NCBI GenBank assembly: GCA_013368515.1
Contig: JABWCI010000002.1
Span: 1-64,000 of the forward strand
Reading direction: 5' to 3'
Length of the DNA: 64,000 nucleotides
Origin: Candidatus Altimarinota bacterium
Lineage (GTDB): Bacteria > Patescibacteriota > Gracilibacteria > BD1-5 > UBA6164
Shown: piece after piece, positions 1-64,000 of the stretch
Position numbering within the stretch: position 1 is the first letter of the stretch
Layout: every line of letters begins with the position of its first letter
The notes under the pieces: generated by a model
The model's input: the letters and a program-made list of their open reading frames with translations, nothing else
The model's database searches: none
Told to the model about the DNA's origin: nothing
Translations under genes and position numbers: made by a program

Positions 1-516
1 TAATAATTCTATAATAGATAATTTTTTGATTTTATTTCAATTTATATTTATATCATTATAAAAATTAAAAAAATCATTATAATATTCATTTTCATTAAGT
101 AGATTAAATAATATAATTTTTATATTATCATCTAGATTATGAAATATTTTTATATTTTTTTCTAATACACTAAAAGTACTTTTAGCATCTTCTAAAGGGT
201 CATTATTTATTGATTTTTTTAAATTATGATGAGTTTTATTAAAAGAAATTAAGCTATCTATAAGTAGAGTATCAATATTATTTTTTTTATGATTTTTTAA
301 TGTTGGTAATTTTGATCAATCATATCAGAAAAAATTGTGACATATTTTATAATTAGAATTATTTAATATGTTACTTAATTCTATTTTATTTATTTTTTTC
401 TCTATTATTTTTTTATAATTTATATTTTTTCAATCAAAAAATACATCATGGTATATGTTTGTTCCATGATTATTTGAATTTTCATCTCAATATAAATCAA
501 AAGTAGATATTATCAT
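1..516 (-). CDS. DEDD-type 3'-5' exonuclease-like protein (C-terminal part outside window)
   Basis: Partial: the gene starts at 516 and runs off the left edge, giving 172 residues under code 25. The part around residues 60-130 resembles the RNase T/DnaQ exonuclease fold: CHNFFWYDWSKLPTL looks like the second acidic motif (HNxxxFD) and NNDPLEDAKSTFSVLE like the third motif, with a histidine pair (KTHHNLKK) just before. The first DxE motif is not clear; FDLYGDE near residue 6 is the only candidate. In relatives such a domain often precedes a helicase or polymerase domain, which would lie outside the window. Family assignment is inference from motifs. Confidence 0.5.
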
Positions 517-668
517 AAATATTATATATTTGAATATATAATATATTTTAACATATAGTTATTATTATTGTCAAAATAAGCATTATTATTTAAATCTATC
601 CTATCTTTTTTGCTTTTTCTTTATTTATAGATATATTTTTTAAGAATTTTAGAAATATAAAAAATATT

Positions 669-1091
669 ATGTCAGATTTCATAAAAGAACAAGTAAAAAA
701 ACTTAGAGAAAGTCAAAAACAACCAATAAAATCAAAGGTTATGTATAAGTGAGATTTTGTAGATGAAGTAAAAGATTTAGTAGAAACTTTGTGAGAAGTT
801 ATAGAAAAAGAGATACTACCAAAATATAAACTTGATTATATCAATTTTGCAAATGCTAGTTTAAAGATAAAAGTAAATGATAAAGATCAAATGATAGAAA
901 AAATGATTACTTTTAATCTAGCATACAATATAATGGATAAAAAATTTGGTTATATAGATCCACAATTTATTTGTGATGAAATTTCAAAAAAAACAAAAGT
1001 ATATTCTCTTGGTAGATTTTTTATAAAAGATAAGGAAAAGATAATAAATAATTTTTTGAAAATGCTTGTTTGAATTATAGAAGAATATTAA
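669..1091 (+). CDS. hypothetical protein, 140 aa
   Basis: I do not recognise this gene. It is a soluble, Lys/Glu-rich protein with no signal peptide or membrane segment. Two UGA codons are read as Gly (YKGDFVDEV and LVGIIEEY). It starts at the first ATG after an in-frame stop in an A-rich context (AAAATATTATG) and is closed by a strong hairpin terminator, so it is probably monocistronic. The neighbour downstream is a MATE exporter. Confidence 0.7.
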
Positions 1092-1116
1092 AAAACTGCA
1101 CAAAGTGCAGTTTTTT
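1090..1116 (+). terminator. intrinsic terminator
   Basis: A-tract, stem ACTGCAC / GTGCAGT with loop AAA, then six T. It begins at the stop codon of the preceding gene. The same stem sequence is used again at 2605-2633. Confidence 0.85.
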
Positions 1117-1177
1117 AATATTTATATTTGATATATTATTTTAAATATATAGTATAAATTGTCTTAAATAAAAAATT

Positions 1178-2605
1178 ATGAAAAATAAAAAACTTGAAAT
1201 GGCACTTAATGGGCCAATAATTAAAACTATATTAACTATGGCTATACCTATTTTGATAGCCAACTTACTTCAAAGTGCTTATCAATTAACAGATGCATTT
1301 TGGGTTGGTAGACTTTGAAAAGAAGCTGTTGCAGCTGTTTCAATAAGTTTTCCTATAACTTTTTTTATGATATCTGTTTGAAGTTGATTTTCTATTGCAT
1401 GAACTACTCTCATATCACAGTATTTTTGAGCAAAAAATATGAAAATGGTTGATAAAGTTGCAGCCCAAACTATACTTATGGTATTTTGTATATCTATATT
1501 TCTTGGTATAATATGATATATTTTTGCATGATATATTTTGATGCTCATGTGAGTAGAAAAAGAAGTTTTTTGAGAAGCACTTAGTTTTTTAAAGATATCT
1601 TTTATATGAATGATTTTTGTTTTTTTATTTGCCATGTTTCAATCTCTTATGAGATGATTATGAGAGGTAAAAATTCCACTTAAAATTGTTTTATTTACTG
1701 TTCTTTTAAACTTTATAATAGACCCACTTTTTATTTTTTGATATTGATTTTTCCCATGATTATGAGTTTCTTGAGCAGCATGGGCAACACTTGTTACACA
1801 AGCTTTGGCTAGTATAGCATGATTTTATATATTATTAAAATGAAAATATTGAATTCATATAAAAATTTCAGATTTTAAGCCAGATTTATCATATATTAAA
1901 AAAGCATTTTTTCTTTGATTACCTTCATCTATAGAGATGTCTGCTCGTAGTTTATCTATGATTGTAATGACATTTTTAGTCACAAGTTTTTGAACAGTTG
2001 CTATAGCTTCTTATTGAGCTTGATGAAATGTTTTTCAATTAGTTATTATATTGTCTATGGGTATATCTATGGCTAGTTCTATTCTTGTATGACAAAATAT
2101 AGGAGCAAAAAATGTTGATAGAGCAGAAAAAATAATAAAAGTAAGTATATTTATGAGTTTCTTATTTTTAAGTTTCATATGAATAATTGTATTTCTATTT
2201 GCTAAACAATTAATTTGATTTTTTGTTCCAAATGAGAAAGAAATAATTGAGATGTGAGCTACATTTCTCAGAACTATAGCTTTAAGTTTTTGATTTATAT
2301 GAATACAGATGTGAATAATTTGGGCATTTCGCGCATCTTGAAATATGCTTACAAGTTTAAATCTCACACTTGTATCTCAATGGTTATTTCAATTTCCACT
2401 TTGATATATACTTTCTAAACATACATCTTTATGAATAGATGGTATTTGGTACTCTATTTTTATTACAAATTTTTTAATGATATTTGTATGTTTATGAGTA
2501 TTTTTTAGAGGTACATGGAAAAAAACAAATATAATAGACGATGATTATAAAACATCTGAGAAAATATATGAAGAAGTTATAATAGAAGAATGAATTAAAA
2601 ACTAA
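1178..2605 (+). CDS. MATE family multidrug/Na+ exporter
   Basis: Inner-membrane antiporter of the multidrug and toxin extrusion family. Its 475 residues fit the usual 440-480 and hydropathy suggests about twelve membrane segments. The N-terminal half carries family-typical stretches: PILIANLLQSAYQLTDAFWV around residues 25-45, and GSGFSIAGTTLISQYFGAKN around 75-95, where all Gly at UGA positions match the family. The second half repeats the pattern. It stands alone between two identical-stem terminators. Substrate cannot be read from sequence. Confidence 0.93.
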
Positions 2606-2633
2606 AAAAAACTGCACTTTGTGCAGTTTTTTT
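2605..2633. terminator. bidirectional terminator between convergent genes
   Basis: Stem A-tract plus ACTGCAC / GTGCAGT plus T-tract, loop TTT. It serves the MATE gene from the left and the coiled-coil gene from the right, whose stop codon it touches. Confidence 0.85.
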
Positions 2634-3474
2634 AGTCTAATTCAACTTCTAAATCTTCTCATAACATATCTCTAGTTTCCAATTCTTCATCAATAATTTC
2701 TTTTAAACTTATATATTGAGCAAGTAATTTTTGTTTTGTTGTTTCTGATAATCTTGTATTTGATTGAGTAGTTTCAACAAGTTTTTCTATTTTTGTACTT
2801 ATTTTTTCTAAATTATCATCTGAGAATTTAGTTATATTTTTGTTTAATTGTTTTTCAAATGCTCATTTATATTTTTCTACTAGAACATCTCTTCATTCTC
2901 TATACTCTGTTCTAGCTTCTTTTGCTTCTGCTCTTAATTGAGCATTTTTTTCTTTAAGTTCAATTCTTTTTTCAAGAATTTCATTTGCTACTGTATTAGT
3001 TTGTAAAATCTCTTTTACATGTACATTAAACATTTTAACTGACTCAAGCATTTTTGTTTTTATTTCTTCTTTTTGTTCACTAGTTAGAGAAGTATCTTTT
3101 AGTTGTTCTTTGTAAGAATCTAGCACTACTTTATGACTTTTTCTTAACTCTTCTAATTTTGCTTTTTGTTCATCTGTTACATTTTTTACACTATCTTTTA
3201 ATTCATTTCTTGTTTCTTTGTATTGTTCTCTATTGTCTTTTGCCTCTTGTTTTTTTTCTTTTAAAGTTTCTATTAAAGCTTTTCTATTTTCTTTTAATTG
3301 ATCTTTTGTCATTTTAAAATCAGAAATGCTTTCTCTTATTTGAGTTATTTTATTTATAGATCAAGAACTATTAGTCATATTCATATGAGAAGACATACTA
3401 GATTCATCAGCACTTGCGCTATTTACTGATATAATTAATGCTGAAATAAGTAAAAATAAAGATTTATTTTTCAT
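2632..3474 (-). CDS. secreted coiled-coil protein, 280 aa
   Basis: The N-terminus has a signal peptide (MKNKSLFLLISALIISVNSASA, likely cleaved after ASA near residue 22). The rest is very rich in Lys, Glu and Gln with heptad-like spacing, for example KENRKALIETLKEKKQEAKD and ELRKSHKVVLDSYKEQLKD, so a long exported coiled coil is predicted. No enzyme motif is visible. It may be a periplasmic chaperone or surface spacer; that is a guess. It is transcribed convergently with the MATE gene and divergently from the DUF4105 gene. Confidence 0.75.
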
Positions 3475-3578
3475 AATTTATTATTTAAATATATAAAATA
3501 CTATCTTAAGGCTTAAACATTTTACACTTCTATTTTAAGAAAATTTTAAGAATAATAAAGATTTTATAAAAAAAGTGC

Positions 3579-3608
3579 TTGCGAAAAATTAAAAATATTT
3601 TGTTATAT
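3579..3608 (+). promoter_or_regulatory. possible sigma70-type promoter
   Basis: TTGCGA at 3579-3584 and TTATAT at 3603-3608 with an 18-base spacer, about 45 bases before the ATG at 3653. Consensus match is moderate. Confidence 0.4.
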
Positions 3609-3652
3609 TTTTTTTCTCATATAATAATTTTATTAAAATTAACTTTTAAAAT

Positions 3653-4504
3653 ATGAAAAAATACATAAAAATTTATAAATATATAGGTTTTTTCTTTTTA
3701 TTTACAATTTTATTTTTACCTTTAGTTTTTTTGTTATCAAAAACACCAAGTTTAGATAGAAATTGGAATCTAGATCAAAAAATATTGCCAGAAATAAGTT
3801 TTTCTTGAAATATAGTATCTATAAAAAATGTTAGAAATTTTGATTATAAGTCAACTAGTGATTATATAGTTAATTATTATGACAGAGATTATATTTTAGA
3901 TGATATAAATTCACTTTATTATATTATTGAGCCATTTTCAAATTATGATTGACCAGCTCATACTATGATGAGTTTTGGTTTTTCAAATTGAGACTATTTA
4001 ACGATTTCAGCTGAGATAAGAAAAGAAGTAGGAGAAAGTTTTAGTGCAGTAAAATGATTATTTAGAGGATATGAACTTGTTTATATGATTTGAGATGAAA
4101 AAGATTTAGTTAAACTTAGAGCAAACTATAGGGGAGATGATGTCATAATGTATCCTATAAAAACAGATAAAGAAAATATAAAAAATATATTTGTCTCTAT
4201 GCTTAAAAGAGCAGACTATTTAACAAAAAATCCAGAGTTTTATAATACTATAACAAATAATTGTACCACTAGTATATTAAAACATGCAAATGAGATAAGA
4301 CAAAGTACAAACAAATCAAAGATATGATGGTCTATTTATACTTTTTTACCTTCTCGTAGTGATACTGTCATATATGATTTATGACTTATTGATACATCTA
4401 TGACTTTAGAACAGGCAAGAGAATATTATAAGATAAATGATTTATCAGAAAATTTTTGAGATCATATTGAATATTCTAAATTTATAAGAAAAGAGAGGAA
4501 ATAA
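3653..4504 (+). CDS. DUF4105 (Lnb N-terminal-like) membrane-anchored protein
   Basis: 283 residues with one N-terminal membrane segment (about residues 9-30) followed by an extracytoplasmic domain. The motif YNTITNNCTTSILKH around residue 200 matches the Cys-containing core of DUF4105 proteins, a papain/NlpC-like fold in which Cys and His are thought catalytic. YDGPAHTMMSFGF around residue 105 may supply the His. The next gene also looks like a Cys-His-Asp protein, so the pair may act on the envelope. Specific reaction unknown. Confidence 0.72.
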
Positions 4505-4526
4505 AATATTTGATTTTAATATTTTA
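4502..4526 (+). terminator. AT-only hairpin at the stop codon
   Basis: TAAAATATT / AATATTTTA inverted repeat overlapping the stop codon. Weak because it has no G-C pairs. Confidence 0.35.
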
Positions 4527-4530
4527 TCTC

Positions 4531-4566
4531 TATAATACATTTCATATTTTAGTCAAATGTATTATA
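4531..4566 (+). promoter_or_regulatory. 12-bp perfect inverted repeat directly before the start codon
   Basis: TATAATACATTT at 4531-4542 and AAATGTATTATA at 4555-4566, with a 12-base spacer, ending one base before ATG 4567. It contains a TATAAT box. It may be an operator or an RNA hairpin covering the start. Confidence 0.45.
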
Positions 4567-5147
4567 ATGCAAAGCTTAGATTCTAAATCAAACGAAATAA
4601 ATATAAAAAGACGCTCTTTAGTAATAGGAGGTCTTTTTTGACTTGTTTCAAAGAATGATGTAGGGAATATACATATGATGGTAAACCAACACCTAGATTT
4701 TTGAAGATAAATCATTGAGATTTTATTGAGATGTTACCAATAGAAAATACTTCAGAATTATCATTTTGAAAAAGTGTATTACCAAGTGATTTTGTATTTC
4801 CAAATTCTATCATAAAAGACGATATGCCACAATGCTCACAAGTAGCAAGAGAGCTTTGAGAAAAAGTAAGTAAACCATTTACTAGATGAGATTCTGCTAT
4901 CAATTCATTAAAAATGTATCCAAAAAATCAAACAAGATTTAAGAGTTTTTCAAGTATTCCAGAACAATACAAGATAGCAGATGTATTTATGAATTCAAAA
5001 AAACATGCTATGTTTTGACATAGAGCATTTGCATTTAGAGAAAATGGAGATTGGTTTGTTATAGATCAATTTAGTCATAAATATATAGTTCCTATAAGCA
5101 ATTATAGAAGAAAAAGTGATATTATAGAAATAGTAGTTTTTAGTTAA
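4567..5147 (+). pseudogene. frameshifted Cys-His-Asp peptidase-like secreted protein
   Basis: The gene is split between two frames. The first frame opens at ATG 4567 and encodes a twin-Arg, hydrophobic N-terminus (INIKRRSLVIGGLF) but stops at 4705-4707. The second frame is open from 4587 to the TAA at 5145-5147 and continues with FLTCFKEGCREYTYDGKPTP. Joining them at the six-T run 4634-4639 gives one plausible exported protein of about 193 residues; the downstream part alone could start at ATG 4731. Conserved-looking PQCSQVAREL, FGHRAFAF and WFVIDQFSHKY suggest a Cys, His, Asp order as in NlpC/transglutaminase folds. It could be a mutation, a sequencing error in the homopolymer, or a frameshift used by the cell. 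Confidence 0.6.
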
Positions 5148-5182
5148 AAAAAGATACAAAACCGCAGGTTTTGTATCTTTTT
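5148..5182. terminator. bidirectional terminator
   Basis: Stem AAAAAGATACAAAACC / GGTTTTGTATCTTTTT with loop GCA, shared by the convergent genes on both sides. Confidence 0.88.
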
Positions 5183-5714
5183 ATTTTGCTTTGTATCATC
5201 TAGAAATCATTTTTTCAATTATCTTTTCTCATATCACATGAGTGATAGCATCAAAACTTTGTTCTGGTTCTATAGGAGTATCAAAAATAGCTTTTGGGGT
5301 AGTAGTATTTTGGTACATCTCAAATGCTCTAGTTACAGATAATCATTTGTGTTTTAACCCAGATGGCCTTATAGTTCTCTCATTTACTTTTGAATTATTG
5401 TAAAAATCTATCATTTGTCCTTGTGGAAATAGATATATCTCAGAAACTTGCATCATATTTCTCAGATATGCAATTGCTTTTTTCATATTTTTCGAACCAA
5501 GTTTTAGAGTTTTGACTGGACGATGTCAGTTTGACATCTTGTAAAAAACAAGAGCATACAAATCACTATCTCTTAGTTCTAGCAATTGGTCAACCAATAC
5601 ATTTACAGGTTGTCCGTAGAGTCTGCATTTGTCTCATCATCTAGGTACAAATCAGCTCATTTTTTTTCTTGTCTTTTGTCACATCATAGCAAGTGTATAA
5701 CACTTGTTTCTCAT
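5181..5714 (-). CDS. hypothetical protein, 177 aa
   Basis: Not recognised. The basic N-terminus (KTRKKMSGFVPRGGDKCRLYG) is followed by an alpha/beta-looking domain without membrane segments. Start chosen at 5714 because a TAG lies 21 bases upstream in frame; ATGs at residues 10-11 and 19 are alternatives. Asymmetric charge suggests nucleic-acid contact but nothing more can be claimed. It ends inside the terminator shared with the frameshifted gene. Confidence 0.6.
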
Positions 5715-5836
5715 ACTTGGCAACTGACTTCTCTAGCTATATTTATTATGCTCATGAATCATAAAATTATTTTAAGTTTATGTATTATGTGGTAAAAATA
5801 AATTATGTCAAACTATTGTTTTTTTAATTTTCATAT

Positions 5837-5865
5837 TTGACATAAATATATAAATATGGTTTAAT
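5837..5865 (+). promoter_or_regulatory. sigma70-type promoter of the Mrr-like gene
   Basis: TTGACA at 5837-5842, 17-base spacer, TTTAAT at 5860-5865; the start codon follows at 5897. Confidence 0.6.
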
Positions 5866-5896
5866 TATATTAATTAAAAAATAAATTTAATTTTAT

Positions 5897-6802
5897 ATGA
5901 GAATAAATAAATTGGATTTAGCTAAAACTATAAGTGATTTTTTATTTTTATGAATTGAAAATCCAGAAGAAAAAGCAAAAAAATTATTTGAGTTGAAACA
6001 TACTCTTGATGATAGAGGACATGGTTTTGAAAAATATATTCAATACTATTTTCAAAATGCTCATAATTATAAGGTTAAATTAAATTGAAGAACTAATTCT
6101 CAAGATGATTGAATAGATTTAAAATGAATTAAAAAAATTAATTGAGTAGAAAATTATCTTTTGGTTCAATGTAAAAAATATAATGTAAAAGATATAACTT
6201 ATAATGATGTTTCACATTTTTATTGAAAAATAGTTGATATTAAAAATAAATACAAAGAAAATATTTTAATTTATTATATTACAACAACTAAATTTACAAA
6301 AAAAGCTAAAGATTTTTTAGATGAAAAGGGAATTATATCTATAGATTTTGAAAAAATATCTAAATTACAAGAATATTATCCATTGGAAAAATTTAGAGAA
6401 CAATTATTAAAAAATGAATGAGAAAAAGAAGTTTTTTCTTCATTTAATAATGAACAAGTAGTGATTAATCTAGATAATGATATAATAGATACTATTGATG
6501 CTACTGATAAAGAAGTTATACAATTATTAAAACAAGTTAGAAGAGATTTGTCATACAGTAAACAATTGAGATTATGAGATATAGTTAGAAATGATACTAT
6601 TGAATTATTAGCTAGAAAAAGACCACATAATTTAAAAGCATTAAAAGAAGTAACAAATAGTTTATCACTTAGAGAAAGAAAAAAGATAGATAAATACTGA
6701 CAATATTTTATTGAGAGATTAAAATATTTAAATCATGAAGAGATAAAATTGAAAGACATTAAAAATGATACTTTTTTGAAAAAAATATTGAATTTTTTCT
6801 AA
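5897..6802 (+). CDS. Mrr-like restriction endonuclease with C-terminal HRDC domain
   Basis: 301 residues. The N-terminal domain (about 35-150) has the PD-(D/E)xK order of Mrr/type IV nucleases: GHGFEKYIQYYF, then DDGIDLKGIK and LLVQCKKYN, giving the Asp and Q-x-K active-site residues. The C-terminal part (about 220-290) looks like an HRDC nucleic-acid-binding domain: QLLKQVRRDLSYSKQLR, ELLARKRPHNLKALKEV and KIDKYGQYFIERL. Known role of the family: cutting modified or foreign DNA. It has its own promoter and terminator and opens the putative defence island; its partner methylase may be the one at 10113, or it may target modified DNA alone. Confidence 0.85.
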
Positions 6803-6804
6803 AT

Positions 6805-6832
6805 AAAAAATCCCATTGCAATGGGATTTTTT
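6805..6832 (+). terminator. intrinsic terminator
   Basis: AAAAAATCCCATTG-type stem: AAAAAATCCCATTG / CAATGGGATTTTTT, nearly loopless at the tip, right after the Mrr-like gene. Confidence 0.88.
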
Positions 6833-6935
6833 ATTGTTCATATTAAATCTATATTAAAATTTATGAGGAGTTTTCAGCATAAAATACAAGTTTCTTTTGA
6901 AAAAAATGGGAAAATAGTTATATTATAGGTAATTT

Positions 6936-6953
6936 ATATTGTATAAACAATAT
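6936..6953 (+). promoter_or_regulatory. palindrome just before the helicase start
   Basis: ATATTGT, spacer ATAA, ACAATAT; four bases separate it from ATG 6958. Could be an operator or a start-occluding hairpin. Confidence 0.4.
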
Positions 6954-6957
6954 TTTT

Positions 6958-9900
6958 ATGCATACAGATACTAAATTTTTTACAAATAGTCAAAATAATA
7001 CTTTATATGATAGATTTAATGCAACTCTATCACACAATACTCAATTTTTTGATGTTTTAGTTTGATATTTTAGATCAAGCTGATTTTTTAAACTTTATAA
7101 ATCATTAGAAGATATAGAAAAGATTAGAATTCTTGTTTGATTAAATGTTGATAGAAAAAGCTTTGAAATGATTGAACAGGTAAAAAAATCTAAGGATGAA
7201 GCTAAAGAAAACTATTTATACTGTGTAGAAAAAGAATTTGAAACAACTGATGATAAAAAAGAAATTGAAGAATGAGTATTAAAATTTATTGAATTTATTG
7301 AAAATTGAAAATTAGAAATAAGAGTTTATCCAAAAGCTGATATACATGCAAAAGTCTATATTATTAGAAAAGATCAAGTTAAAAGTCCTGATTATTTCTG
7401 AAGTGTAATAACATGATCATCAAATTTTTCTATAAACTGACTTTTAGATAATCTTGAATTTAATGTAGAATTAAAAGATACACCTGATGTAAAATATGCT
7501 TTAGATAGTTTTGAAGAACTTTGGAAAGATTGAGTAGATGTTAGTAACGAATATGTGGATACGGTTAAAAGCAAAACTTGGTTAAATAGTGATATTACTC
7601 CTTATGATCTTTATTTAAAATTTTTATATGAATATTTTAATATAAGAATTAATGATGATAAAAAAGAACTTTTTTATACTCTTCCAAAATGATTTAAAGA
7701 ATTAGAGTATCAAAAAGATGCAGTGAAAGAAGCATTGATTAAACTAGATACTTATAACTGATTTTTCTTAGCTGATGTAGTTTGACTTTGAAAGACTTAC
7801 ATCGCCGCCTTAATATGACAACAATTAAAAGGAAATATTTTGATAATATGTCCTCCTCATCTTCAAGATTACTGGTACGATACATTCCAGGATTTTAAAG
7901 TTCCATGTCATGTAGAATCTTTATGACAACTAAGTAAAATAAAAGATAAATGACATGATAGGTATGATTATGTATTTATAGATGAATGACATAGATTTAG
8001 AAATAATGATACAATAAATTATGAATTGCTTAGAAGTATCTGTATAAATAAAAAAATTATAATTATATCAGCAACTCCTTATAATAATAATTTTGATGAT
8101 TTAAAAAATTTAATATCACTATTTCAAGTTCCTAGAGATAGTAATATTCCACATTTAAAAAATATTGATCAATTTTTTAATAATATTAAAACTGAGTTAA
8201 GAAGAATTGATAGAAAAGAAAATTTTTCAGAATATAAAGAAAAATTAAAAGAATGTTCTAAAAAAATAAGAGAAAGACTTCTTAAATATATAATGATAAG
8301 AAGAACTAGATCTGAAATAATGAAATATTTCTCTGATGATATAAAAACTCAATCACTAACATTTCCTGAAGTAAATACTCCTATAAAATGATTGTATCAA
8401 TTTGATGCAAAAATTAATAGTTTGTTTGATGATACTATAAGTCAAATAAAAGAACTTAAATATGCAAGATATAAACCTGCTTATTATTTAAGTGCTTGAG
8501 CATCTCAATTTGAGGAAGCACAACAAAAATGATTGGCTTGAATTGTAAAAACTTGATTAGTTAAAAGATTAGATTCAAGTTTTCATGCTTTTAAAATGTC
8601 TTTGACAAGAATGGTTGAAAGTTATGAAGATTTTATAAATATGTATGAAAAATGAGATGTTTATATATCAAAAAAAGTAGATGTTTATGATTTAATTGAT
8701 TCTGACTTAGAGTGAATCTTAGAAGAAATGATTGATGATAAAAATAATGATGTTGTAAAATACTCAAAAAAGGATTTTAAGTGAGATTTTATTTCAGATT
8801 TAAAGACTGATTATGACATTTTAAAAGATTTATTAAATAAATGGTTACAAATAAAAAATGATCCTAAATTAGATAAGCTAAAATCTTATTTAAATAGTGA
8901 CCTACACAATAAAAAAATTATTATATTTACTGAAAGTAAAGAAACTGCATTTTACTTAGAGGATAAATTAAAAACAATTTACTGAAATAAAGTATTCGCA
9001 TATAGTTGATGATCTGATGATGCTGAAAAGCAAAAAATTAAAAGAAGTTATGATCCAAGTAATAAAAATCCTGAAGATTTGATAGATATACTTATTACAA
9101 CTGATGTACTTGCTGAATGAATAAATTTACATAGATCAGATACTATCATAAATTACGATATACCATGGAATCCAACTCGTGTTATTCAAAGAATATGAAG
9201 AATAAATAGAGTTTGAACTAAACATAAAGAAATTTTTATTTATAACTTCTTTCCAACTGAAGAATCAAATGATGAAATTGCATTAGAGCAAAATGTGCTT
9301 TCAAAAATGGAAGCATTTGTATGATTGCTCTGAGAAGATTCTGCAAATTTATCTGAGGAAGAAGATATAGAAGTTCATAATTTATTTGATAAAATCAATT
9401 CTAAAGAGTATGTGAATGAAGAATGAGATTGATTATCAGAGTTAAAATATTTAAAACATTTAAGAGAAATAAGAGATAATAATCCTGAACTTTTTGCAAA
9501 AATTTCAAATCTGCCTAAAAAAGCTAGATCATGAAGAAAAAAAGAAAATATTAGAGATGAATCATTATTTACATTTTTTAAAAAGTGAGATTATCTAAAA
9601 ATGTTTTTTACCGACATGGTAGAAACTCGTGAATTAGATTTTTTTGAAACGGCTGAACTTTTAGAGTGTGATATAAAAGATAAAAAAGAAAAAATAAATA
9701 ATGATGGTTTTTATGAGCTACTTGGAAAAAATAAAGATATATTTAATTATGAAATTGAAGTAGAGAAAAAAGAAGAGCAAACATCTCAAAAATGAAAAAG
9801 TAATGAAAAAGATTTAATAAAAATTATAAATTTTATTTTGAAATCAAAATGATTTTTAGAACATGAAAAAAAATATATTAAAACAATTTTAGAATCATTG

Positions 9901-10101
9901 CAAAAATGAATTATTTGAAGAAATACAATAAGACAAGCTAAAACATTTTTAGAAAATAACTTAGAAAATAATAATACAGGCTTTATCATATCAAATTTAA
10001 AAGATATTATTCCTGAAGAATATTTGAATCTAAATGAAATTACTAAAATAAACAAAACTTCTGATAAAATAGAAGTAATTTTAAGTGAATACTTTATTTA
10101 A
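6958..10101 (+). CDS. PLD-like nuclease fused to SNF2-family helicase
   Basis: 1047 residues. N-terminal PLD-like domain: HAKVYII (H130, K132) followed by TGSSNFS. SNF2 helicase motor from about 255: Walker A ADVVGLGKTYIAA (K279), DEGH box at 342-345, SATPYNNN motif III, and the C-terminal lobe with LITTDVLAEGINL and QRIGRINRVG (744-753). The last 250 residues are charged and unassigned. PLD-SNF2 fusions occur in anti-phage systems beside N6-methylases, where the helicase tracks DNA and the HKD-type domain may cut it. The start of the methylase lies 11 bases downstream, so co-transcription is very likely. A single HKD copy implies dimerisation for catalysis. Confidence 0.9.
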
Positions 10102-10112
10102 TATAAGAAAAT

Positions 10113-13100
10113 ATGGCAAAATATACATGAGTAATTGATACTCTTTTTGATAAAAATAAACTTTTTGTAAAGAATAGTTTTATAGAATTTGTTGAAGAAT
10201 TAACTTGAAAAGTTGTTAATGATAGAGATATAAAAAAATCAAAAAGTATGGATTCTTCTTGAAATGAATATTTTAAAGAAGAACTCATGATTTATGAAGA
10301 CAAATCATGAGAAAAAATATCTATTATGATATATAAAATGCCATCTTCTACAAAAGTAGAAAAAGCAAGAAGTTATCAAAGAAATCTTATATCAAGCTAT
10401 TTAAAAAATGAATGAGTATTTGAAGGAATTGATAGTGTTTTATGTGCTTTTTATAGTGAAGATACTTCAGATTGGAGGTTATCTTTTGTAAAACAAGAAT
10501 TTAAATTAAATCCTGAAACTAAAAAAATAATAAATGAACTAACTCCTGCAAAAAGATATAGTTTCCTAGTTGAGTCAAATTCAAAAAATGTAACAGTTAA
10601 ACAAAGATTGAATTCCTTACTTGAAAGCTCAAATATTTTAGTATCAGATATTGAAAAAACATTCTCTGTTGAAAAAGTTTCAAAAGAATTTTTTGATAAA
10701 TATGTTAAACTTTATGAAAAATTGGTTGAAGCATTTAAAGATGATAAAATATTTTTAAAGATTATCTCAGAAAGTAATAATTGAGATGAAAATTTTAGAG
10801 AAAACTTTGTAAAAAAACTTTTATGACAAATAGTTTTTTTGTATTTCTTACAAAAAAAATGATGGCTTTGAGTTGAAAAATGAGCTAATTGGTGAACTGG
10901 TAAAAAAGATTTTTTACAGTCACTTTTAAATGAATGTTTGAATTGATGAGATGAAAAAAAAGAATTATGATGAAAGAATTTCTTCAATGATTATTTGGAA
11001 CATTTATTTTATGATAATTTAAATAAAAAAAGAGAAAATGATTATTCTGAATATTTTGGTTATAGAATTCCTTATTTAAACTGATGACTTTTTGAACCAA
11101 TAAATAACTATAATTGGAAAGGTTTTGAATATGTAGTTTTATCATGAGATAAAAATAATGCACTTTTTAAAGAAATATTTGATACATTTGATGAGTATAA
11201 CTTCACGGTATATGAAAACGATCCTCTAGAACAAGATGTAGCAGTAGATCCTGAAATGCTTGGTAAAGTTTTTGAAAATTTACTTCCTGAAAATGAAAGA
11301 AAAGGTAAATGAGCATTTTATACTCCAAGAGAAATAGTTCACTACATGTGTAAAGAATCTCTTAAAAATCACATAATAAACAAAACTTGAATAACTGAAG
11401 AACTTTGCGAAAAACTATTTACATACAAAGATAGTTATTTAAATGCAACAAAAAGATGAAATAAATTATTGGATGAGGATAAATATAATATTTTTGAAAC
11501 ATTTTATGAATATTGAGAAAAGATAGTTGAAACTTTAAAATATGTAAAAATTGTAGATCCTGCAGTATGATCAGGGGCTTTTCCTATGTGACTTTTAAAA
11601 GAAGTAGTAAGTTTGAGAAAATTTATTCAAGAAAATGTATTATTACAAGAAAATGTTTCTGAATACAATCTTAAAAAAGAAACTCTAGAAAATTGTATTT
11701 ATGGAGTTGATTTAGATCCAGGTGCAGTTGAAATAGCTAAACTGAGATTTTGGCTATCTCTTGTAATCGAAGAAGATTCAAAAGATAATATAGATCCATT
11801 ACCAAACTTGGATTATAAAATAATGCAATGAAATTCATTAATAGAAGATATAGTTGTATGAGATGCTGTTATAAAAATTGATTTAGAGAATAATACAAAG
11901 AAGCTTACAAAAAAAGAAGAAAAGGAATTCTCTAGTATCAGCCAATGAACAATGTCATTATTTGCAGATGAAGTAGCAAGAGACGATATTCTTAAAAGAT
12001 TAAAATATCTTCATAAAATATTCTTTCAAGAAAAAGACAATATTAAAAAGAAAGCTTTAAAAACTGAAATAGATCATATTGAAAAAGAACTTATAAGAAT
12101 TTCATGAGAAGTAGAAGTAAATAAAATAAAATCTCAAATTGATAGTATAGAATGAAAATATATTATTTCATGAATGGCTTGGGATGAAAAAGATGCAAAA
12201 AAAGTTGCTGAACTTTATGCTCAAATTTCTAGTATAAAAGAAATGGAAGAAAAATATAAAAGAGATAATATAAGATCTTTCTTTCCTTGGAAACTACATT
12301 TTTGAGAAGTATTCAATGATAACTGAGGTTTTGATATTGTAATTTGAAATCCTCCGTATGTAAATGCTATTGTAAATTGAAAAGATTTAAGACTAAGAAA
12401 TATTATAAAAGAAAGATTAGATTATGTAACATTATTTGAAAAATGGGATTTATATGTTGCATTTATTGAAAAAGGTTATAATTTATTATCAAATAATGGT
12501 AGTGTATCTTTTATAATACCAAACACTTACTTAAGAGTAAAATATTCAAAATTGTCTAGAGATTTTTTTGCAAATAATTCAAAAATATTGAGAATTAATA
12601 ATTTAGAAAATATTAAAGTTTTTGAATCTGCAAGTGTTAAAAATGTTATTATTCATTATTGAAAATGATTCTCAGAAAATAATATTCCTAAAAAAATAGT
12701 TCATTGAAATAATTTTTTTGTGAGTAATAACATAAATACTTCTACTCAAAAAGAATTATGAGTTAATACATTTAACTTCAATGATAATCATGAAAAATTA
12801 TCTTTTTCTAATACAATAGAGTTAAAAAATATAGTATATATCAGTAAATGAATGGTTTTAAATGCATGCGAAAAGAAAGCTAAGTGAGAGTTTATTAAAG
12901 ATGATTTGATTAGTGATATTCGTAATGAAATTTTTTGCAAAGAATATGTTGAGTGAAAATTAATAAAAAAATACTATATAGAAAAAATTAAATATTTAGA
13001 ATGGTGAACAGAAAGATGCCCAAAGAAAATTTCAAGACCAACTTTTAAAGAACTTTATGAAAAACCTAAAATTTTTTGGTGAAGAATGACTTGATCTATA

Positions 13101-13586
13101 ATTGATTATTCTTGAATATTATCAGATCAAACAAATGTGATTTTAGTAAAATGGGGTGATTTAACAGATATTAATAATAAAAGTATTCTAAGTTCTATAA
13201 AAAAAGATTTTAACACTTCAACAGTTGAATCTTTTAGAAATAATTTGGAAAAAATATCACAAAATTATTCCTTAGAGTATCTTTTGGCAATAATAAATTC
13301 TAATTTTCCGTCTTACTTTTTTAAGTCAATTAAAGAAAACGAAATTTGACTTGTTCCAAATGAAATGAAGCAACTACCAATCAAACAAATCTCTCAAGAA
13401 CAGCAAAAGCCTTTTATTGATTTAGTAGATCAAATCCTTGAAATTACTAAAAAAGAAGATTATTTAGAAAGAGAAGATTTACTAAAACAAGTGAAAATTT
13501 TGGAAAGTAGAATTGATGATATGGTTTATAAATTGTATGAATTAAGTTATGAAGAGATTGAGTTGGTCGAGGAAAGTTTAAAGTAA
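10113..13586 (+). CDS. type IIG-like (Eco57I family) N6-adenine DNA methyltransferase
   Basis: 1157 residues. Motif I is VDPAVGSGAFPMG (D482) and motif IV is IGNPPYVN (N746-Y749), the NPPY of gamma-class adenine methylases; YGVDLDPGAVEIAKLRFWLS is the conserved stretch between. AFYTPREIVHYM precedes motif I as in Eco57I/PglX-type enzymes. The C-terminal third (about 880-1157) looks like a target recognition region (FWGRMTGSIIDYSG, PNEMKQLPIKQISQEQQKPF). An N-terminal 480-residue region may hold a nuclease but I see no certain PD-ExK. SAM-dependent methylation protects host DNA; with the helicase/PLD protein it forms the core of the island. Confidence 0.9.
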
Positions 13587-13609
13587 GTTTAGTTTTTAAT
13601 ATTTTAGTT

Positions 13610-14317
13610 ATGAGTAAAAAAAATAGTATAATAAAAGAATTTTTAAGTAAAATTAAAATACATTTAGATAAAAAGGTTGATTTTCAAAATAAATATTGGT
13701 ATGTTTTAATAGCATTATTATCATCTATTCTTTGATTATTACTATGATTATATACCCTAATAGTTCCTATTTCAAATATTTTATCTAATGTAGATACTTT
13801 AACAAAAAATATAAATGAACTAAAATATAACTATACAGATATTTATAATCCTCAAGATATAAACACAAATAAATTAACTTGATGAGAAATTGTAGAACAA
13901 TATATTAACTTATTAAATAAATGAGATTATCAAAATGCTTGTTCATTGATTTCAACTCTTCAATGTACTATGTTTGATGTAAAGTGATTTACAAATTGGG
14001 TATGAGATAAAAAAAGATATTTAACAGTAAAATTAAAAGATTGAGAAAAGTTAATCAAAACTTGGGAGTCTTGAGAAAAACTTGAAAATACCAATACAGA
14101 AGTTTGGTGTTGAGAAATAGAATATTATATGAATACTGAAGATAGACCAATTAAAGAAATAAGACAATTTTCTATATTAACTAGACCTGATTGAAAAAAA
14201 GAAATATGAAAAATTATTTCAGAAAAAGCTGAAAAATTAATGCAAAATTGAGAATACCAGGATAGAACAAAACAAATGTTTTGATATATTACTGAAAATA
14301 AAATTTGTAGTAAATAA
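13610..14317 (+). CDS. one-TM protein with extracytoplasmic NTF2-like-sized domain
   Basis: 235 residues, unknown family. A basic N-terminus is followed by a membrane segment (about 25-48), then a short linker and a domain with two Cys in NACSLISTLQC and two more in VWCGEI and NKICSK. The sequence GGEIVEQYINLLNKGDYQNA resembles the first helix of NTF2-like domains. It is 23 bases after the methylase and 27 before the AlbA ATPase, so it belongs to the operon. In defence systems such membrane proteins can be effectors; here that is speculation. Confidence 0.7.
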
Positions 14318-14344
14318 TAAAAATAATTTTTAATTTATACTTTT

Positions 14345-15808
14345 ATGAGTAAACAAATATTATCAAATATTGATACTAAACTTACTTTAGAATACATTAT
14401 AAATACAAAAGAATCTGTTATTTTTGAAAGAAAATGAGTTTTTAAGCCAAATTGAGATATTGGTTTTACTCCTAGCAAAGTAGCTGATGTTATAATCGGA
14501 ATGTTAAATGCTGAATGAGGAGTGTTAGTTTTATGAATCAATAATTGAGTTGTGGAAGATTTAAATAGTCTTTGAAATGTGAAACTAAATGATTATAAAC
14601 AAATAGTTCATGATATGGTAACACCTCCTTGTTTTATTCAAATAGAAGAAGTACATATTGATGGGAAATTAATTTTATTTTATCATGTTGAATCAGATAA
14701 AGAAAGAGTATTTGCTAGAAAAGATAATGAAAAAGTATTTTTTAGAAATTGAGATGAAACAAAAGAATTAGATAGAGATTGGGTAAGAAAACTAGAATAT
14801 GACAAATCTATTAGAAAATTTGAAGATGAAAAAAGAGAAGATTTTGAAGAAGTAGATTTTAGAAAAAGTGTTTTAGATTTTTATAAGAAGAAGATAAATT
14901 TTGAATGAGATTATAATGATTTACTTGTTTATAGGAATTTAGCAGTAAAAGAAAAATGAAAATATATTTATAAAAATTCTGCTATTTTACTTTTTGCTGA
15001 AAATCCTGAAAATTCTATTCCTTCAGCTTCTGTTAGATATATTAGATACGATTGAAATAAACAAACTACAGGAACGAATTTAAATGTAGTAAAAGATGAA
15101 AGATTTGAATGATGTTTACCAAGAATTATTGAATTAGTAAAAAGATTTTTAAATAATGTATTCAGAGATTATTATTATCTTGATTTAGAATCTTGAAAAT
15201 TTGTTAAAATTCCTGAATATCCTGAAGATGCTTGGCTTGAATGAATCGTAAATGCACTCACTCATAGATCATATAATTTACAATGAAATGTAATTTACAT
15301 TAAACATTTTGATGACAGATTAGAAATATCAAATTCATGACCACTTCCTTCAATAGTTACAGTAGAAAATATTAAAGAAACTAGATTCTCAAGAAATCCT
15401 AGAATTGCAAGAGTATTATCAGAGATGTGATATGTTAGAGAATTAAATGAATGAGTTAATAGAATCTATGATTCTATGAAAAAATCACTTTTGTCAGAAC
15501 CTGAATATATTGATAAAAATGATATGGTAACTTTGATATTGAAAAATAATATATCAAAAAATGATGATACTATATCAGAGAAAACTATGAAAGAGGTTGA
15601 AAAAGTATTTATTACTCTAAATGATAGCCAAAAACAAATTTTGAATTATTTAATAGTTAATAAAAAAGCAACTTTAAGTGATTTTAAAAATAAACTTTGA
15701 ATATCAGAACAAATGATAAGAGATTACCTAAAAAGATTTTCAAATATTATTGAAAAAGATACAGATAAAATAAGAGATAAAAATGCCGTTTATAAATTGA
15801 AAAAATAA
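14345..15808 (+). CDS. Schlafen/AlbA-domain ATP-binding protein
   Basis: 487 residues. The N-terminal AlbA_2 domain shows ESVIFERKG, then KVADVIIGMLNAEGGVLVLGI with NNG, the usual motif of this family. The middle part has WLEGIVNALTHRSYN and YIKHFDDRLEISNSGPLP (about 300-345), typical of the HATPase_c_4/DUF2326-like module after AlbA, and LPSIVTVENIKETRFSRNP. The C-terminal 100 residues resemble a winged helix (ILNYLIVNKKATLSDF). These proteins are common in phage defence and transcription control. The 3' end overlaps the first copy of a 42-bp repeat. Confidence 0.85.
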
Positions 15809-15907
15809 ATTAAGGAAACTTGAAGTAAAAATAAGAAAAGTAAAAACTATGGCTTAAAATAAAGAAAAAAATAAATTAAGGAAACCTGAAGCAAAAATAA
15901 GAAAAGT
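15800..15907 (+). repeat. 42-bp direct repeat, two copies (15800-15841 and 15866-15907)
   Basis: The two copies start with AAAAAATAAATTAAGGAAAC and differ at two T/C positions. The first overlaps the stop codon of the AlbA gene; they are 66 bases apart start to start. Both copies can be read as NKLRK(L/P)E(V/A)KIRKV in another frame. Confidence 0.85.
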
Positions 15908-15909
15908 TT

Positions 15910-15931
15910 AATCCCTTCATTTTAGAAGGGG
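15910..15931 (+). other. short RNA hairpin in the 15.8-15.96 kb spacer
   Basis: CCCTTC, loop ATTTTA, GAAGGG, right after the second repeat copy and before the PC4 gene. No T-tract follows, so it is not a normal terminator. Confidence 0.45.
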
Positions 15932-15964
15932 AATAAAAATTAGTGTTACTAACCTATAAAAATT

Positions 15965-16456
15965 ATGGAAGATTCTAAAATTATTTATACTAAAACTTTT
16001 GAGATAACCAAATCGAATAGTGTTACCATTCAAATTTCAAATTTTAAATGAAAAGATTTACTAAATATTTATAAATCTTCTTTTTCAGATACTTATACTT
16101 GAATTGTAAAAAATAATTCAATTGCATTTACTCCTGATCAATTAGAAGAATTAAAAAATATAATTTCTGATATTCCAAAAGACTATGAAATTAAAGAATA
16201 TTGAATGGTTTGAAAATATAAATTATACATAAGTACTTTTAATTGAAATAATAGCTTTCAAATAAGAGAATGGGTAGAATCTGAAACTTATACATGATAT
16301 GGTAAAAAGTGAGTAAGTATATCTATGAATAAGTTTGATGAATTTAAATTAGCTTTATTTGAAGTTCTAGATATGTTTGAAAAGTACTTAAAATGAGATT
16401 TGCAACTTGATAGTAAAAAAGTAGCAAATGATGATGAAATAGAATCTTATTTTTAA
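15965..16456 (+). CDS. tandem PC4-like (p15 coactivator) ssDNA-binding protein
   Basis: 163 residues. Two copies of a PC4-like beta-sheet/helix unit are visible: VTIQISNFKGKDLLNIYKSS followed by NSIAFTPDQLEELKNII (about 17-70), and FQIREWVES followed by YGKKGVSISMNKFDEFKLAL (about 95-145). PC4 proteins bind single-stranded DNA as dimers; a tandem arrangement would make a covalent dimer. It is 11 bases before the MORC-like ATPase, so the two are likely co-expressed. Role as ssDNA sensor in defence is inference. Confidence 0.72.
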
Positions 16457-16467
16457 TAAAATTGCAT

Positions 16468-17919
16468 ATGGTAAAAATTGATATTACACCTGATAAAACT
16501 TTATTTCCAAAGCTGTGATCATCTTGATATAGTGTTCCTCAAGCTCTTGCTGAATTAATAGATAATTCTATTGATGCTAGAGTAGATAACTGAATGGAAA
16601 TATCTATAAATTTATATTCAGATAAAATTACAATTGCTGATAGATGAATTGGTATGAATTTTGAAGAAATAAAAAATGCTGTAATTCTTGCTAAATCAAG
16701 TAAAGAATGAAAACTCTGAGAGTTTTGATTATGATTAAAAACCTCATGTTTATCACTTTGAAAATCGTTTAAAGTGATTTCAAAGAAAATGTGAGAAAAT
16801 AAAGAGTATAAAGTAATTTTTGAAACTGAAAAATGGCTAAAAGATGATTCTTGGGAAATTGATGTTACAGATAGAGAAATGGAATCAGATAAGCATTATA
16901 CCGTTATTGAAATTACAGAATTAAAATCAAAAACCATTGCAACTGCAGAAAAAAGATTAAAAGATGATATTCAAGTAAGATTCTGACATTATTTAGATGA
17001 AATTACAATAAAAGTAAATGGAGATAGAGTATTCAAAAAAGTTCCTGAATTATCAGAATGAACTCGTAAAGAAATTGAAATAGAAACTCCTTATTGAAAA
17101 ATTACAGGATGGGTAGGTCTTATGAAAGATTCATCTCAAAAATGATTTTATTGATTACATACTTATAGAAATAACAGACTTATAATTCCATTTAATAAAA
17201 TAGGTTTTTCAGCTCATCCTACGGTTGCAAGGATCTATTGAGAATTGCATTTAGATTTTGTTCCAGTAACACATAATAAAAAATCTTTTGAAAAAGAAAG
17301 TGATCAATATAAAAGTGTTGAAACATTAATGGAATTAGAATTAAGAGATATTGTAGCTGAAGCTAGAAAGAAAAAATGAGAAGAACTTCAAACTCAACAA
17401 GTAAAAGATCAAACAGAAACTTGGGAAGCTAAAACATCTGAAGCAATAAAACAAGTAGTAACAAAACTTCCTGAAGAAAAAATCAATAAAAAATTACCTG
17501 AAAATAATGTACAATCTAGAATAATACATGAAGATGAAGATAAAGAAATTCAAATAAATGAAATTCAATTTGAAAAATATTCAACTGAAAAAAGATCTGA
17601 TAATAAGATTTTGCATATAGATTTTGCATGACAAAATTTATCATTTACACACATTTTTGATTCAATAGGATCAGAAAAATGACCAAAATTATGGAATTAT
17701 GATTCAGGTAAAAAGATAATTACAATAATCACAAATACTGATTTTTCTACTTACTATGCCTGTAAAGATTTACCATTTTTAGCACTTATAAATATATCAG
17801 AATCATTAACTGAATTTTTACTATCATGAAAAGATAATGAAAATTCACTTACTGATTATAAAAGAATATTTAACATGATAATAAGAATTGCTAGTGAACT
17901 GAAAGAAGAATTAGATTAG
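16468..17919 (+). CDS. MORC/HSP90-type GHKL ATPase
   Basis: 483 residues. Bergerat-fold motifs: DNSIDAR (N33), DRGIGM (D58, G60), GEFGLGLKTS (84-93). An S5-like second domain follows (GKITGWVGLMKD, then YRNNRLIIPFNKIG around 235). Residues 310-380 are a charged linker and the last 100 residues form an unassigned domain (ILHIDFAGQNLSFTHIF). Such MORC-like ATPases clamp DNA and occur in prokaryotic conflict systems. Adjacent genes: the PC4 protein upstream and a small protein 43 bases downstream. Confidence 0.85.
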
Positions 17920-17962
17920 AAAAAATCATATTGTAATAAAAATTTTAATAAATAATTTATAT

Positions 17963-18268
17963 ATGAATAAAGAAAAATTTGATCAAATTCTTGTATTGGA
18001 TTGACTTCATTATAATCAGTGATTAGATTTATTATATAATGATTATAAGTATTGAATTAATAAATTAAGTAATTGTTTTTTAGTAAATGAAGAATGACAA
18101 ATATTTGCTATCAGCTGGAATTTTTCTATTTATAATTCTTTTATTAAATTAAAAAATTTAAAATACCCATGATATATTGTTATCAATAATAAGAAAAAAC
18201 TAGATCATAAATTATATATAGAAGACATTGAATGATTGACACCATTTTTTAATTGATTAAGATTGTAA
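17963..18268 (+). CDS. small hypothetical protein, 101 aa
   Basis: Unrecognised. Predicted soluble, aromatic-rich (GLHYNQGLDLLYNDYKYG), with a beta-strand pattern (NCFLVNEEGQIFAISWNF). It closes the same-strand run 5897-18268. The next element downstream is the SAM riboswitch. Confidence 0.6.
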
Positions 18269-18291
18269 TTATTGGAATGTATTTATGAAAC

Positions 18292-18318
18292 TTGTAAATT
18301 AATTATATTCATTATAAT
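18292..18318 (+). promoter_or_regulatory. possible promoter of the SAM riboswitch transcript
   Basis: TTGTAA at 18292-18297 and a perfect TATAAT at 18313-18318, spacer 15, about 18 bases before the aptamer. Confidence 0.5.
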
Positions 18319-18337
18319 ATATCTACATAAACTAAAA

Positions 18338-18433
18338 ATATCCAGAGTGAATGTTAGAGAATAGGCTCGTTAAACATTCCAGCAACCTGCAATTGTAAGG
18401 TGCTAATTCCTACCTGTTTTACAGGAAAGATAT
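18338..18433 (+). ncRNA. SAM-I (S-box) riboswitch aptamer
   Basis: The conserved S-box blocks appear in order: TATCCAGAG, GGCTCG in the P2 loop, CAGCAACC, GGTGCTAATTCC and AAAGATA. Helices: P1 ATATC 18338-18342 with GATAT 18429-18433; P2 GAATGTT 18349-18355 with AACATTC 18373-18379; P3 ACCT with AGGT (18385-18388, 18398-18401); P4 CCTG with CAGG (18413-18416, 18422-18425). In this class SAM stabilises P1. The terminator at 18453 supports an OFF switch; ATAAC beside P1 could pair with GTTAT of the terminator when SAM is absent. Confidence 0.88.
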
Positions 18434-18452
18434 AACATCATTTTTAATAATG

Positions 18453-18487
18453 AATAACTTTCTTGTTTACAGGAGAGTTATTTTTTT
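18453..18487 (+). terminator. riboswitch-controlled intrinsic terminator
   Basis: AATAACTTTCTT 18453-18464 pairs with AGGAGAGTTATT 18471-18482 (12 bp with G-U pairs) and ends in seven T. It lies 20 bases after the SAM aptamer and 34 before the ATG. Confidence 0.85.
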
Positions 18488-18520
18488 GTTTTATGATTTT
18501 ATTTAATAATTTTTTAAATT

Positions 18521-18742
18521 ATGAAAACAAGATTTGAAATGTATTCTGATATAGAATTATTTGAAACATTTAATAAAGAAGTATGAAATACATGATGGAC
18601 TTCAACTAGAGCTACATTTTTATCTGAATTACACAATGAATTTGATAATAGATGATTTGATTATTCTAATATCTGAGATACTAAAAGTTTATCATTTAAA
18701 AATAAGATTATTCTTGACTGAAAAATTATTAATATAATTTAA
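18521..18742 (+). CDS. SAM-riboswitch-controlled small protein, 73 aa, unknown
   Basis: No known family recognised. It is acidic/aromatic with five UGA-coded Gly and no membrane segment; stretches such as NTGWTSTRATFLSELHNEFD suggest a small folded domain. It is the first gene after the SAM-I aptamer and terminator, so its expression should rise when SAM is low. S-box genes normally encode methionine/SAM synthesis or transport; this one does not look like any of these. A hairpin at 18787-18830 follows. Confidence 0.7.
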
Positions 18743-18786
18743 AAATCTTTTTTTACTTCGTCAACTCAAAATTTTTGCCAAAAAGC

Positions 18787-18830
18787 TTACAAAAATGATA
18801 CACTTAAAAACAGAGTTTTTATTTTTGTAA
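18787..18830 (+). other. hairpin between the small SAM-controlled gene and the next gene
   Basis: TTACAAAAAT 18787-18796 pairs with ATTTTTGTAA 18821-18830; an inner AAAAA / TTTTT pairing flanks CAGAG. May be a weak terminator or processing site. Confidence 0.4.
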
Positions 18831-18840
18831 ATTTATTATT

Positions 18841-19359
18841 ATGTGAGTTAGAAAAAATTTTGAGAGGTTGAAGACTTCTAGATATTATAACTTTTGTAAT
18901 TATTTCAGTGATTACAAAGAAAATAATAATTTCACTATTTTTTTGATAGAACTTGAAAATATAGATCTAAATCAATTAAGATATAGTGAAAAAAAGATGC
19001 TTTTAAGGGTATTGGAATATATATTCAAAAATTATAGATTATATGATTTAAATGATAAATATTTAAGTGGATTTATATTTAAAAATAGTTATTGTCCTTT
19101 TCAGATAAGTGAAAGAGATTATATAATACTTAAAAAAATGCTTATATTAAAGGAACAATTATGAGGTTATTATTTAAGTAACTACAATATCTATTACAAT
19201 ATAGCACTTGATTATATAAATGAACTAAAAAAATATATATTTAAAAATGATATAAAACCATTTGATAAAATTTTACCAAATATTATGAATTTTCCTTGAG
19301 ATTATAAATTTGAAAATGGTGAAATAAAAAAAGAAAATTATAAAATTCTTTGTAACTAA
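18841..19359 (+). CDS. hypothetical protein, 172 aa
   Basis: Unrecognised, probably soluble; rich in Tyr, Asn, Lys and Ile with helical segments (NQLRYSEKKMLLRVLEYIF). The start codon is immediately followed by a UGA-coded Gly. It may be on the same transcript as the SAM-controlled gene, 98 bases upstream, if the hairpin between them is read through. It shares a terminator with the convergent gene downstream. Confidence 0.65.
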
Positions 19360-19385
19360 AAAAGATAGCGAAGCTATCTTTTTTT
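19358..19385. terminator. bidirectional terminator
   Basis: AAAAAAGATAGC, loop GAA, GCTATCTTTTTTT; starts inside the stop codon. Confidence 0.88.
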
Positions 19386-19388
19386 CTT

Positions 19389-19712
19389 TTAAAACTCAGG
19401 ACAAACAACATTACACTTTTTTTCTAAACACTTTGAAGTATAGGGACAAGATGAACGAATTAGATAATCACCTGGAGTTTCACAATCCTCATCTATATTG
19501 CATGAAACATCAAGAGTTTCAGCTATAGTATAGTTTTGTACTGCACTAGTTTGAGTTTCAACAGGTGTTTCTTTTTTAAATACAAAGAAATATACAGCAA
19601 AGTAGATTATAAGTATATCAAGTAATATAGTTATAAAAATCATTTTTTTTATAAGTGCTTTTTTTTGAGCTAGTTCCTCTGGAGTTAGTTCTGGTTTTTC
19701 TAAGTTTTCCAT
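19389..19712 (-). CDS. membrane-anchored protein with Cys-rich tail, 107 aa
   Basis: A short acidic cytoplasmic N-terminus, one membrane segment (about residues 24-46), then an outside tail with six Cys in patterns SCNIDEDCETPG and SCPYTSKCLEKKCNVVC. The pattern resembles small disulfide-bonded Cys-rich modules. Unknown function. No UGA codon occurs in it. Confidence 0.7.
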   Translation of the reverse strand: MENLEKPELTPEELAQKKALIKKMIFITILLDILIIYFAVYFFVFKKETPVETQTSAVQNYTIAETLDVSCNIDEDCETPGDYLIRSSCPYTSKCLEKKCNVVCPEF

Positions 19713-19773
19713 AATATTAGGTTAATTTTAAATTTATCTAATTTTAATTATTTTTTGATTTTAACTAAATTTA

Positions 19774-19802
19774 TTGACAAAAAATATTTTAAAAATAATA
19801 TT
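19774..19802 (+). promoter_or_regulatory. promoter of the PadR gene
   Basis: TTGACA at 19774-19779 followed after 17 bases by AATATT, the left end of the operator palindrome. Confidence 0.5.
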
Positions 19803-19825
19803 ACTTTGTAATACAAAGTAATATT
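19797..19825 (+). promoter_or_regulatory. 29-bp palindromic operator, likely bound by the PadR regulator
   Basis: Perfect palindrome around base 19811: arms AATATTACTTTGTA and TACAAAGTAATATT. It contains the ATAC...GTAT-like PadR core and lies 7 bases before the PadR start, overlapping the -10 region, which suggests autorepression. Confidence 0.7.
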
Positions 19826-19832
19826 TATAAAA

Positions 19833-20153
19833 ATGGAAAAAATTTCTACTCAGATGAGAAAGGGGATTTTAGAATACATAATCTTGTGAATCATATCTAA
19901 GTGAGATATATATGGTGCTGAGATTATAAGTATACTGAAATCATGAGATTTGATAGTAGCAGAGTGAACTATATATCCTTTGTTGTCTCGTCTCAAAACT
20001 GATAATTTGATAAATTATTATTGGGTTGAGTCAGAGTCATGACACCCAAGAAAATATTATAATCTCACTCAAGATTGAGCAGATATGTTAGTTTTGATGG
20101 AAAAAAATTGGGTAGATATAAAAAACTCTATAGAAAAAATACTTAAAAAATAA
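19833..20153 (+). CDS. PadR family transcriptional regulator
   Basis: 106 residues, the size of small PadR proteins. Winged-helix motifs: ILEYIILGIISKGDIYGAEI around residues 12-32, VAEGTIYPLLSRLKTDNLI (recognition helix and wing entry) around 46-64, and GHPRKYYNLTQDGADML, the usual PadR wing. It precedes a gene for a PspC-domain membrane protein by 19 bases, the classic PadR plus HAAS/PspC arrangement for envelope stress. Probably represses this operon through the adjacent palindrome. Confidence 0.92.
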
Positions 20154-20172
20154 TACAATTTAATAAACTTAT

Positions 20173-22023
20173 ATGGATAAATTTGAAAAATATAAACTTA
20201 GTCTAAATGAAAAACAAAAAGACTTAGTTTTGGATTATCTAGCAAAAATAAAAAAATTTGTAGATAAACATGAAATAGAAACAGAACTATACAATGATAT
20301 AGAAGAAATGGTTTTTGAAAAACTATGAAATGAGACAGAATTTAATGATCTAAAAATAATCAAAATACTAAAAGAAGTAGGTGAGCCTGAAGTTATATTT
20401 TCAGACTATATCCAAGAAAAAATAGATAATGAAAAGGAAAGTAAATCAGATTTATTTTTTATCAATCTAGAAAAAAATGGTTGGATTAGAGATAATCATG
20501 ATGCTATATTTTTATGAATATCAAAAACACTTTGAGAAAAAATAGGGATTTCTACTTTTGCTGTTAGGGTTATACTTTTATTGCTTATATTTCCTTTAGG
20601 ACTGAGTATTTGGCTATATATACTTGCTTGAGTTTTACTTCCTTTGAAGTGAGTTGATTATTCAAATGATAGTGTTTACTTATTTTTTAGAAAACAAATT
20701 ATTTTTGCTGTTAGAAATTGAGTTTACAATTTGAGTGCTAGTTTTTTAAATATATTTCCATTTTTATTGAAAAAATCTTATTGATTTATAAAAGTTTTTT
20801 ATAAATTGTTTATAAAAAATCTACTTCCTGTTATTAGATTTGTATTTTTTGGAATTATTTGAGTATCTTTATGATTTGCAATCATATGACTTTTAGTTTT
20901 ATTAAGTTTTTATCTAACAGATTTTAGTTTAGAAAATATAGATTTTGTTTCTAGTTTATCTAGTTACTTTATGTATGGTATTATATTTTCTCTATTTTCA
21001 CTTATAGTATTTTCTTTGGCATGTTTTTCATATGCTTTAAATAAAAAGATATTAAATAAATATATATTATTATCTTGATTTTTATCTTTACTTTTATCCA
21101 TATTTTTATTTTTTTCAACTGCATTAGATTTAGTTCAAAAATACAATTCTAAAAACGAGATTATTCAATCATGAAGTATAGTTTTATGAAATAGTTGAAG
21201 TTATATATTGGACCTAAATACTTATAATAATAGATGACTTGATTTTTGATTATCTAGAGCTAGCAATATAAAGTTATTAAATTCAACTTGAAGTGAGTTA
21301 AAGTTAGAGATTAAAAACATAGTTTATGGAGATGAAAATATATTTAAATCTTATAGTGAATCTATGATAAATCCTTCACTTATAAGCTCTGATAATACTA
21401 TAAAACTATCTTTTCAAAACAATAATATTTATTCAAAAGAAGTACCATTTGCCCCTATTTTTAGACAATTTATTTTACATATTCCACAATGAGTAAGTAT
21501 AAATATAAAATGATATTATCATTATTTTGAAAATGCAAAAGTAAGTGATTATTATAAAAAATATAGTTCTTATATGGATACAACTTGTTGAAATAATTTT
21601 GTTTTTTATAGTCAAGAACAATCTAGTTTTATATGTAATCCAGATGATTTTGAGTTAATTAATGGTAAAAGAAATTATTATTCTAGTTATATCAGAGAAA
21701 ATTTTTCTGATTTGATACCTATAAAACATCAAGAAAATTATAAGAGAAAATATTATAATGATTATTGAATTTATTCTGATTGGATGATAGATACTATTTA
21801 TTGGAAAGATGAAAAAGATGATAAAGTTTATGTAGATTTTTGAGATAAAAGTCTAAGTATATTTGCTAGTTTTGATATACAAGAAACTGGTAGTTGAATA
21901 ACTTTAAATGATTTTTCTATAATTGATGTATTTCTAGATGATGATAATTTTGAAAGAAGATATTATAAAGAATTGAATTTACTAGAAAAATTTATTGATG
22001 ATGAAAATAAAAAGGACTTTTAA
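20173..22023 (+). CDS. PspC-domain membrane protein with N-terminal HAAS-like region
   Basis: 616 residues. Residues 1-85 are helical and end in KEVGEPEVIFSDYI, like the signalling domain (HAAS) paired with PadR. The PspC domain follows: GWIRDNHDAIFLGISKTLGE, then TFAVRVILLLLIFPLG and a second membrane helix ending GVLLPLKG. Four more membrane segments lie at about 210-330. The C-terminal 280 residues are an extracytoplasmic beta-rich domain without recognised family. Likely senses membrane state and is controlled by the PadR protein upstream. Confidence 0.83.
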
Positions 22024-22034
22024 AAGTCCTTTTT
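22009..22034 (+). terminator. terminator overlapping a stop codon
   Basis: AAAAAGGACTT, loop around the TAA stop, AAGTCCTTTTT. The last coding residues KKDF are part of the stem. Confidence 0.85.
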
Positions 22035-22101
22035 ATTGTTTTTGTACTTCAAATATATTTTCAAACAATTTTATCATATTAAAATACATTTTATAAAAAA
22101 T

Positions 22102-22575
22102 CTATATTTCCATATATTCATATTCAAAACCTAAAAAATCTAGATATTTTTCTACTCAGGACATATTTAAAACAGTTGTATTATCATTTTGTCATGGATG
22201 AAATCATACCATTATATCTTTTAAGCAGTAGTCAAAAATAACTTTTATATTTTTTTCAGTATTTTTTATAAGTGCAAAAGGGCTTACATGACCAGGTCTT
22301 ACTCAAATTAAAGAGTACAATGTATCACTATCTGTAAAGCTTATTTTTGCTTCTCATAATTTTTTTCTAAGTGCATTTGCATCAAGCATCTTTTCATCTC
22401 ACAGAACAATCATATAAAATTTAGTTTTATTTTTGTTTCTTATAAGTAGTGATTTTACTCTTTTTCCTGGAACTATTACTCATTTTGCATCATCACATGT
22501 GAAAACTGCCTCATGTTCAAAATTTTCATAAGTTATAAATAAATCGTCTAGTGTTTTTAGTATAATATGTTTCAT
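22102..22575 (-). CDS. YbaK/ProX-type aminoacyl-tRNA deacylase
   Basis: 157 residues, full length for the YbaK/EbsC superfamily. Visible motifs: HEAVFTCDDA, GVIVPGKRVKSLLIRNKN, YMIVLGDEKMLDANALRKKL, GVRPGHVSPFALI and FHPGQNDNTTVLNMSG. The substrate-loop GxxPGxVSPF and the Asn-Thr end match the ProX/PrdX subgroup, which hydrolyses Ala-tRNA-Pro. It acts in trans in the cytosol as translation quality control. Monocistronic, opposite strand to both neighbours. Confidence 0.9.
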
Positions 22576-22711
22576 TTTAATCTATTTTAATAATATTTTT
22601 ATTTAATTATATTTTGTTTAAAAAAAATACAAAACTTAAAGTTAATTTATTTACATTTGCTATTTTCCATTTTTTAACTATACTTTTTATAGTAACTAAA
22701 AATATATAATT

Positions 22712-23407
22712 ATGAAAAATCAAATAATAAAAAGTAATTTTGTTTATGAAGCAAATCATGGTTGGCTTAGATCTCGCCATATTTTTTCTTTTGCAGAGTA
22801 TTTTGATCCAAGCAATATGTCATTTTGAAATATGAGAGTTTTTAATGATGATTTTATAGCTTGAAAATCTGGTTTTTGACTTCATCCACATTCAAATATG
22901 GAAATTCTAACTATCATGCTTAGTTGAGAGATAACACATACTGATAACTTATGAAATACAGCTACTATAAAATCTTGAGATATACAAACTATGTCTGCAG
23001 GAACTTGAATCCTACATAGTGAAGAAAATCTAAGTAATGATGAAACTCATCTTTTTCAAATATGGTTTACACCACTTCATTTATGAAATAAACTAAATTA
23101 TAGAGACTTTAAAGTTTATCTAGTAAAAAATAAATTAAATCTTCTTGCTTCAAATAATAAAGATGATGTGATTTGATATCTTGATAGTGATGTAAATGTT
23201 TATAGATGAAATTTTGAAAAAGGACATAGTTTTGATTATAAAATAGGGAAAAGAAGAGGGTTATTTTTGTATGTAAATAAATGAGAATTAGAGATAGATT
23301 GAGAGATACTAAAATCTTGAGATCAACTAAGATATACTGAATGATGAATTTACAATTTTATTTCAAAAACAGATAGTGATTTTGTAATTATAGATGTGAA
23401 AATATAA
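22712..23407 (+). CDS. pirin family protein (YhhW-like)
   Basis: 231 residues, the length of YhhW-type pirins. The metal-binding cupin motif appears as GFGLHPHSNMEILTIMLSGE followed by HTDNLGN and GDIQTMSAGTGILHSEEN, with four metal ligands (His, His, His, Glu). FQIWFTPLH follows as in the family. The C-terminal cupin is degenerate. Some relatives are quercetin 2,3-dioxygenases; the physiological substrate is unknown. Confidence 0.9.
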
Positions 23408-23435
23408 AAAAGAAACTCTTAAGAGCTTCTTTTTT
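23406..23435. terminator. bidirectional terminator
   Basis: AAAAAGAAACTCTT / AAGAGCTTCTTTTT with one mismatch, between the convergent pirin and spermidine synthase-like genes. Confidence 0.8.
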
Positions 23436-23437
23436 AT

Positions 23438-24856
23438 TTATCTGATTTTGAATAGATCTATTTCAATAGAATGTTTATTATCTGTATAGATTCATAAATC
23501 ATTATTTTTTATATATTGTGCGTATCATTCTATATTTAAATTAGTCATTACAAAATTTGTTTTTGCATTTTCTTCTTTATATTGGTTTACATCTTTATAG
23601 TAAATTTCTCAAAGTCATAACTCCATAGTATTTAACAATTTATTAGAGAAATCACTTTTTAGTTTATTATCAGTTATCATATTTATATATATATTTTCTG
23701 ATATCTTTTTTAGATTTTGGAAAAATTCTAAGGTAAGAGTTTGAGGAGGTAAACTATCTCAATGATATATATCTATAACTACAGCATCATATTTTTTATT
23801 ATCATCTATAGTATTTTGTAAAAAATATCTAGAAGGCTCATTTATAAAGTTTATTTTCTTACTTAGAGTTTTTTCTAAAAAATATTTTTCTGATATACTT
23901 TTCAAACTTCAATCTATATCTACTACATCTATGTTTTCTACAAATTTAAATTCAGATATCTCATTTGGCAATGTAAATCAAGCTGCTCATATTATAGCTA
24001 TATTTTTGTATTCATTTTCCTCTAGCTTATTTTTAATTTCTATTATATATTTAAAGAAACTATATCAAGTTTTTAAGTTTATACCTGAAGCATATCAAGA
24101 ATTTTGAAATATAACTCTTCTATTTTCATCTATATTTTTTACTACTAGATTATGGTATGAGTTAGATGTTTCATAGATTATATCTTTGTTAACTATAGGT
24201 TTTCATATAATTATAGATATAGAAAGTAAAAATACTATAATTGTAATAATGTAATTTATTTTCACTTTTTTGAAAGATATTATTATCAGACTTATTGCTA
24301 AACTAGATAATATAAGTGAGTTTAGAGTTGCTGATTTTGATACTCATAAATTAGAAAACAAAACTGTAGAAGTTACAACTGATCATAAAAAAGAACCTAT
24401 AGTAGAGAAAAAAAGTAGTTTTCATATTTTTTCTCAAGTATTATCTCATTTTAATAGTTCAGATAATAAAGGTATAGTTTGGCTAGCTAAAAATACTGGT
24501 ATGAAAAAAAGTATAAATGAAGATATTAATATAGATATAAAATAATTATTGCTTAGTTCTAATATTAAAGTTAATATAAATTCATCAACTATAAAAGTAA
24601 AAAATAAATAGTAAGCACTTGATATACTTAGATTAAATATTATTTTTTCTTTTATTGTATTTTCATCTTTATTTTTGCTATTTTTTCATCATATATAATA
24701 ACCATATGATAATGCAAGTAGTATAACTCACAATATAATAGAAGTTGATATAGAGTTGGAACCTACTATAGGAGTAAATTTTCTTATTGCTATTATTTCA
24801 ATAGAGAGAGTAGTAAATCATTCTAAAAATGATAAAATATATATAAGTAAACTCAT
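23438..24856 (-). CDS. membrane-embedded spermidine synthase-like protein
   Basis: 472 residues. The first 210 hold about seven membrane segments (FTTLSIEIIAIRKFTPIVGS at the start is typical of the SpeE-fused membrane domain; FIPVFLASQTIPLL and FFSTIGSFLGSVVT also fit). The C-terminal half is a SAM-methyltransferase-like fold: NIAIIGAAGFTLPNE as glycine loop, VENIDVVDIDGSL as acidic ligand, and YDAVVIDIYHGDSLPPQTL as active-site loop. Polyamine synthesis is possible, but the loop lacks the canonical spermidine synthase DSTDP, so a different aminopropyl transfer or methylation is open. Confidence 0.8.
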
Positions 24857-24958
24857 TTTTTAAATACTAAAAATTAATATTGTTATTATATCCAATTAAT
24901 TGCAATTATGAATTTTTTGTGTTAAAATTGTTATTATTTACATATAATTTATATTTAA

Positions 24959-26170
24959 ATGGAAACATGAAAATTAATGTCTTTTGATAATTCTATGGAC
25001 TTTATAGAAAAACTTATAAAAATATGAGTTGATTATCATGCATCAGATATACATATCACACCAAGTAAAACTCAAGTATTTATAAGATATAGAATCTCAT
25101 GAAACTTGGAAAGTTTCTATTGAATAAGTTTAGAAAATTATGATAAACTATTAAATTCTATTAAAATTGCATCTTCACTTGCAATAGATGAACATAATCA
25201 TATTCAAGATTGAAAGATGATTTTTAATATAGATCATAAATGAGCGAAATTATCTGTTAATGTAAGAGTTTCTATACTTCCAATAATATATTGAGAAAAT
25301 ATAGTAATGAGACTCCTTATATCAAGTAGTGATAGATTAAATATAAACAATTTATGATTTTCTGAGCATAATTTAAAAATAATTTCAAAAATTAAAGATT
25401 TAGAAGAAGGACTTGTTTTATTATGTGGTTGAACTTGATCATGAAAAACAACAACTTTATACTCTTTATTGAATCAATATGATCCATTTAAAAGCTCTAT
25501 ATTTACACTTGAAGACCCTGTTGAATATACTGTTGATTGATATGTACAATCTGAAGTAAAAGATAAAAAAAGCGCATCAAATAATATCAGCTATACTTTT
25601 CAAGAATGACTTGTATGAATTTTGAGACAAGATCCAGACATAATAATGATATGAGAAATAAGAAGAAAAGAAGAGGCATCAATTTGTCTAGAGGCTGCAA
25701 ATACATGACATTTAGTTATGTGAAGTATACACTCAAATAGTTCTATATGAACAATTACTAGACTAAAAAAATTATGAGTAGAGTCATATTTATTGTCAAG
25801 TTCTCTAAAGTATGTAGTTTATCAAAAACTTATTAGGCAAATTTGTCCTATTTGTAGAGAAAAAATTACATTTACTAAGCAAGATTTTCCACAAAAGTTT
25901 CATCCATTTTTAAAACAAGATTCATATGAAGTATATAAAGTACATGCAGAATGATGTCAAAATTGTATTAAATGATATGTTTGAAATACACTTATCTCAG
26001 ATATAATAGAAAATAATGATGATTTATATGACTTAATTTTATCTTGAAAATGAGATGTTGAAATAAAAAATTATCTTCTTTCAAAATGATATATTCCAAT
26101 TTATATAGATGCATTAAATAAGGCAATTAAATGAGAAATAGATATAAAAGATGTATTGATTTTAGAATAA
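24959..26170 (+). CDS. pilB: type IV pilus/type II secretion assembly ATPase (PilB/GspE family)
   Basis: 403 residues. Walker A CGGTGSGKTTT (K163), Asp box TLEDPVEY, His/Walker B region LRQDPDIIMIGEIR, and ANTGHLVMGSIHSNSS. Two CxxC pairs (ICPIC and GCQNC) form the zinc-binding tetracysteine of PilB/GspE rather than PilT. The usual N-terminal N1 domain is missing or short, since the start (ATG 24959) goes straight into DYHASDIHITPSKTQVFIRYR. It powers pilus extension at the inner membrane. No pilin or PilC lies next to it here. Confidence 0.88.
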
Positions 26171-26195
26171 CTCCATAAAATGGAGTTATTTTTTT
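26166..26195 (+). terminator. intrinsic terminator
   Basis: AATAACTCCA, loop TAAAA, TGGAGTTATT then T-run; overlaps the stop codon of the pilus ATPase gene. Confidence 0.87.
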
Positions 26196-26265
26196 AAATT
26201 TTCTTAACAAATTCTTAAATTAAGTTATTATATTTGAGATTACTTATTATTTAATAAATTTTTGT

Positions 26266-27132
26266 ATGAAAAAAATATGATTGTATATTGTATTTTTCTT
26301 TTTGTTTTCTCTAAATTCATATGCTTTTGATGCAAAAATATCTGTTTCAAAAGATAATTTGGATTTAAATGATTATACAAAAATAAGGATACAAGTTGAT
26401 CATGATAACACAAAAGATATAAACATAAAAGAAGTAAAATGATTGGATGATTTTGTTATCTTATCAAAAAGTTCTTCTAGTAGTTATAGTTCAAATGTAG
26501 TTATTGTAGACTGAAAAACACAAACAGAATCTAAATCTAGTGATTTTATAGATTTAACAATTAGTCCTAAAAAGATTTGAAATTATAGTATTTGACCAGC
26601 TATTATAGAATCAGATAACGAAACTAAAGAAACAAATATAGTTTCAGTAAATGTATCTGAGATTAAAAGCTCAAAAAATAATATACAGCATATCAAAAAA
26701 AATGATGATAATATATTTTTTTTAGTTATTTTATGAATTATATCTTTTTTAATTTTGATTTCTTTATATTTATATCATTTTAAAAAAGAATTATTTTTAA
26801 AACTTATATCTAAGATATACAATAAAAATCAAAAGATAGAAGATGAAGTTGTACAGGATAATGCTCTTCAAGTCAATGTATTAGAGTATCCATCTCTTAC
26901 GGATGAAAATTTTGTAGAGAAAATACATAAAATCTTTATCACAAAAATAAAAACTAAGTATTATATAGAACAAATAGAAAAGAAATCAAATGAAGAAATT
27001 TATGAACTTATTCCAAGTGATTTGAGTGATAAAGAATTGATTTGAAAAATAATTTTTTCACTTAACAAATTAAAGTATTCAAATGAAACGATAGAAAAAA
27101 ATGAACTTATAGAACTTATAAAGAAAATTTAG
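26266..27132 (+). CDS. BatD-like protein
   Basis: 288 residues. Signal peptide (MKKIGLYIVFFFLFSLNSYA) then a beta-rich domain with DLNDYTKIRIQVDHDNTKDI, a single membrane segment near 155-178 and a charged cytoplasmic tail. This order and position in front of moxR fit BatD, though it is shorter than the usual 500 or more. Known context: Bat proteins form an envelope complex with MoxR ATPase, vWA and TPR proteins. First gene of the operon 26266-32488. Confidence 0.65.
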
Positions 27133-27151
27133 TTTTTAATCTTAATTTAAA

Positions 27152-28132
27152 ATGGAAAATATATCTCAAGAACTTATTACAGATTCTTATGAAAAGATAA
27201 AAAAAGTAAAAACAGAACTTGCAAAAAAGATAGTTTGACAAGAAAACTTGATAGATAGTTTACTTATCTGACTTTTTGCAAAGGGTCATATATTGGTTGA
27301 GTGAGTTCCTGGTCTTGCTAAAACTCTTACAGTTGATAGTTTGAGTAAAACTCTTGACCTTGGTTTTAATAGAGTTCAATTTACTCCAGATTTATTGCCT
27401 AGCGATTTGATTGGTAGTGAAATTTATAATACAAAAACAAATAATTTTGAGATAAAAAAATGACCTATTTTTAATAATTTTATATTGGCTGATGAGATAA
27501 ATAGAGCTCCTTCAAAAGTGCAATCTGCACTTTTGGAGGCTATGGCTGAAAAACATATTACTATATGAAATGATACTTTTTTTCTAGATAGTCCATTTAT
27601 AGTTATGGCAACACAAAATCCTATTGAACATGCTGGTACTTACAAACTGCCAGAAGCTCAACTAGATAGATTTATGTTAAAAGTAAATGTATCTTACCCA
27701 AATATTAGTGAAGAAAAAACTATGTACAAAAAAATACTTACTATGGATTCACAAAACATAGAAAAAGTTATGACAAAAAAAGAGATTTTTGAAGTACAAG
27801 ATTTGGTTTCAAAGATATTTATTTCAGATAGTATAATAGAATATGTTACAAATATAGTTGATGCAACTAGAAATCCAGAAAATTATGATATTTCTAATCT
27901 AAAAAAATACATAAATTTCTGAGTTTCACCTAGAGCTTGATTGGCTTTATTATCAGCATCTAGAGTTATTGCTCTGATGAATAATAGAAGTTTTGTTATC
28001 CCTGAAGATATCAAATCAATAGCAGTTTCTTGTTTATCTCATAGAATTGTTTTGAGTTATGAAGCTATGGCAGATGATATATCTGAGCAAGAGGTAATCA
28101 AGAAAATAATAGATAATATAAATGTTATTTAA
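27152..28132 (+). CDS. MoxR-family AAA+ ATPase
   Basis: 326 residues. Walker A GVPGLAKT (K57), [10 protein letters not shown] with Walker B region [22 protein letters not shown], sensor 1 [23 protein letters not shown], and the C-terminal lid [20 protein letters not shown]. These are hallmark MoxR sequences. The chaperone-like ATPase is thought to remodel the vWA proteins encoded next. It is 19 bases after the BatD-like gene and 5 before the DUF58 gene. Confidence 0.95.
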
Positions 28133-28137
28133 TAACT

Positions 28138-28992
28138 ATGAATGTATCAAAAAAAATAAAATTACTTGATTTTAATTTAACTAAATCTTTGTGAGATAGT
28201 TTTTTTTGATTGTATAAGAGTAATTTTAAATGAGCAGGTATAGATTTTTTAGAACACAAACAGTACAATATATGAGATCCACTTAAAAATATAGATTGGA
28301 AAGCAAGTAGTAAAACTCAAAAAACTTATGTGAAAATATATGAAGAAACAAGAGATTTAAATGTATTATTTGTCATAGATATAAATAAAAATATAGATTT
28401 TTGAGTTTATGAAAAATCAAAAAAAGATATCTTAGAAGAGATTTTTTTTGTATTGGCAAGTAGCTCAAATATGTCATGAGATAGTGTTTGAGCTTTGCTT
28501 TATGATGGAGAACAAAATATATTTTTTCCATTTAAAAAATGATTTTGAAATATCTTTAAAGTTATTTCTTTCTTAGAAAATAAGAAAAATCTAAAAACAT
28601 TTGATGAAAATAGAACTAAAAAAGCTATTTCTTATCTAAACAAGATTTGATTAACAAATTCACTTATTTTTTTTATAAGTGACGATTTAAATACTGACAT
28701 AGAAAAAGATATAAAACTTTTATCATTTAGAAATGAGATAATCTACATAAATATATTTGATTATTTTGAAAATAATCTTAGTGACTCATGACTAAACCTT
28801 ACTTTAAACTTTGATAATGATTTTTTAAATATATCTCTCAAAGATAAAACGAAAATAGATAATTATAAAAAAACTAGACTTGATAAGATAAATAGATTTG
28901 GGGAACTTTTAACTAAAACTTGAATAAAGTATAAATATCTAGATACTAAAATGGAAATATTTAAAGAACTTTTGCTATTTTTTAAGAAATAA
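28138..28992 (+). CDS. DUF58 protein
   Basis: 284 residues. The DUF58 signature is visible as YNIGDPLKNIDWKASSKT followed by VKIYEETRDLNVLFVIDINK, which resembles a degenerate vWA MIDAS (DINKN). Cytosolic, no membrane segments. It always accompanies MoxR and likely docks to it. Immediately followed by the next gene (5-base gap). Confidence 0.92.
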
Positions 28993-28997
28993 TTTGT

Positions 28998-29468
28998 ATG
29001 CAGGACATTTTTGATATAAAAAATTTATTTTTATGATCTATAATTTCTTATTTTAATACTATTTTTTTAATAGTAGTTTTTGTTTTGCTTTTTATTACTT
29101 TTATATATGTATACAATAAAAAAACAAAAATAAAAAATGATATGATAGAAGAGAAAGAGCAAGTTTTTCTAGATATATCTACTCTTATTTCTTCATTTTG
29201 AGAAAAGTACGATTACCTAGATTCAAAGGAATTTATAAAAGAAATCAATCATCTTTTTAGAACTTATTTAGAACATGAAAAAAAATATGATGATTTTTCA
29301 AAACTTACTTTAGACGAGATAGTTTCTCTTGATTTGAAAAAAGAAGAGATTTCATTTTTAAAAGATATATATTTTAAGGAGTATAGGGAACAGATATTAG
29401 AAAATTATGAGAAAAAGGAAATATATGAAAATTTAGTTAAACTAACTTCAAAGGAAATACAGAAATAA
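28998..29468 (+). CDS. small membrane protein of the Bat operon, 156 aa
   Basis: One membrane segment near the N-terminus (FNTIFLIVVFVLLFITFIYV) and a cytoplasmic helical domain rich in Glu and Lys. Position between DUF58 and the vWA gene fits the DUF4381-like component often seen in these operons, but the sequence match is not certain. Confidence 0.6.
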
Positions 29469-29643
29469 ATGAAAAAATATTTAAATTTTTAATATAATAA
29501 GTAATTATAAAATCAAAAATGTTTCAACTGTTTGAGCCTTGAAAAGGCGAGTTTTGAAATAATTTTTAGATTTTATTTACGAAATGAAATGTTAAAAAAA
29601 TTTAACATTTTTGAATTATTCAGTATTTCCTTAATAAACATTT
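29469..29643 (+). other. 175-base spacer with two hairpins inside the Bat operon
   Basis: It holds GCCTT, loop GAA, AAGGC (29536-29548) and AAATGTTAAA, loop AAAA, TTTAACATTT (29587-29610), and a 16-codon reading frame MFQLFEPGKGEFGNNF at 29519-29569 under code 25. All other gaps in this operon are under 20 bases, so an attenuator, internal promoter or small RNA is possible. Confidence 0.45.
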
Positions 29644-30651
29644 ATGAACTTAGAATTTTTAAATCAAAAATATTTTTTACTCTTACTTTTGTTGCCTTTT
29701 ATAATCTATCTTTATTATACTAGGCAAAAAAAATGAATAACTTTTTCTTTTTTTTCAGATATAAAAAGTACTTATAAAAAAAATATTTTCTCTTTTTATA
29801 TAAAACTTATCTTGCTTAGTTTTATATTTTTATATTATGTTATAATCCTTGCTAATCCAAATACGACTTCTGTTAAAGAAAATATATTAAAAAATGGTAT
29901 AGATATAGTTTTAATCTTGGATGTATCAAATAGTATGGAAGCAACTGATTTGACTCCAACTAGGATAGAAAAAGCAAAACAAGTTTTAAATGAGTTTATT
30001 TCATCTCAAGAAACAAATAGATTATGACTTGTTGTTTTTGCTTGAAAACCATTTACTAGTATACCTCTTACTTTTGATTATAGCGTACTTAAAGAAACTA
30101 TATCAAATACTACAACTTCTACTATAAATCAAAATAATTCTTATCTTTGATGAACAGCTATTTGAGATGCTATCTTGATGTGAGAAACACTTTTTGAAAA
30201 AGATGAATTATATAAAGATAGAGAAAAAGTTATCATACTTTTAACTGATTGAGATGCAAATACCTGAGTTGATCCAGTTTTGGCTTCTCTAAGCAGTAAG
30301 GAAAAAAATATAAAAATCTATACTATTGGTATATGAAGTGAAGAGTGATGAACTATTTCTTACTACAGTTGACCATTTTTACAAACGGCAAAAGTTCCAC
30401 CACTAAATGATAAAGCACTTATAGAGATTTCAAATAATACTTTGTGACAATATTTTAAGGCAACAGATGATTTAGTTTTTGAAAATATATTTAAAAAATT
30501 GGAAACTCTTGAAAAAAGTTTGATTGAGATAGAAAAAGAAAATAATTATTCACCAAATTATACTTATTTTGTTATTATACTATTGATTTTATTGTTTTTA
30601 TTTATAGTTTTGACTATAAATAAGCCAGAAATAAAAAGTAATCTAGATTAA
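29644..30651 (+). CDS. BatA-like von Willebrand factor A membrane protein
   Basis: 335 residues: two N-terminal membrane segments, a vWA domain and a C-terminal membrane segment (YTYFVIILLILLFLFIVLTI). The MIDAS is complete: DVSNSMEATDL (DxSxS), GGTAIGDAI supplying the Thr, and LLTDGDANTG (Asp). The start at 29644 was chosen because it gives the first membrane helix (YFLLLLLLPFIIYLYYTRQ). Partner of MoxR and the next vWA protein. Confidence 0.9.
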
Positions 30652-30653
30652 AA

Positions 30654-31661
30654 ATGCAATTTACAAATATAAACATTTTTTCTATTTTTATCTTTGTTTT
30701 TGTAATAAGTATTGTTTTTTATTTATTTTTTTTATTTTATAAAAAACAATCTTTACTAAATACAAATTTTAAAAAGTTATCTATTCCAAAGTATTTTTTT
30801 ATAAAATACTTATTTCTTATTTTTTCATTTTTCATCTTACTTTTTAGTTTATTTTGACCAAAATGAGATGTTCAAATAACAGAAAAATCAGATGCTATAG
30901 ATATAGTTTTTGTTTTAGATGTGAGTAAATCTATGAATGTTGCAGATATAAGCAGTGATAATACTTATACTAGACTTGATTTTGCAAAAGAAGCAATCTG
31001 AAACTTTGTTATAAATAATAAGCAAAATAGATATTCTCTTGTTATATTTTCTTGAGATGCAGTTTCAAGTTTACCACTAACAACTGATATAGATATATTT
31101 TTAGGAGTACTTAAAAATGTAGATTATAGAAATCTAACTAGCCAATGAACAAATTTCTCAAAAGCTTTGGAATTGGCTTTTAATAGACTTGATTATTCAG
31201 AAAATGATTCTTGAGCAGTTATTTTGATTAGTGATGGTTGAGAACAATGAGATTTATGAAATCTAGAAAATCTAAGTTTTGATGATAAAATTAAACTCTT
31301 TGTAGCTTGAATATGAAGTGAAAAGTGATGAAAAATCATAACTTGAGTAGATGTTTTTGGTAGGATAAATTACCAAACATATTTATGAGAATTTGTAATA
31401 AGCTTATTAAATGAAGAAAACCTTTTATACATTTCAAAACTATTTTCTTGAAATTATATAAAATTAGATTCTTATACTCGTATAAATAATTTCAATAATT
31501 ATATGAAAGATATAGAAAAAAAGGTAATAGAGTCAAATCTAAGTATAAAAAGTGATTTATCTCGTTATATTTCAGGTATAAGTTTTATATTTTTTGTTTT
31601 ATTTTTACTTATTTATACCACTGAAAATAAAATTTATTCTTTATTAAATAAAAAATGATAA
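30654..31661 (+). CDS. BatB-like von Willebrand factor A membrane protein
   Basis: 335 residues with the same plan as the previous gene: two N-terminal membrane segments, vWA, one C-terminal membrane segment. MIDAS: LDVSKSMNVAD, SQGTNFSKAL, LISDGGEQGD. It ends in UGA-coded Gly plus TAA, and the next gene starts at 31655 within its last codons, so the two are translationally coupled. The two vWA proteins have equal length, suggesting duplication. Confidence 0.9.
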
Positions 31662-32488
31662 AAAAACTTTGATTATTTTTCTTGTTTTTACTTATATTTA
31701 TTTTTATAAATTCATCTCATATAAGATCTTATTATTACAATACCTTATGAGATAAATATTATGCGAAACAAGATTTAGAAAAATCTATAGATTATTTTAA
31801 AAAAGCAGATAATGATTCTTGAAATTATAATTTATGAAATATACATTATGTAAAAAGAGATTATGATTCTGCTATAAAATACTTTGAAAAAGTTTGAGAA
31901 TATGCTTCTAAAGACCTACTTTTTAGGACAAATCATAATCTTTGAAATGCTTATTATAGGATATGAGAAATAGATTTAGAAAATAATTTAAAATATTTTG
32001 AGATGTCTTTAAAATTTTATGAAAAAGCACTTAACTTATTTTATGACAAAGAAACTAAATCAAATTATGATTTTGTTTTAGATAAGATTAAGAACTTAGA
32101 AAATAATAAAGATAATTCAAGTAAAGAATCACAAGAAGATAATTCTAATTCACAAGAAAAAAACGAAGAAAAATCTAGTGAAAGTGATCAAAAAAATAGC
32201 TCTTCAAATGAATGAAATACTCAAGAAAACAATGAAAAAAACAATCAAGATTGAAATGATTGAAAAGAAAATGATGGTGAATCTAGTGAAAAATTACAAG
32301 AAAAACAAGAATCAAAATTAACATGAGAACAGATTAAAGCAATAGAAGAGTATAAAGAAATGCTTGAAAAAGAACAAAATTATAATAGTGAATGATTTAA
32401 TAAAGTTTATGAATGAGATAATATGGATATATTTGAAAGTTTTTTTAATAATTCTTTGCTTGAAAATGATGATAAAAAAGATTGGTAA
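31655..32488 (+). CDS. TPR protein of the Bat operon (BatC/BatE-like)
   Basis: 277 residues: N-terminal signal anchor (LGLFFLFLLIFIFINS), about three TPR repeats (YYAKQDLEKSIDYFKKA, VKRDYDSAIKYFEKV, KDLLFRTNHNLGNAYYRIGE), then a low-complexity tail rich in Ser, Asn, Glu and Lys (about 150-230) and a short acidic end. TPRs bind partner proteins, here likely the vWA pair. Last gene of the operon. Confidence 0.82.
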
Positions 32489-32489
32489 T

Positions 32490-32531
32490 ATAAAAAAACA
32501 AATCCAAATTAATTTGGATTTGTTTTTTTAT
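32490..32531. terminator. bidirectional terminator
   Basis: AAAAAAACAAATCCAAATT / AATTTGGATTTGTTTTTTT between the Bat operon and the convergent phnA-like gene. Confidence 0.9.
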
Positions 32532-32809
32532 ATTTTTTTAAAAAATTCAGTTCTTAATACTATTTTTCCTGATTCAATAAGTTCTACATCATCAGTTAAT
32601 TTGATTTTTGTAAATTTATCTCATCTTTTTATATCAGGTGCTCATTTTACTGCCAAGTCTTTTATAGCTATAACTGTATCTCAATCTTTTAATATATTAC
32701 CATTTGCATCACGAACTATAATTTCTTCTTCTTGTTCTATTGATGAATCATTATTTTCTTCATCATAAGACCAATTATCCCAATCTACATCTTTATAATC
32801 TTTTGCCAT
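32528..32809 (-). CDS. PhnA/YjdM-like protein, C-terminal domain only
   Basis: 93 residues. VRDANGNILKDGDTVIAIKDLAVKGAP and KIKLTDDVELIESGKIVLRTEFFKK match the SH3-like C-terminal domain of PhnA (YjdM). The usual N-terminal zinc ribbon is missing; instead there is an acidic 30-residue segment with repeated Asp/Trp (YKDVDWDNWSYDEEN). No link to phosphonate use is established for this family. It is 9 bases downstream of the RimK-like gene, so likely in one operon. Confidence 0.82.
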
Positions 32810-32818
32810 AATATATAA

Positions 32819-33715
32819 TTATTTAATAAAATATCTATTTTCTATATAATTAAGTATTTCTCCAGCTATATTTAATCAAGTTGCTTCCTCTAATCATTTA
32901 AATCAAGGACTAGCATTTACTTCACAAATTCTATATCAGTTATCTTTATCAAAAAGTAAATCAACTCAACAAATATCAAGTCATATAAGATTAGTTGCTT
33001 CTATAGCCAATATCTCTTCTTTTTCATTTACTTCATGATTTGAAACACTTCATCAACCAGAAAAATTTGCTTTAAAATCTCAATCTTTTCATTTTCTAAG
33101 CATAGATGCAATAACTCTTCATCATACTAAAAATATTCTTAAATCTTGTCATGCTTTTTCTCAGATATATTCTTGAAGTAATAGAACTTTATTTAGTTTT
33201 ACTAAGCTTTCTTCAAGCATTTCTAGTATATCTTCAAGTTCTCATCTATCTTTTACTTTTATTATTCATTTTCATCCATGTCAATCAAGTTTTTTTAATA
33301 TAATCGGATAATTTAATTGCTTTTCTATAAAATCTATATTTGGCATACCTTTTAACAAAATAGTTTTTGGTACAGGTAATCTATTTAAAGCCAATTTTTG
33401 AAGAGATAAAAATTTGTCATTTGCAAGAAGTCTAGCATTATTTGAGTTTATTATTTTTACTCAAGCATTTTCTAAAAAATCAATTATTGATTTTATTTGA
33501 TATGATGAATCCATTCTAGGTATAACTATGTCGGGAAGTTTAGTTTTTTCATTTTTAATAAAAAGTCTTTCTTCTAGATCTCAATCTATAATCAATTCTA
33601 TGTCTTCTATCGCTACATATTCAAGATTCATATTTCTTTTTTGTGCTTCTTCAATGATTCTTTTGGCCCCGTGAGCAGTTCTATTTCTATCATTGTCTAA
33701 AATCCATATTTTCAT
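32819..33715 (-). CDS. RimK-like ATP-grasp ligase
   Basis: 298 residues. N-terminal domain: IVIPRMDSSYQIKSIIDFLE. ATP-grasp core: NDKFLSLQKLALNRLPVPKT, YPIILKKLDGHGGKGIIKVK (P-loop-like lid), VLLLQEYIGEKAGQDLRIFL, and Mg-binding GVDLLFDKDNYRICEVNASPGFKG. This fits RimK/alpha-aminoadipate LysX-type ligases that add amino acids (often Glu) to a carboxyl end; the substrate here is not known. ATG at 33715. Confidence 0.9.
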
Positions 33716-33867
33716 TTATTAAAAATATTAATTATTAAAATATTGCGCAATTTTATTAAGTTTTATTTTTAAATCAAATCTTTATTAATTATTTTCTTTT
33801 AACTTGTTTTTTAAAATATACTTATTATTATATAATATATTTTTATTTATGACATTGTTGCTTTAAA

Positions 33868-34260
33868 ATGGAGTATAAAATACTTAAATCTCTTAGATTT
33901 GCATTAAAATTACCTTTTATAATAAGGTTATTTTTTGGTATATTATTTATAGTTATTTCTATTATTCCTATACTTTTACCACTTTTCCCATGATCTCTTT
34001 TAGTAGGTATTTTTTTACTTATAGTTTGAGTAATATTAGTTGTTTCTCCGAGTAAAATAAGGCATGTTATTAAGATGAGAAAAAGTATAATTTATCTTTT
34101 TATGAATTTGCATAATAAACATATTATTAGACATAAAATTAATGATATTAGGATACATATAAGAGATATACTTAAAAATGAAGAAAAGGTTTTAAAAAAA
34201 GAGATAAAAACTCATGTAATTCATATATTGGAAGAAAAAGATAAAAAACTAGATTTATAA
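33868..34260 (+). CDS. small two-TM membrane protein, 130 aa
   Basis: Hydrophobic hairpin at about 18-60 (FGILFIVISIIPILLPLFPG, then LLVGIFLLIVGVILVV) resembling PGPGW-type small transmembrane proteins, then a basic helical tail rich in His, Lys and Ile (NKHIIRHKINDIRIHIRDI). Function unknown. Its stop codon lies in the loop of a terminator. Confidence 0.65.
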
Positions 34261-34274
34261 AAATCTAGTTTTTT
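34243..34274 (+). terminator. terminator overlapping a stop codon
   Basis: AAAAAACTAGATTT, loop ATAA, AAATCTAGTTTTTT. Confidence 0.88.
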
Positions 34275-34285
34275 ATAAAATTAAT

Positions 34286-34323
34286 TTGACAAGTTTTTAT
34301 AATAGTATATACTCAGTATATAT
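34286..34323 (+). promoter_or_regulatory. promoter and likely LexA operator
   Basis: TTGACA 34286-34291, 16-base spacer, TATACT 34308-34313. The -10 sits in AGTATATACT, a palindrome followed after one C by AGTATATATT. This double box in front of lexA is a good candidate for autorepression. Confidence 0.55.
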
Positions 34324-34341
34324 TATTTTTTAGTATAAAAT

Positions 34342-34971
34342 ATGCTAACAGAAAAACAACAATACGTTTTAGATGTTATTACTAAATACATCTGAGAGAA
34401 TGCTAAATCTCCTACTATAGAAGAACTTACTTTATTGTTAAATCAAAAATCAAAAAGGTGAGTTGTTCAGTATCTTGAAGCTTTAGAAAAGAAAGGTTTT
34501 TTAACTAGAGGGAGAGGTTATAGATCTATCAATTTATGAAATAGTATAGGTTTTCAAACTACCATGAATATACCTATATTATGATATGCTAATGCTTGAA
34601 CTCCTCTTGTAGATGCTGTTGAAGCAGGTTATTGAGTTTTACCAATTTCTAAAAAAATTATTTCTTGAGATGAAAAAAATTATTTCATTCTAAAAGTAGA
34701 ATGAACTTCTATGAATAATTTTCAAGTAAAATGAAAAACTATAGAAAATGGTAGTTATGTTCTTATAAAAAAAGACGATACTACATTAAATAGTAGTGAT
34801 GCATTTTTATTTTTAGTTAACTGATCTGCTACTTTAAAAAAATACAAAAGAGATACTGATTTAATTTATCTTTTACCTGAATCAAATGATGCTTATCATA
34901 AACCAATTATTTTATCAGAAGATGATAATATAATGGTAAACTGAAAAGTAGTTGATGTATTTAGTTTTTAG
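34342..34971 (+). CDS. lexA: LexA-like self-cleaving repressor
   Basis: 209 residues. N-terminal winged helix: YVLDVITKYIGENAKSPTIEELT, then KRGVVQYLEALEKKGFLTRG. S24 peptidase domain: cleavage site Ala85-Gly86 in YANAGTP, catalytic Ser123 in KVEGTSMNNF, catalytic Lys166 in SATLKKYKR. All key residues are present, so RecA-triggered self-cleavage is predicted. The A-G pair is the typical LexA bond. The only SOS regulator visible; its box lies in its own promoter. Confidence 0.9.
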
Positions 34972-35010
34972 ACAATAAAAAAATAAGCCGCAGGCTTATT
35001 TTTTTATTGT
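34972..35010. terminator. bidirectional terminator
   Basis: ACAATAAAAAAATAAGCC, loop GCA, GGCTTATTTTTTTATTGT; the stop codon of the convergent PPK2 gene lies in it. Confidence 0.9.
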
Positions 35011-36167
35011 TCAAATAAATCTTCTTCTAGGTTTATTTGTTTTTCAAGTTCTTTTACTTTTTGTTTTCAATCTAAAACAATTGATTTATCAAGTTTAAGT
35101 TTTTTTGCACTTATTTTTTCAGGATAATCATATTGATTTAAAACATATTTTATAGCATTTAATCTAGCTCTTTTTTTATCATCACTATTTACTATAGTCC
35201 ATGGAGCATCTTTATGATGAGTATTTTTAAAATTATGATATTCTGCTAGTGAGTATTTATCCCATAATTGTTGAGAAAATTTATCAATAGGTGATAATTT
35301 GTATTGTTTTAATGGATTAAATTCTCTTGAATCAAATCTAGCTTTTTGTTCATCTTTTCATACTGAAAAATAAAATTTAATTATTTTTATACCAGATTCT
35401 ACAAGCATTTTTTCAAATTTTGGTACATCATCAAGAAATTGTTCATATTTTTCTTTTGATACAAATCACATAACAGGTTCTACTCAAGCTCTATTATACC
35501 AAGATCTATCAAAGAATACCATTTCTGATCAAGCAGGTAAGTGTTTAATATATCTTTGGAAATACCATTGAGTTCTTTCTACTTCACTAGGTTTTTCAAG
35601 TGCTACAACTCTAGCTCATCTAGGGTTTAAATATTCAGTAAATCTTTTAATCGTACTTCATTTTCATGCTGCATCTCTTCATTCAAAAATTAATAATAAT
35701 TTTTGTCATGTTTCTTTTATATGTTTTTGTAATTTTAATAATTCAACTTGTAATTCTATTAGTTCTTTTTCATATTCTATAGTTGATTTTTTTATGCATA
35801 CTTTAGAGTATTTATGTTTATCTTCATCTTTTACATCATCACATTTTCTATATGTTTTATCTATTTCTTTTACTACATCTACAAGTTCTTTTTTATTTGC
35901 TTGTTTTACTAAATCTTCAAGATATTCATTTATTTTATCTAAAAAATCATCTATATCACTATAATCTTTTTTTTCTTTTGATGTAAGATTTGTAAGCTTT
36001 TCTTCTAGTAAATGTTCTATCTTATTTTTTAAAATAAGTAAATTATCTACATCATTATCAACCTTAAATTTATTAAATAGTTTTTCAGCTTCAGCTAAAA
36101 AGTTTTTTACTAATTCTGGTGTTAATTCAACTTTTTTGTTAAATATCTCATAAAACAAGTTTGTCAT
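35004..36167 (-). CDS. ppk2: polyphosphate kinase 2 family protein
   Basis: 387 residues. The PPK2 core begins near 155: Walker A LLIFEGRDAAGKGSTIKRF (K169), RGARVVALEKPSEVERTQWY, lid [20 protein letters not shown], and KFYFSVGKDEQKARFDSRE. The first 150 residues are an unusual helical extension (KVELTPELVKNFLAEAEKLF) not found in single-domain PPK2. The family transfers phosphate between polyphosphate and nucleoside mono- or diphosphates; subclass cannot be fixed by eye. Useful to a cell with poor nucleotide metabolism. Confidence 0.93.
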
Positions 36168-36310
36168 ATAATCGTATTATTAAAATTAAATATAAGTTTA
36201 TTTTACTATATAACAATAACTTGGTCAAAAAAATACCAGAATTATCTCTTGCCATTGTTAAAAAATATTTTATGAAAATACTCTTGCAATTTTAAAAATA
36301 AAAATATAAT
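36168..36310 (+). promoter_or_regulatory. intergenic with promoter for the aspS leader
   Basis: TTGCAA 36284-36289 and TATAAT 36305-36310 with a 15-base spacer. Otherwise AT-rich sequence without visible genes. Confidence 0.5.
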
Positions 36311-36316
36311 TATTTC

Positions 36317-36497
36317 ATAAGCGTTTGAGCAGAAAACAACTGCGAGCTCGAGGAAGAACAGAGAAGTCTTAGTAGAACCTTGCGAAGTCGAAAATCTTCG
36401 TTAAAAAATAAAATTAAGAATCACTATTCGGTGGCACCTTTCAAAATAATTTTGAACCGAAAGTACGAAAATATAATTTATATTTTTGTACTTTTTT
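36317..36497 (+). ncRNA. T-box-like leader of aspS (antiterminator plus terminator)
   Basis: The 3' domain fits a T-box antiterminator closely. Helix A1 TTCGG 36427-36431 pairs with CCGAA 36457-36461, followed by the 7-base bulge TGGCACC 36432-36438 (T-box core GGTGGCACC), helix A2 TTCAAAA 36440-36446 with TTTTGAA 36450-36456. UGGC of the bulge is complementary to the GCCA end expected for tRNA-Asp and tRNA-Asn. ACT 36423-36425 can extend A1 to AGT 36462-36464, which is the foot of the terminator, giving mutual exclusion. The 5' domain (36317-36420) has hairpins such as GAGC...GCTC and CGAAG...CTTCG but no standard Stem I could be drawn; AAC at 36376-36378 or 36357-36359 might be the specifier. 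Confidence 0.7.
36462..36497 (+). terminator. terminator of the aspS leader
   Basis: AGTACGAAAATATA 36462-36475, loop ATT, TATATTTTTGTACT 36479-36492, a 14-bp stem with one G-U pair, then a T-run to 36497. Confidence 0.88.
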
Positions 36498-36556
36498 ATT
36501 TATGACGCAAATAGATTTTGAAAAAATATATTTGTTGACATAACTTATGCTGGCCA

Positions 36557-36598
36557 CATTAGAGTTTAAAATTATGAAATAATTTTAATTTTCTAATG
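36557..36598 (+). other. second leader hairpin before aspS
   Basis: CATTAGA 36557-36563 with TCTAATG 36592-36598 and, inside, TTAAAATTAT with ATAATTTTAA around a GAA tip. It has no T-tract. It lies between the leader terminator and the ATG, 37 bases before the start, and may act on translation or RNA stability. Confidence 0.5.
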
Positions 36599-36635
36599 AG
36601 GAACAGTATTATTTATAACTTTATTTTTAAAAAAT

Positions 36636-38417
36636 ATGTTAAGAACACATAAATGTAGCGATTTAACTATAAAAAATGTTTGAGAAACAGTTAAATTATC
36701 TGGTTGGGTAAGTAACAGAAGAGATCATTGAGGTATTATATTTATAGATTTGAGAGATAGATATGGTTTAACACAAGTTGTTTTTGATCCTGAAGATGAT
36801 GCTAGTTCTCACTCTACAGCTTCTGATTATAGAAGTGAATATGTAATACAAGTAGAATGACTTGTAAGACAAAGACCAGAATGACAAAATAATCCAAATT
36901 TATCAACTTGAGAAATAGAAGTAATTGTTAAAAATACTACTTTGTTATCTAGATCAAAAACTCCTCCTTTTGAACTTGATGACCACTGAGAACTTGCAAA
37001 TGAAGAAATAAGATACAAACATAGATATATAGATCTGAGAAGAAGAAAAGCTTTGGAAAATGTAGAATTTAGATCAAAATTTTTAAATTATACTAGAAAT
37101 TGGTTTACATCTCATGAGTTTTTAGATGTTCAAACTCCTATTTTTACTGTTTCAAGTCCAGAAGGTGCTAGAGATTTTGTTATACCTTCTAGATTACATC
37201 CAGGTAAATTTTATGCACTTCCTCAAGCTCCTCAACAATATAAACAACTTTTAATGGTTGGTTGAATTGATAAATATTTTCAAATTGCTCCTTGTTTTAG
37301 AGATGAAGATCCAAGAGCTGATAGACATGCATGTGAATTTTATCAAATAGATTGTGAAATGAGTTTTGTTGAACAAGCTGATATTTTTGCTGTTGTTGAA
37401 TCATATATAAAAGATGTAGTTGCTGCACTTTCTCCAAAAACTGTTATGGATAATAAGTTCTATAGCATGAGTTATGAAGAATCGATGGAAAATTATTGAA
37501 CTGATAAACCAGACCTAAGATTTGGATTAAAATTTGTTGATTTAACAGATATATTTACTGAAAGTGAATTTAGTGTTTTTAAATCTGTTACAACTAGTGG
37601 TTGAGTTATAAAATCTATTAAATTAGAAGGTAAATCAATGTCTAGAAGTGAAATTGATGATTTAACAAAAGTTGCTCAAAAAGCTTGAGCTAAATGACTT
37701 GCTTATATTATCTATGATGATAATGAAGAAGGTGGGAAAAAATCACCAATTTTAAAGTTTATGTGAGAAGCAGAGATCAAAGAAATGGAAGCTAGATTAC
37801 AACCTAAAAATGGTGATATAGTATTTTTCTCAGCAGATGAATATTTAAAAGCTGTAAAAATACTAAATGTTGTAAGACTTGCTTTAAGAGATAAATTTGA
37901 ATTAGCAGATAAAAATACTCTTGCATTATGTTGGGTAACAGATTTCCCAATGTTTGAAGAAAGTGATATAAATGGTAAACTTGATTTTGCTCATAATCCT
38001 TTTTCTATGCCAAAAGGAGGTATTGAAGCATTTAATAATGATGATTTATTATCAATTAAATCTGTTCAATATGATCTAGCTTGTAATGGTTTTGAAATAC
38101 TTTCAGGTTCTATAAGAAATCACGATGTTGAATCTCTTGTAAAAGCCTTTGAAAAAGTAGGTAGAAATAAACAAGAAGTTATGGATAAATTTGGTGCTAT
38201 GTATGAAGCATTTCAATATGGAGTTCCTCCACATGGATGATTTGCAATTGGTATGGATAGATTTATGATGATATTAAAAGATGAAAATAATATTAGAGAA
38301 GTTTATGCTTTCCCTAAATCATGAAAAGCTCAAGATTTGATGATGAATGCTCCAAGTGTGATTGACGGGGAGCAACTTGATGAATTACATATTGAAATCA
38401 AAGAAGAATTAGAATAA
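36636..38417 (+). CDS. aspS: aspartyl-tRNA synthetase, non-discriminating type predicted
   Basis: 593 residues, full-length bacterial type. N-terminal OB-fold ([10 protein letters not shown]), class II motif 2 [19 protein letters not shown] and motif 3 [22 protein letters not shown] insertion between. Key point: the residues that in Pseudomonas AspRS decide tRNA specificity are His31 (RRDHGG) and Gly83 (RPEGQNN), both of non-discriminating type; E. coli has Leu and Lys. So it probably makes Asp-tRNA-Asn as well, which would need a GatCAB amidotransferase elsewhere. Expression is likely controlled by the T-box-like leader. Confidence 0.95.
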
Positions 38418-38448
38418 AAAAAATCCCCTTTAGGGGATTTTTTTTTAT
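38416..38448. terminator. bidirectional terminator
   Basis: A8-TCCCC / GGGGA-T8 stem after aspS, also ending the convergent acidic protein gene. Confidence 0.88.
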
Positions 38449-38454
38449 TTATTA

Positions 38455-38940
38455 TTATGCAGCTTTTTGTTCATCTTCAGCATTTTCATCATTTGCAGCT
38501 TTTGTAAAGCTTCAGAAATTTAGTTTGATTTTTGGTGGACCAGAAGGCTCTTTAGATTCTTCTTCGTTTGTAATTGTTTTTAGTTCATCTTTATTAGTAT
38601 CAACTGCATTTGTATCTTCTTTTAGTTCATCTGTAGTTTCTACTTTTGGAACAGAAAGTTTTATTTTACTTCAAGAATCTGAGTTTTCTTCATTATTATC
38701 TACTTCATTTTTTACATCTGAAATATTTACTGAATTATCTGTAAAACTATCATCATTTTCAGCATCTTCAGATACTATTCTATTAAATTCTTCTAAAGTA
38801 GATGCTTTTTGAATTCTAGAAAAAAGTAAAGCATAATCCTCTATATTTTTCAATATTTCTTTTTCTGCTTCTAATATTTTTCTTTGTAGTTCAATTTGGT
38901 CTACATTGATTAGCGAATTATTTATGTTAGGAGTATTCAT
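38455..38940 (-). CDS. acidic low-complexity protein, 161 aa
   Basis: Unknown. The first 60 residues are helical (DQIELQRKILEAEKEILKNI), the rest is acidic and disordered-looking (DAENDDSFTDNSVNISDVKN), with two SKIKL/PKIKL repeats (GSKIKLSVPK and GPPKIKLNFG). No membrane segment. Reading with UGA as Gly extends it from 89 to 161 residues. Function not inferred. Confidence 0.68.
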
Positions 38941-39137
38941 AATAATTAGTTGTTTTTAATTTAAACTTTGTTCATATATATATAACTTTAACATAATAAA
39001 AAAATAATTGCAAGAAAAATACTATACTTTTTAAAAAAACCATTTTAAATATAATTAAAATTTGTATTTTATCAAAAATCAATATACTCCTTTAGTTATT
39101 AAAAAAACATTAATTATTATCTTATAAAATCAAAAAA

Positions 39138-40514
39138 ATGTTAGGTAAAGTTACAATTATTTGAAGACCAAATGTATGAAAATCTAGTTTTTTCAATATG
39201 TATACAGGTCATAAAATAGCTATAGTTGATGATGAATCATGAACTACTAGAGATATAAGTGAATTTGAGTATAGAGACTTTGAAAATGATTTGACATATA
39301 TATTGAGTGATTCATGAGGTCTTGATCTACTTGATAAAAATGATGAAATATCAAGAGATATAGCAGATAGAACAAAAAAATCTATTGAAAATAGTGATTT
39401 ATTAATTTGGCTTGTAGAATATGATAGAATTACAGAATTAGACGAACAAGTTTTAAAAATAATTAGAGAGCTAAAAGTAAAAGATTTTATTTTGGTTGCA
39501 AATAAAGCTGACAATGAACAAAAGAAAATGGAAGCATATTCTATTGCATGATTTGCAAATGCATTAGAGTTTTTTCCTGTTTCTGTTTCTCACAATGATG
39601 GTATAAGAGATATAAAAAGATTTGTAGCAAAATTTTTAGAATCAAAATGACTAAATTATAAAGAAGAAGAAGTTGATGATACTTATGTTAAGCTTGCTTT
39701 AGTTGGTAGACCAAATGTATGAAAATCTAGTCTTATAAATGCCATAGTTTGAGAAAATAGAGTTATGGTTAGAGATATGGCTTGAACTACTAGAGATTCT
39801 ATAGATACAAAGTTTAAATATGGTGATACAAATTTTGTTTTGATTGATACTGCTTGAATCAGAAGACTTAGTAAGGTATGAGTTAGAAATGTAGAAGATT
39901 GGTCAGTGATGAGGACAGAGAGGTCTATAACAAGAGCTGATATAGTAGCGGTTGTTATAGATGGTTTTGACTGAATAGTTCACCAAGATTTAGCTATTAT
40001 TTCTACTGTATTAGAAGAAAATAAATGATTAATAGTAGTTGTAAATAAATGGGATAAAGTTTTAGAAAAGCCATGAATTGATAAAGATTCTATTATGAAT
40101 AGATATATAGAATACCTTAAATCAAAAGTAGAATTCTTACCATGGGCATCTGTTGTTTTTACTTCTGCTGTAAGTGAAAAAAGACTTTCAGAAATCCTTG
40201 AAAATGCAAAAAATATAAAATTAGAAAGATTTAAAAGAGTAAAAACATGAGTTATAAATAACTTTTTAGAACAAGTTGTTTTAAAACATCCACCAACATG
40301 AACTAGAAAATCTCATAATCCAAAAATATATTATGGTTCTCAGGTTGATGTGAATCCTCCAAAATTTGTATTGACTGTAAATAATCCAGAACATTTTCAC
40401 TTTTCTTATAAAAGATATCTTGAAAATAGAATAAGAGACAATTTTTGATTTTTTGGTACTCCAATAGTTATAGAGTATAAATGAAGATGAAAAACTGCTG
40501 ATAAAAGGAAATAA
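39138..40514 (+). CDS. der: GTPase Der (EngA), ribosome assembly
   Basis: 458 residues with two tandem GTPase domains and a C-terminal KH-like domain, the unique Der layout. Domain 1: GRPNVGKSSFFN, DSGG, NKAD. Domain 2: GRPNVGKSSLIN, GTTRDS, DTAGIR, NKWD. KH-like end: [20 protein letters not shown] and [15 protein letters not shown]. Needed for 50S subunit maturation. The first UGA in GRPNVGKSS is the cleanest single proof of the genetic code in this window. A strong hairpin terminator follows. Confidence 0.97.
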
Positions 40515-40547
40515 AAAACGAGCGAAGCTCGTTTTTTATTTCCTTTT
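40503..40547. terminator. long bidirectional terminator
   Basis: AAAAGGAAATAAAAAACGAGC, loop GAA, and the matching complement; covers the der stop codon and reaches the convergent permease stop. Confidence 0.9.
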
Positions 40548-41302
40548 TAATTTTTTATTCAATGTCATTTTTTCAGTAGATACAAATTTAGATAAGATAA
40601 TATAGTTATGAAAAATATAAGTATTATTATAGCTAAATTTATATTAACATCACTTATTCATATAAAACCATATCTTATTCAGTTAACCATATACAATATA
40701 GGATTTAAATGACTAATATTTTGCCAAAATGGAGATAATAGACTTGTAGAATAAAATACTCATCATAAGTAAATCAGTGGTGTTATTACAAAAGAAGGAA
40801 TTATTGATATATCATCAAAGCTTTTTGCAAATATAGCATTAAATAATCAAAGCATAGAAAAAAGTATACTACTTAGAATTAAAAATAAAAATATTAAAAA
40901 AATATTAGATATATTTATTTCTGTCATAAATAAAGTAACTATAAAAACAAGTCATCAAACCATTATTCATCTTATAACTCATCATATACAGAATCAAAGT
41001 AATATTTTTATATGACTTATAGGAGATATAAAAAGTTCTTCTATGTTATGTTGAAATTTTGATCAAAAAAAGCTTGAACTAGTATTTTGATAACTTGCCA
41101 TAATTACAGACATCATAAGTAATCATGGAAATATAAAATCTATATAATTTACTCAAGGTATTATTGATATTTGATTTCATATAAATTTTCAAAATATCAA
41201 TAAATAAAGTACTATAGTTACTATAGGTGGTAATAATGTTTGTTTCCAAATTCTTATAAATCTACTTACTTCTTTATTTATAAGTGTTATTAAGTCTATC
41301 AT
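40547..41302 (-). CDS. ABC-2 type exporter permease
   Basis: 251 residues, six predicted membrane segments. ABC-2 signature-like stretches: FGKFIGNQISIIPGVNYIDFIFPGLLMM, then FQHNIEELFISPIS and HLNPILYMVNGIRYGFIG, typical of NodJ/DrrB-like permeases. The start codon follows the stop of the ATPase by one base, showing coupling. Works with the ATPase upstream as an exporter; substrate unknown (lipid, glycan or drug are common). Confidence 0.9.
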
Positions 41303-41303
41303 A

Positions 41304-42218
41304 TTATTTTTTAATTATTTTCATAAATAATGCTTCCAATCTATTTGTTTTATTTCTAAAACTTTTTATATTTATATTTTTATCATTTAAATCTTTAAAT
41401 AAATCGTTTAAAGTTATTTTCTCATCAATTATCAATTCTATCTCATTTTCTTCCAATATTTTTATATTATATTTTTTTATTATATCTTCTGATAAATTAT
41501 AGTTTTCACTCATACTTAAAATAATAGTTTCTTCTTTTAATTTTCATAAAAGACTCTTTACACTTGTATTTTCTATTATTTCTCAAGAGTCTAGAATAGC
41601 TACTTTTTTACAAAGAGCTTCAACTTCTTCTAAATAATGAGTTGTAAGTAATATTGTAGTTCAATTTTTATTTAGTTCACTTATAAATTCCCACATACTT
41701 TTTCTTAAATCTACATCAACTCAAGCTGTTGGTTCATCAAGTATAAGTATTTTAGGTTCATGAATCAATGCTCTAACTATCATTAGTCTTCTCTTCATTC
41801 ATCAACTCAATTCTTTTGCTTTTGATTCTCTTTTTTCCCAAAGTCATAGTTTCTTTAATAATTTTTCTGTTCTTTCAACTGCTATATTTTTGCTTATTCC
41901 ATAATATCAAGCTTGAATAACTGGTATGTCTTTAACTTTAGCAAAAACATCAAAATTGAACTCTTGTGGAACTACTCAAATTAGTTTTCTAGCAGATGAA
42001 AAATCCTTGTCTATATCTATTCCTCATATTTTTATCTCTCAAGAAGTTTTTTTAACTAGATTTGTTAGTATATTTATAGTTGTAGTTTTTCATGCTCAAT
42101 TATGTCATAATAAAGCAAAAAAATCTCATGATTCTATTTCTAGATCTATTTTTTTTAAGACTCTATTTTCTTTATATATTTTTTCTAATCATTTTATTTC
42201 AATAATTTTTTCTTTCAT
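41304..42218 (-). CDS. ABC-2 type exporter ATP-binding protein
   Basis: 304 residues. Walker A LLGHNGAGKTTTINIL, Q-loop VVPQEFNFD, signature KELSGGMKRRLMIVRALIHE, Walker B ILILDEPTAGVDVDLR and switch His TTHYLEEVE. The last 80 residues are the DrrA-type C-terminal domain. Energises the permease encoded directly after it. Confidence 0.96.
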
Positions 42219-42332
42219 ACTATTATTTTATATTTTACTAGATTTACTATACATTTTTTAGTTAAAAATCAAATAATATTTTATTTAATTATAAAATCTA
42301 TATAATAATTATATAAATACTAATTATACTAT

Positions 42333-43214
42333 ATGTCACTCACTAAATTAGCAACTATAATATCTTCACTTACAGCATTTTTACTTATGCTATTAAAGTT
42401 TTTTGTTTGATTTTTTTCTGGATCAATAGCTGTTTTATCTAGTGCTATAGATTCATTTTTGGATATGTTTGTCTCAGTTTTCAATTATTTTGCATTACAT
42501 AACTCTGAAAAAGATCCAGATGATAGATTTAATTATGGAAGATGAAAAGTAGAAGCTATAGCAGCACTTTTTGAATGATTAATTATAACTCTATCATGAA
42601 TATATATATTTTATGAATCAGTTTATAAGATAATAAATAAAGAAGCTGTCAGTTATCTTTGAATATCTATAATTGTTATGATTATTTCTGTGATTATTAC
42701 TTTTATGTTGGTAGCATTTTTAAATTATGTTGCTAAAAAAACTGATAATTTAGTTATAAAAGCAGATGCACTTCATTATAAAACAGATTTATTTTCAAAT
42801 TCAGCTATATTGATTTGATTAGGGGTTATATATTTTACTTCTTATCATTATATAGATTCTATATTATGAATAGTGATTGCAATTTATATAATTTATAGTG
42901 CTTATGAACTTGTTAAAAAATGATTTTTGTTATTACTTGATGTTGCTCTTGATTCAGAAGAAGTACAAAAAATAGAAAATATAATTATTTCTCAAAACCT
43001 AGTAACATCTTTTCATGAACTTAGAACAAGACAATCTTGAAATACAAAATATGTTGAAGTTCATCTTGTTTTTAATCCTGATATAAAACTTGTAGATGCA
43101 CATAAGATTTCAGATATAATAGAAAATGAAATCCCTAAAATAGATAAAAAATCTATTTGGAGTATATCTGTTCATCTAGATCCATACAATGATTGTGTAA
43201 AATGTGTAAATTAA
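42333..43214 (+). CDS. cation diffusion facilitator (FieF/ZitB type)
   Basis: 293 residues. Six membrane helices; metal site in TM2 AVLSSAIDSFLDMF, with D in the usual position, and in TM5 KADALHYKTDLFSNSAIL (HxxxD). The C-terminal cytoplasmic domain (about 205-290) has VHLVFNPDIKLVDAHKISD and VHLDP, conserved for metal-triggered dimer closure. Exports Zn2+ or Fe2+/Mn2+; D in TM2 is compatible with Fe or Mn as well as Zn. The tail DCVKCVN adds a possible metal ligand. Confidence 0.93.
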
Positions 43215-43248
43215 TCTTTACAAAATTATAAAAAAGTATATTATGTTA

Positions 43249-43270
43249 GCACTTAAGTTTTTTAAGTGCT
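43249..43270 (+). terminator. hairpin after the CDF gene
   Basis: AGCACTTAA / TTAAGTGCT with loop GTTT, then ATTTTATTTT. Confidence 0.65.
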
Positions 43271-43302
43271 ATTTTATTTTAAATATTTAACCTTTTAAAA
43301 AT

Positions 43303-45246
43303 ATGTCAAAACACAATTTTGAAGCTGAAACGGGTAGGATATTGGAGCTTTTAACTCATAGTATTTATTCAAATAAAGAAATATTTTTAAGAGAACTGAT
43401 ATCTAATTCAAGTGATGCTATAGATAAAGCTAGATTAAAATCACTAACTGATACTACTTTTTTATGAGATGATAATGAATTTAAAATCACTATAGAAATT
43501 GATGATAAAAACAAGGCTTTGGTTATTACAGACAATGGTATAGGTATGACAAAAGAAGAACTTGTAAGTCATCTTTGAACTATAGCTAAATCTGGAACAA
43601 AAGAATTTATAGAAAAACTACAAAAAGCAAAAGAAGATAGTGCTCATAATTTGATAGGGCAATTTTGAGTATGATTTTATAGTTCTTTTATGGTAGCTGA
43701 TAAAGTAGAAGTTGAAAGTAAATCTGCTCTTGATCCAAAAGCACATAAATGGATTTCAGATGGTAAAAGTGATTATGAAATTTCTGAAAGTGATAAACAA
43801 ACTAGATGAACTAAGATAACTCTTTTTATAAATGAAGCAAATACTGAATTATTAAAAGAGTGGAAAATAAAAGAATTGGTAAAAAAATATAGTAATTATG
43901 TTTGAGTACCAATTATGATGAGAGCTTATGATTCTAGAACTGAAGAAGAAAAACAAAAAGAACCAAAAATAATGGATTTTGAACAAATAAATGAAACTAA
44001 ACCAATTTGGAAAAAAGATAAAAAAGATATAAAAGTAGAAGAATATAAAGAATTTTATCAAAGTATAAGTTTTGATTGGAATGAACCACTTTTTACTATT
44101 CATAACAATGCAGAATGAGTAGTTAGTTATAAGTCTATCTTGTTTTCACCAAAAGATTTAAATATGTATCAAAATTTAAGTGATCCAAACTTAGATTTTT
44201 GACCTAAACTTTATGTTCAAAATGTTCTTATTTTAGAACATGCAAAGGATTTATTACCTATATGGCTTAGATTTATTTCTTGAGTTGTAGAAACTAGTGA
44301 CTTACCTCTAAATATAAGTAGGGAGATGTTACAATCAAATAATACTCTTGATAAAATTAAAAAGGGATTAACTAAAAAAGTTGTTAATGAACTTGTAAAA
44401 ACACAAAAAGAAAAAAGAGATGACTATATAAAATTTTGGTCAAATTATTGAAAAATAGTAAAAGAAGGTATTCATTATGAGTTTGATTTAAAAGAACAAA
44501 TTGCTGAAGCTTCTCTTTTTAAAACTATAAATAATTCTATATTTATTTCTCTAGATGAATATTTAGAAAAAGCACCAATAAAAAATATAGAAGTTGATGT
44601 TGAAGGTAAAAAAGAAAACAAAGAAGTAAAAACAATTTATTATATAATTGCTAAAAGTGAAAATGAGGCTATTGCTAGTCCTTATATGGCACAATTTAGA
44701 GAAAAAAATATAGATGTTTTAGTGTTAACAGATGCTATTGATTCATTTATAGTTCAAAGTTTTAATGAGTATAAATGAGCAAAACTTGTTTCTATAACTA
44801 GCTCTGATATAGAATTAGAAGAAAAAACAACAGAAGAAAAGAAAATAGAAGAAACAAAAAAACAAGATTACAAATCACTTTTTGATTTAATTAAAAATAC
44901 AATTTGAGATGAAAAAATAGAAGATGTAGTTTTAAATGATAAATTATGAACAGCACTTTGAGCATTAAAAACTCCTAAAAATGGTATAGATCCTCAACTT
45001 GAAAAAATGATGAAAGCTATGTGACAAACTGTACCAAAACAAAAAAGAATTCTTGAATTAAATTCAAAAAATCCTCTAGTTGATACAATGAAAAAAGAAT
45101 TTGATAGTGATGTTAAATCTACAAAATTAAATGACACAATTAAATATGCTTATTATCAAGCTATTTTACTTGAATGATGAGAAATAGAAAATATATCAGA
45201 ATTTGTAGAATTAACTAACAAATTTGCAAGTAGCTATTTGAAATAA
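43303..45246 (+). CDS. htpG: chaperone HtpG (Hsp90)
   Basis: 647 residues. N-terminal GHKL ATPase: [57 protein letters not shown]. Middle domain: [22 protein letters not shown]-terminal dimerisation domain follows. Length and motifs are those of a complete Hsp90. ATP-driven folding and maturation of client proteins in the cytosol. Monocistronic with its own terminator. Confidence 0.97.
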
Positions 45247-45282
45247 AATAAAAAAGACTAAGAATTTAGTCTTTTTTATTTT
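45245..45282 (+). terminator. intrinsic terminator
   Basis: AAAATAAAAAAGACTAA, loop GAAT, TTAGTCTTTTTTATTTT after htpG. Confidence 0.9.
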
Positions 45283-45320
45283 TATATGTTATAATTTTTT
45301 TGTATTAATTAATTTAAAAT

Positions 45321-46802
45321 ATGAAGAATTTTTTAGATTATACAAAAGATGTTCAAAATGTTAAGTCTGGTTTTGTTACTCCTATGTGATGAATATTTAA
45401 ATATATTCAAGAAGAAGAGAGTTTATATGTAAATCAGAATTTTTTTGAGTGAAAAAAAATAATTACTGAAAGTGATATTGATGATTTGAAAAAGTTATTT
45501 GATGAAAAACTACATAATATAAAAAATTTAAAAAAAGAATTAAATGAATCTAATCTAGAAGATATAGAAAAGAAATTTATTCTAAATTCTCTAAATTCGA
45601 TTTGATTAAAATATATTTTATTTAAAAATAGTGTTTATCTAGAAGCTGAAAAAGCTTGATTTAATCTTACAAATGAGCAAAGAGTTACATATTTGTATAA
45701 AATTAATAGATTGCAAAATATCATTTATTGACCAGAAATTTCATCTCTTGATTCAGAAAAAAATAGTGTTTTAGATAAACTTACTCAAGTATATAGAGAT
45801 AATAATAAAAAATTAGATGAAGATGAAAAACAATTTTTTCTAGATTTTTTGAATTCATTTGATTTTGATGATTTTGAAGAAACATTTGACCCATCAACGA
45901 AGCAATCTATAGCATTAAGTAAAAAATATTTATCAAGTGATAAAGTTATTTTACTTTTTGAAATGGTTATAGATTTATATAATTTAGACTGATGGACTGT
46001 TTTTTTGGATCAAGATGTATGAAGTTTTTCAGTTAAAAAAGAAAAAAAACAAATAGTTTTACCAAGTAAAAAATTGGAAAAAATATCACTAAAAAGAATT
46101 CTTGAACTTTTTGACCATGAAATATGAGTACATGCTATAAGATGATTTAATTCAACTCAAACACTTAAAACAAATGGGGATTGATATCTTGAAATAGAAG
46201 AATGAATGGCAACTCTTAGTGAATTATTATTTGATGAAAAAATAGAAAATGTAGTTGTAGAACCTACAATTCATCATATATCTACATTTTTTGCAGAAAA
46301 TATGAATTGAGAAGATACTAAAAAAATGCTTGAAATTTATTTTAAAATGATTAAATCAAAAATTGTATCTTCTGAAGATATAGAAAAAGAAGCATTTGAT
46401 AGAATGTTAAGAGTTAAGAAATTTGTTTCATTAAAAGAAAAGTGAGCAAATAGAAAAGATGTAAGTTATACTAGATGACAATCTCAGATTGTAGAGTTTT
46501 TTCAAAACAATGACACTGAAACAAGATGACAATTTATAAAAGATTTTTATTTTGCTAAATTAGCTTTTGAAGATATATGACTTGTAAAAGAATTTAGAGA
46601 AAGTTTAGATATAGATGAAAGTGAATTAAAATATCCTTTATGGATTTGAAAAATACTTTATAAAAAACTGCTTTGAGAAAAAATTACTTTGGATTGATTG
46701 CAAGAGGAAGATTTTAGATTTCAAATTATAGAAGAGTTAAGCATTTGAGTTAAAAGAAAAATAGTAAAAATACTTCAAGAAGTTAGATGAAAGAAAAAAT
46801 AA
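45321..46802 (+). CDS. DUF1704 (MATCAP-like) zinc metallopeptidase
   Basis: 493 residues. The metal site is HEIGVHAIRGFN (H266, E267, H271), and EEGMATLSELLF around residue 295 supplies the third ligand Glu, the HExxxH plus EEG order of the DUF1704/KIAA0895 tyrosine carboxypeptidase family. No signal peptide, so cytosolic. Bacterial members have no clear substrate. Helix-rich on both sides. Confidence 0.85.
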
Positions 46803-46830
46803 AAAAACTAGTTTTAAAACTAGTTTTTTT
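46801..46830 (+). terminator. intrinsic terminator
   Basis: AAAAAAACTAGTTTT / AAAACTAGTTTTTTT, nearly loopless, overlapping the stop codon. Confidence 0.85.
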
Positions 46831-46875
46831 ATTTTTTTATATATAATTATAGTATTTAAAAGTAAAAACTTATAT

Positions 46876-49800
46876 ATGTTTGAAAAATTGAAATCTAGAT
46901 TAAACAAAAAATATTTGTTATGGACCGTTATTGCTATATTTTTAATTATCGTTTGATATAGCATTAATCCTATTATTTCTTATTTTGAGAAAAAACAAAT
47001 AGCTGAAATAAATACTATTTTATCAGATTATTCAAGAGAAAAAACAATAGATGATTGTAAAAAAATCATGACTTTTGATAAGTCAAAAGTTTGGAAAAAT
47101 AATTCATTTTTTAATGAAATAACTTTTGATACCTTATTTAATGAGTGTAGTTTAAAATATGACTTAAAAAATATAGAGCTTAGTTTAGATAATTGTAAGA
47201 CAATTATAAAAGAAACTACTTCATATTTTAAAAATAACTATGTTTTTTATGAGACCTTAGAAGATAAAAGACTTGTTTGTAGTGAAAAATATTTAAATCC
47301 TACTTTTAGTATTTGAAATTATTTTAATATAAATAATGATTTTAAAACTTCAGTTCATATAGATTCTACTCTAGATCTATTTACTGACATTTGAGAGGAA
47401 AACTCAGAAGTTTTTTTAAAAAATAGAGAAGAAGTTAAGTTAAGATTTCAAAAACTTATTTCTATAGAGCCAAAAGTTGAGTTTGCTATAGATGATATAT
47501 TTTTGTATAAAAATAAAATTATCTTAAATTTAAATCTTGAACCATTAAAAGAATATAAGATCAAATTAAATTCTTTTGATTCTACTATTTGAGAAAAAAC
47601 AACAAAGTCGGAGTTTATTTTTACAACTCCAGAAAATAAATACTTTTGAATGAAAGTATTAAATCCATTATCTATTTACACAAAAGATAATCTTCCTAGT
47701 TTCCAAATTCTTGATTACAATACTCCAAAAACTGCTACAAAAATAAAACTGTGTAGGATTCCAGAAGAAACTTATGCAAAATTGGAAGTTTTATCTGATA
47801 CACAAAATGTAGATTTTTCAAATAGTTTTTTTAAAAATTATACTTCATCTCTAGAATCATATGAATGTATAGAAAAAGATATAATAGTTAAAGATAGCTC
47901 TCTTATAAATCAAAATAAACTTATAAAAAAAGATTTTTCATTTAAGGATTTTATTTGAGAAAATGATCCAAAATGAATGTATATGCTTAGCTTTTTAAAT
48001 GAATCTGACATAGAATTTAACTCTAGAATAAATAAACCTATATTTTTCTCTATAGTAAATTCTCATATAATAATGAAAGTTTCAAAATCAGGAGAATGAT
48101 TTTTCTTTGTTACTTCTCTAGATTGAACTCCTTTATCAAATCAAGAAATATGAGTTTATCTAAATGATTTTGAAGAGTTACAAAAAAATTATAATAGAGA
48201 AACTTATGATTATGATGTAACTTATAATTCAGTTATAGAGAAAAATGTTTTTAGTGAGAAAATTATTTTATGAAAAACCGATGAAACTTGAGTTTTAAAA
48301 GTAGATTTAAAATGAAAAATAAGTGATTATTTTGATAGAACATTTGAAGATATATGGTCTTATGATTGGAATAAGATGTATAAATCATTTTTAGTAAAAT
48401 CAACTTGAGAAACTCATAAAAGTTATCTAGTTTCAACTTGGAATTCATGAATTGCTCCTTGGAATTTTGGTTATAAAACTGATTATTCATATGATGAAAA
48501 TGATATATTTATAGATAGATGGTGAGAAAATAGAGATTATTTCGCTCATATTTATACAGATAGAAAATTATATCTTCCATGAGAACAAGTAAATCTAAAA
48601 ACTATAATTAGAAAATCTATAGATTTATCTATCCCAAAATCTGATGAAATTTTTAAACTTAAAATTTCAAATCCAAAATGAGAAGATATCTTAGATAAAG
48701 AGATAAAAGTAAATGATTTTTGAAGTTATAGTGAGACTTTTAATTTGAGATCAGATTTCCCACTATGAACATACAATGTTTATTTAACAGCAAAAGATAA
48801 AACTATTTATTATTATAGTTTTGATGTTGAAGTTTTTAAAAATCCAAAATTTAAAAACGAAGTTATACTTAAAACATCATGATTAACAAATTCTTTAGTA
48901 GATATAAAAGAGACAACAAAAGAACAAAATTATTACTATGAAACAGATGTTTATAAATGAGGTTTTTCTCTAAATGCTGAAGTTATTTCTACATATTTTT
49001 CTTGACCTAGAGTTAAAAATGCTCCTTTTGAATACAAGATTTATAAACAAGCATATTATTGAGAAAATTATTGGGATAATTGTTATTATGGTTGTTATTG
49101 GGAGCCAGAAAAAGAGTTTTATACTTCATGAACTTGAGTATTAGACTCATCTTGAATAGCAAAATTTGATGTAAAAGTAGATTTTTCTTCTAGTTATTCA
49201 GATTATAAATATATAGTTGAAGTTAGTGTTACTGATAGTGCTTGAGATACTATATCTGGCTCAAATTCTATTATTGCTAAATTACCTGAAGAATATAAAA
49301 AATACAATAATTCTCTTAGCTTAAACTTTGAATCAAAAGATAGATTTTTAAAAGTTGGTGATAAATTCAATATAATTTGAAAATTATCAAACTGAAAATG
49401 GAGTGAATCATACAATGATAAATATGTTTTTGTTATAAAAAGAAAAGAGTATTCAAATAAAATTGTAAAAGATGTAAATGGTTATGATAGAAATATTTCT
49501 AGTGTTTCTGAAATTATAGAAAAAGTAATGTATGTAAATGATAAAAATTTTAAAATAAATAGTGATGGAAATCTAGAACTTTCTTATAAGATAGATAAAA
49601 ATTCTGAATATGTGTTTGAATATGCTTCTATTGATAATTATTATGTTTGAGAGTTTTTATGATTAAACCAAGATGAACCAATAGAAAAAAAATATCTAGA
49701 TGAAATAGTTAATAAATTTGATAGTGAAAAAAGTTTGTATATAGAAAATTATTTAGAAAGTCCAAAACAAGATTGTGCAACTTGAGAAACTTGTAATAAA

Positions 49801-52620
49801 GAAATTATAACAAAAAGACTTTATTTAAGAGATTTTATTTCTAGAGCAAGATATTTACCACTTATTTCTTATAGTTATTCTAATTCTTCAAATCCTATAG
49901 AAAATGATAATAAACTTAGAGTATTAAGTGAAAAAGTAAGTTACAAGATTTGAGAAACTGCAAAAGTTTTAGTTAGATTACCTGTTAGTAATTCTAAAAT
50001 CCTTTGGACTATAGAAAAATCAGGAGTTACACATTATGAATATATAGAAGTTCCAGGAAATATATTTTTTAAAGAATTTAGCATTGATGAAAGTTTTGCA
50101 CCAAATTCTTATATAGGTGTTGCTATGATTGATACAAATATTTGATGAGAATATAAGGTTTGATATACTGAAATAGTTGTAGATAAAAAAGATAAGAAAT
50201 CATTTATAGATATAAAAACAGATAAAAAAACTTATAAACCAAGAGAACAAGTAAAAGTTGATTTAGTTGTAAAAGATGCAAAATGAAATCCTATCAATAG
50301 TGAAGTAACTTTGATGGTTGTTGACGATTCTCTTATAAGTCTTATGTGAAATGTAGACTTAAATACCCTAGAAAAGATATTTGTAAAATTACCTTTTAGT
50401 ATACAAACAAGTATTACAAATATAGGGATGATAAAAAATTATTATTTTTCTAGACTATGAATAGTTTGATGAAGTTGATATGGTGATTTTAAATGATGAG
50501 ATAGTGCTGTTAGTACAAGAAATATATTTAAAAATACTGCTTATTTTAATCCAAGTATCATAACTGATGCAAATTGAAAGGCAAGTATAACTTTTACTTT
50601 ACCAGACAATCTGACAAATTTTAGAATAATGGCTGTTTCAAATTCTAAAAATAATAATTTTGGTTATAGTGAAAATAATATAGAAGTAAGAAAAGAAGTA
50701 GTTTTAGAAGATAAAACTCCTCAAATCCTGAGAGATGGTGATAAATCAATTATCAGTGCAAATTTATTTAACAATACAGATAAAACTATAGATTTTAAAG
50801 TAGATATTAAAACCATATGAGTAGAGGTAACTGATCCAGAAAGAAAGATAACTTTAAAAGCAAAAGAAAACAAAAATATATCTTGGAGACTTATAGCAAA
50901 TAACAGTGTTGATGAAATTGTTTATACTATAAGTGCTCTTTGAGATAGTGCTACAAATAGTGATAAGATAGAGAATAAAATAAAAATTAAAAAACCACCA
51001 GTTTTGATAAATCAAGTTCTAAAATCTGGTATAATAGAATCTTATGGTTCTCTAAATCTAGAATCACTTATTTGAAAAAATACTGATAAAAATTTATCAA
51101 ATGTTGAACTTGTTTTTTCAAATTCTAGACTTTCTTGAATAGAAAAAATTGTATCAAGCTTATATATTTATCCATATGGTTGTATAGAGCAAACAACTTC
51201 AAGTACTATTCCAAATGTTATAATAAAACAATTTTCTAATTTATTTACTGATTTATTTGATGAAGATAAGGTAGAAAAAAGTATAAAATCATGAGTTGAA
51301 AGGATTTATTCTATGCAACTTAGTGATTGATGATTTGCATATTGGCAATGAAATAGTAGTTCAGATTTATATATAACTCCATATGTACTTAGAAGCCTTG
51401 TATATATGAAAAAATCATGAATTGATATTGATGAAAAAGTTATAGAAAAAGCAACTACTTATTTAGAAAAAAATTTGGAAAAAGCTAGTGATAATGTACA
51501 AAAATCTGAGATATTTTGGGCATTAAAAGCTGCTTGAAAAAATCCTAATTTAGTAATGGAACCATTAAAATTGGATAGACATAGTTTGATTGCTTATACT
51601 TATTGACTTGTTTTATCTGATAAAAAAGATATTTGACTTATAAAATCAAATATAGAACTTATCAAGAAAAAAATAACTGAACCTGATTCAAATTGGTATT
51701 GGGATACTACTTCAGATAAAGCTATATTTGCCTCAATGTTACTTGATCTAAAAGATAGTAATTATGATTCTTATATAGAAGATTTGATAGCAGATTTATA
51801 TCTTTATGATTGGTCAAGTTACTATTATAGCACTCAATCAAAAAATAATGCTTTTATAGCTTTTTATAAATACTTAGAAAAAAATAAATCAAATTCTAAA
51901 GCAAATTTTTCATTTAGATTATGAAATTTTTCAGATAATAAAAAATATAATCTAGGTTGAGATAATTTAAATATGATTAAGTTAAATTATAACTTAAACA
52001 ATGTAAGTTCATGAGATAATCTATCATTATCTGTTTGAAACAATAGTGAAAATAAGATATTTGTTGATTTTGTACTTAAAGAATATCCTCTTGATGTTAC
52101 GAAAATAGAACCATATTCAAATGGTATGACGGTAAGAAGAGATATATATAAGGTAAAAGATGAAAATTTACTTTTGAAATGTGCAAATACATATTATTAT
52201 TATGAAGAAAATAAAGTTAATTGTGACTTAGTTTTTGAAAAAGTTAATGGTAATAATTTTGAGTTATGAAAACTTTATAAAACTAAAATAACAGTCAATT
52301 TTTCTGATGATAAATCTAGAAGAAATTTAACTATTGAAGATTATTTACCTTGAAGTTTTAGAGTTATAAATTCTAAATTTAAAACAGAAAGTTCTAGTGT
52401 AACAGGTTCTACTAGAAATTGGAATTGGGATTATGTTGAAAATAAACCAGATGTTGTTATGGCGAATGCAAGCTATGTTTGGTGAAAAAATGCAGAATAT
52501 GAATACTTTTTTAGACCAGAATTTGCATGAACATATACTTATCCACCAGTTTCAGCATATCTTATGTATGATCCAGTTATAAGAGCAAATAGTAAATTTA
52601 GTATTATAGAGGTGAAGTAA
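46876..52620 (+). CDS. bacterial alpha-2-macroglobulin with thioester
   Basis: 1914 residues, anchored by one N-terminal membrane segment (about 14-33). The order fits bacterial A2M: MG domains with FAHIYTDRKLYLPGEQVNLK, KTDKKTYKPREQVKVDL, the A2M core NPSIITDANGKASITFTLPD with RIMAVSN, and the thioester YPYGCIEQTTS (Cys1436 to Gln1439) followed by the complement-like helical barrel. Bait region unclear. These proteins trap proteases that attack the cell wall. The adjacent pbpC gene, 4 bases downstream, is the known partner for repair. Large gene for a reduced genome, so probably important at the surface. Confidence 0.95.
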
Positions 52621-52624
52621 TTTT

Positions 52625-54496
52625 ATGAAAAAAAAATCAATTACATTTATCATAATTACACTATTAGCAGTAAGTTTTTTATCTTACTGCTTTTTTCCAG
52701 TTATTTTTTATGAGCAAAAAAGTGAGCCATGAAATATAGTTTTGTATGATAGAAATGGTATTTTGATTACAGATAAAGCAACAGAATTTGGTTATAAAAA
52801 AATAATAGATTTAGATTTAGAAAGTAGCTTTGTAAAATCTCTTATTTTAGTAGAAGATAAAAATTATTATAATCATTTTTGAATTGATATATTATCAAAA
52901 TTTTGAGCTTTGTATTCAAATTTAAACAATAAAAAAATAGTTTCATGATGAAGTACTATAACTGAACAATATATCAAAAATAAGTTTTTTATAAAAAATA
53001 AAAGAACATATTTACAAAAATCAAGAGAAGGTTTTTTAGCTTTTTATTATAGTTTACCTTATTTACCAAACACACTTTCTACATTTGAAGATAGGGAATT
53101 TACAAAAAATAAGATTCTTAGCCAATATTTGCAAAATGTTTATTTATGAAATAATAATTATTGAGTTGGTGCTGCAATAGAAGTATATTTTTGAAAAAAT
53201 AATCTATCAGATTTAACTGATGAAGAAATAGTTTTGCTCTTATCTTTGATAAAATATCCTAGTGCAAAATCAATTTATGATAAAGAATTTAGTAATTATT
53301 TTGATAAAGTAAAAAATAAACTTTGATTTGATTTTGAAAGAAAAATAGAAAAATTATCAAAAAAACAAAATATTGATTTATTTCCTTTTGCAAGTCAAGA
53401 TTTGATTTCTACAAACCAAACTTTGACTATTGATTCTAAATTGTGACTTTTTACTCGTGATATAGTAAATAAAACATTGGAGGAACTAAAAGATAAAAAT
53501 GTAACAAATGCTGCAGTTTTTGCTATCAATCCAAAAACAAGGGAGATCCTAATTTATGAATGAAGTAGAGATTTTTATAGCAAGAAGATTGATTGACAAG
53601 TAAATGTTATTAAATCACAAAGACAACCTTGAAGTACAATGAAACCATTTTTATATTTAATGGCTTTGGAAAAAGGTTATTGAGTAAATAATTTAATTCT
53701 TGATATTGAAAGTGAATATAATTCTTTTTCTCAATGAAAAACTTATATAAGTAATAATTATTCTTTAAAAGAATATTGACTTGTTAGACTAAAAAATGCC
53801 TTATGAAATAGTTTAAACAATGCAACAGTTAGACTTGCTTTTGAATTGTGACTTGAAAATGTTTACAATTATTATAAAGATTATTGATTTAAATTGGGAG
53901 AAACACCAGAGCACTATGGTTATAGTTTAGTCTTATGAAATCCAAGTATAACACTTCAAGATCTTGTTTATAGTTATGCAAGATTGACAGATTTAAGAGA
54001 TAAAAATAAATTTTTGCTTTATGATATTTTGAGTAATCCTGATAATAGAGATATAAGTTTCTGAGTAAATTCTATACTCAATACTTCTATTCCACAAGCA
54101 GTTAAAACAGGTACAAGTAGCAATTTTAAAGATAACCTTATAGTTTCATATCACTCTGATTTTGTACTTTGAGTTTGGGTTTGAAACAATGATAACTCAT
54201 CTATGATTTGAGTAACAGGTATAACTTGAGCAGGTTATATTTGGAGACAGATTATAGAAGAAGCAATTAATTTGTGATATATAAAAAACTATGATTATAG
54301 AGTTCCAGACTGAGTAGAAAAAAAATCGTATTGTTTAGATATAAATTGTTTTAGAGTAGAAAATAACTTTGATTTTTCTAATAAAAATTATTTTTCTAGG
54401 ATAAGGGATAATTATTATGATAGAAAAGATATATTACAGAAACTTAATGAATACGAAGAGCAAAAACTTTTTGATTTGAGATTTTATTTAAAGTAA
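52625..54496 (+). CDS. pbpC: penicillin-binding protein 1C
   Basis: 623 residues. N-terminal membrane anchor, glycosyltransferase domain (ILVEDKNYYNHFGID, GGSTITEQYIKN, NVYLGNNNYGVGAAIEVYFG), then transpeptidase with Ser337 in PGSTMKP, SNN-like GNSLNN, and KTGTS (Lys494). The usual C-terminal BiPBP_C domain of PBP1C is absent. Polymerises and cross-links peptidoglycan; in A2M operons thought to mend damage after protease attack. Start ATG 52625, 4 bases after A2M. Confidence 0.95.
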
Positions 54497-54555
54497 AATA
54501 GTTTGAAAAATTGATATTTTAAATATAATATTACTAAATTAGTAACTTATTAATT

Positions 54556-55788
54556 ATGAAAAATAAAAAATTATTTATAATACCTATTTTTATTTTATTT
54601 ATAGTATTAACTTTTTTGGGATTTAATGCATATGAAAAAAATAAACAAGAAAAGATTTATGAATCAAAACTTGTATCTTATAATCAAGAAATAAATGATT
54701 ATTTATCAAGTTATAAACAAGAGGATTGATTTTATATAACTAATCTTATGAAAGATTTTTCTTATGTTCGTGATGCAAGGCAAGATGTTGTTTTAGCTAT
54801 TATCCCTACTTTAACAGATTTTGATTTAGAACATAATAAAGATTTAAAAAATCATAGTGAGTCAAAAATTGATTTTTTATTTTCAAATAATAAGATGACA
54901 TTTTTGGTAAATGATATATTATTATCAGATTCTCAAGATATATATAAATATATATTTGTTAATTATTTAGAAGCATATTTTAAAAATCAAAATCTAAATA
55001 TTTCTCCATTTTTGACTTGAAAAACTGATTATGAAAATCTAGTTTCAAAAGAAAAAGATATTTTTGAACTTTCTTTTTTAGCTAGTGAAGAGTATATAGA
55101 TAAGTATTTTTTACTTTCATATCTAGAAAAATCTTCTATTGATATAGATAATGAATTTTTATCTTTACTTAAAAAAGATATAGAGGATAATTTTAGTTGA
55201 TTTGATGATTACTCTAAATTACTTTATATATTTTTCTTAAATGAACTTTGAGAACTAGATGATTTTTTATCTACTAGATGAAATATCTCAGATTTATTTT
55301 CTAGTTTTTGAAGTAGTCCAGAAGTAAAATCTTTTGAAACTTATATTTTAAGTCTAAAAGATAAGGATAATGAAAATATAGCAAAAAATATAGAAGAACT
55401 TGAATCTTCTTTTGAAGACTTAGATATTACTTCAAAAATTTTATTAGTTTGAACACTTAATAATCTTTGAAAAGATTTTTCAAAATATTATGATGAAATA
55501 GAAAAAATAGAACATAGTGATTATAAATTAAAAGAATTATTTACAAAATTTTTAGTTTATTCTAAAATAAAGAGTGAATACAATAGTTTTGAAAATTATG
55601 CCAAATTTTGGTTTAGTTCTGGTATGCAAGTAAATAGAAAAGAAGAATTTATAGTTAGTCGTGAAACTCCTTTTTATTTTGAATCATATAGGCTTGATAA
55701 AGTTATTTATGAAGACTTGATTGATAATAGAGTTTGAGCATTTGATTGAAAAAAGTTTTATTTAAATATTACACTTAAACAAAAATAA
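54556..55788 (+). CDS. unknown membrane-anchored protein in the A2M/PBP1C cluster, 410 aa
   Basis: N-terminal anchor (LFIIPIFILFIVLTFLGF) then an extracytoplasmic, mostly helical, acidic domain with no family I recognise. It follows pbpC by 59 bases and abuts the next gene, so co-transcription with A2M and PBP1C is likely. Pattern of repeated helices (residues 150-330) suggests a scaffold. Possible accessory of the A2M system; no direct evidence. Confidence 0.68.
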
Positions 55789-55789
55789 T

Positions 55790-56986
55790 ATGAGTTTTAA
55801 AAAAGATTTTCCTATTTTTAAAAATAATCCAGATTTAGTTTTTTTTGATTCTACTTCTACAACTCAAAAACCTGAAAAAGTAATTGATTGAGTTAAAAAA
55901 TATCTAGAAAATGATTATAGTAATATACATAGATGACTTTATGATATAGCTATAAATTCAGAAAAATTATATAAAAAATCAAAACAAATTGTTGCAAAAC
56001 ATATATGAGCAGATGATATAAAAGAGATAATTTATACATATAATTCTACTTATGCTAGTAATTTACTTACTTCTAGTTTGAAAAAAAGTAACTTTTTAGA
56101 ACCGTGAGACAAGATTCTTGTAAGTATAGTTGAACATCATGCAAATCTTGTTCCATGGCTTATTTTAAAAGAAGAAATATGAGTTGAAGTTGAGTTTATA
56201 CTCGTTGATTCTGATTATAATCTAGATCTTGCTGATTTTGATGAAAAATATGATGAAAATGTAAAAGTAATAGCTTTAACTCATGTTTCAAATGTAACAT
56301 GACAAGTTTTTGATTTAGCTGAAATCGGTAGAAGAAAGAGAGAAGATACACTTTTTGTAGTTGATGCTAGTCAAAGTGTGCCACATATGAAAGTAGATGT
56401 GAAAAAACTAAATTGTGATGCTTTATTTTTTACTGGTCACAAGGTTATGGCACTTAGTGGTATATGAGTTTTATGGTGAAAAAAAGAACTTTTAAATGAA
56501 TTAACTCCTAGTTTTTCTGGTGGTTGAGCTATATGAGAAGTAACTTGTAGTAAGTATACAAGTGCATGATTGCCAGATAAATTTGAGCCTGGTACTCCAA
56601 ATATAGTTTGAGCAGTTTCTTTACTAAAAGCATTTGAATATATAGAAGATATAGGATGATTTCAAAAAATAGAAGAAATAGAAGAAGAACTTATAGATTA
56701 TTTTTTAGAAAAAATAAAAAATTATGAAAATATAGAAATTATAGGAAGTAACAAGAAAAAAAATAGAGTTTGAGTATTTTCTATAGTTTTAAATAATTAT
56801 CATTCAAATGATGTTGCAGAAATATTGGCTGAAAATGGTATAGCTGTTAGATCAGGTAAACATTGTGCACATCCACTTTTTGCAAAATCATGATATCCTA
56901 ATTCTATAAGAGTTAGTTTATATCTTTACAACACAAAAAAAGACATAGATAAATTCTTTGATGTAATTGATAAATTAAAAAAATAA
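55790..56986 (+). CDS. sufS: class V cysteine desulfurase (SufS-like)
   Basis: 398 residues, full length. PLP lysine Lys218 in FTGHKVMALSG, His in EHHANLVPW, and catalytic Cys359 in RSGKHCAHPLF, with a short loop as in SufS rather than IscS. Aminotransferase V signatures: FFDSTSTTQKPEKV and DASQSVPHMKVDV. Supplies sulfur for Fe-S clusters or thio-tRNA. No sufBCDU genes beside it. It starts one base after the previous stop, so it is part of the operon. Confidence 0.92.
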
Positions 56987-56988
56987 TA

Positions 56989-57507
56989 ATGCAAGAAAAT
57001 ATAATAATAGTTGATGAGTTTGATAATCAAATTTGAGTTTGAGAAAAAATGGAAGTTCATGAAAAAGCTCTACTTCATAGAGCTTTTTCTATACTAGTTT
57101 TCAATTCAAAATGAGAACTTATGCTTCAACAAAGAGATTTATCTAAATATCATTCTGGATGACTTTGGACAAATACTTGTTGTTCTCATCCTAGAGAAAA
57201 TGAGACTCTTGAAAATGCAATTCATAGAAGATTGCAAGAAGAGATGTGATTTGATACAGAACTTACTAAAAAAACTCAGTTTATTTATAAAGCAGTTTTA
57301 GATAAATGACTTACAGAACATGAATATCTACATGTTTATAAATGATTTTATGATGATGAGCCAAAATTAAATAGGGAAGAAGCTATGGATTATAGATGGA
57401 TTTCTACAAATGATTTAAAATTAGATATACAAAAAAATAAACAAAATTATACTGCTTGGTTTTACAAGATAGTAAATGAACATTTTGATGAATTGTTTGG
57501 GAATTAA
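56989..57507 (+). CDS. idi: isopentenyl-diphosphate delta-isomerase type 1
   Basis: 172 residues, Nudix fold. Cys in NTCCSHPRENETLENAIHRR with metal ligands His and Glu, YHSGGLWTNTC before it, and the second acidic motif EHEYLHVY. Complete type 1 Idi. Interconverts IPP and DMAPP for polyprenyl carrier synthesis. No MEP or mevalonate genes are in the window. Starts 2 bases after sufS. Confidence 0.95.
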
Positions 57508-57540
57508 AAAAAGAATAAGCAAAGCTTATTCTTTTTTTAA
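57504..57540. terminator. bidirectional terminator
   Basis: TTAAAAAAAGAATAAGC, loop AAA, GCTTATTCTTTTTTTAA; both convergent stop codons lie in it. Confidence 0.9.
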
Positions 57541-60500
57541 TGTCACTTCTCAACCTGATTCAACAAAATTTTTAAAAGCATTTTGTACTGTTGCTAGATC
57601 ACGAGCATTTAAATCACTTATATAGTTTTTAGTTACAAAATCATAAAATGGTTTTAGTTCTTGTGCTTGAAATTCTTTTAGTCAAGTTTTTTCTATGACA
57701 TAAACTACTATTTGTAGTATATTTTTACTTCTAGTAGAAAATGCTATTTTTCAATTTATCTTAAAAGTTGCACTAGTTACTCATTTCAAATCTATACTTT
57801 TAATTTGAGATGTTATTTCTTGTTTTCTATTATTATCATCAGATTTTACTTTTTCTTCTTTTTGTTTTATTTCAACTTTTTCATTATTTTCATTTTTTAA
57901 ATTTTTAAAACTAAATTCTCAAACTAGGTTATCACCATACTTTCTACTATATCTAGTTGAAACAAATATAAGTAATATTCAAAGTAATATAAATACTACA
58001 ACTCTACTTATAGCATTATCAAGTCCATACCATATATCATATAAAAATATTTTTGCCAATACTAAACTAAGTAAATAAAGTCATATAGTTCTAAGTTTTT
58101 TCTTGTCATGGCTTATTCATCTGATAAGTAATATTATAGATATGATTCACCAGAAAATAGTTATAGCAAATGTGTTATTAAATATATTGTAAATATACAT
58201 TGAAACAATTACAAGTATGTAAAAAATCAGATTTATATTTAGTATGTTATTGAAAGTACTTATCTTATTTGTTTTATTCCAATAGATAGTTATAGCTCAA
58301 ATTATAGCTGTAGCTATATATTGTAAAATAATTAGGTGTTTTAGATTATCTTCTCAAATCCTATATGATATATAATCAAAACTTCCTATGTGATTAAATG
58401 TAAAAAATATAGTTATTACAACAAAAAATGTTTTAAGAATCTTTGATGAAAAATAATTATATATGATTCATGAAATACCTACAAAACTAGCTATTCCAAG
58501 TATACTCCAACCATGATTTGTTTGAGGTATTATTTTTACAAGTAAGCTAGAAACTACAAGCATTCATATTATATGAATTATATCATGTACATTTTTCTTT
58601 ACATCTGTTTGCAAAAACTCTAGATTTTTTAAGTTTGTAACAAATGATATTATTATTATTGAAAGTGGAATCAAAAATTGTAAATCACCATTTTTTACAA
58701 AGTATTGTAGATTTATTAATTTTACTATTCAAATTATAAAAAGTATAATCGCAGCCATATATATCTTTGTTTCTTTAGTTTTAGAGAAAAAGTAAAATAA
58801 TATACTAGCTTCAAATAACCAAACTAGAGATACAACTTCAGGACTACTTGAAAATATAAGAGATATAGCAAGAGAAAATAATGATATAGATATAAACAGA
58901 TATCAGTACAAACTATTTTTATAATTTATATTGTTTTTTATATCATCAAATCAAATGTTTGTTATAAATATATAAGCCAATACAAAATAGTATATAGATA
59001 ATCAAACAAAAGCATAACCTAAACTTATTCATGGGAAATATTCCATCCCATATCTAAATAATTCTCCTCATAAGAATAAAACTCAAACTATAAGTCAGAT
59101 AATAAGACTTTTTATACTTTTATCTTCACGAATAAGATTTTTGCTGAAAAATGGCCAAATTGTATTTAATAATCCAAAAAATATTATACTTCAAATACTT
59201 ATTAAATTTACTTTATTAATTATTTCATTTCAAACTTCTATATTATTAATAGATTTCATCATCAAAACTAGATCCAAATTTACTGCTGGTAATAACATCA
59301 TTACAGCTCATATAGTTCAAATAGGGTAAAGGAAAGATAAACTATATTTATTTGAAAATATATAAGATGTTATCAAAAATATAAAGCTTACTATTATGAT
59401 AGTTAAAAAAGAATAAAAATTTAAATCTATATAACTATAACTTAGATAACTATTTGAAATAAATATAAAAAATCATAATAATGCAAAAAATAAGTATCTA
59501 ACTCCATTTCACATTTCTTTTCAATCTTCTTTATTATTATTGTTGTTATTTGATAATAATACAAATCAAACTATATATGCTATCAAAACTGTAAATATAC
59601 TTATTTCTATAAATGGTAGATCTCAACTAATCAAAAGTCACAATATAACTATTATTGGAAAAAATATTATAGATAAGATATTTTTTATAGCATTTTTTAT
59701 AAATAATATTATTCATAAAAAGAAGAAAACCATTATAGAAATTATATAAGATATGAAACTTATAGTACTAGATATAACAGAATTATCACTTCAATTTATA
59801 AGTGATGCTATCAAAAATAAAAATGCTAAACTAAAAACAAGATTTAATTTTTTATAATTATTTTTAAATAAATCAATTAATATAATCAAACTAAGTAAAC
59901 TAGTAGCTACAAATTTTGTTATCCATCAAATTTCAGTTTCAAAAGGAGCAACCAAAAATAACAGATTTCATAAGAAAAAAGCAGATAATTTTAGAGTGTT
60001 ACTATTTTCTTTATTTCATATAATAAGTGCTCAAGCTGAAACTATAGCTGAATATCATACAAGTGTATATGGAGTAGAACTATTTCATCAAATCAAAAAA
60101 GGATTTATATATGCAAATATAAATGAAAATAAAAGCATAGTTTTTGATTGATATACAAGCGAAGTAACTACTCAAAAAATAGTATTTAATATCAAAAATA
60201 AAAATGTAACTCAAGTTGAAAAATAATTTGTTGAATTTATATTTCAATCTAGTATATATTTTCAAGCAAGTATAACTAAAAAGTTTATAAGTATTCATGT
60301 TCAAAGAAGTATTCTTGATTCTCATTTTAGTCATTTATTATCAAGTATAACTCAAGTAAAATAAATACTAAATCATATTATAAATCATATTATTATTTTT
60401 CAAAGTGAAGGCAATGCTCACCAAATCAAGCTAAGTAAGAATAAAACTCAGATAAAAACTAGTATAGAACCTATTTTTGCAAGTAGATTTGTAGAAAAAA

Positions 60501-60972
60501 ATTCTTTTATATTTTTCATTATGATAGATTCTTCTTCTATTTTTTCAGTTTTTTGATCTATATTTGTTTTAAATTCTTTTGATTCTACTATTTGATCATT
60601 TATATTTTTAAATAAATCATCATTTTTATTTGTTTCTTCTTTATATTCTTCAGTTTTTTTCTCTAATTTTTCTTCATTTTTTACTTCGTCATTTACAAAA
60701 GATTTTTCTTTTTTTGTATATGTGAATCTAGATTCTATAAGTCTTTTTTCCATAGCATTTGCAAAGAAATCCAGTTTTTCTATTATAAATGCTTCACTTA
60801 AAAACATTTTTTTAAATATTAATCAGAAAAAAATAGAAATTATTAAAAATATAAAAATTTCATCTCAAGATATACTTCTTATTCCTCAAAATAATCCAAA
60901 AAGTGAAAAAGTGATAAAAAATCACATAAGTATTGATAATATAAGAGCAATACGATTTAATAGTTTAGTCAT
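57526..60972 (-). CDS. giant DUF2339-like polytopic membrane protein
   Basis: 1148 residues. N-terminal two membrane segments, then a charged coiled linker (about 60-165, KNEEKLEKKTEEYKEETNKN), about 25 or more membrane helices through residue 1020, and a C-terminal cytosolic/extracellular domain (KPFYDFVTKNYISDLNARDL). This layout fits DUF2339 proteins; the family function is unknown. The preceding gene (TSP3 repeats) ends 2 bases before the start, so they form an operon. Confidence 0.8.
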
Positions 60973-60974
60973 AA

Positions 60975-62288
60975 TTATTGTTTAGAATTTAATTTTTTTA
61001 TAGTAAAAAATATACCAACTCAAAAAACCATTGTTATAAATATAAGTAATCATATAAAAAATCATTTATTTGACTCCATATATCTATCATCTATTTCATC
61101 ACAAGCATCTCAAATACTATCTTTATCAACATCTTCTTGTAGAGAGTTATATTTTATTTTACAATTATCACAAACATCTCAGACTCAATCATTGTCTATA
61201 TCTTCTTGATTTGGATTAGGAATGTTTATACAGTTATCAACAGTATCAGGAATAGAGTCTCAATCATTATCACTTTCACAAGCATCTCAAACACTATTTT
61301 TATCACTATCTTTTTGGTCTGGATTATATACCATAGGACAATTATCTCTTTCTCAAATTATACCATCTCTATCTTTATCACTACAAGCATCTCAAATTCA
61401 TGTTGCTCATGTATCTATTTGGTCTGGATTATAAACAAGAGAACAATTATCTATATCATCATTGATACCATCATTATCATAATCTTTTATTTTATTTGGA
61501 TTATAAATAGGGTTTTTTGAAAAATCTAGTTTTATTTCTTGGGTATTTGTTTCAATATTAAAATCATTGTATGATTTTGGTTCATCATTATATTTTTTGT
61601 CCTTACAATTAAAATTTGAAAAAAATGATATATCATTATCAAAAAATGAATTTATTACTATTACATTTCTTATTTCTATAAAATTTAGTTCAAAAATCTT
61701 TATTTTTTCTCTTATACAAACATCCCTATTACATTCAAATTTTAGTTTTATATATTTAAATTCAAAATCACTTATATTTGATTTATCTACTTTTGAATAT
61801 TTTTCTCAATCTTCTGATATATATATGTCTATATAATTTTGTTTTGCTTCATAATCTAGATTAAATCTAAAAGAATTAGGTATTATAGGTTTTTCTAATT
61901 CATAGATTATTTCTTTATTATCAAGAGTATCAATAGTAATAAAAGTATTTTTATTGTCATCATTTTGATCTTTTTGAGTTATTCAAAATTCACTATTATA
62001 ATTTATAAAAAACTCTTCTTTATATAGGTTTTTATATGGTAATAAATAATCATTTTGAATTATTTTTAAATCTGAAATAGAATTTAGATTAATCTTGTAA
62101 GAGTTATATTTTCATTCTTTTAAATTTTCATTTAACTTTGAAATTGGTAATTCTCAAATATATTCAAAACATCATATATCAAAGTTTTCTCAAACTTTAT
62201 TTAATAAACTATGTTCTTCTTCATTACTTTGAGCATTTGAAAGAGGAAAAAATAGAAAAAAACATAAAATAAATATTAATTTTTTCAT
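60975..62288 (-). CDS. thrombospondin type 3 repeat surface protein, C-terminally anchored
   Basis: 437 residues. Signal peptide (MKKLIFILCFFLFFPLSNAQ), a beta-rich domain (about 25-265, discoidin-like LDYEAKQNYIDIYISEDG), then five calcium-binding repeats of type DYDNDGINDDIDNC...NPDQ, DKDRDGIIGERDNC, DNDGDSIPDTVDNC, DIDNDGVGDVCDNC, and a C-terminal membrane helix (GLLIFITMVFGVGIFFTI). Predicted rigid Ca2+-dependent stalk at the cell surface, possibly for host attachment. Coupled to the DUF2339 gene. Confidence 0.9.
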
Positions 62289-62356
62289 ATTTGTAGATAA
62301 TTAAAAAGTATTTAATTTATTATATTTAAAAGCAAATAAAAACAAATAAAAATAAG

Positions 62357-62385
62357 TTGAATATTACCAATTAATATGATAATAT
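62357..62385 (+). promoter_or_regulatory. sigma70-type promoter
   Basis: TTGAAT 62357-62362, 17-base spacer, TAATAT 62380-62385; start codon at 62416. Confidence 0.5.
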
Positions 62386-62415
62386 ATTAATATAATATTT
62401 AAAATTATAAATTTT

Positions 62416-63546
62416 ATGATAGATGATTTATTAAAAACTTCTTGAGTAGAAACTCCTAGAGTAAAAATTGATTGAATAGTTGTTAATTCTGATTTTTCAG
62501 AACCTATTGTATCTTCAAAAACTGAAATTGATAATATATTAACTTGAGAGTTTAAATTTGATGCATCATTTTTTTCTTGAGTAACAGAAGTGCAATCTAA
62601 AATTTCAAGATGAAGTTTACAAGATTATTTAGATTGATTTTCATGAAAAGATCTTAATCTAGAGCAAACTTCAGTAGTAATAAGAGAAGATATAAAAAGG
62701 TTTTCTGATTTTAAAGAATTTAGTGATTTCCTTGAATTATATGATATAAATCCTCCTTCAAAAGAGTTATTTTTTCTTGCTAAAAAATGAGCGGATACTA
62801 TTTTGCATAGAGATTTATTGTTGGACCCTAAAAAAATATCTATTAATGATTTAGATTACTTCCAAAAAATTGATTTAGGATTTGATGATTTATTTAGCAG
62901 TTTTTTAAAATCATGAGATAAAACTGTTGTAAATGATTTTTTTGAAAAATTTAATAATTGAAATCTTGATATAAAATTAATAGATATATCTAGTAATACC
63001 TTAAATGATTTGCTTAATACTAATTTATTAGATAAGACAAAATTATCAAAATTTATATTAAGTTATTCTTGAAAAAATCTGTCTCCAGAAAATTTATATT
63101 TATTGAAAAAGTATCTAGAAAAAAATTGATTAGATTTATTTACTCAAGATATGCTTAGAAAAATTACTACTGAAATAGAAGTTAAACTTGATAAATTTAA
63201 TCCTAATAACATAGTAAAATCATATCTTGAATGAATAGATTTAGATTTTTCAACTTGAGAATTATTAATTAAAAATAGTCCTTGATATAGAGCTTGGAAT
63301 ACATTATTTGAAAGTTCATTTGACTCAAGATTTAATATGATTTTTAGATGAAAAAATCAATTTTTTCATGAATTAAACATAGACAGATTTTTTAATTTAA
63401 CTATTCATGAGTTAACTGACTTACAAAGATGAAGATTATATGAACTTGTTATTGAATGAGGTGAATATTATGATAGGATTAAGTGATATTCTGATTATGA
63501 TAATATAGTAGAAGTTCTAAAAAAATCACATAATAAAACAAAATAA
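62416..63546 (+). CDS. hypothetical protein, 376 aa
   Basis: No family recognised. Acidic, soluble, without signal peptide; helices alternate with many Asp/Leu/Phe-rich segments (FDDLFSSFLKSGDKTVVNDF). Several DLNDL/DL.LLDP-like repeats hint at a helical repeat scaffold. It shares a long terminator with the convergent mltG. Confidence 0.65.
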
Positions 63547-63578
63547 AAAGACATTTATGTCTTTTTATTTTGTTTTAT
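63533..63578. terminator. long bidirectional terminator
   Basis: ATAAAACAAAATAAAAAGACAT, loop TT, and full complement; both stop codons (63544 and 63577) are inside it. Confidence 0.9.
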
Positions 63579-64000
63579 TTCATATATTTTACTTTATTTT
63601 GTTCATGTTCTCAATTAGTTTCAGCATAATATATTTTTCAGCTAGATACATTATGTAGATAAAACCAATAAGGAGTTTCTTTATGATTTAGAGTTGCATT
63701 TATTGTTGTAAAATTTGGATTTCAAATAGGGGTTTTTGGTAATCAAACCATTTGTCTAGTATTGTAATCATTTTTATCATATAGATATTTTGTAATAGAA
63801 AATTTACATTCTTCACTTGTAAGTTTATGAGGATAACAAACAGTTATATCAGCTCATATCATCCATCAAGCATTTAATCTTTTTTTAAGTATCCCAGCAA
63901 CTGTTGGTTTTTCGTTATTGTTTCTTTCTTCTTTTTCCACAATAGAAGCAAGATTAACCAAATCAGTTATAGTTTTTGTATCTAGATTTTTAAGTATTTT
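63575..64000 (-). CDS. mltG: MltG endolytic murein transglycosylase, C-terminal part
   Basis: Only the last 141 residues are in the window; the start lies beyond 64000. YceG/MltG motifs: LVNLASIVEKEERNNNEKPT with catalytic Glu, VAGILKKRLNAGWMIGADIT, GLPKTPIGNPNFTTINATLN, TPYWFYLHNVSSGKIYYAET and NGEHEQNKVKY. Cuts nascent peptidoglycan and sets glycan length. Membrane anchor presumably outside the window. Confidence 0.93.

Follow-up and report, generated by a model that had tools for sequence, protein, structure and literature searches.

The leader of the aspS gene in the window (the whole 64,000-nucleotide stretch of DNA analysed, from a Candidatus Altimarinota bacterium) raises the question of whether a T-box riboswitch can be recognized where the standard long Stem I is lacking and, if so, to which class it belongs and which tRNA it senses. 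We conclude that positions 36317–36500 (+) very likely encode a transcription-terminating T-box for tRNA-Asn, whose Stem I is of the ultrashort (Class III) type, a reading reached without binding, transcription or expression data. The downstream gene aspS (36636–38417, +) encodes a bacterial-type aspartyl-tRNA synthetase (AspRS) of 593 aa (NF001750, 782 bits; TIGR00459, 647 bits), whose nearest named relatives come from Candidatus Gracilibacteria MAGs (94–95% identity). As the first-pass annotation of the locus had proposed, the gene reads UGA as Gly (14 codons); the element itself is not peculiar to this lineage.

A likely sigma-70 promoter was identified from sequence at 36284–36310 (+), comprising TTGCAA (36284–36289), 15 nt, and TATAAT (36305–36310), with a predicted transcription start at about 36317, just 5' of Stem I. 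This TATAAT stops 9 nt short of Stem I, and a TATAAT with at least a 5/6 match was found 4–22 nt 5' of the elements in 59 of 77 cases, whereas an equally long control stretch gave 23 of 77. Such a position and its enrichment across the element set make a hidden, longer Stem I further upstream unlikely.

Sequence comparison showed all the parts of a Class III-like aptamer in the 5' region. Stem I (36320–36348, +) is a K-turn hairpin of only 29 nt with a 7-nt loop, AAAACAA. Its C-stem (AGC/GCU, 36320–36322 with 36346–36348) is followed by the bulge GUUU, the tandem GA of the K-turn (36327–36328 and 36344–36345) and an inner stem (GCAG/CUGC, 36329–36332 with 36340–36343). The loop presents the specifier codon AAC (Asn; 36335–36337, +) followed by the conserved A36338; across an alignment of 28 aspS leaders this codon is AAC, once GAC, and the next base is A or G. 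The two helices are paired in 97.6% and 94.6% of cells in these 28 leaders, with double changes present, and in 98.3% and 99.0% in a larger set of 78 elements. In the valS-type elements L285, L287, L292, L298 and L306, the Stem I loop is longer (GGAU...AUGUCACC-like) and carries the codon GUC.

Stem II (36349–36382, +) is closed by CGAGG/CCUUG (36349–36353 with 36378–36382), which varies among the aligned leaders as CGAGG/CCUCG, GGAGG/CCUCC, AGAGG/CCUCU and CAAGG/CCUUG, and contains an S-turn (loop E) formed by AAGAA (36354–36358) opposite GUAGA (36372–36376). UAGA is conserved and the first base of GUAGA is variable, which fits the suggested tolerance of G67U. The GAN triplets in this stem (UAGAAC, UAGACC) were considered as a specifier and rejected, being the same in the AAC and AUC classes and belonging to the S-turn. 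Stem IIA follows at 36383–36403 (+), with CGAAG/CUUCG (36383–36387 with 36396–36400) and the F-box-like UUCGUUA (36397–36403). It is paired in 93.6% of cells with double changes (28 leaders), and its hairpin ends in an F-box-like CGUUA or CCGUCA, the latter, the F-box of Nocardia farcinica, being present in the relatives L026 and L027. A purine-rich linker, AAAUUAAGAA, conserved in the leader alignment, occupies the Stem III position (36411–36420, +), and L027, L033 and L089 have a Stem III hairpin after it. The first-pass annotation was thus correct that the first 100 bases form no usual long Stem I, yet the region is structured. Of its two suggestions, an ultrashort or a new T-box class, the ultrashort one held, the codon lying in the apical loop of a K-turn hairpin as in Class III. 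MFE folding of the leader without its terminator was no better than that of shuffles; we consider it uninformative because short non-canonical motifs such as the K-turn and S-turn are invisible to MFE, and covariation was used instead.

The antiterminator (36423–36464, +) consists of the A1 helix (ACU-a-UUCGG with CCGAAAGU; 36423–36431 with 36457–36464), the T-box bulge UGGCACC (36432–36438), which is kept in all 28 aligned leaders, and, after U36439, the A2 helix (about 36440–36446 with 36450–36456), which is paired in 99.3% of cells with double changes at all five pairs. It is followed by an intrinsic terminator (36459–36497, +), a 17-bp hairpin with arms at 36459–36475 and 36479–36495 and a U-tract at 36492–36497. 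The overlap is shown by sequence comparison: positions 36459–36464 are common to the A1 3' arm and the terminator foot. Folding energies in isolation are -8.0 kcal/mol for the antiterminator and -14.8 kcal/mol for the terminator (z -8.0). In all 34 assessable aspS-type leaders, GC-rich ones included, an overlapping terminator with a U-tract begins 2–6 nt inside the A1 3' arm. Several distant ileS leaders displayed no clear terminator, and modes other than termination may occur elsewhere. The antiterminator, 7-base bulge and overlapping terminator foot described by the first-pass annotation therefore all held in place; its extent, 36317–36635, held only in part, as the switch ends at about 36500 and 36497–36632 is a separate insert.

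The base 3' of the bulge deserves separate mention. The aminoacylation-sensing G-U pair of T-boxes sits at the base of A2. In many other Patescibacteria elements, as in the RF00230 consensus, the position after the bulge holds G; every aligned Gracilibacteria aspS leader has U there, after UGGCACC. U36439 thus departs from the G that is canonical for the wobble pair of A2, which counts against our reading.

Leaders were fetched from 118 relatives using AspRS, and UGGCACC or UGGUACC was found 73–204 nt before aspS in 31 of 90 of them, the whole element being either there or missing. The 28 aligned leaders share four blocks 5' of the antiterminator (the K-turn hairpin, the S-turn hairpin, the F-box hairpin and the linker). 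Conservation of the pairing is shown by the 33 named pairs, in which 91.5% of cells are paired, compared with 79.3% in shuffled and at most 50% in slid controls; double-compensated cells number 132 compared with 41 in shuffles, and double changes occur in 25 of the 33 pairs. The named pairs outdid every shuffle and every slid control; the shuffle controls ignore relatedness, whereas the slid controls do not. In the 78 elements, which were found by model and whose alignment was fitted to the structure, 94.4% of cells are paired, with 571 double changes compared with 148 in shuffles. That 31 of 90 leaders have the bulge ahead of aspS, and that the named pairs outdo their controls, indicates that the likeness to a T-box is not due to chance; bulge conservation and covariation of A1 and A2 favour the T-box reading. 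Our model R1, built from the aspS leaders, matched in 74 of 380 sampled Patescibacteria genomes (all genomes compared are draft MAGs). Its matches spread across many families of the phylum, extending the first-pass view of T-boxes as found mainly in Firmicutes and Actinobacteria.

Searches with Rfam gave no direct match. At gathering score the window yielded a SAM riboswitch only and no RF00230, the leader at E<=10 hit only unrelated families with RF00230 absent, and RF00230 matched nothing over the whole genome of origin nor, at gathering score, any of ten loci tested. Below this cut-off, RF00230 aligned end to end with five relatives in the phylum (L284, L288, L309, L285 and L310; E 3e-9 to 1e-6) and more weakly with L282 (E 5e-4); in the two end-to-end alignments inspected, about 72–78 positions of distal Stem I were skipped. 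The end-to-end alignments are independent evidence of T-box homology. Since RF00230 lacks a match in the window, direct family membership rests on these relatives; the gathering score is a database threshold and not a structural feature.

Comparison across elements further showed that specifier, bulge and gene are coupled. The 36 aspS-type (Asn/Asp) elements carry AAC in 35 cases and GAC in one, with the bulge UGGC in 35 and UGGU in one, and precede aspS (33) or an aspartate--tRNA(Asn) ligase gene (1). All 41 AUC elements, two of them with the specifier read by eye, carry UGGU, with ileS downstream in 32 and ilvA in one. The remaining elements of the 77 have no such gene in the fetched downstream DNA. 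The coupling gives a Fisher p of ~1e-20, on sequences that are related. Through reading 29 new loci by eye, we obtained 19 AUC, 7 GUC, 2 AAC and 1 GAC specifiers, the AAC and GAC loci being aspS types; GUC precedes valS in other Patescibacteria, and valS was confirmed downstream for four of the 7 GUC loci. AAC also stands before the aspartate--tRNA(Asn) ligase genes at L247 and L288.

In the two nearest families, R1 often detected another element in the same genome. The second ultrashort T-box of the genome of origin (C27:73917-74081; L231 218-382) has the specifier AUC and the bulge UGGUAAU and precedes a CYTH protein gene, small ORFs and ileS. Several ileS leaders carry UGGUAAC or UGGUAAU, not UGGNACC. 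At L238 (G043:C7:616588-616734), an AUC/UGGU T-box lies directly 5' of ilvA (threonine ammonia-lyase), a biosynthetic gene and not a synthetase. GAC replaces AAC before aspS-type genes at L049 (G006) and L309 (G118), which may be natural changes from sensing one of these two amino acids to sensing the other.

Which tRNA is sensed was inferred from sequence comparison, without binding data. In the genome of origin, tRNA-Asn(GUU) ends in GCCA and tRNA-Ile(GAU) in ACCA, so that UGGC complements the former and UGGU, in the ileS paralogue, the latter. The first-pass annotation had matched UGGC to both tRNA-Asp and tRNA-Asn, which held for both; we infer that the specifier AAC selects tRNA-Asn, not tRNA-Asp. 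No AsnRS exceeded the curated cut-off in the genome of origin or in any searched genome of its order; one did in 21 of the 118 searched genomes, each of which belongs to another family of the class. Given that no AsnRS was found and that gatB is present in the genome of origin, AspRS probably also charges tRNA-Asn. A non-discriminating AspRS, inferred here and likely, with the pathway as in PMC4206432, would explain why aspS listens to tRNA-Asn.

We propose a mechanism in which tRNA binding, aminoacylation sensing and termination in the cell are all inferred. Once the leader is transcribed, AAC in the Stem I loop would pair with the tRNA-Asn anticodon GUU, the K-turn would fold Stem II back, and the S-turn purines would brace the codon-anticodon pair. 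With uncharged tRNA-Asn, the 3' GCCA would pair with UGGC, allowing A1 and A2 to close, so that no terminator forms and aspS is transcribed. With charged tRNA-Asn, the 3' end would be blocked, the more stable terminator would form and transcription would halt. As AspRS probably makes Asp-tRNA-Asn for GatCAB, uncharged tRNA-Asn would signal a shortage of its product.

Three alternatives were weighed. The leader might be tuned to tRNA-Asp, given that the regulated gene is aspS, that tRNA-Asp likewise ends in GCCA, that the loop reads GAC in a relative (L049) and in a distant locus (L309), and that T-boxes with two codons have been reported (Saad 2013, cited in PMC4206432). However, AAC is found in 35 of the 36 aspS-type elements and the loop triplet becomes AUC or GUC before ileS or valS, the Stem II GAN triplets are alike in the AAC and AUC classes, and AAC also precedes aspartate--tRNA(Asn) ligase genes (L247, L288); we regard this alternative as very improbable. 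Slightly less credible still is a translational (antisequestrator) T-box of the actinobacterial kind, in which the hairpin hides the ribosome site. Class III is indeed described as mostly translational (PMC10482949), but in the window six U directly follow the hairpin, about 140 nt separate it from the start codon, and the U-tract is kept in the GC-rich relatives L033 and L089.

A constitutive terminator or a leader unrelated to tRNA, resembling a T-box by chance, is all but excluded. In its favour, hairpins with U-runs are common in a low-GC genome, and the leader minus its terminator folds no better than shuffles. It is refuted by the covariation, and the specifier-bulge-gene coupling and the RF00230 matches in relatives also speak against it. 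A terminating T-box that senses tRNA-Asn thus remains our preferred reading.

This T-box combines features of two known classes. With the Class III ileS elements of N. farcinica and Mycobacterium tuberculosis (PMC7583486, PMC10482949) it shares a short K-turn Stem I with the specifier and a following A in the apical loop, the Stem II S-turn GUAGA, Stem IIA, an F-box, a UGGN bulge and the absence of an IDTM; the N. farcinica element itself has the S-turn G67-U68-A69-G70-A71, the F-box CCGUCA and the codon plus A in its apical loop (PMC7583486). It differs in ending in a transcription terminator rather than an SD sequestrator, in its specifier (AAC here, GUC and GAC in relatives, AUC in the studied cases), in its loop (7 nt compared with the 5–6 nt described) and in its host, Patescibacteria rather than Actinobacteria. 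In the window no pairing is visible for the IIB pseudoknot, which the N. farcinica element requires to bind tRNA; in other Patescibacteria elements, a IIB pairing of at least 4 bp was found in 12 of 27, compared with 1.5 in shuffles. Because Class III is only mostly translational in the literature, the terminator sets this leader apart as a variant without ruling it out of the class. With Class I transcriptional T-boxes (B. subtilis tyrS type; RF00230) the leader shares the antiterminator/terminator switch, the bulge, the S-turn Stem II and the F-box, whereas it lacks the long Stem I and the IDTM for the tRNA elbow. Like the amidation-gene T-box of Clostridium acetobutylicum (Saad 2012/2013, cited in PMC4206432), it would put indirect Asn-tRNA-Asn synthesis under T-box control.

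A 2008 survey placed T-boxes in few phyla, and in the open-licence literature searched we found no paper linking them to Patescibacteria. The element is a T-box; what is new is the joining of a Class III aptamer to transcription termination, the non-Ile specifiers and the phylum. It likely belongs to a phylum-wide, undescribed group of Patescibacteria T-boxes with an ultrashort, IDTM-free aptamer, termination, and Ile, Val, Asn or Asp specifiers. According to reviews, a transcriptional T-box generally depends on a long Stem I with an IDTM that accelerates capture of the tRNA while the polymerase has yet to reach the terminator, and ultrashort T-boxes act mostly on translation (PMC7583486, PMC10482949). 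The Patescibacteria leaders appear to break this rule in many genomes, which makes it testable; if our reading is true, a transcriptional T-box can do without touching the tRNA elbow, and T-boxes extend well past Gram-positive lineages. T-box control is thereby brought to a phylum in which gene regulation is little known, and an Asn specifier on aspS offers a regulatory clue to an AspRS serving indirect Asn-tRNA synthesis. At its cut-off the standard Rfam model recognizes none of the elements tested, so genome annotation will have overlooked them.

The insert between terminator and aspS (36497–36632, about 110–136 nt) is also present in L004 and absent from four further congeners. Copies of its opening ~52 nt occur at three other places in the genome (C18, C24 and C6) with 84–92% identity, which makes this part a short dispersed repeat. 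Elsewhere in the window, the SAM (S-box) riboswitch aptamer lies at 18335–18436 (+; RF00162, 51.8 bits, above gathering), and the next + strand ORF of at least 100 aa after it starts at 18841 (172 aa). A c-di-GMP-II riboswitch (RF01786, 62.6 bits) was observed in a Patescibacteria genome at L301 2433–2516 (-).
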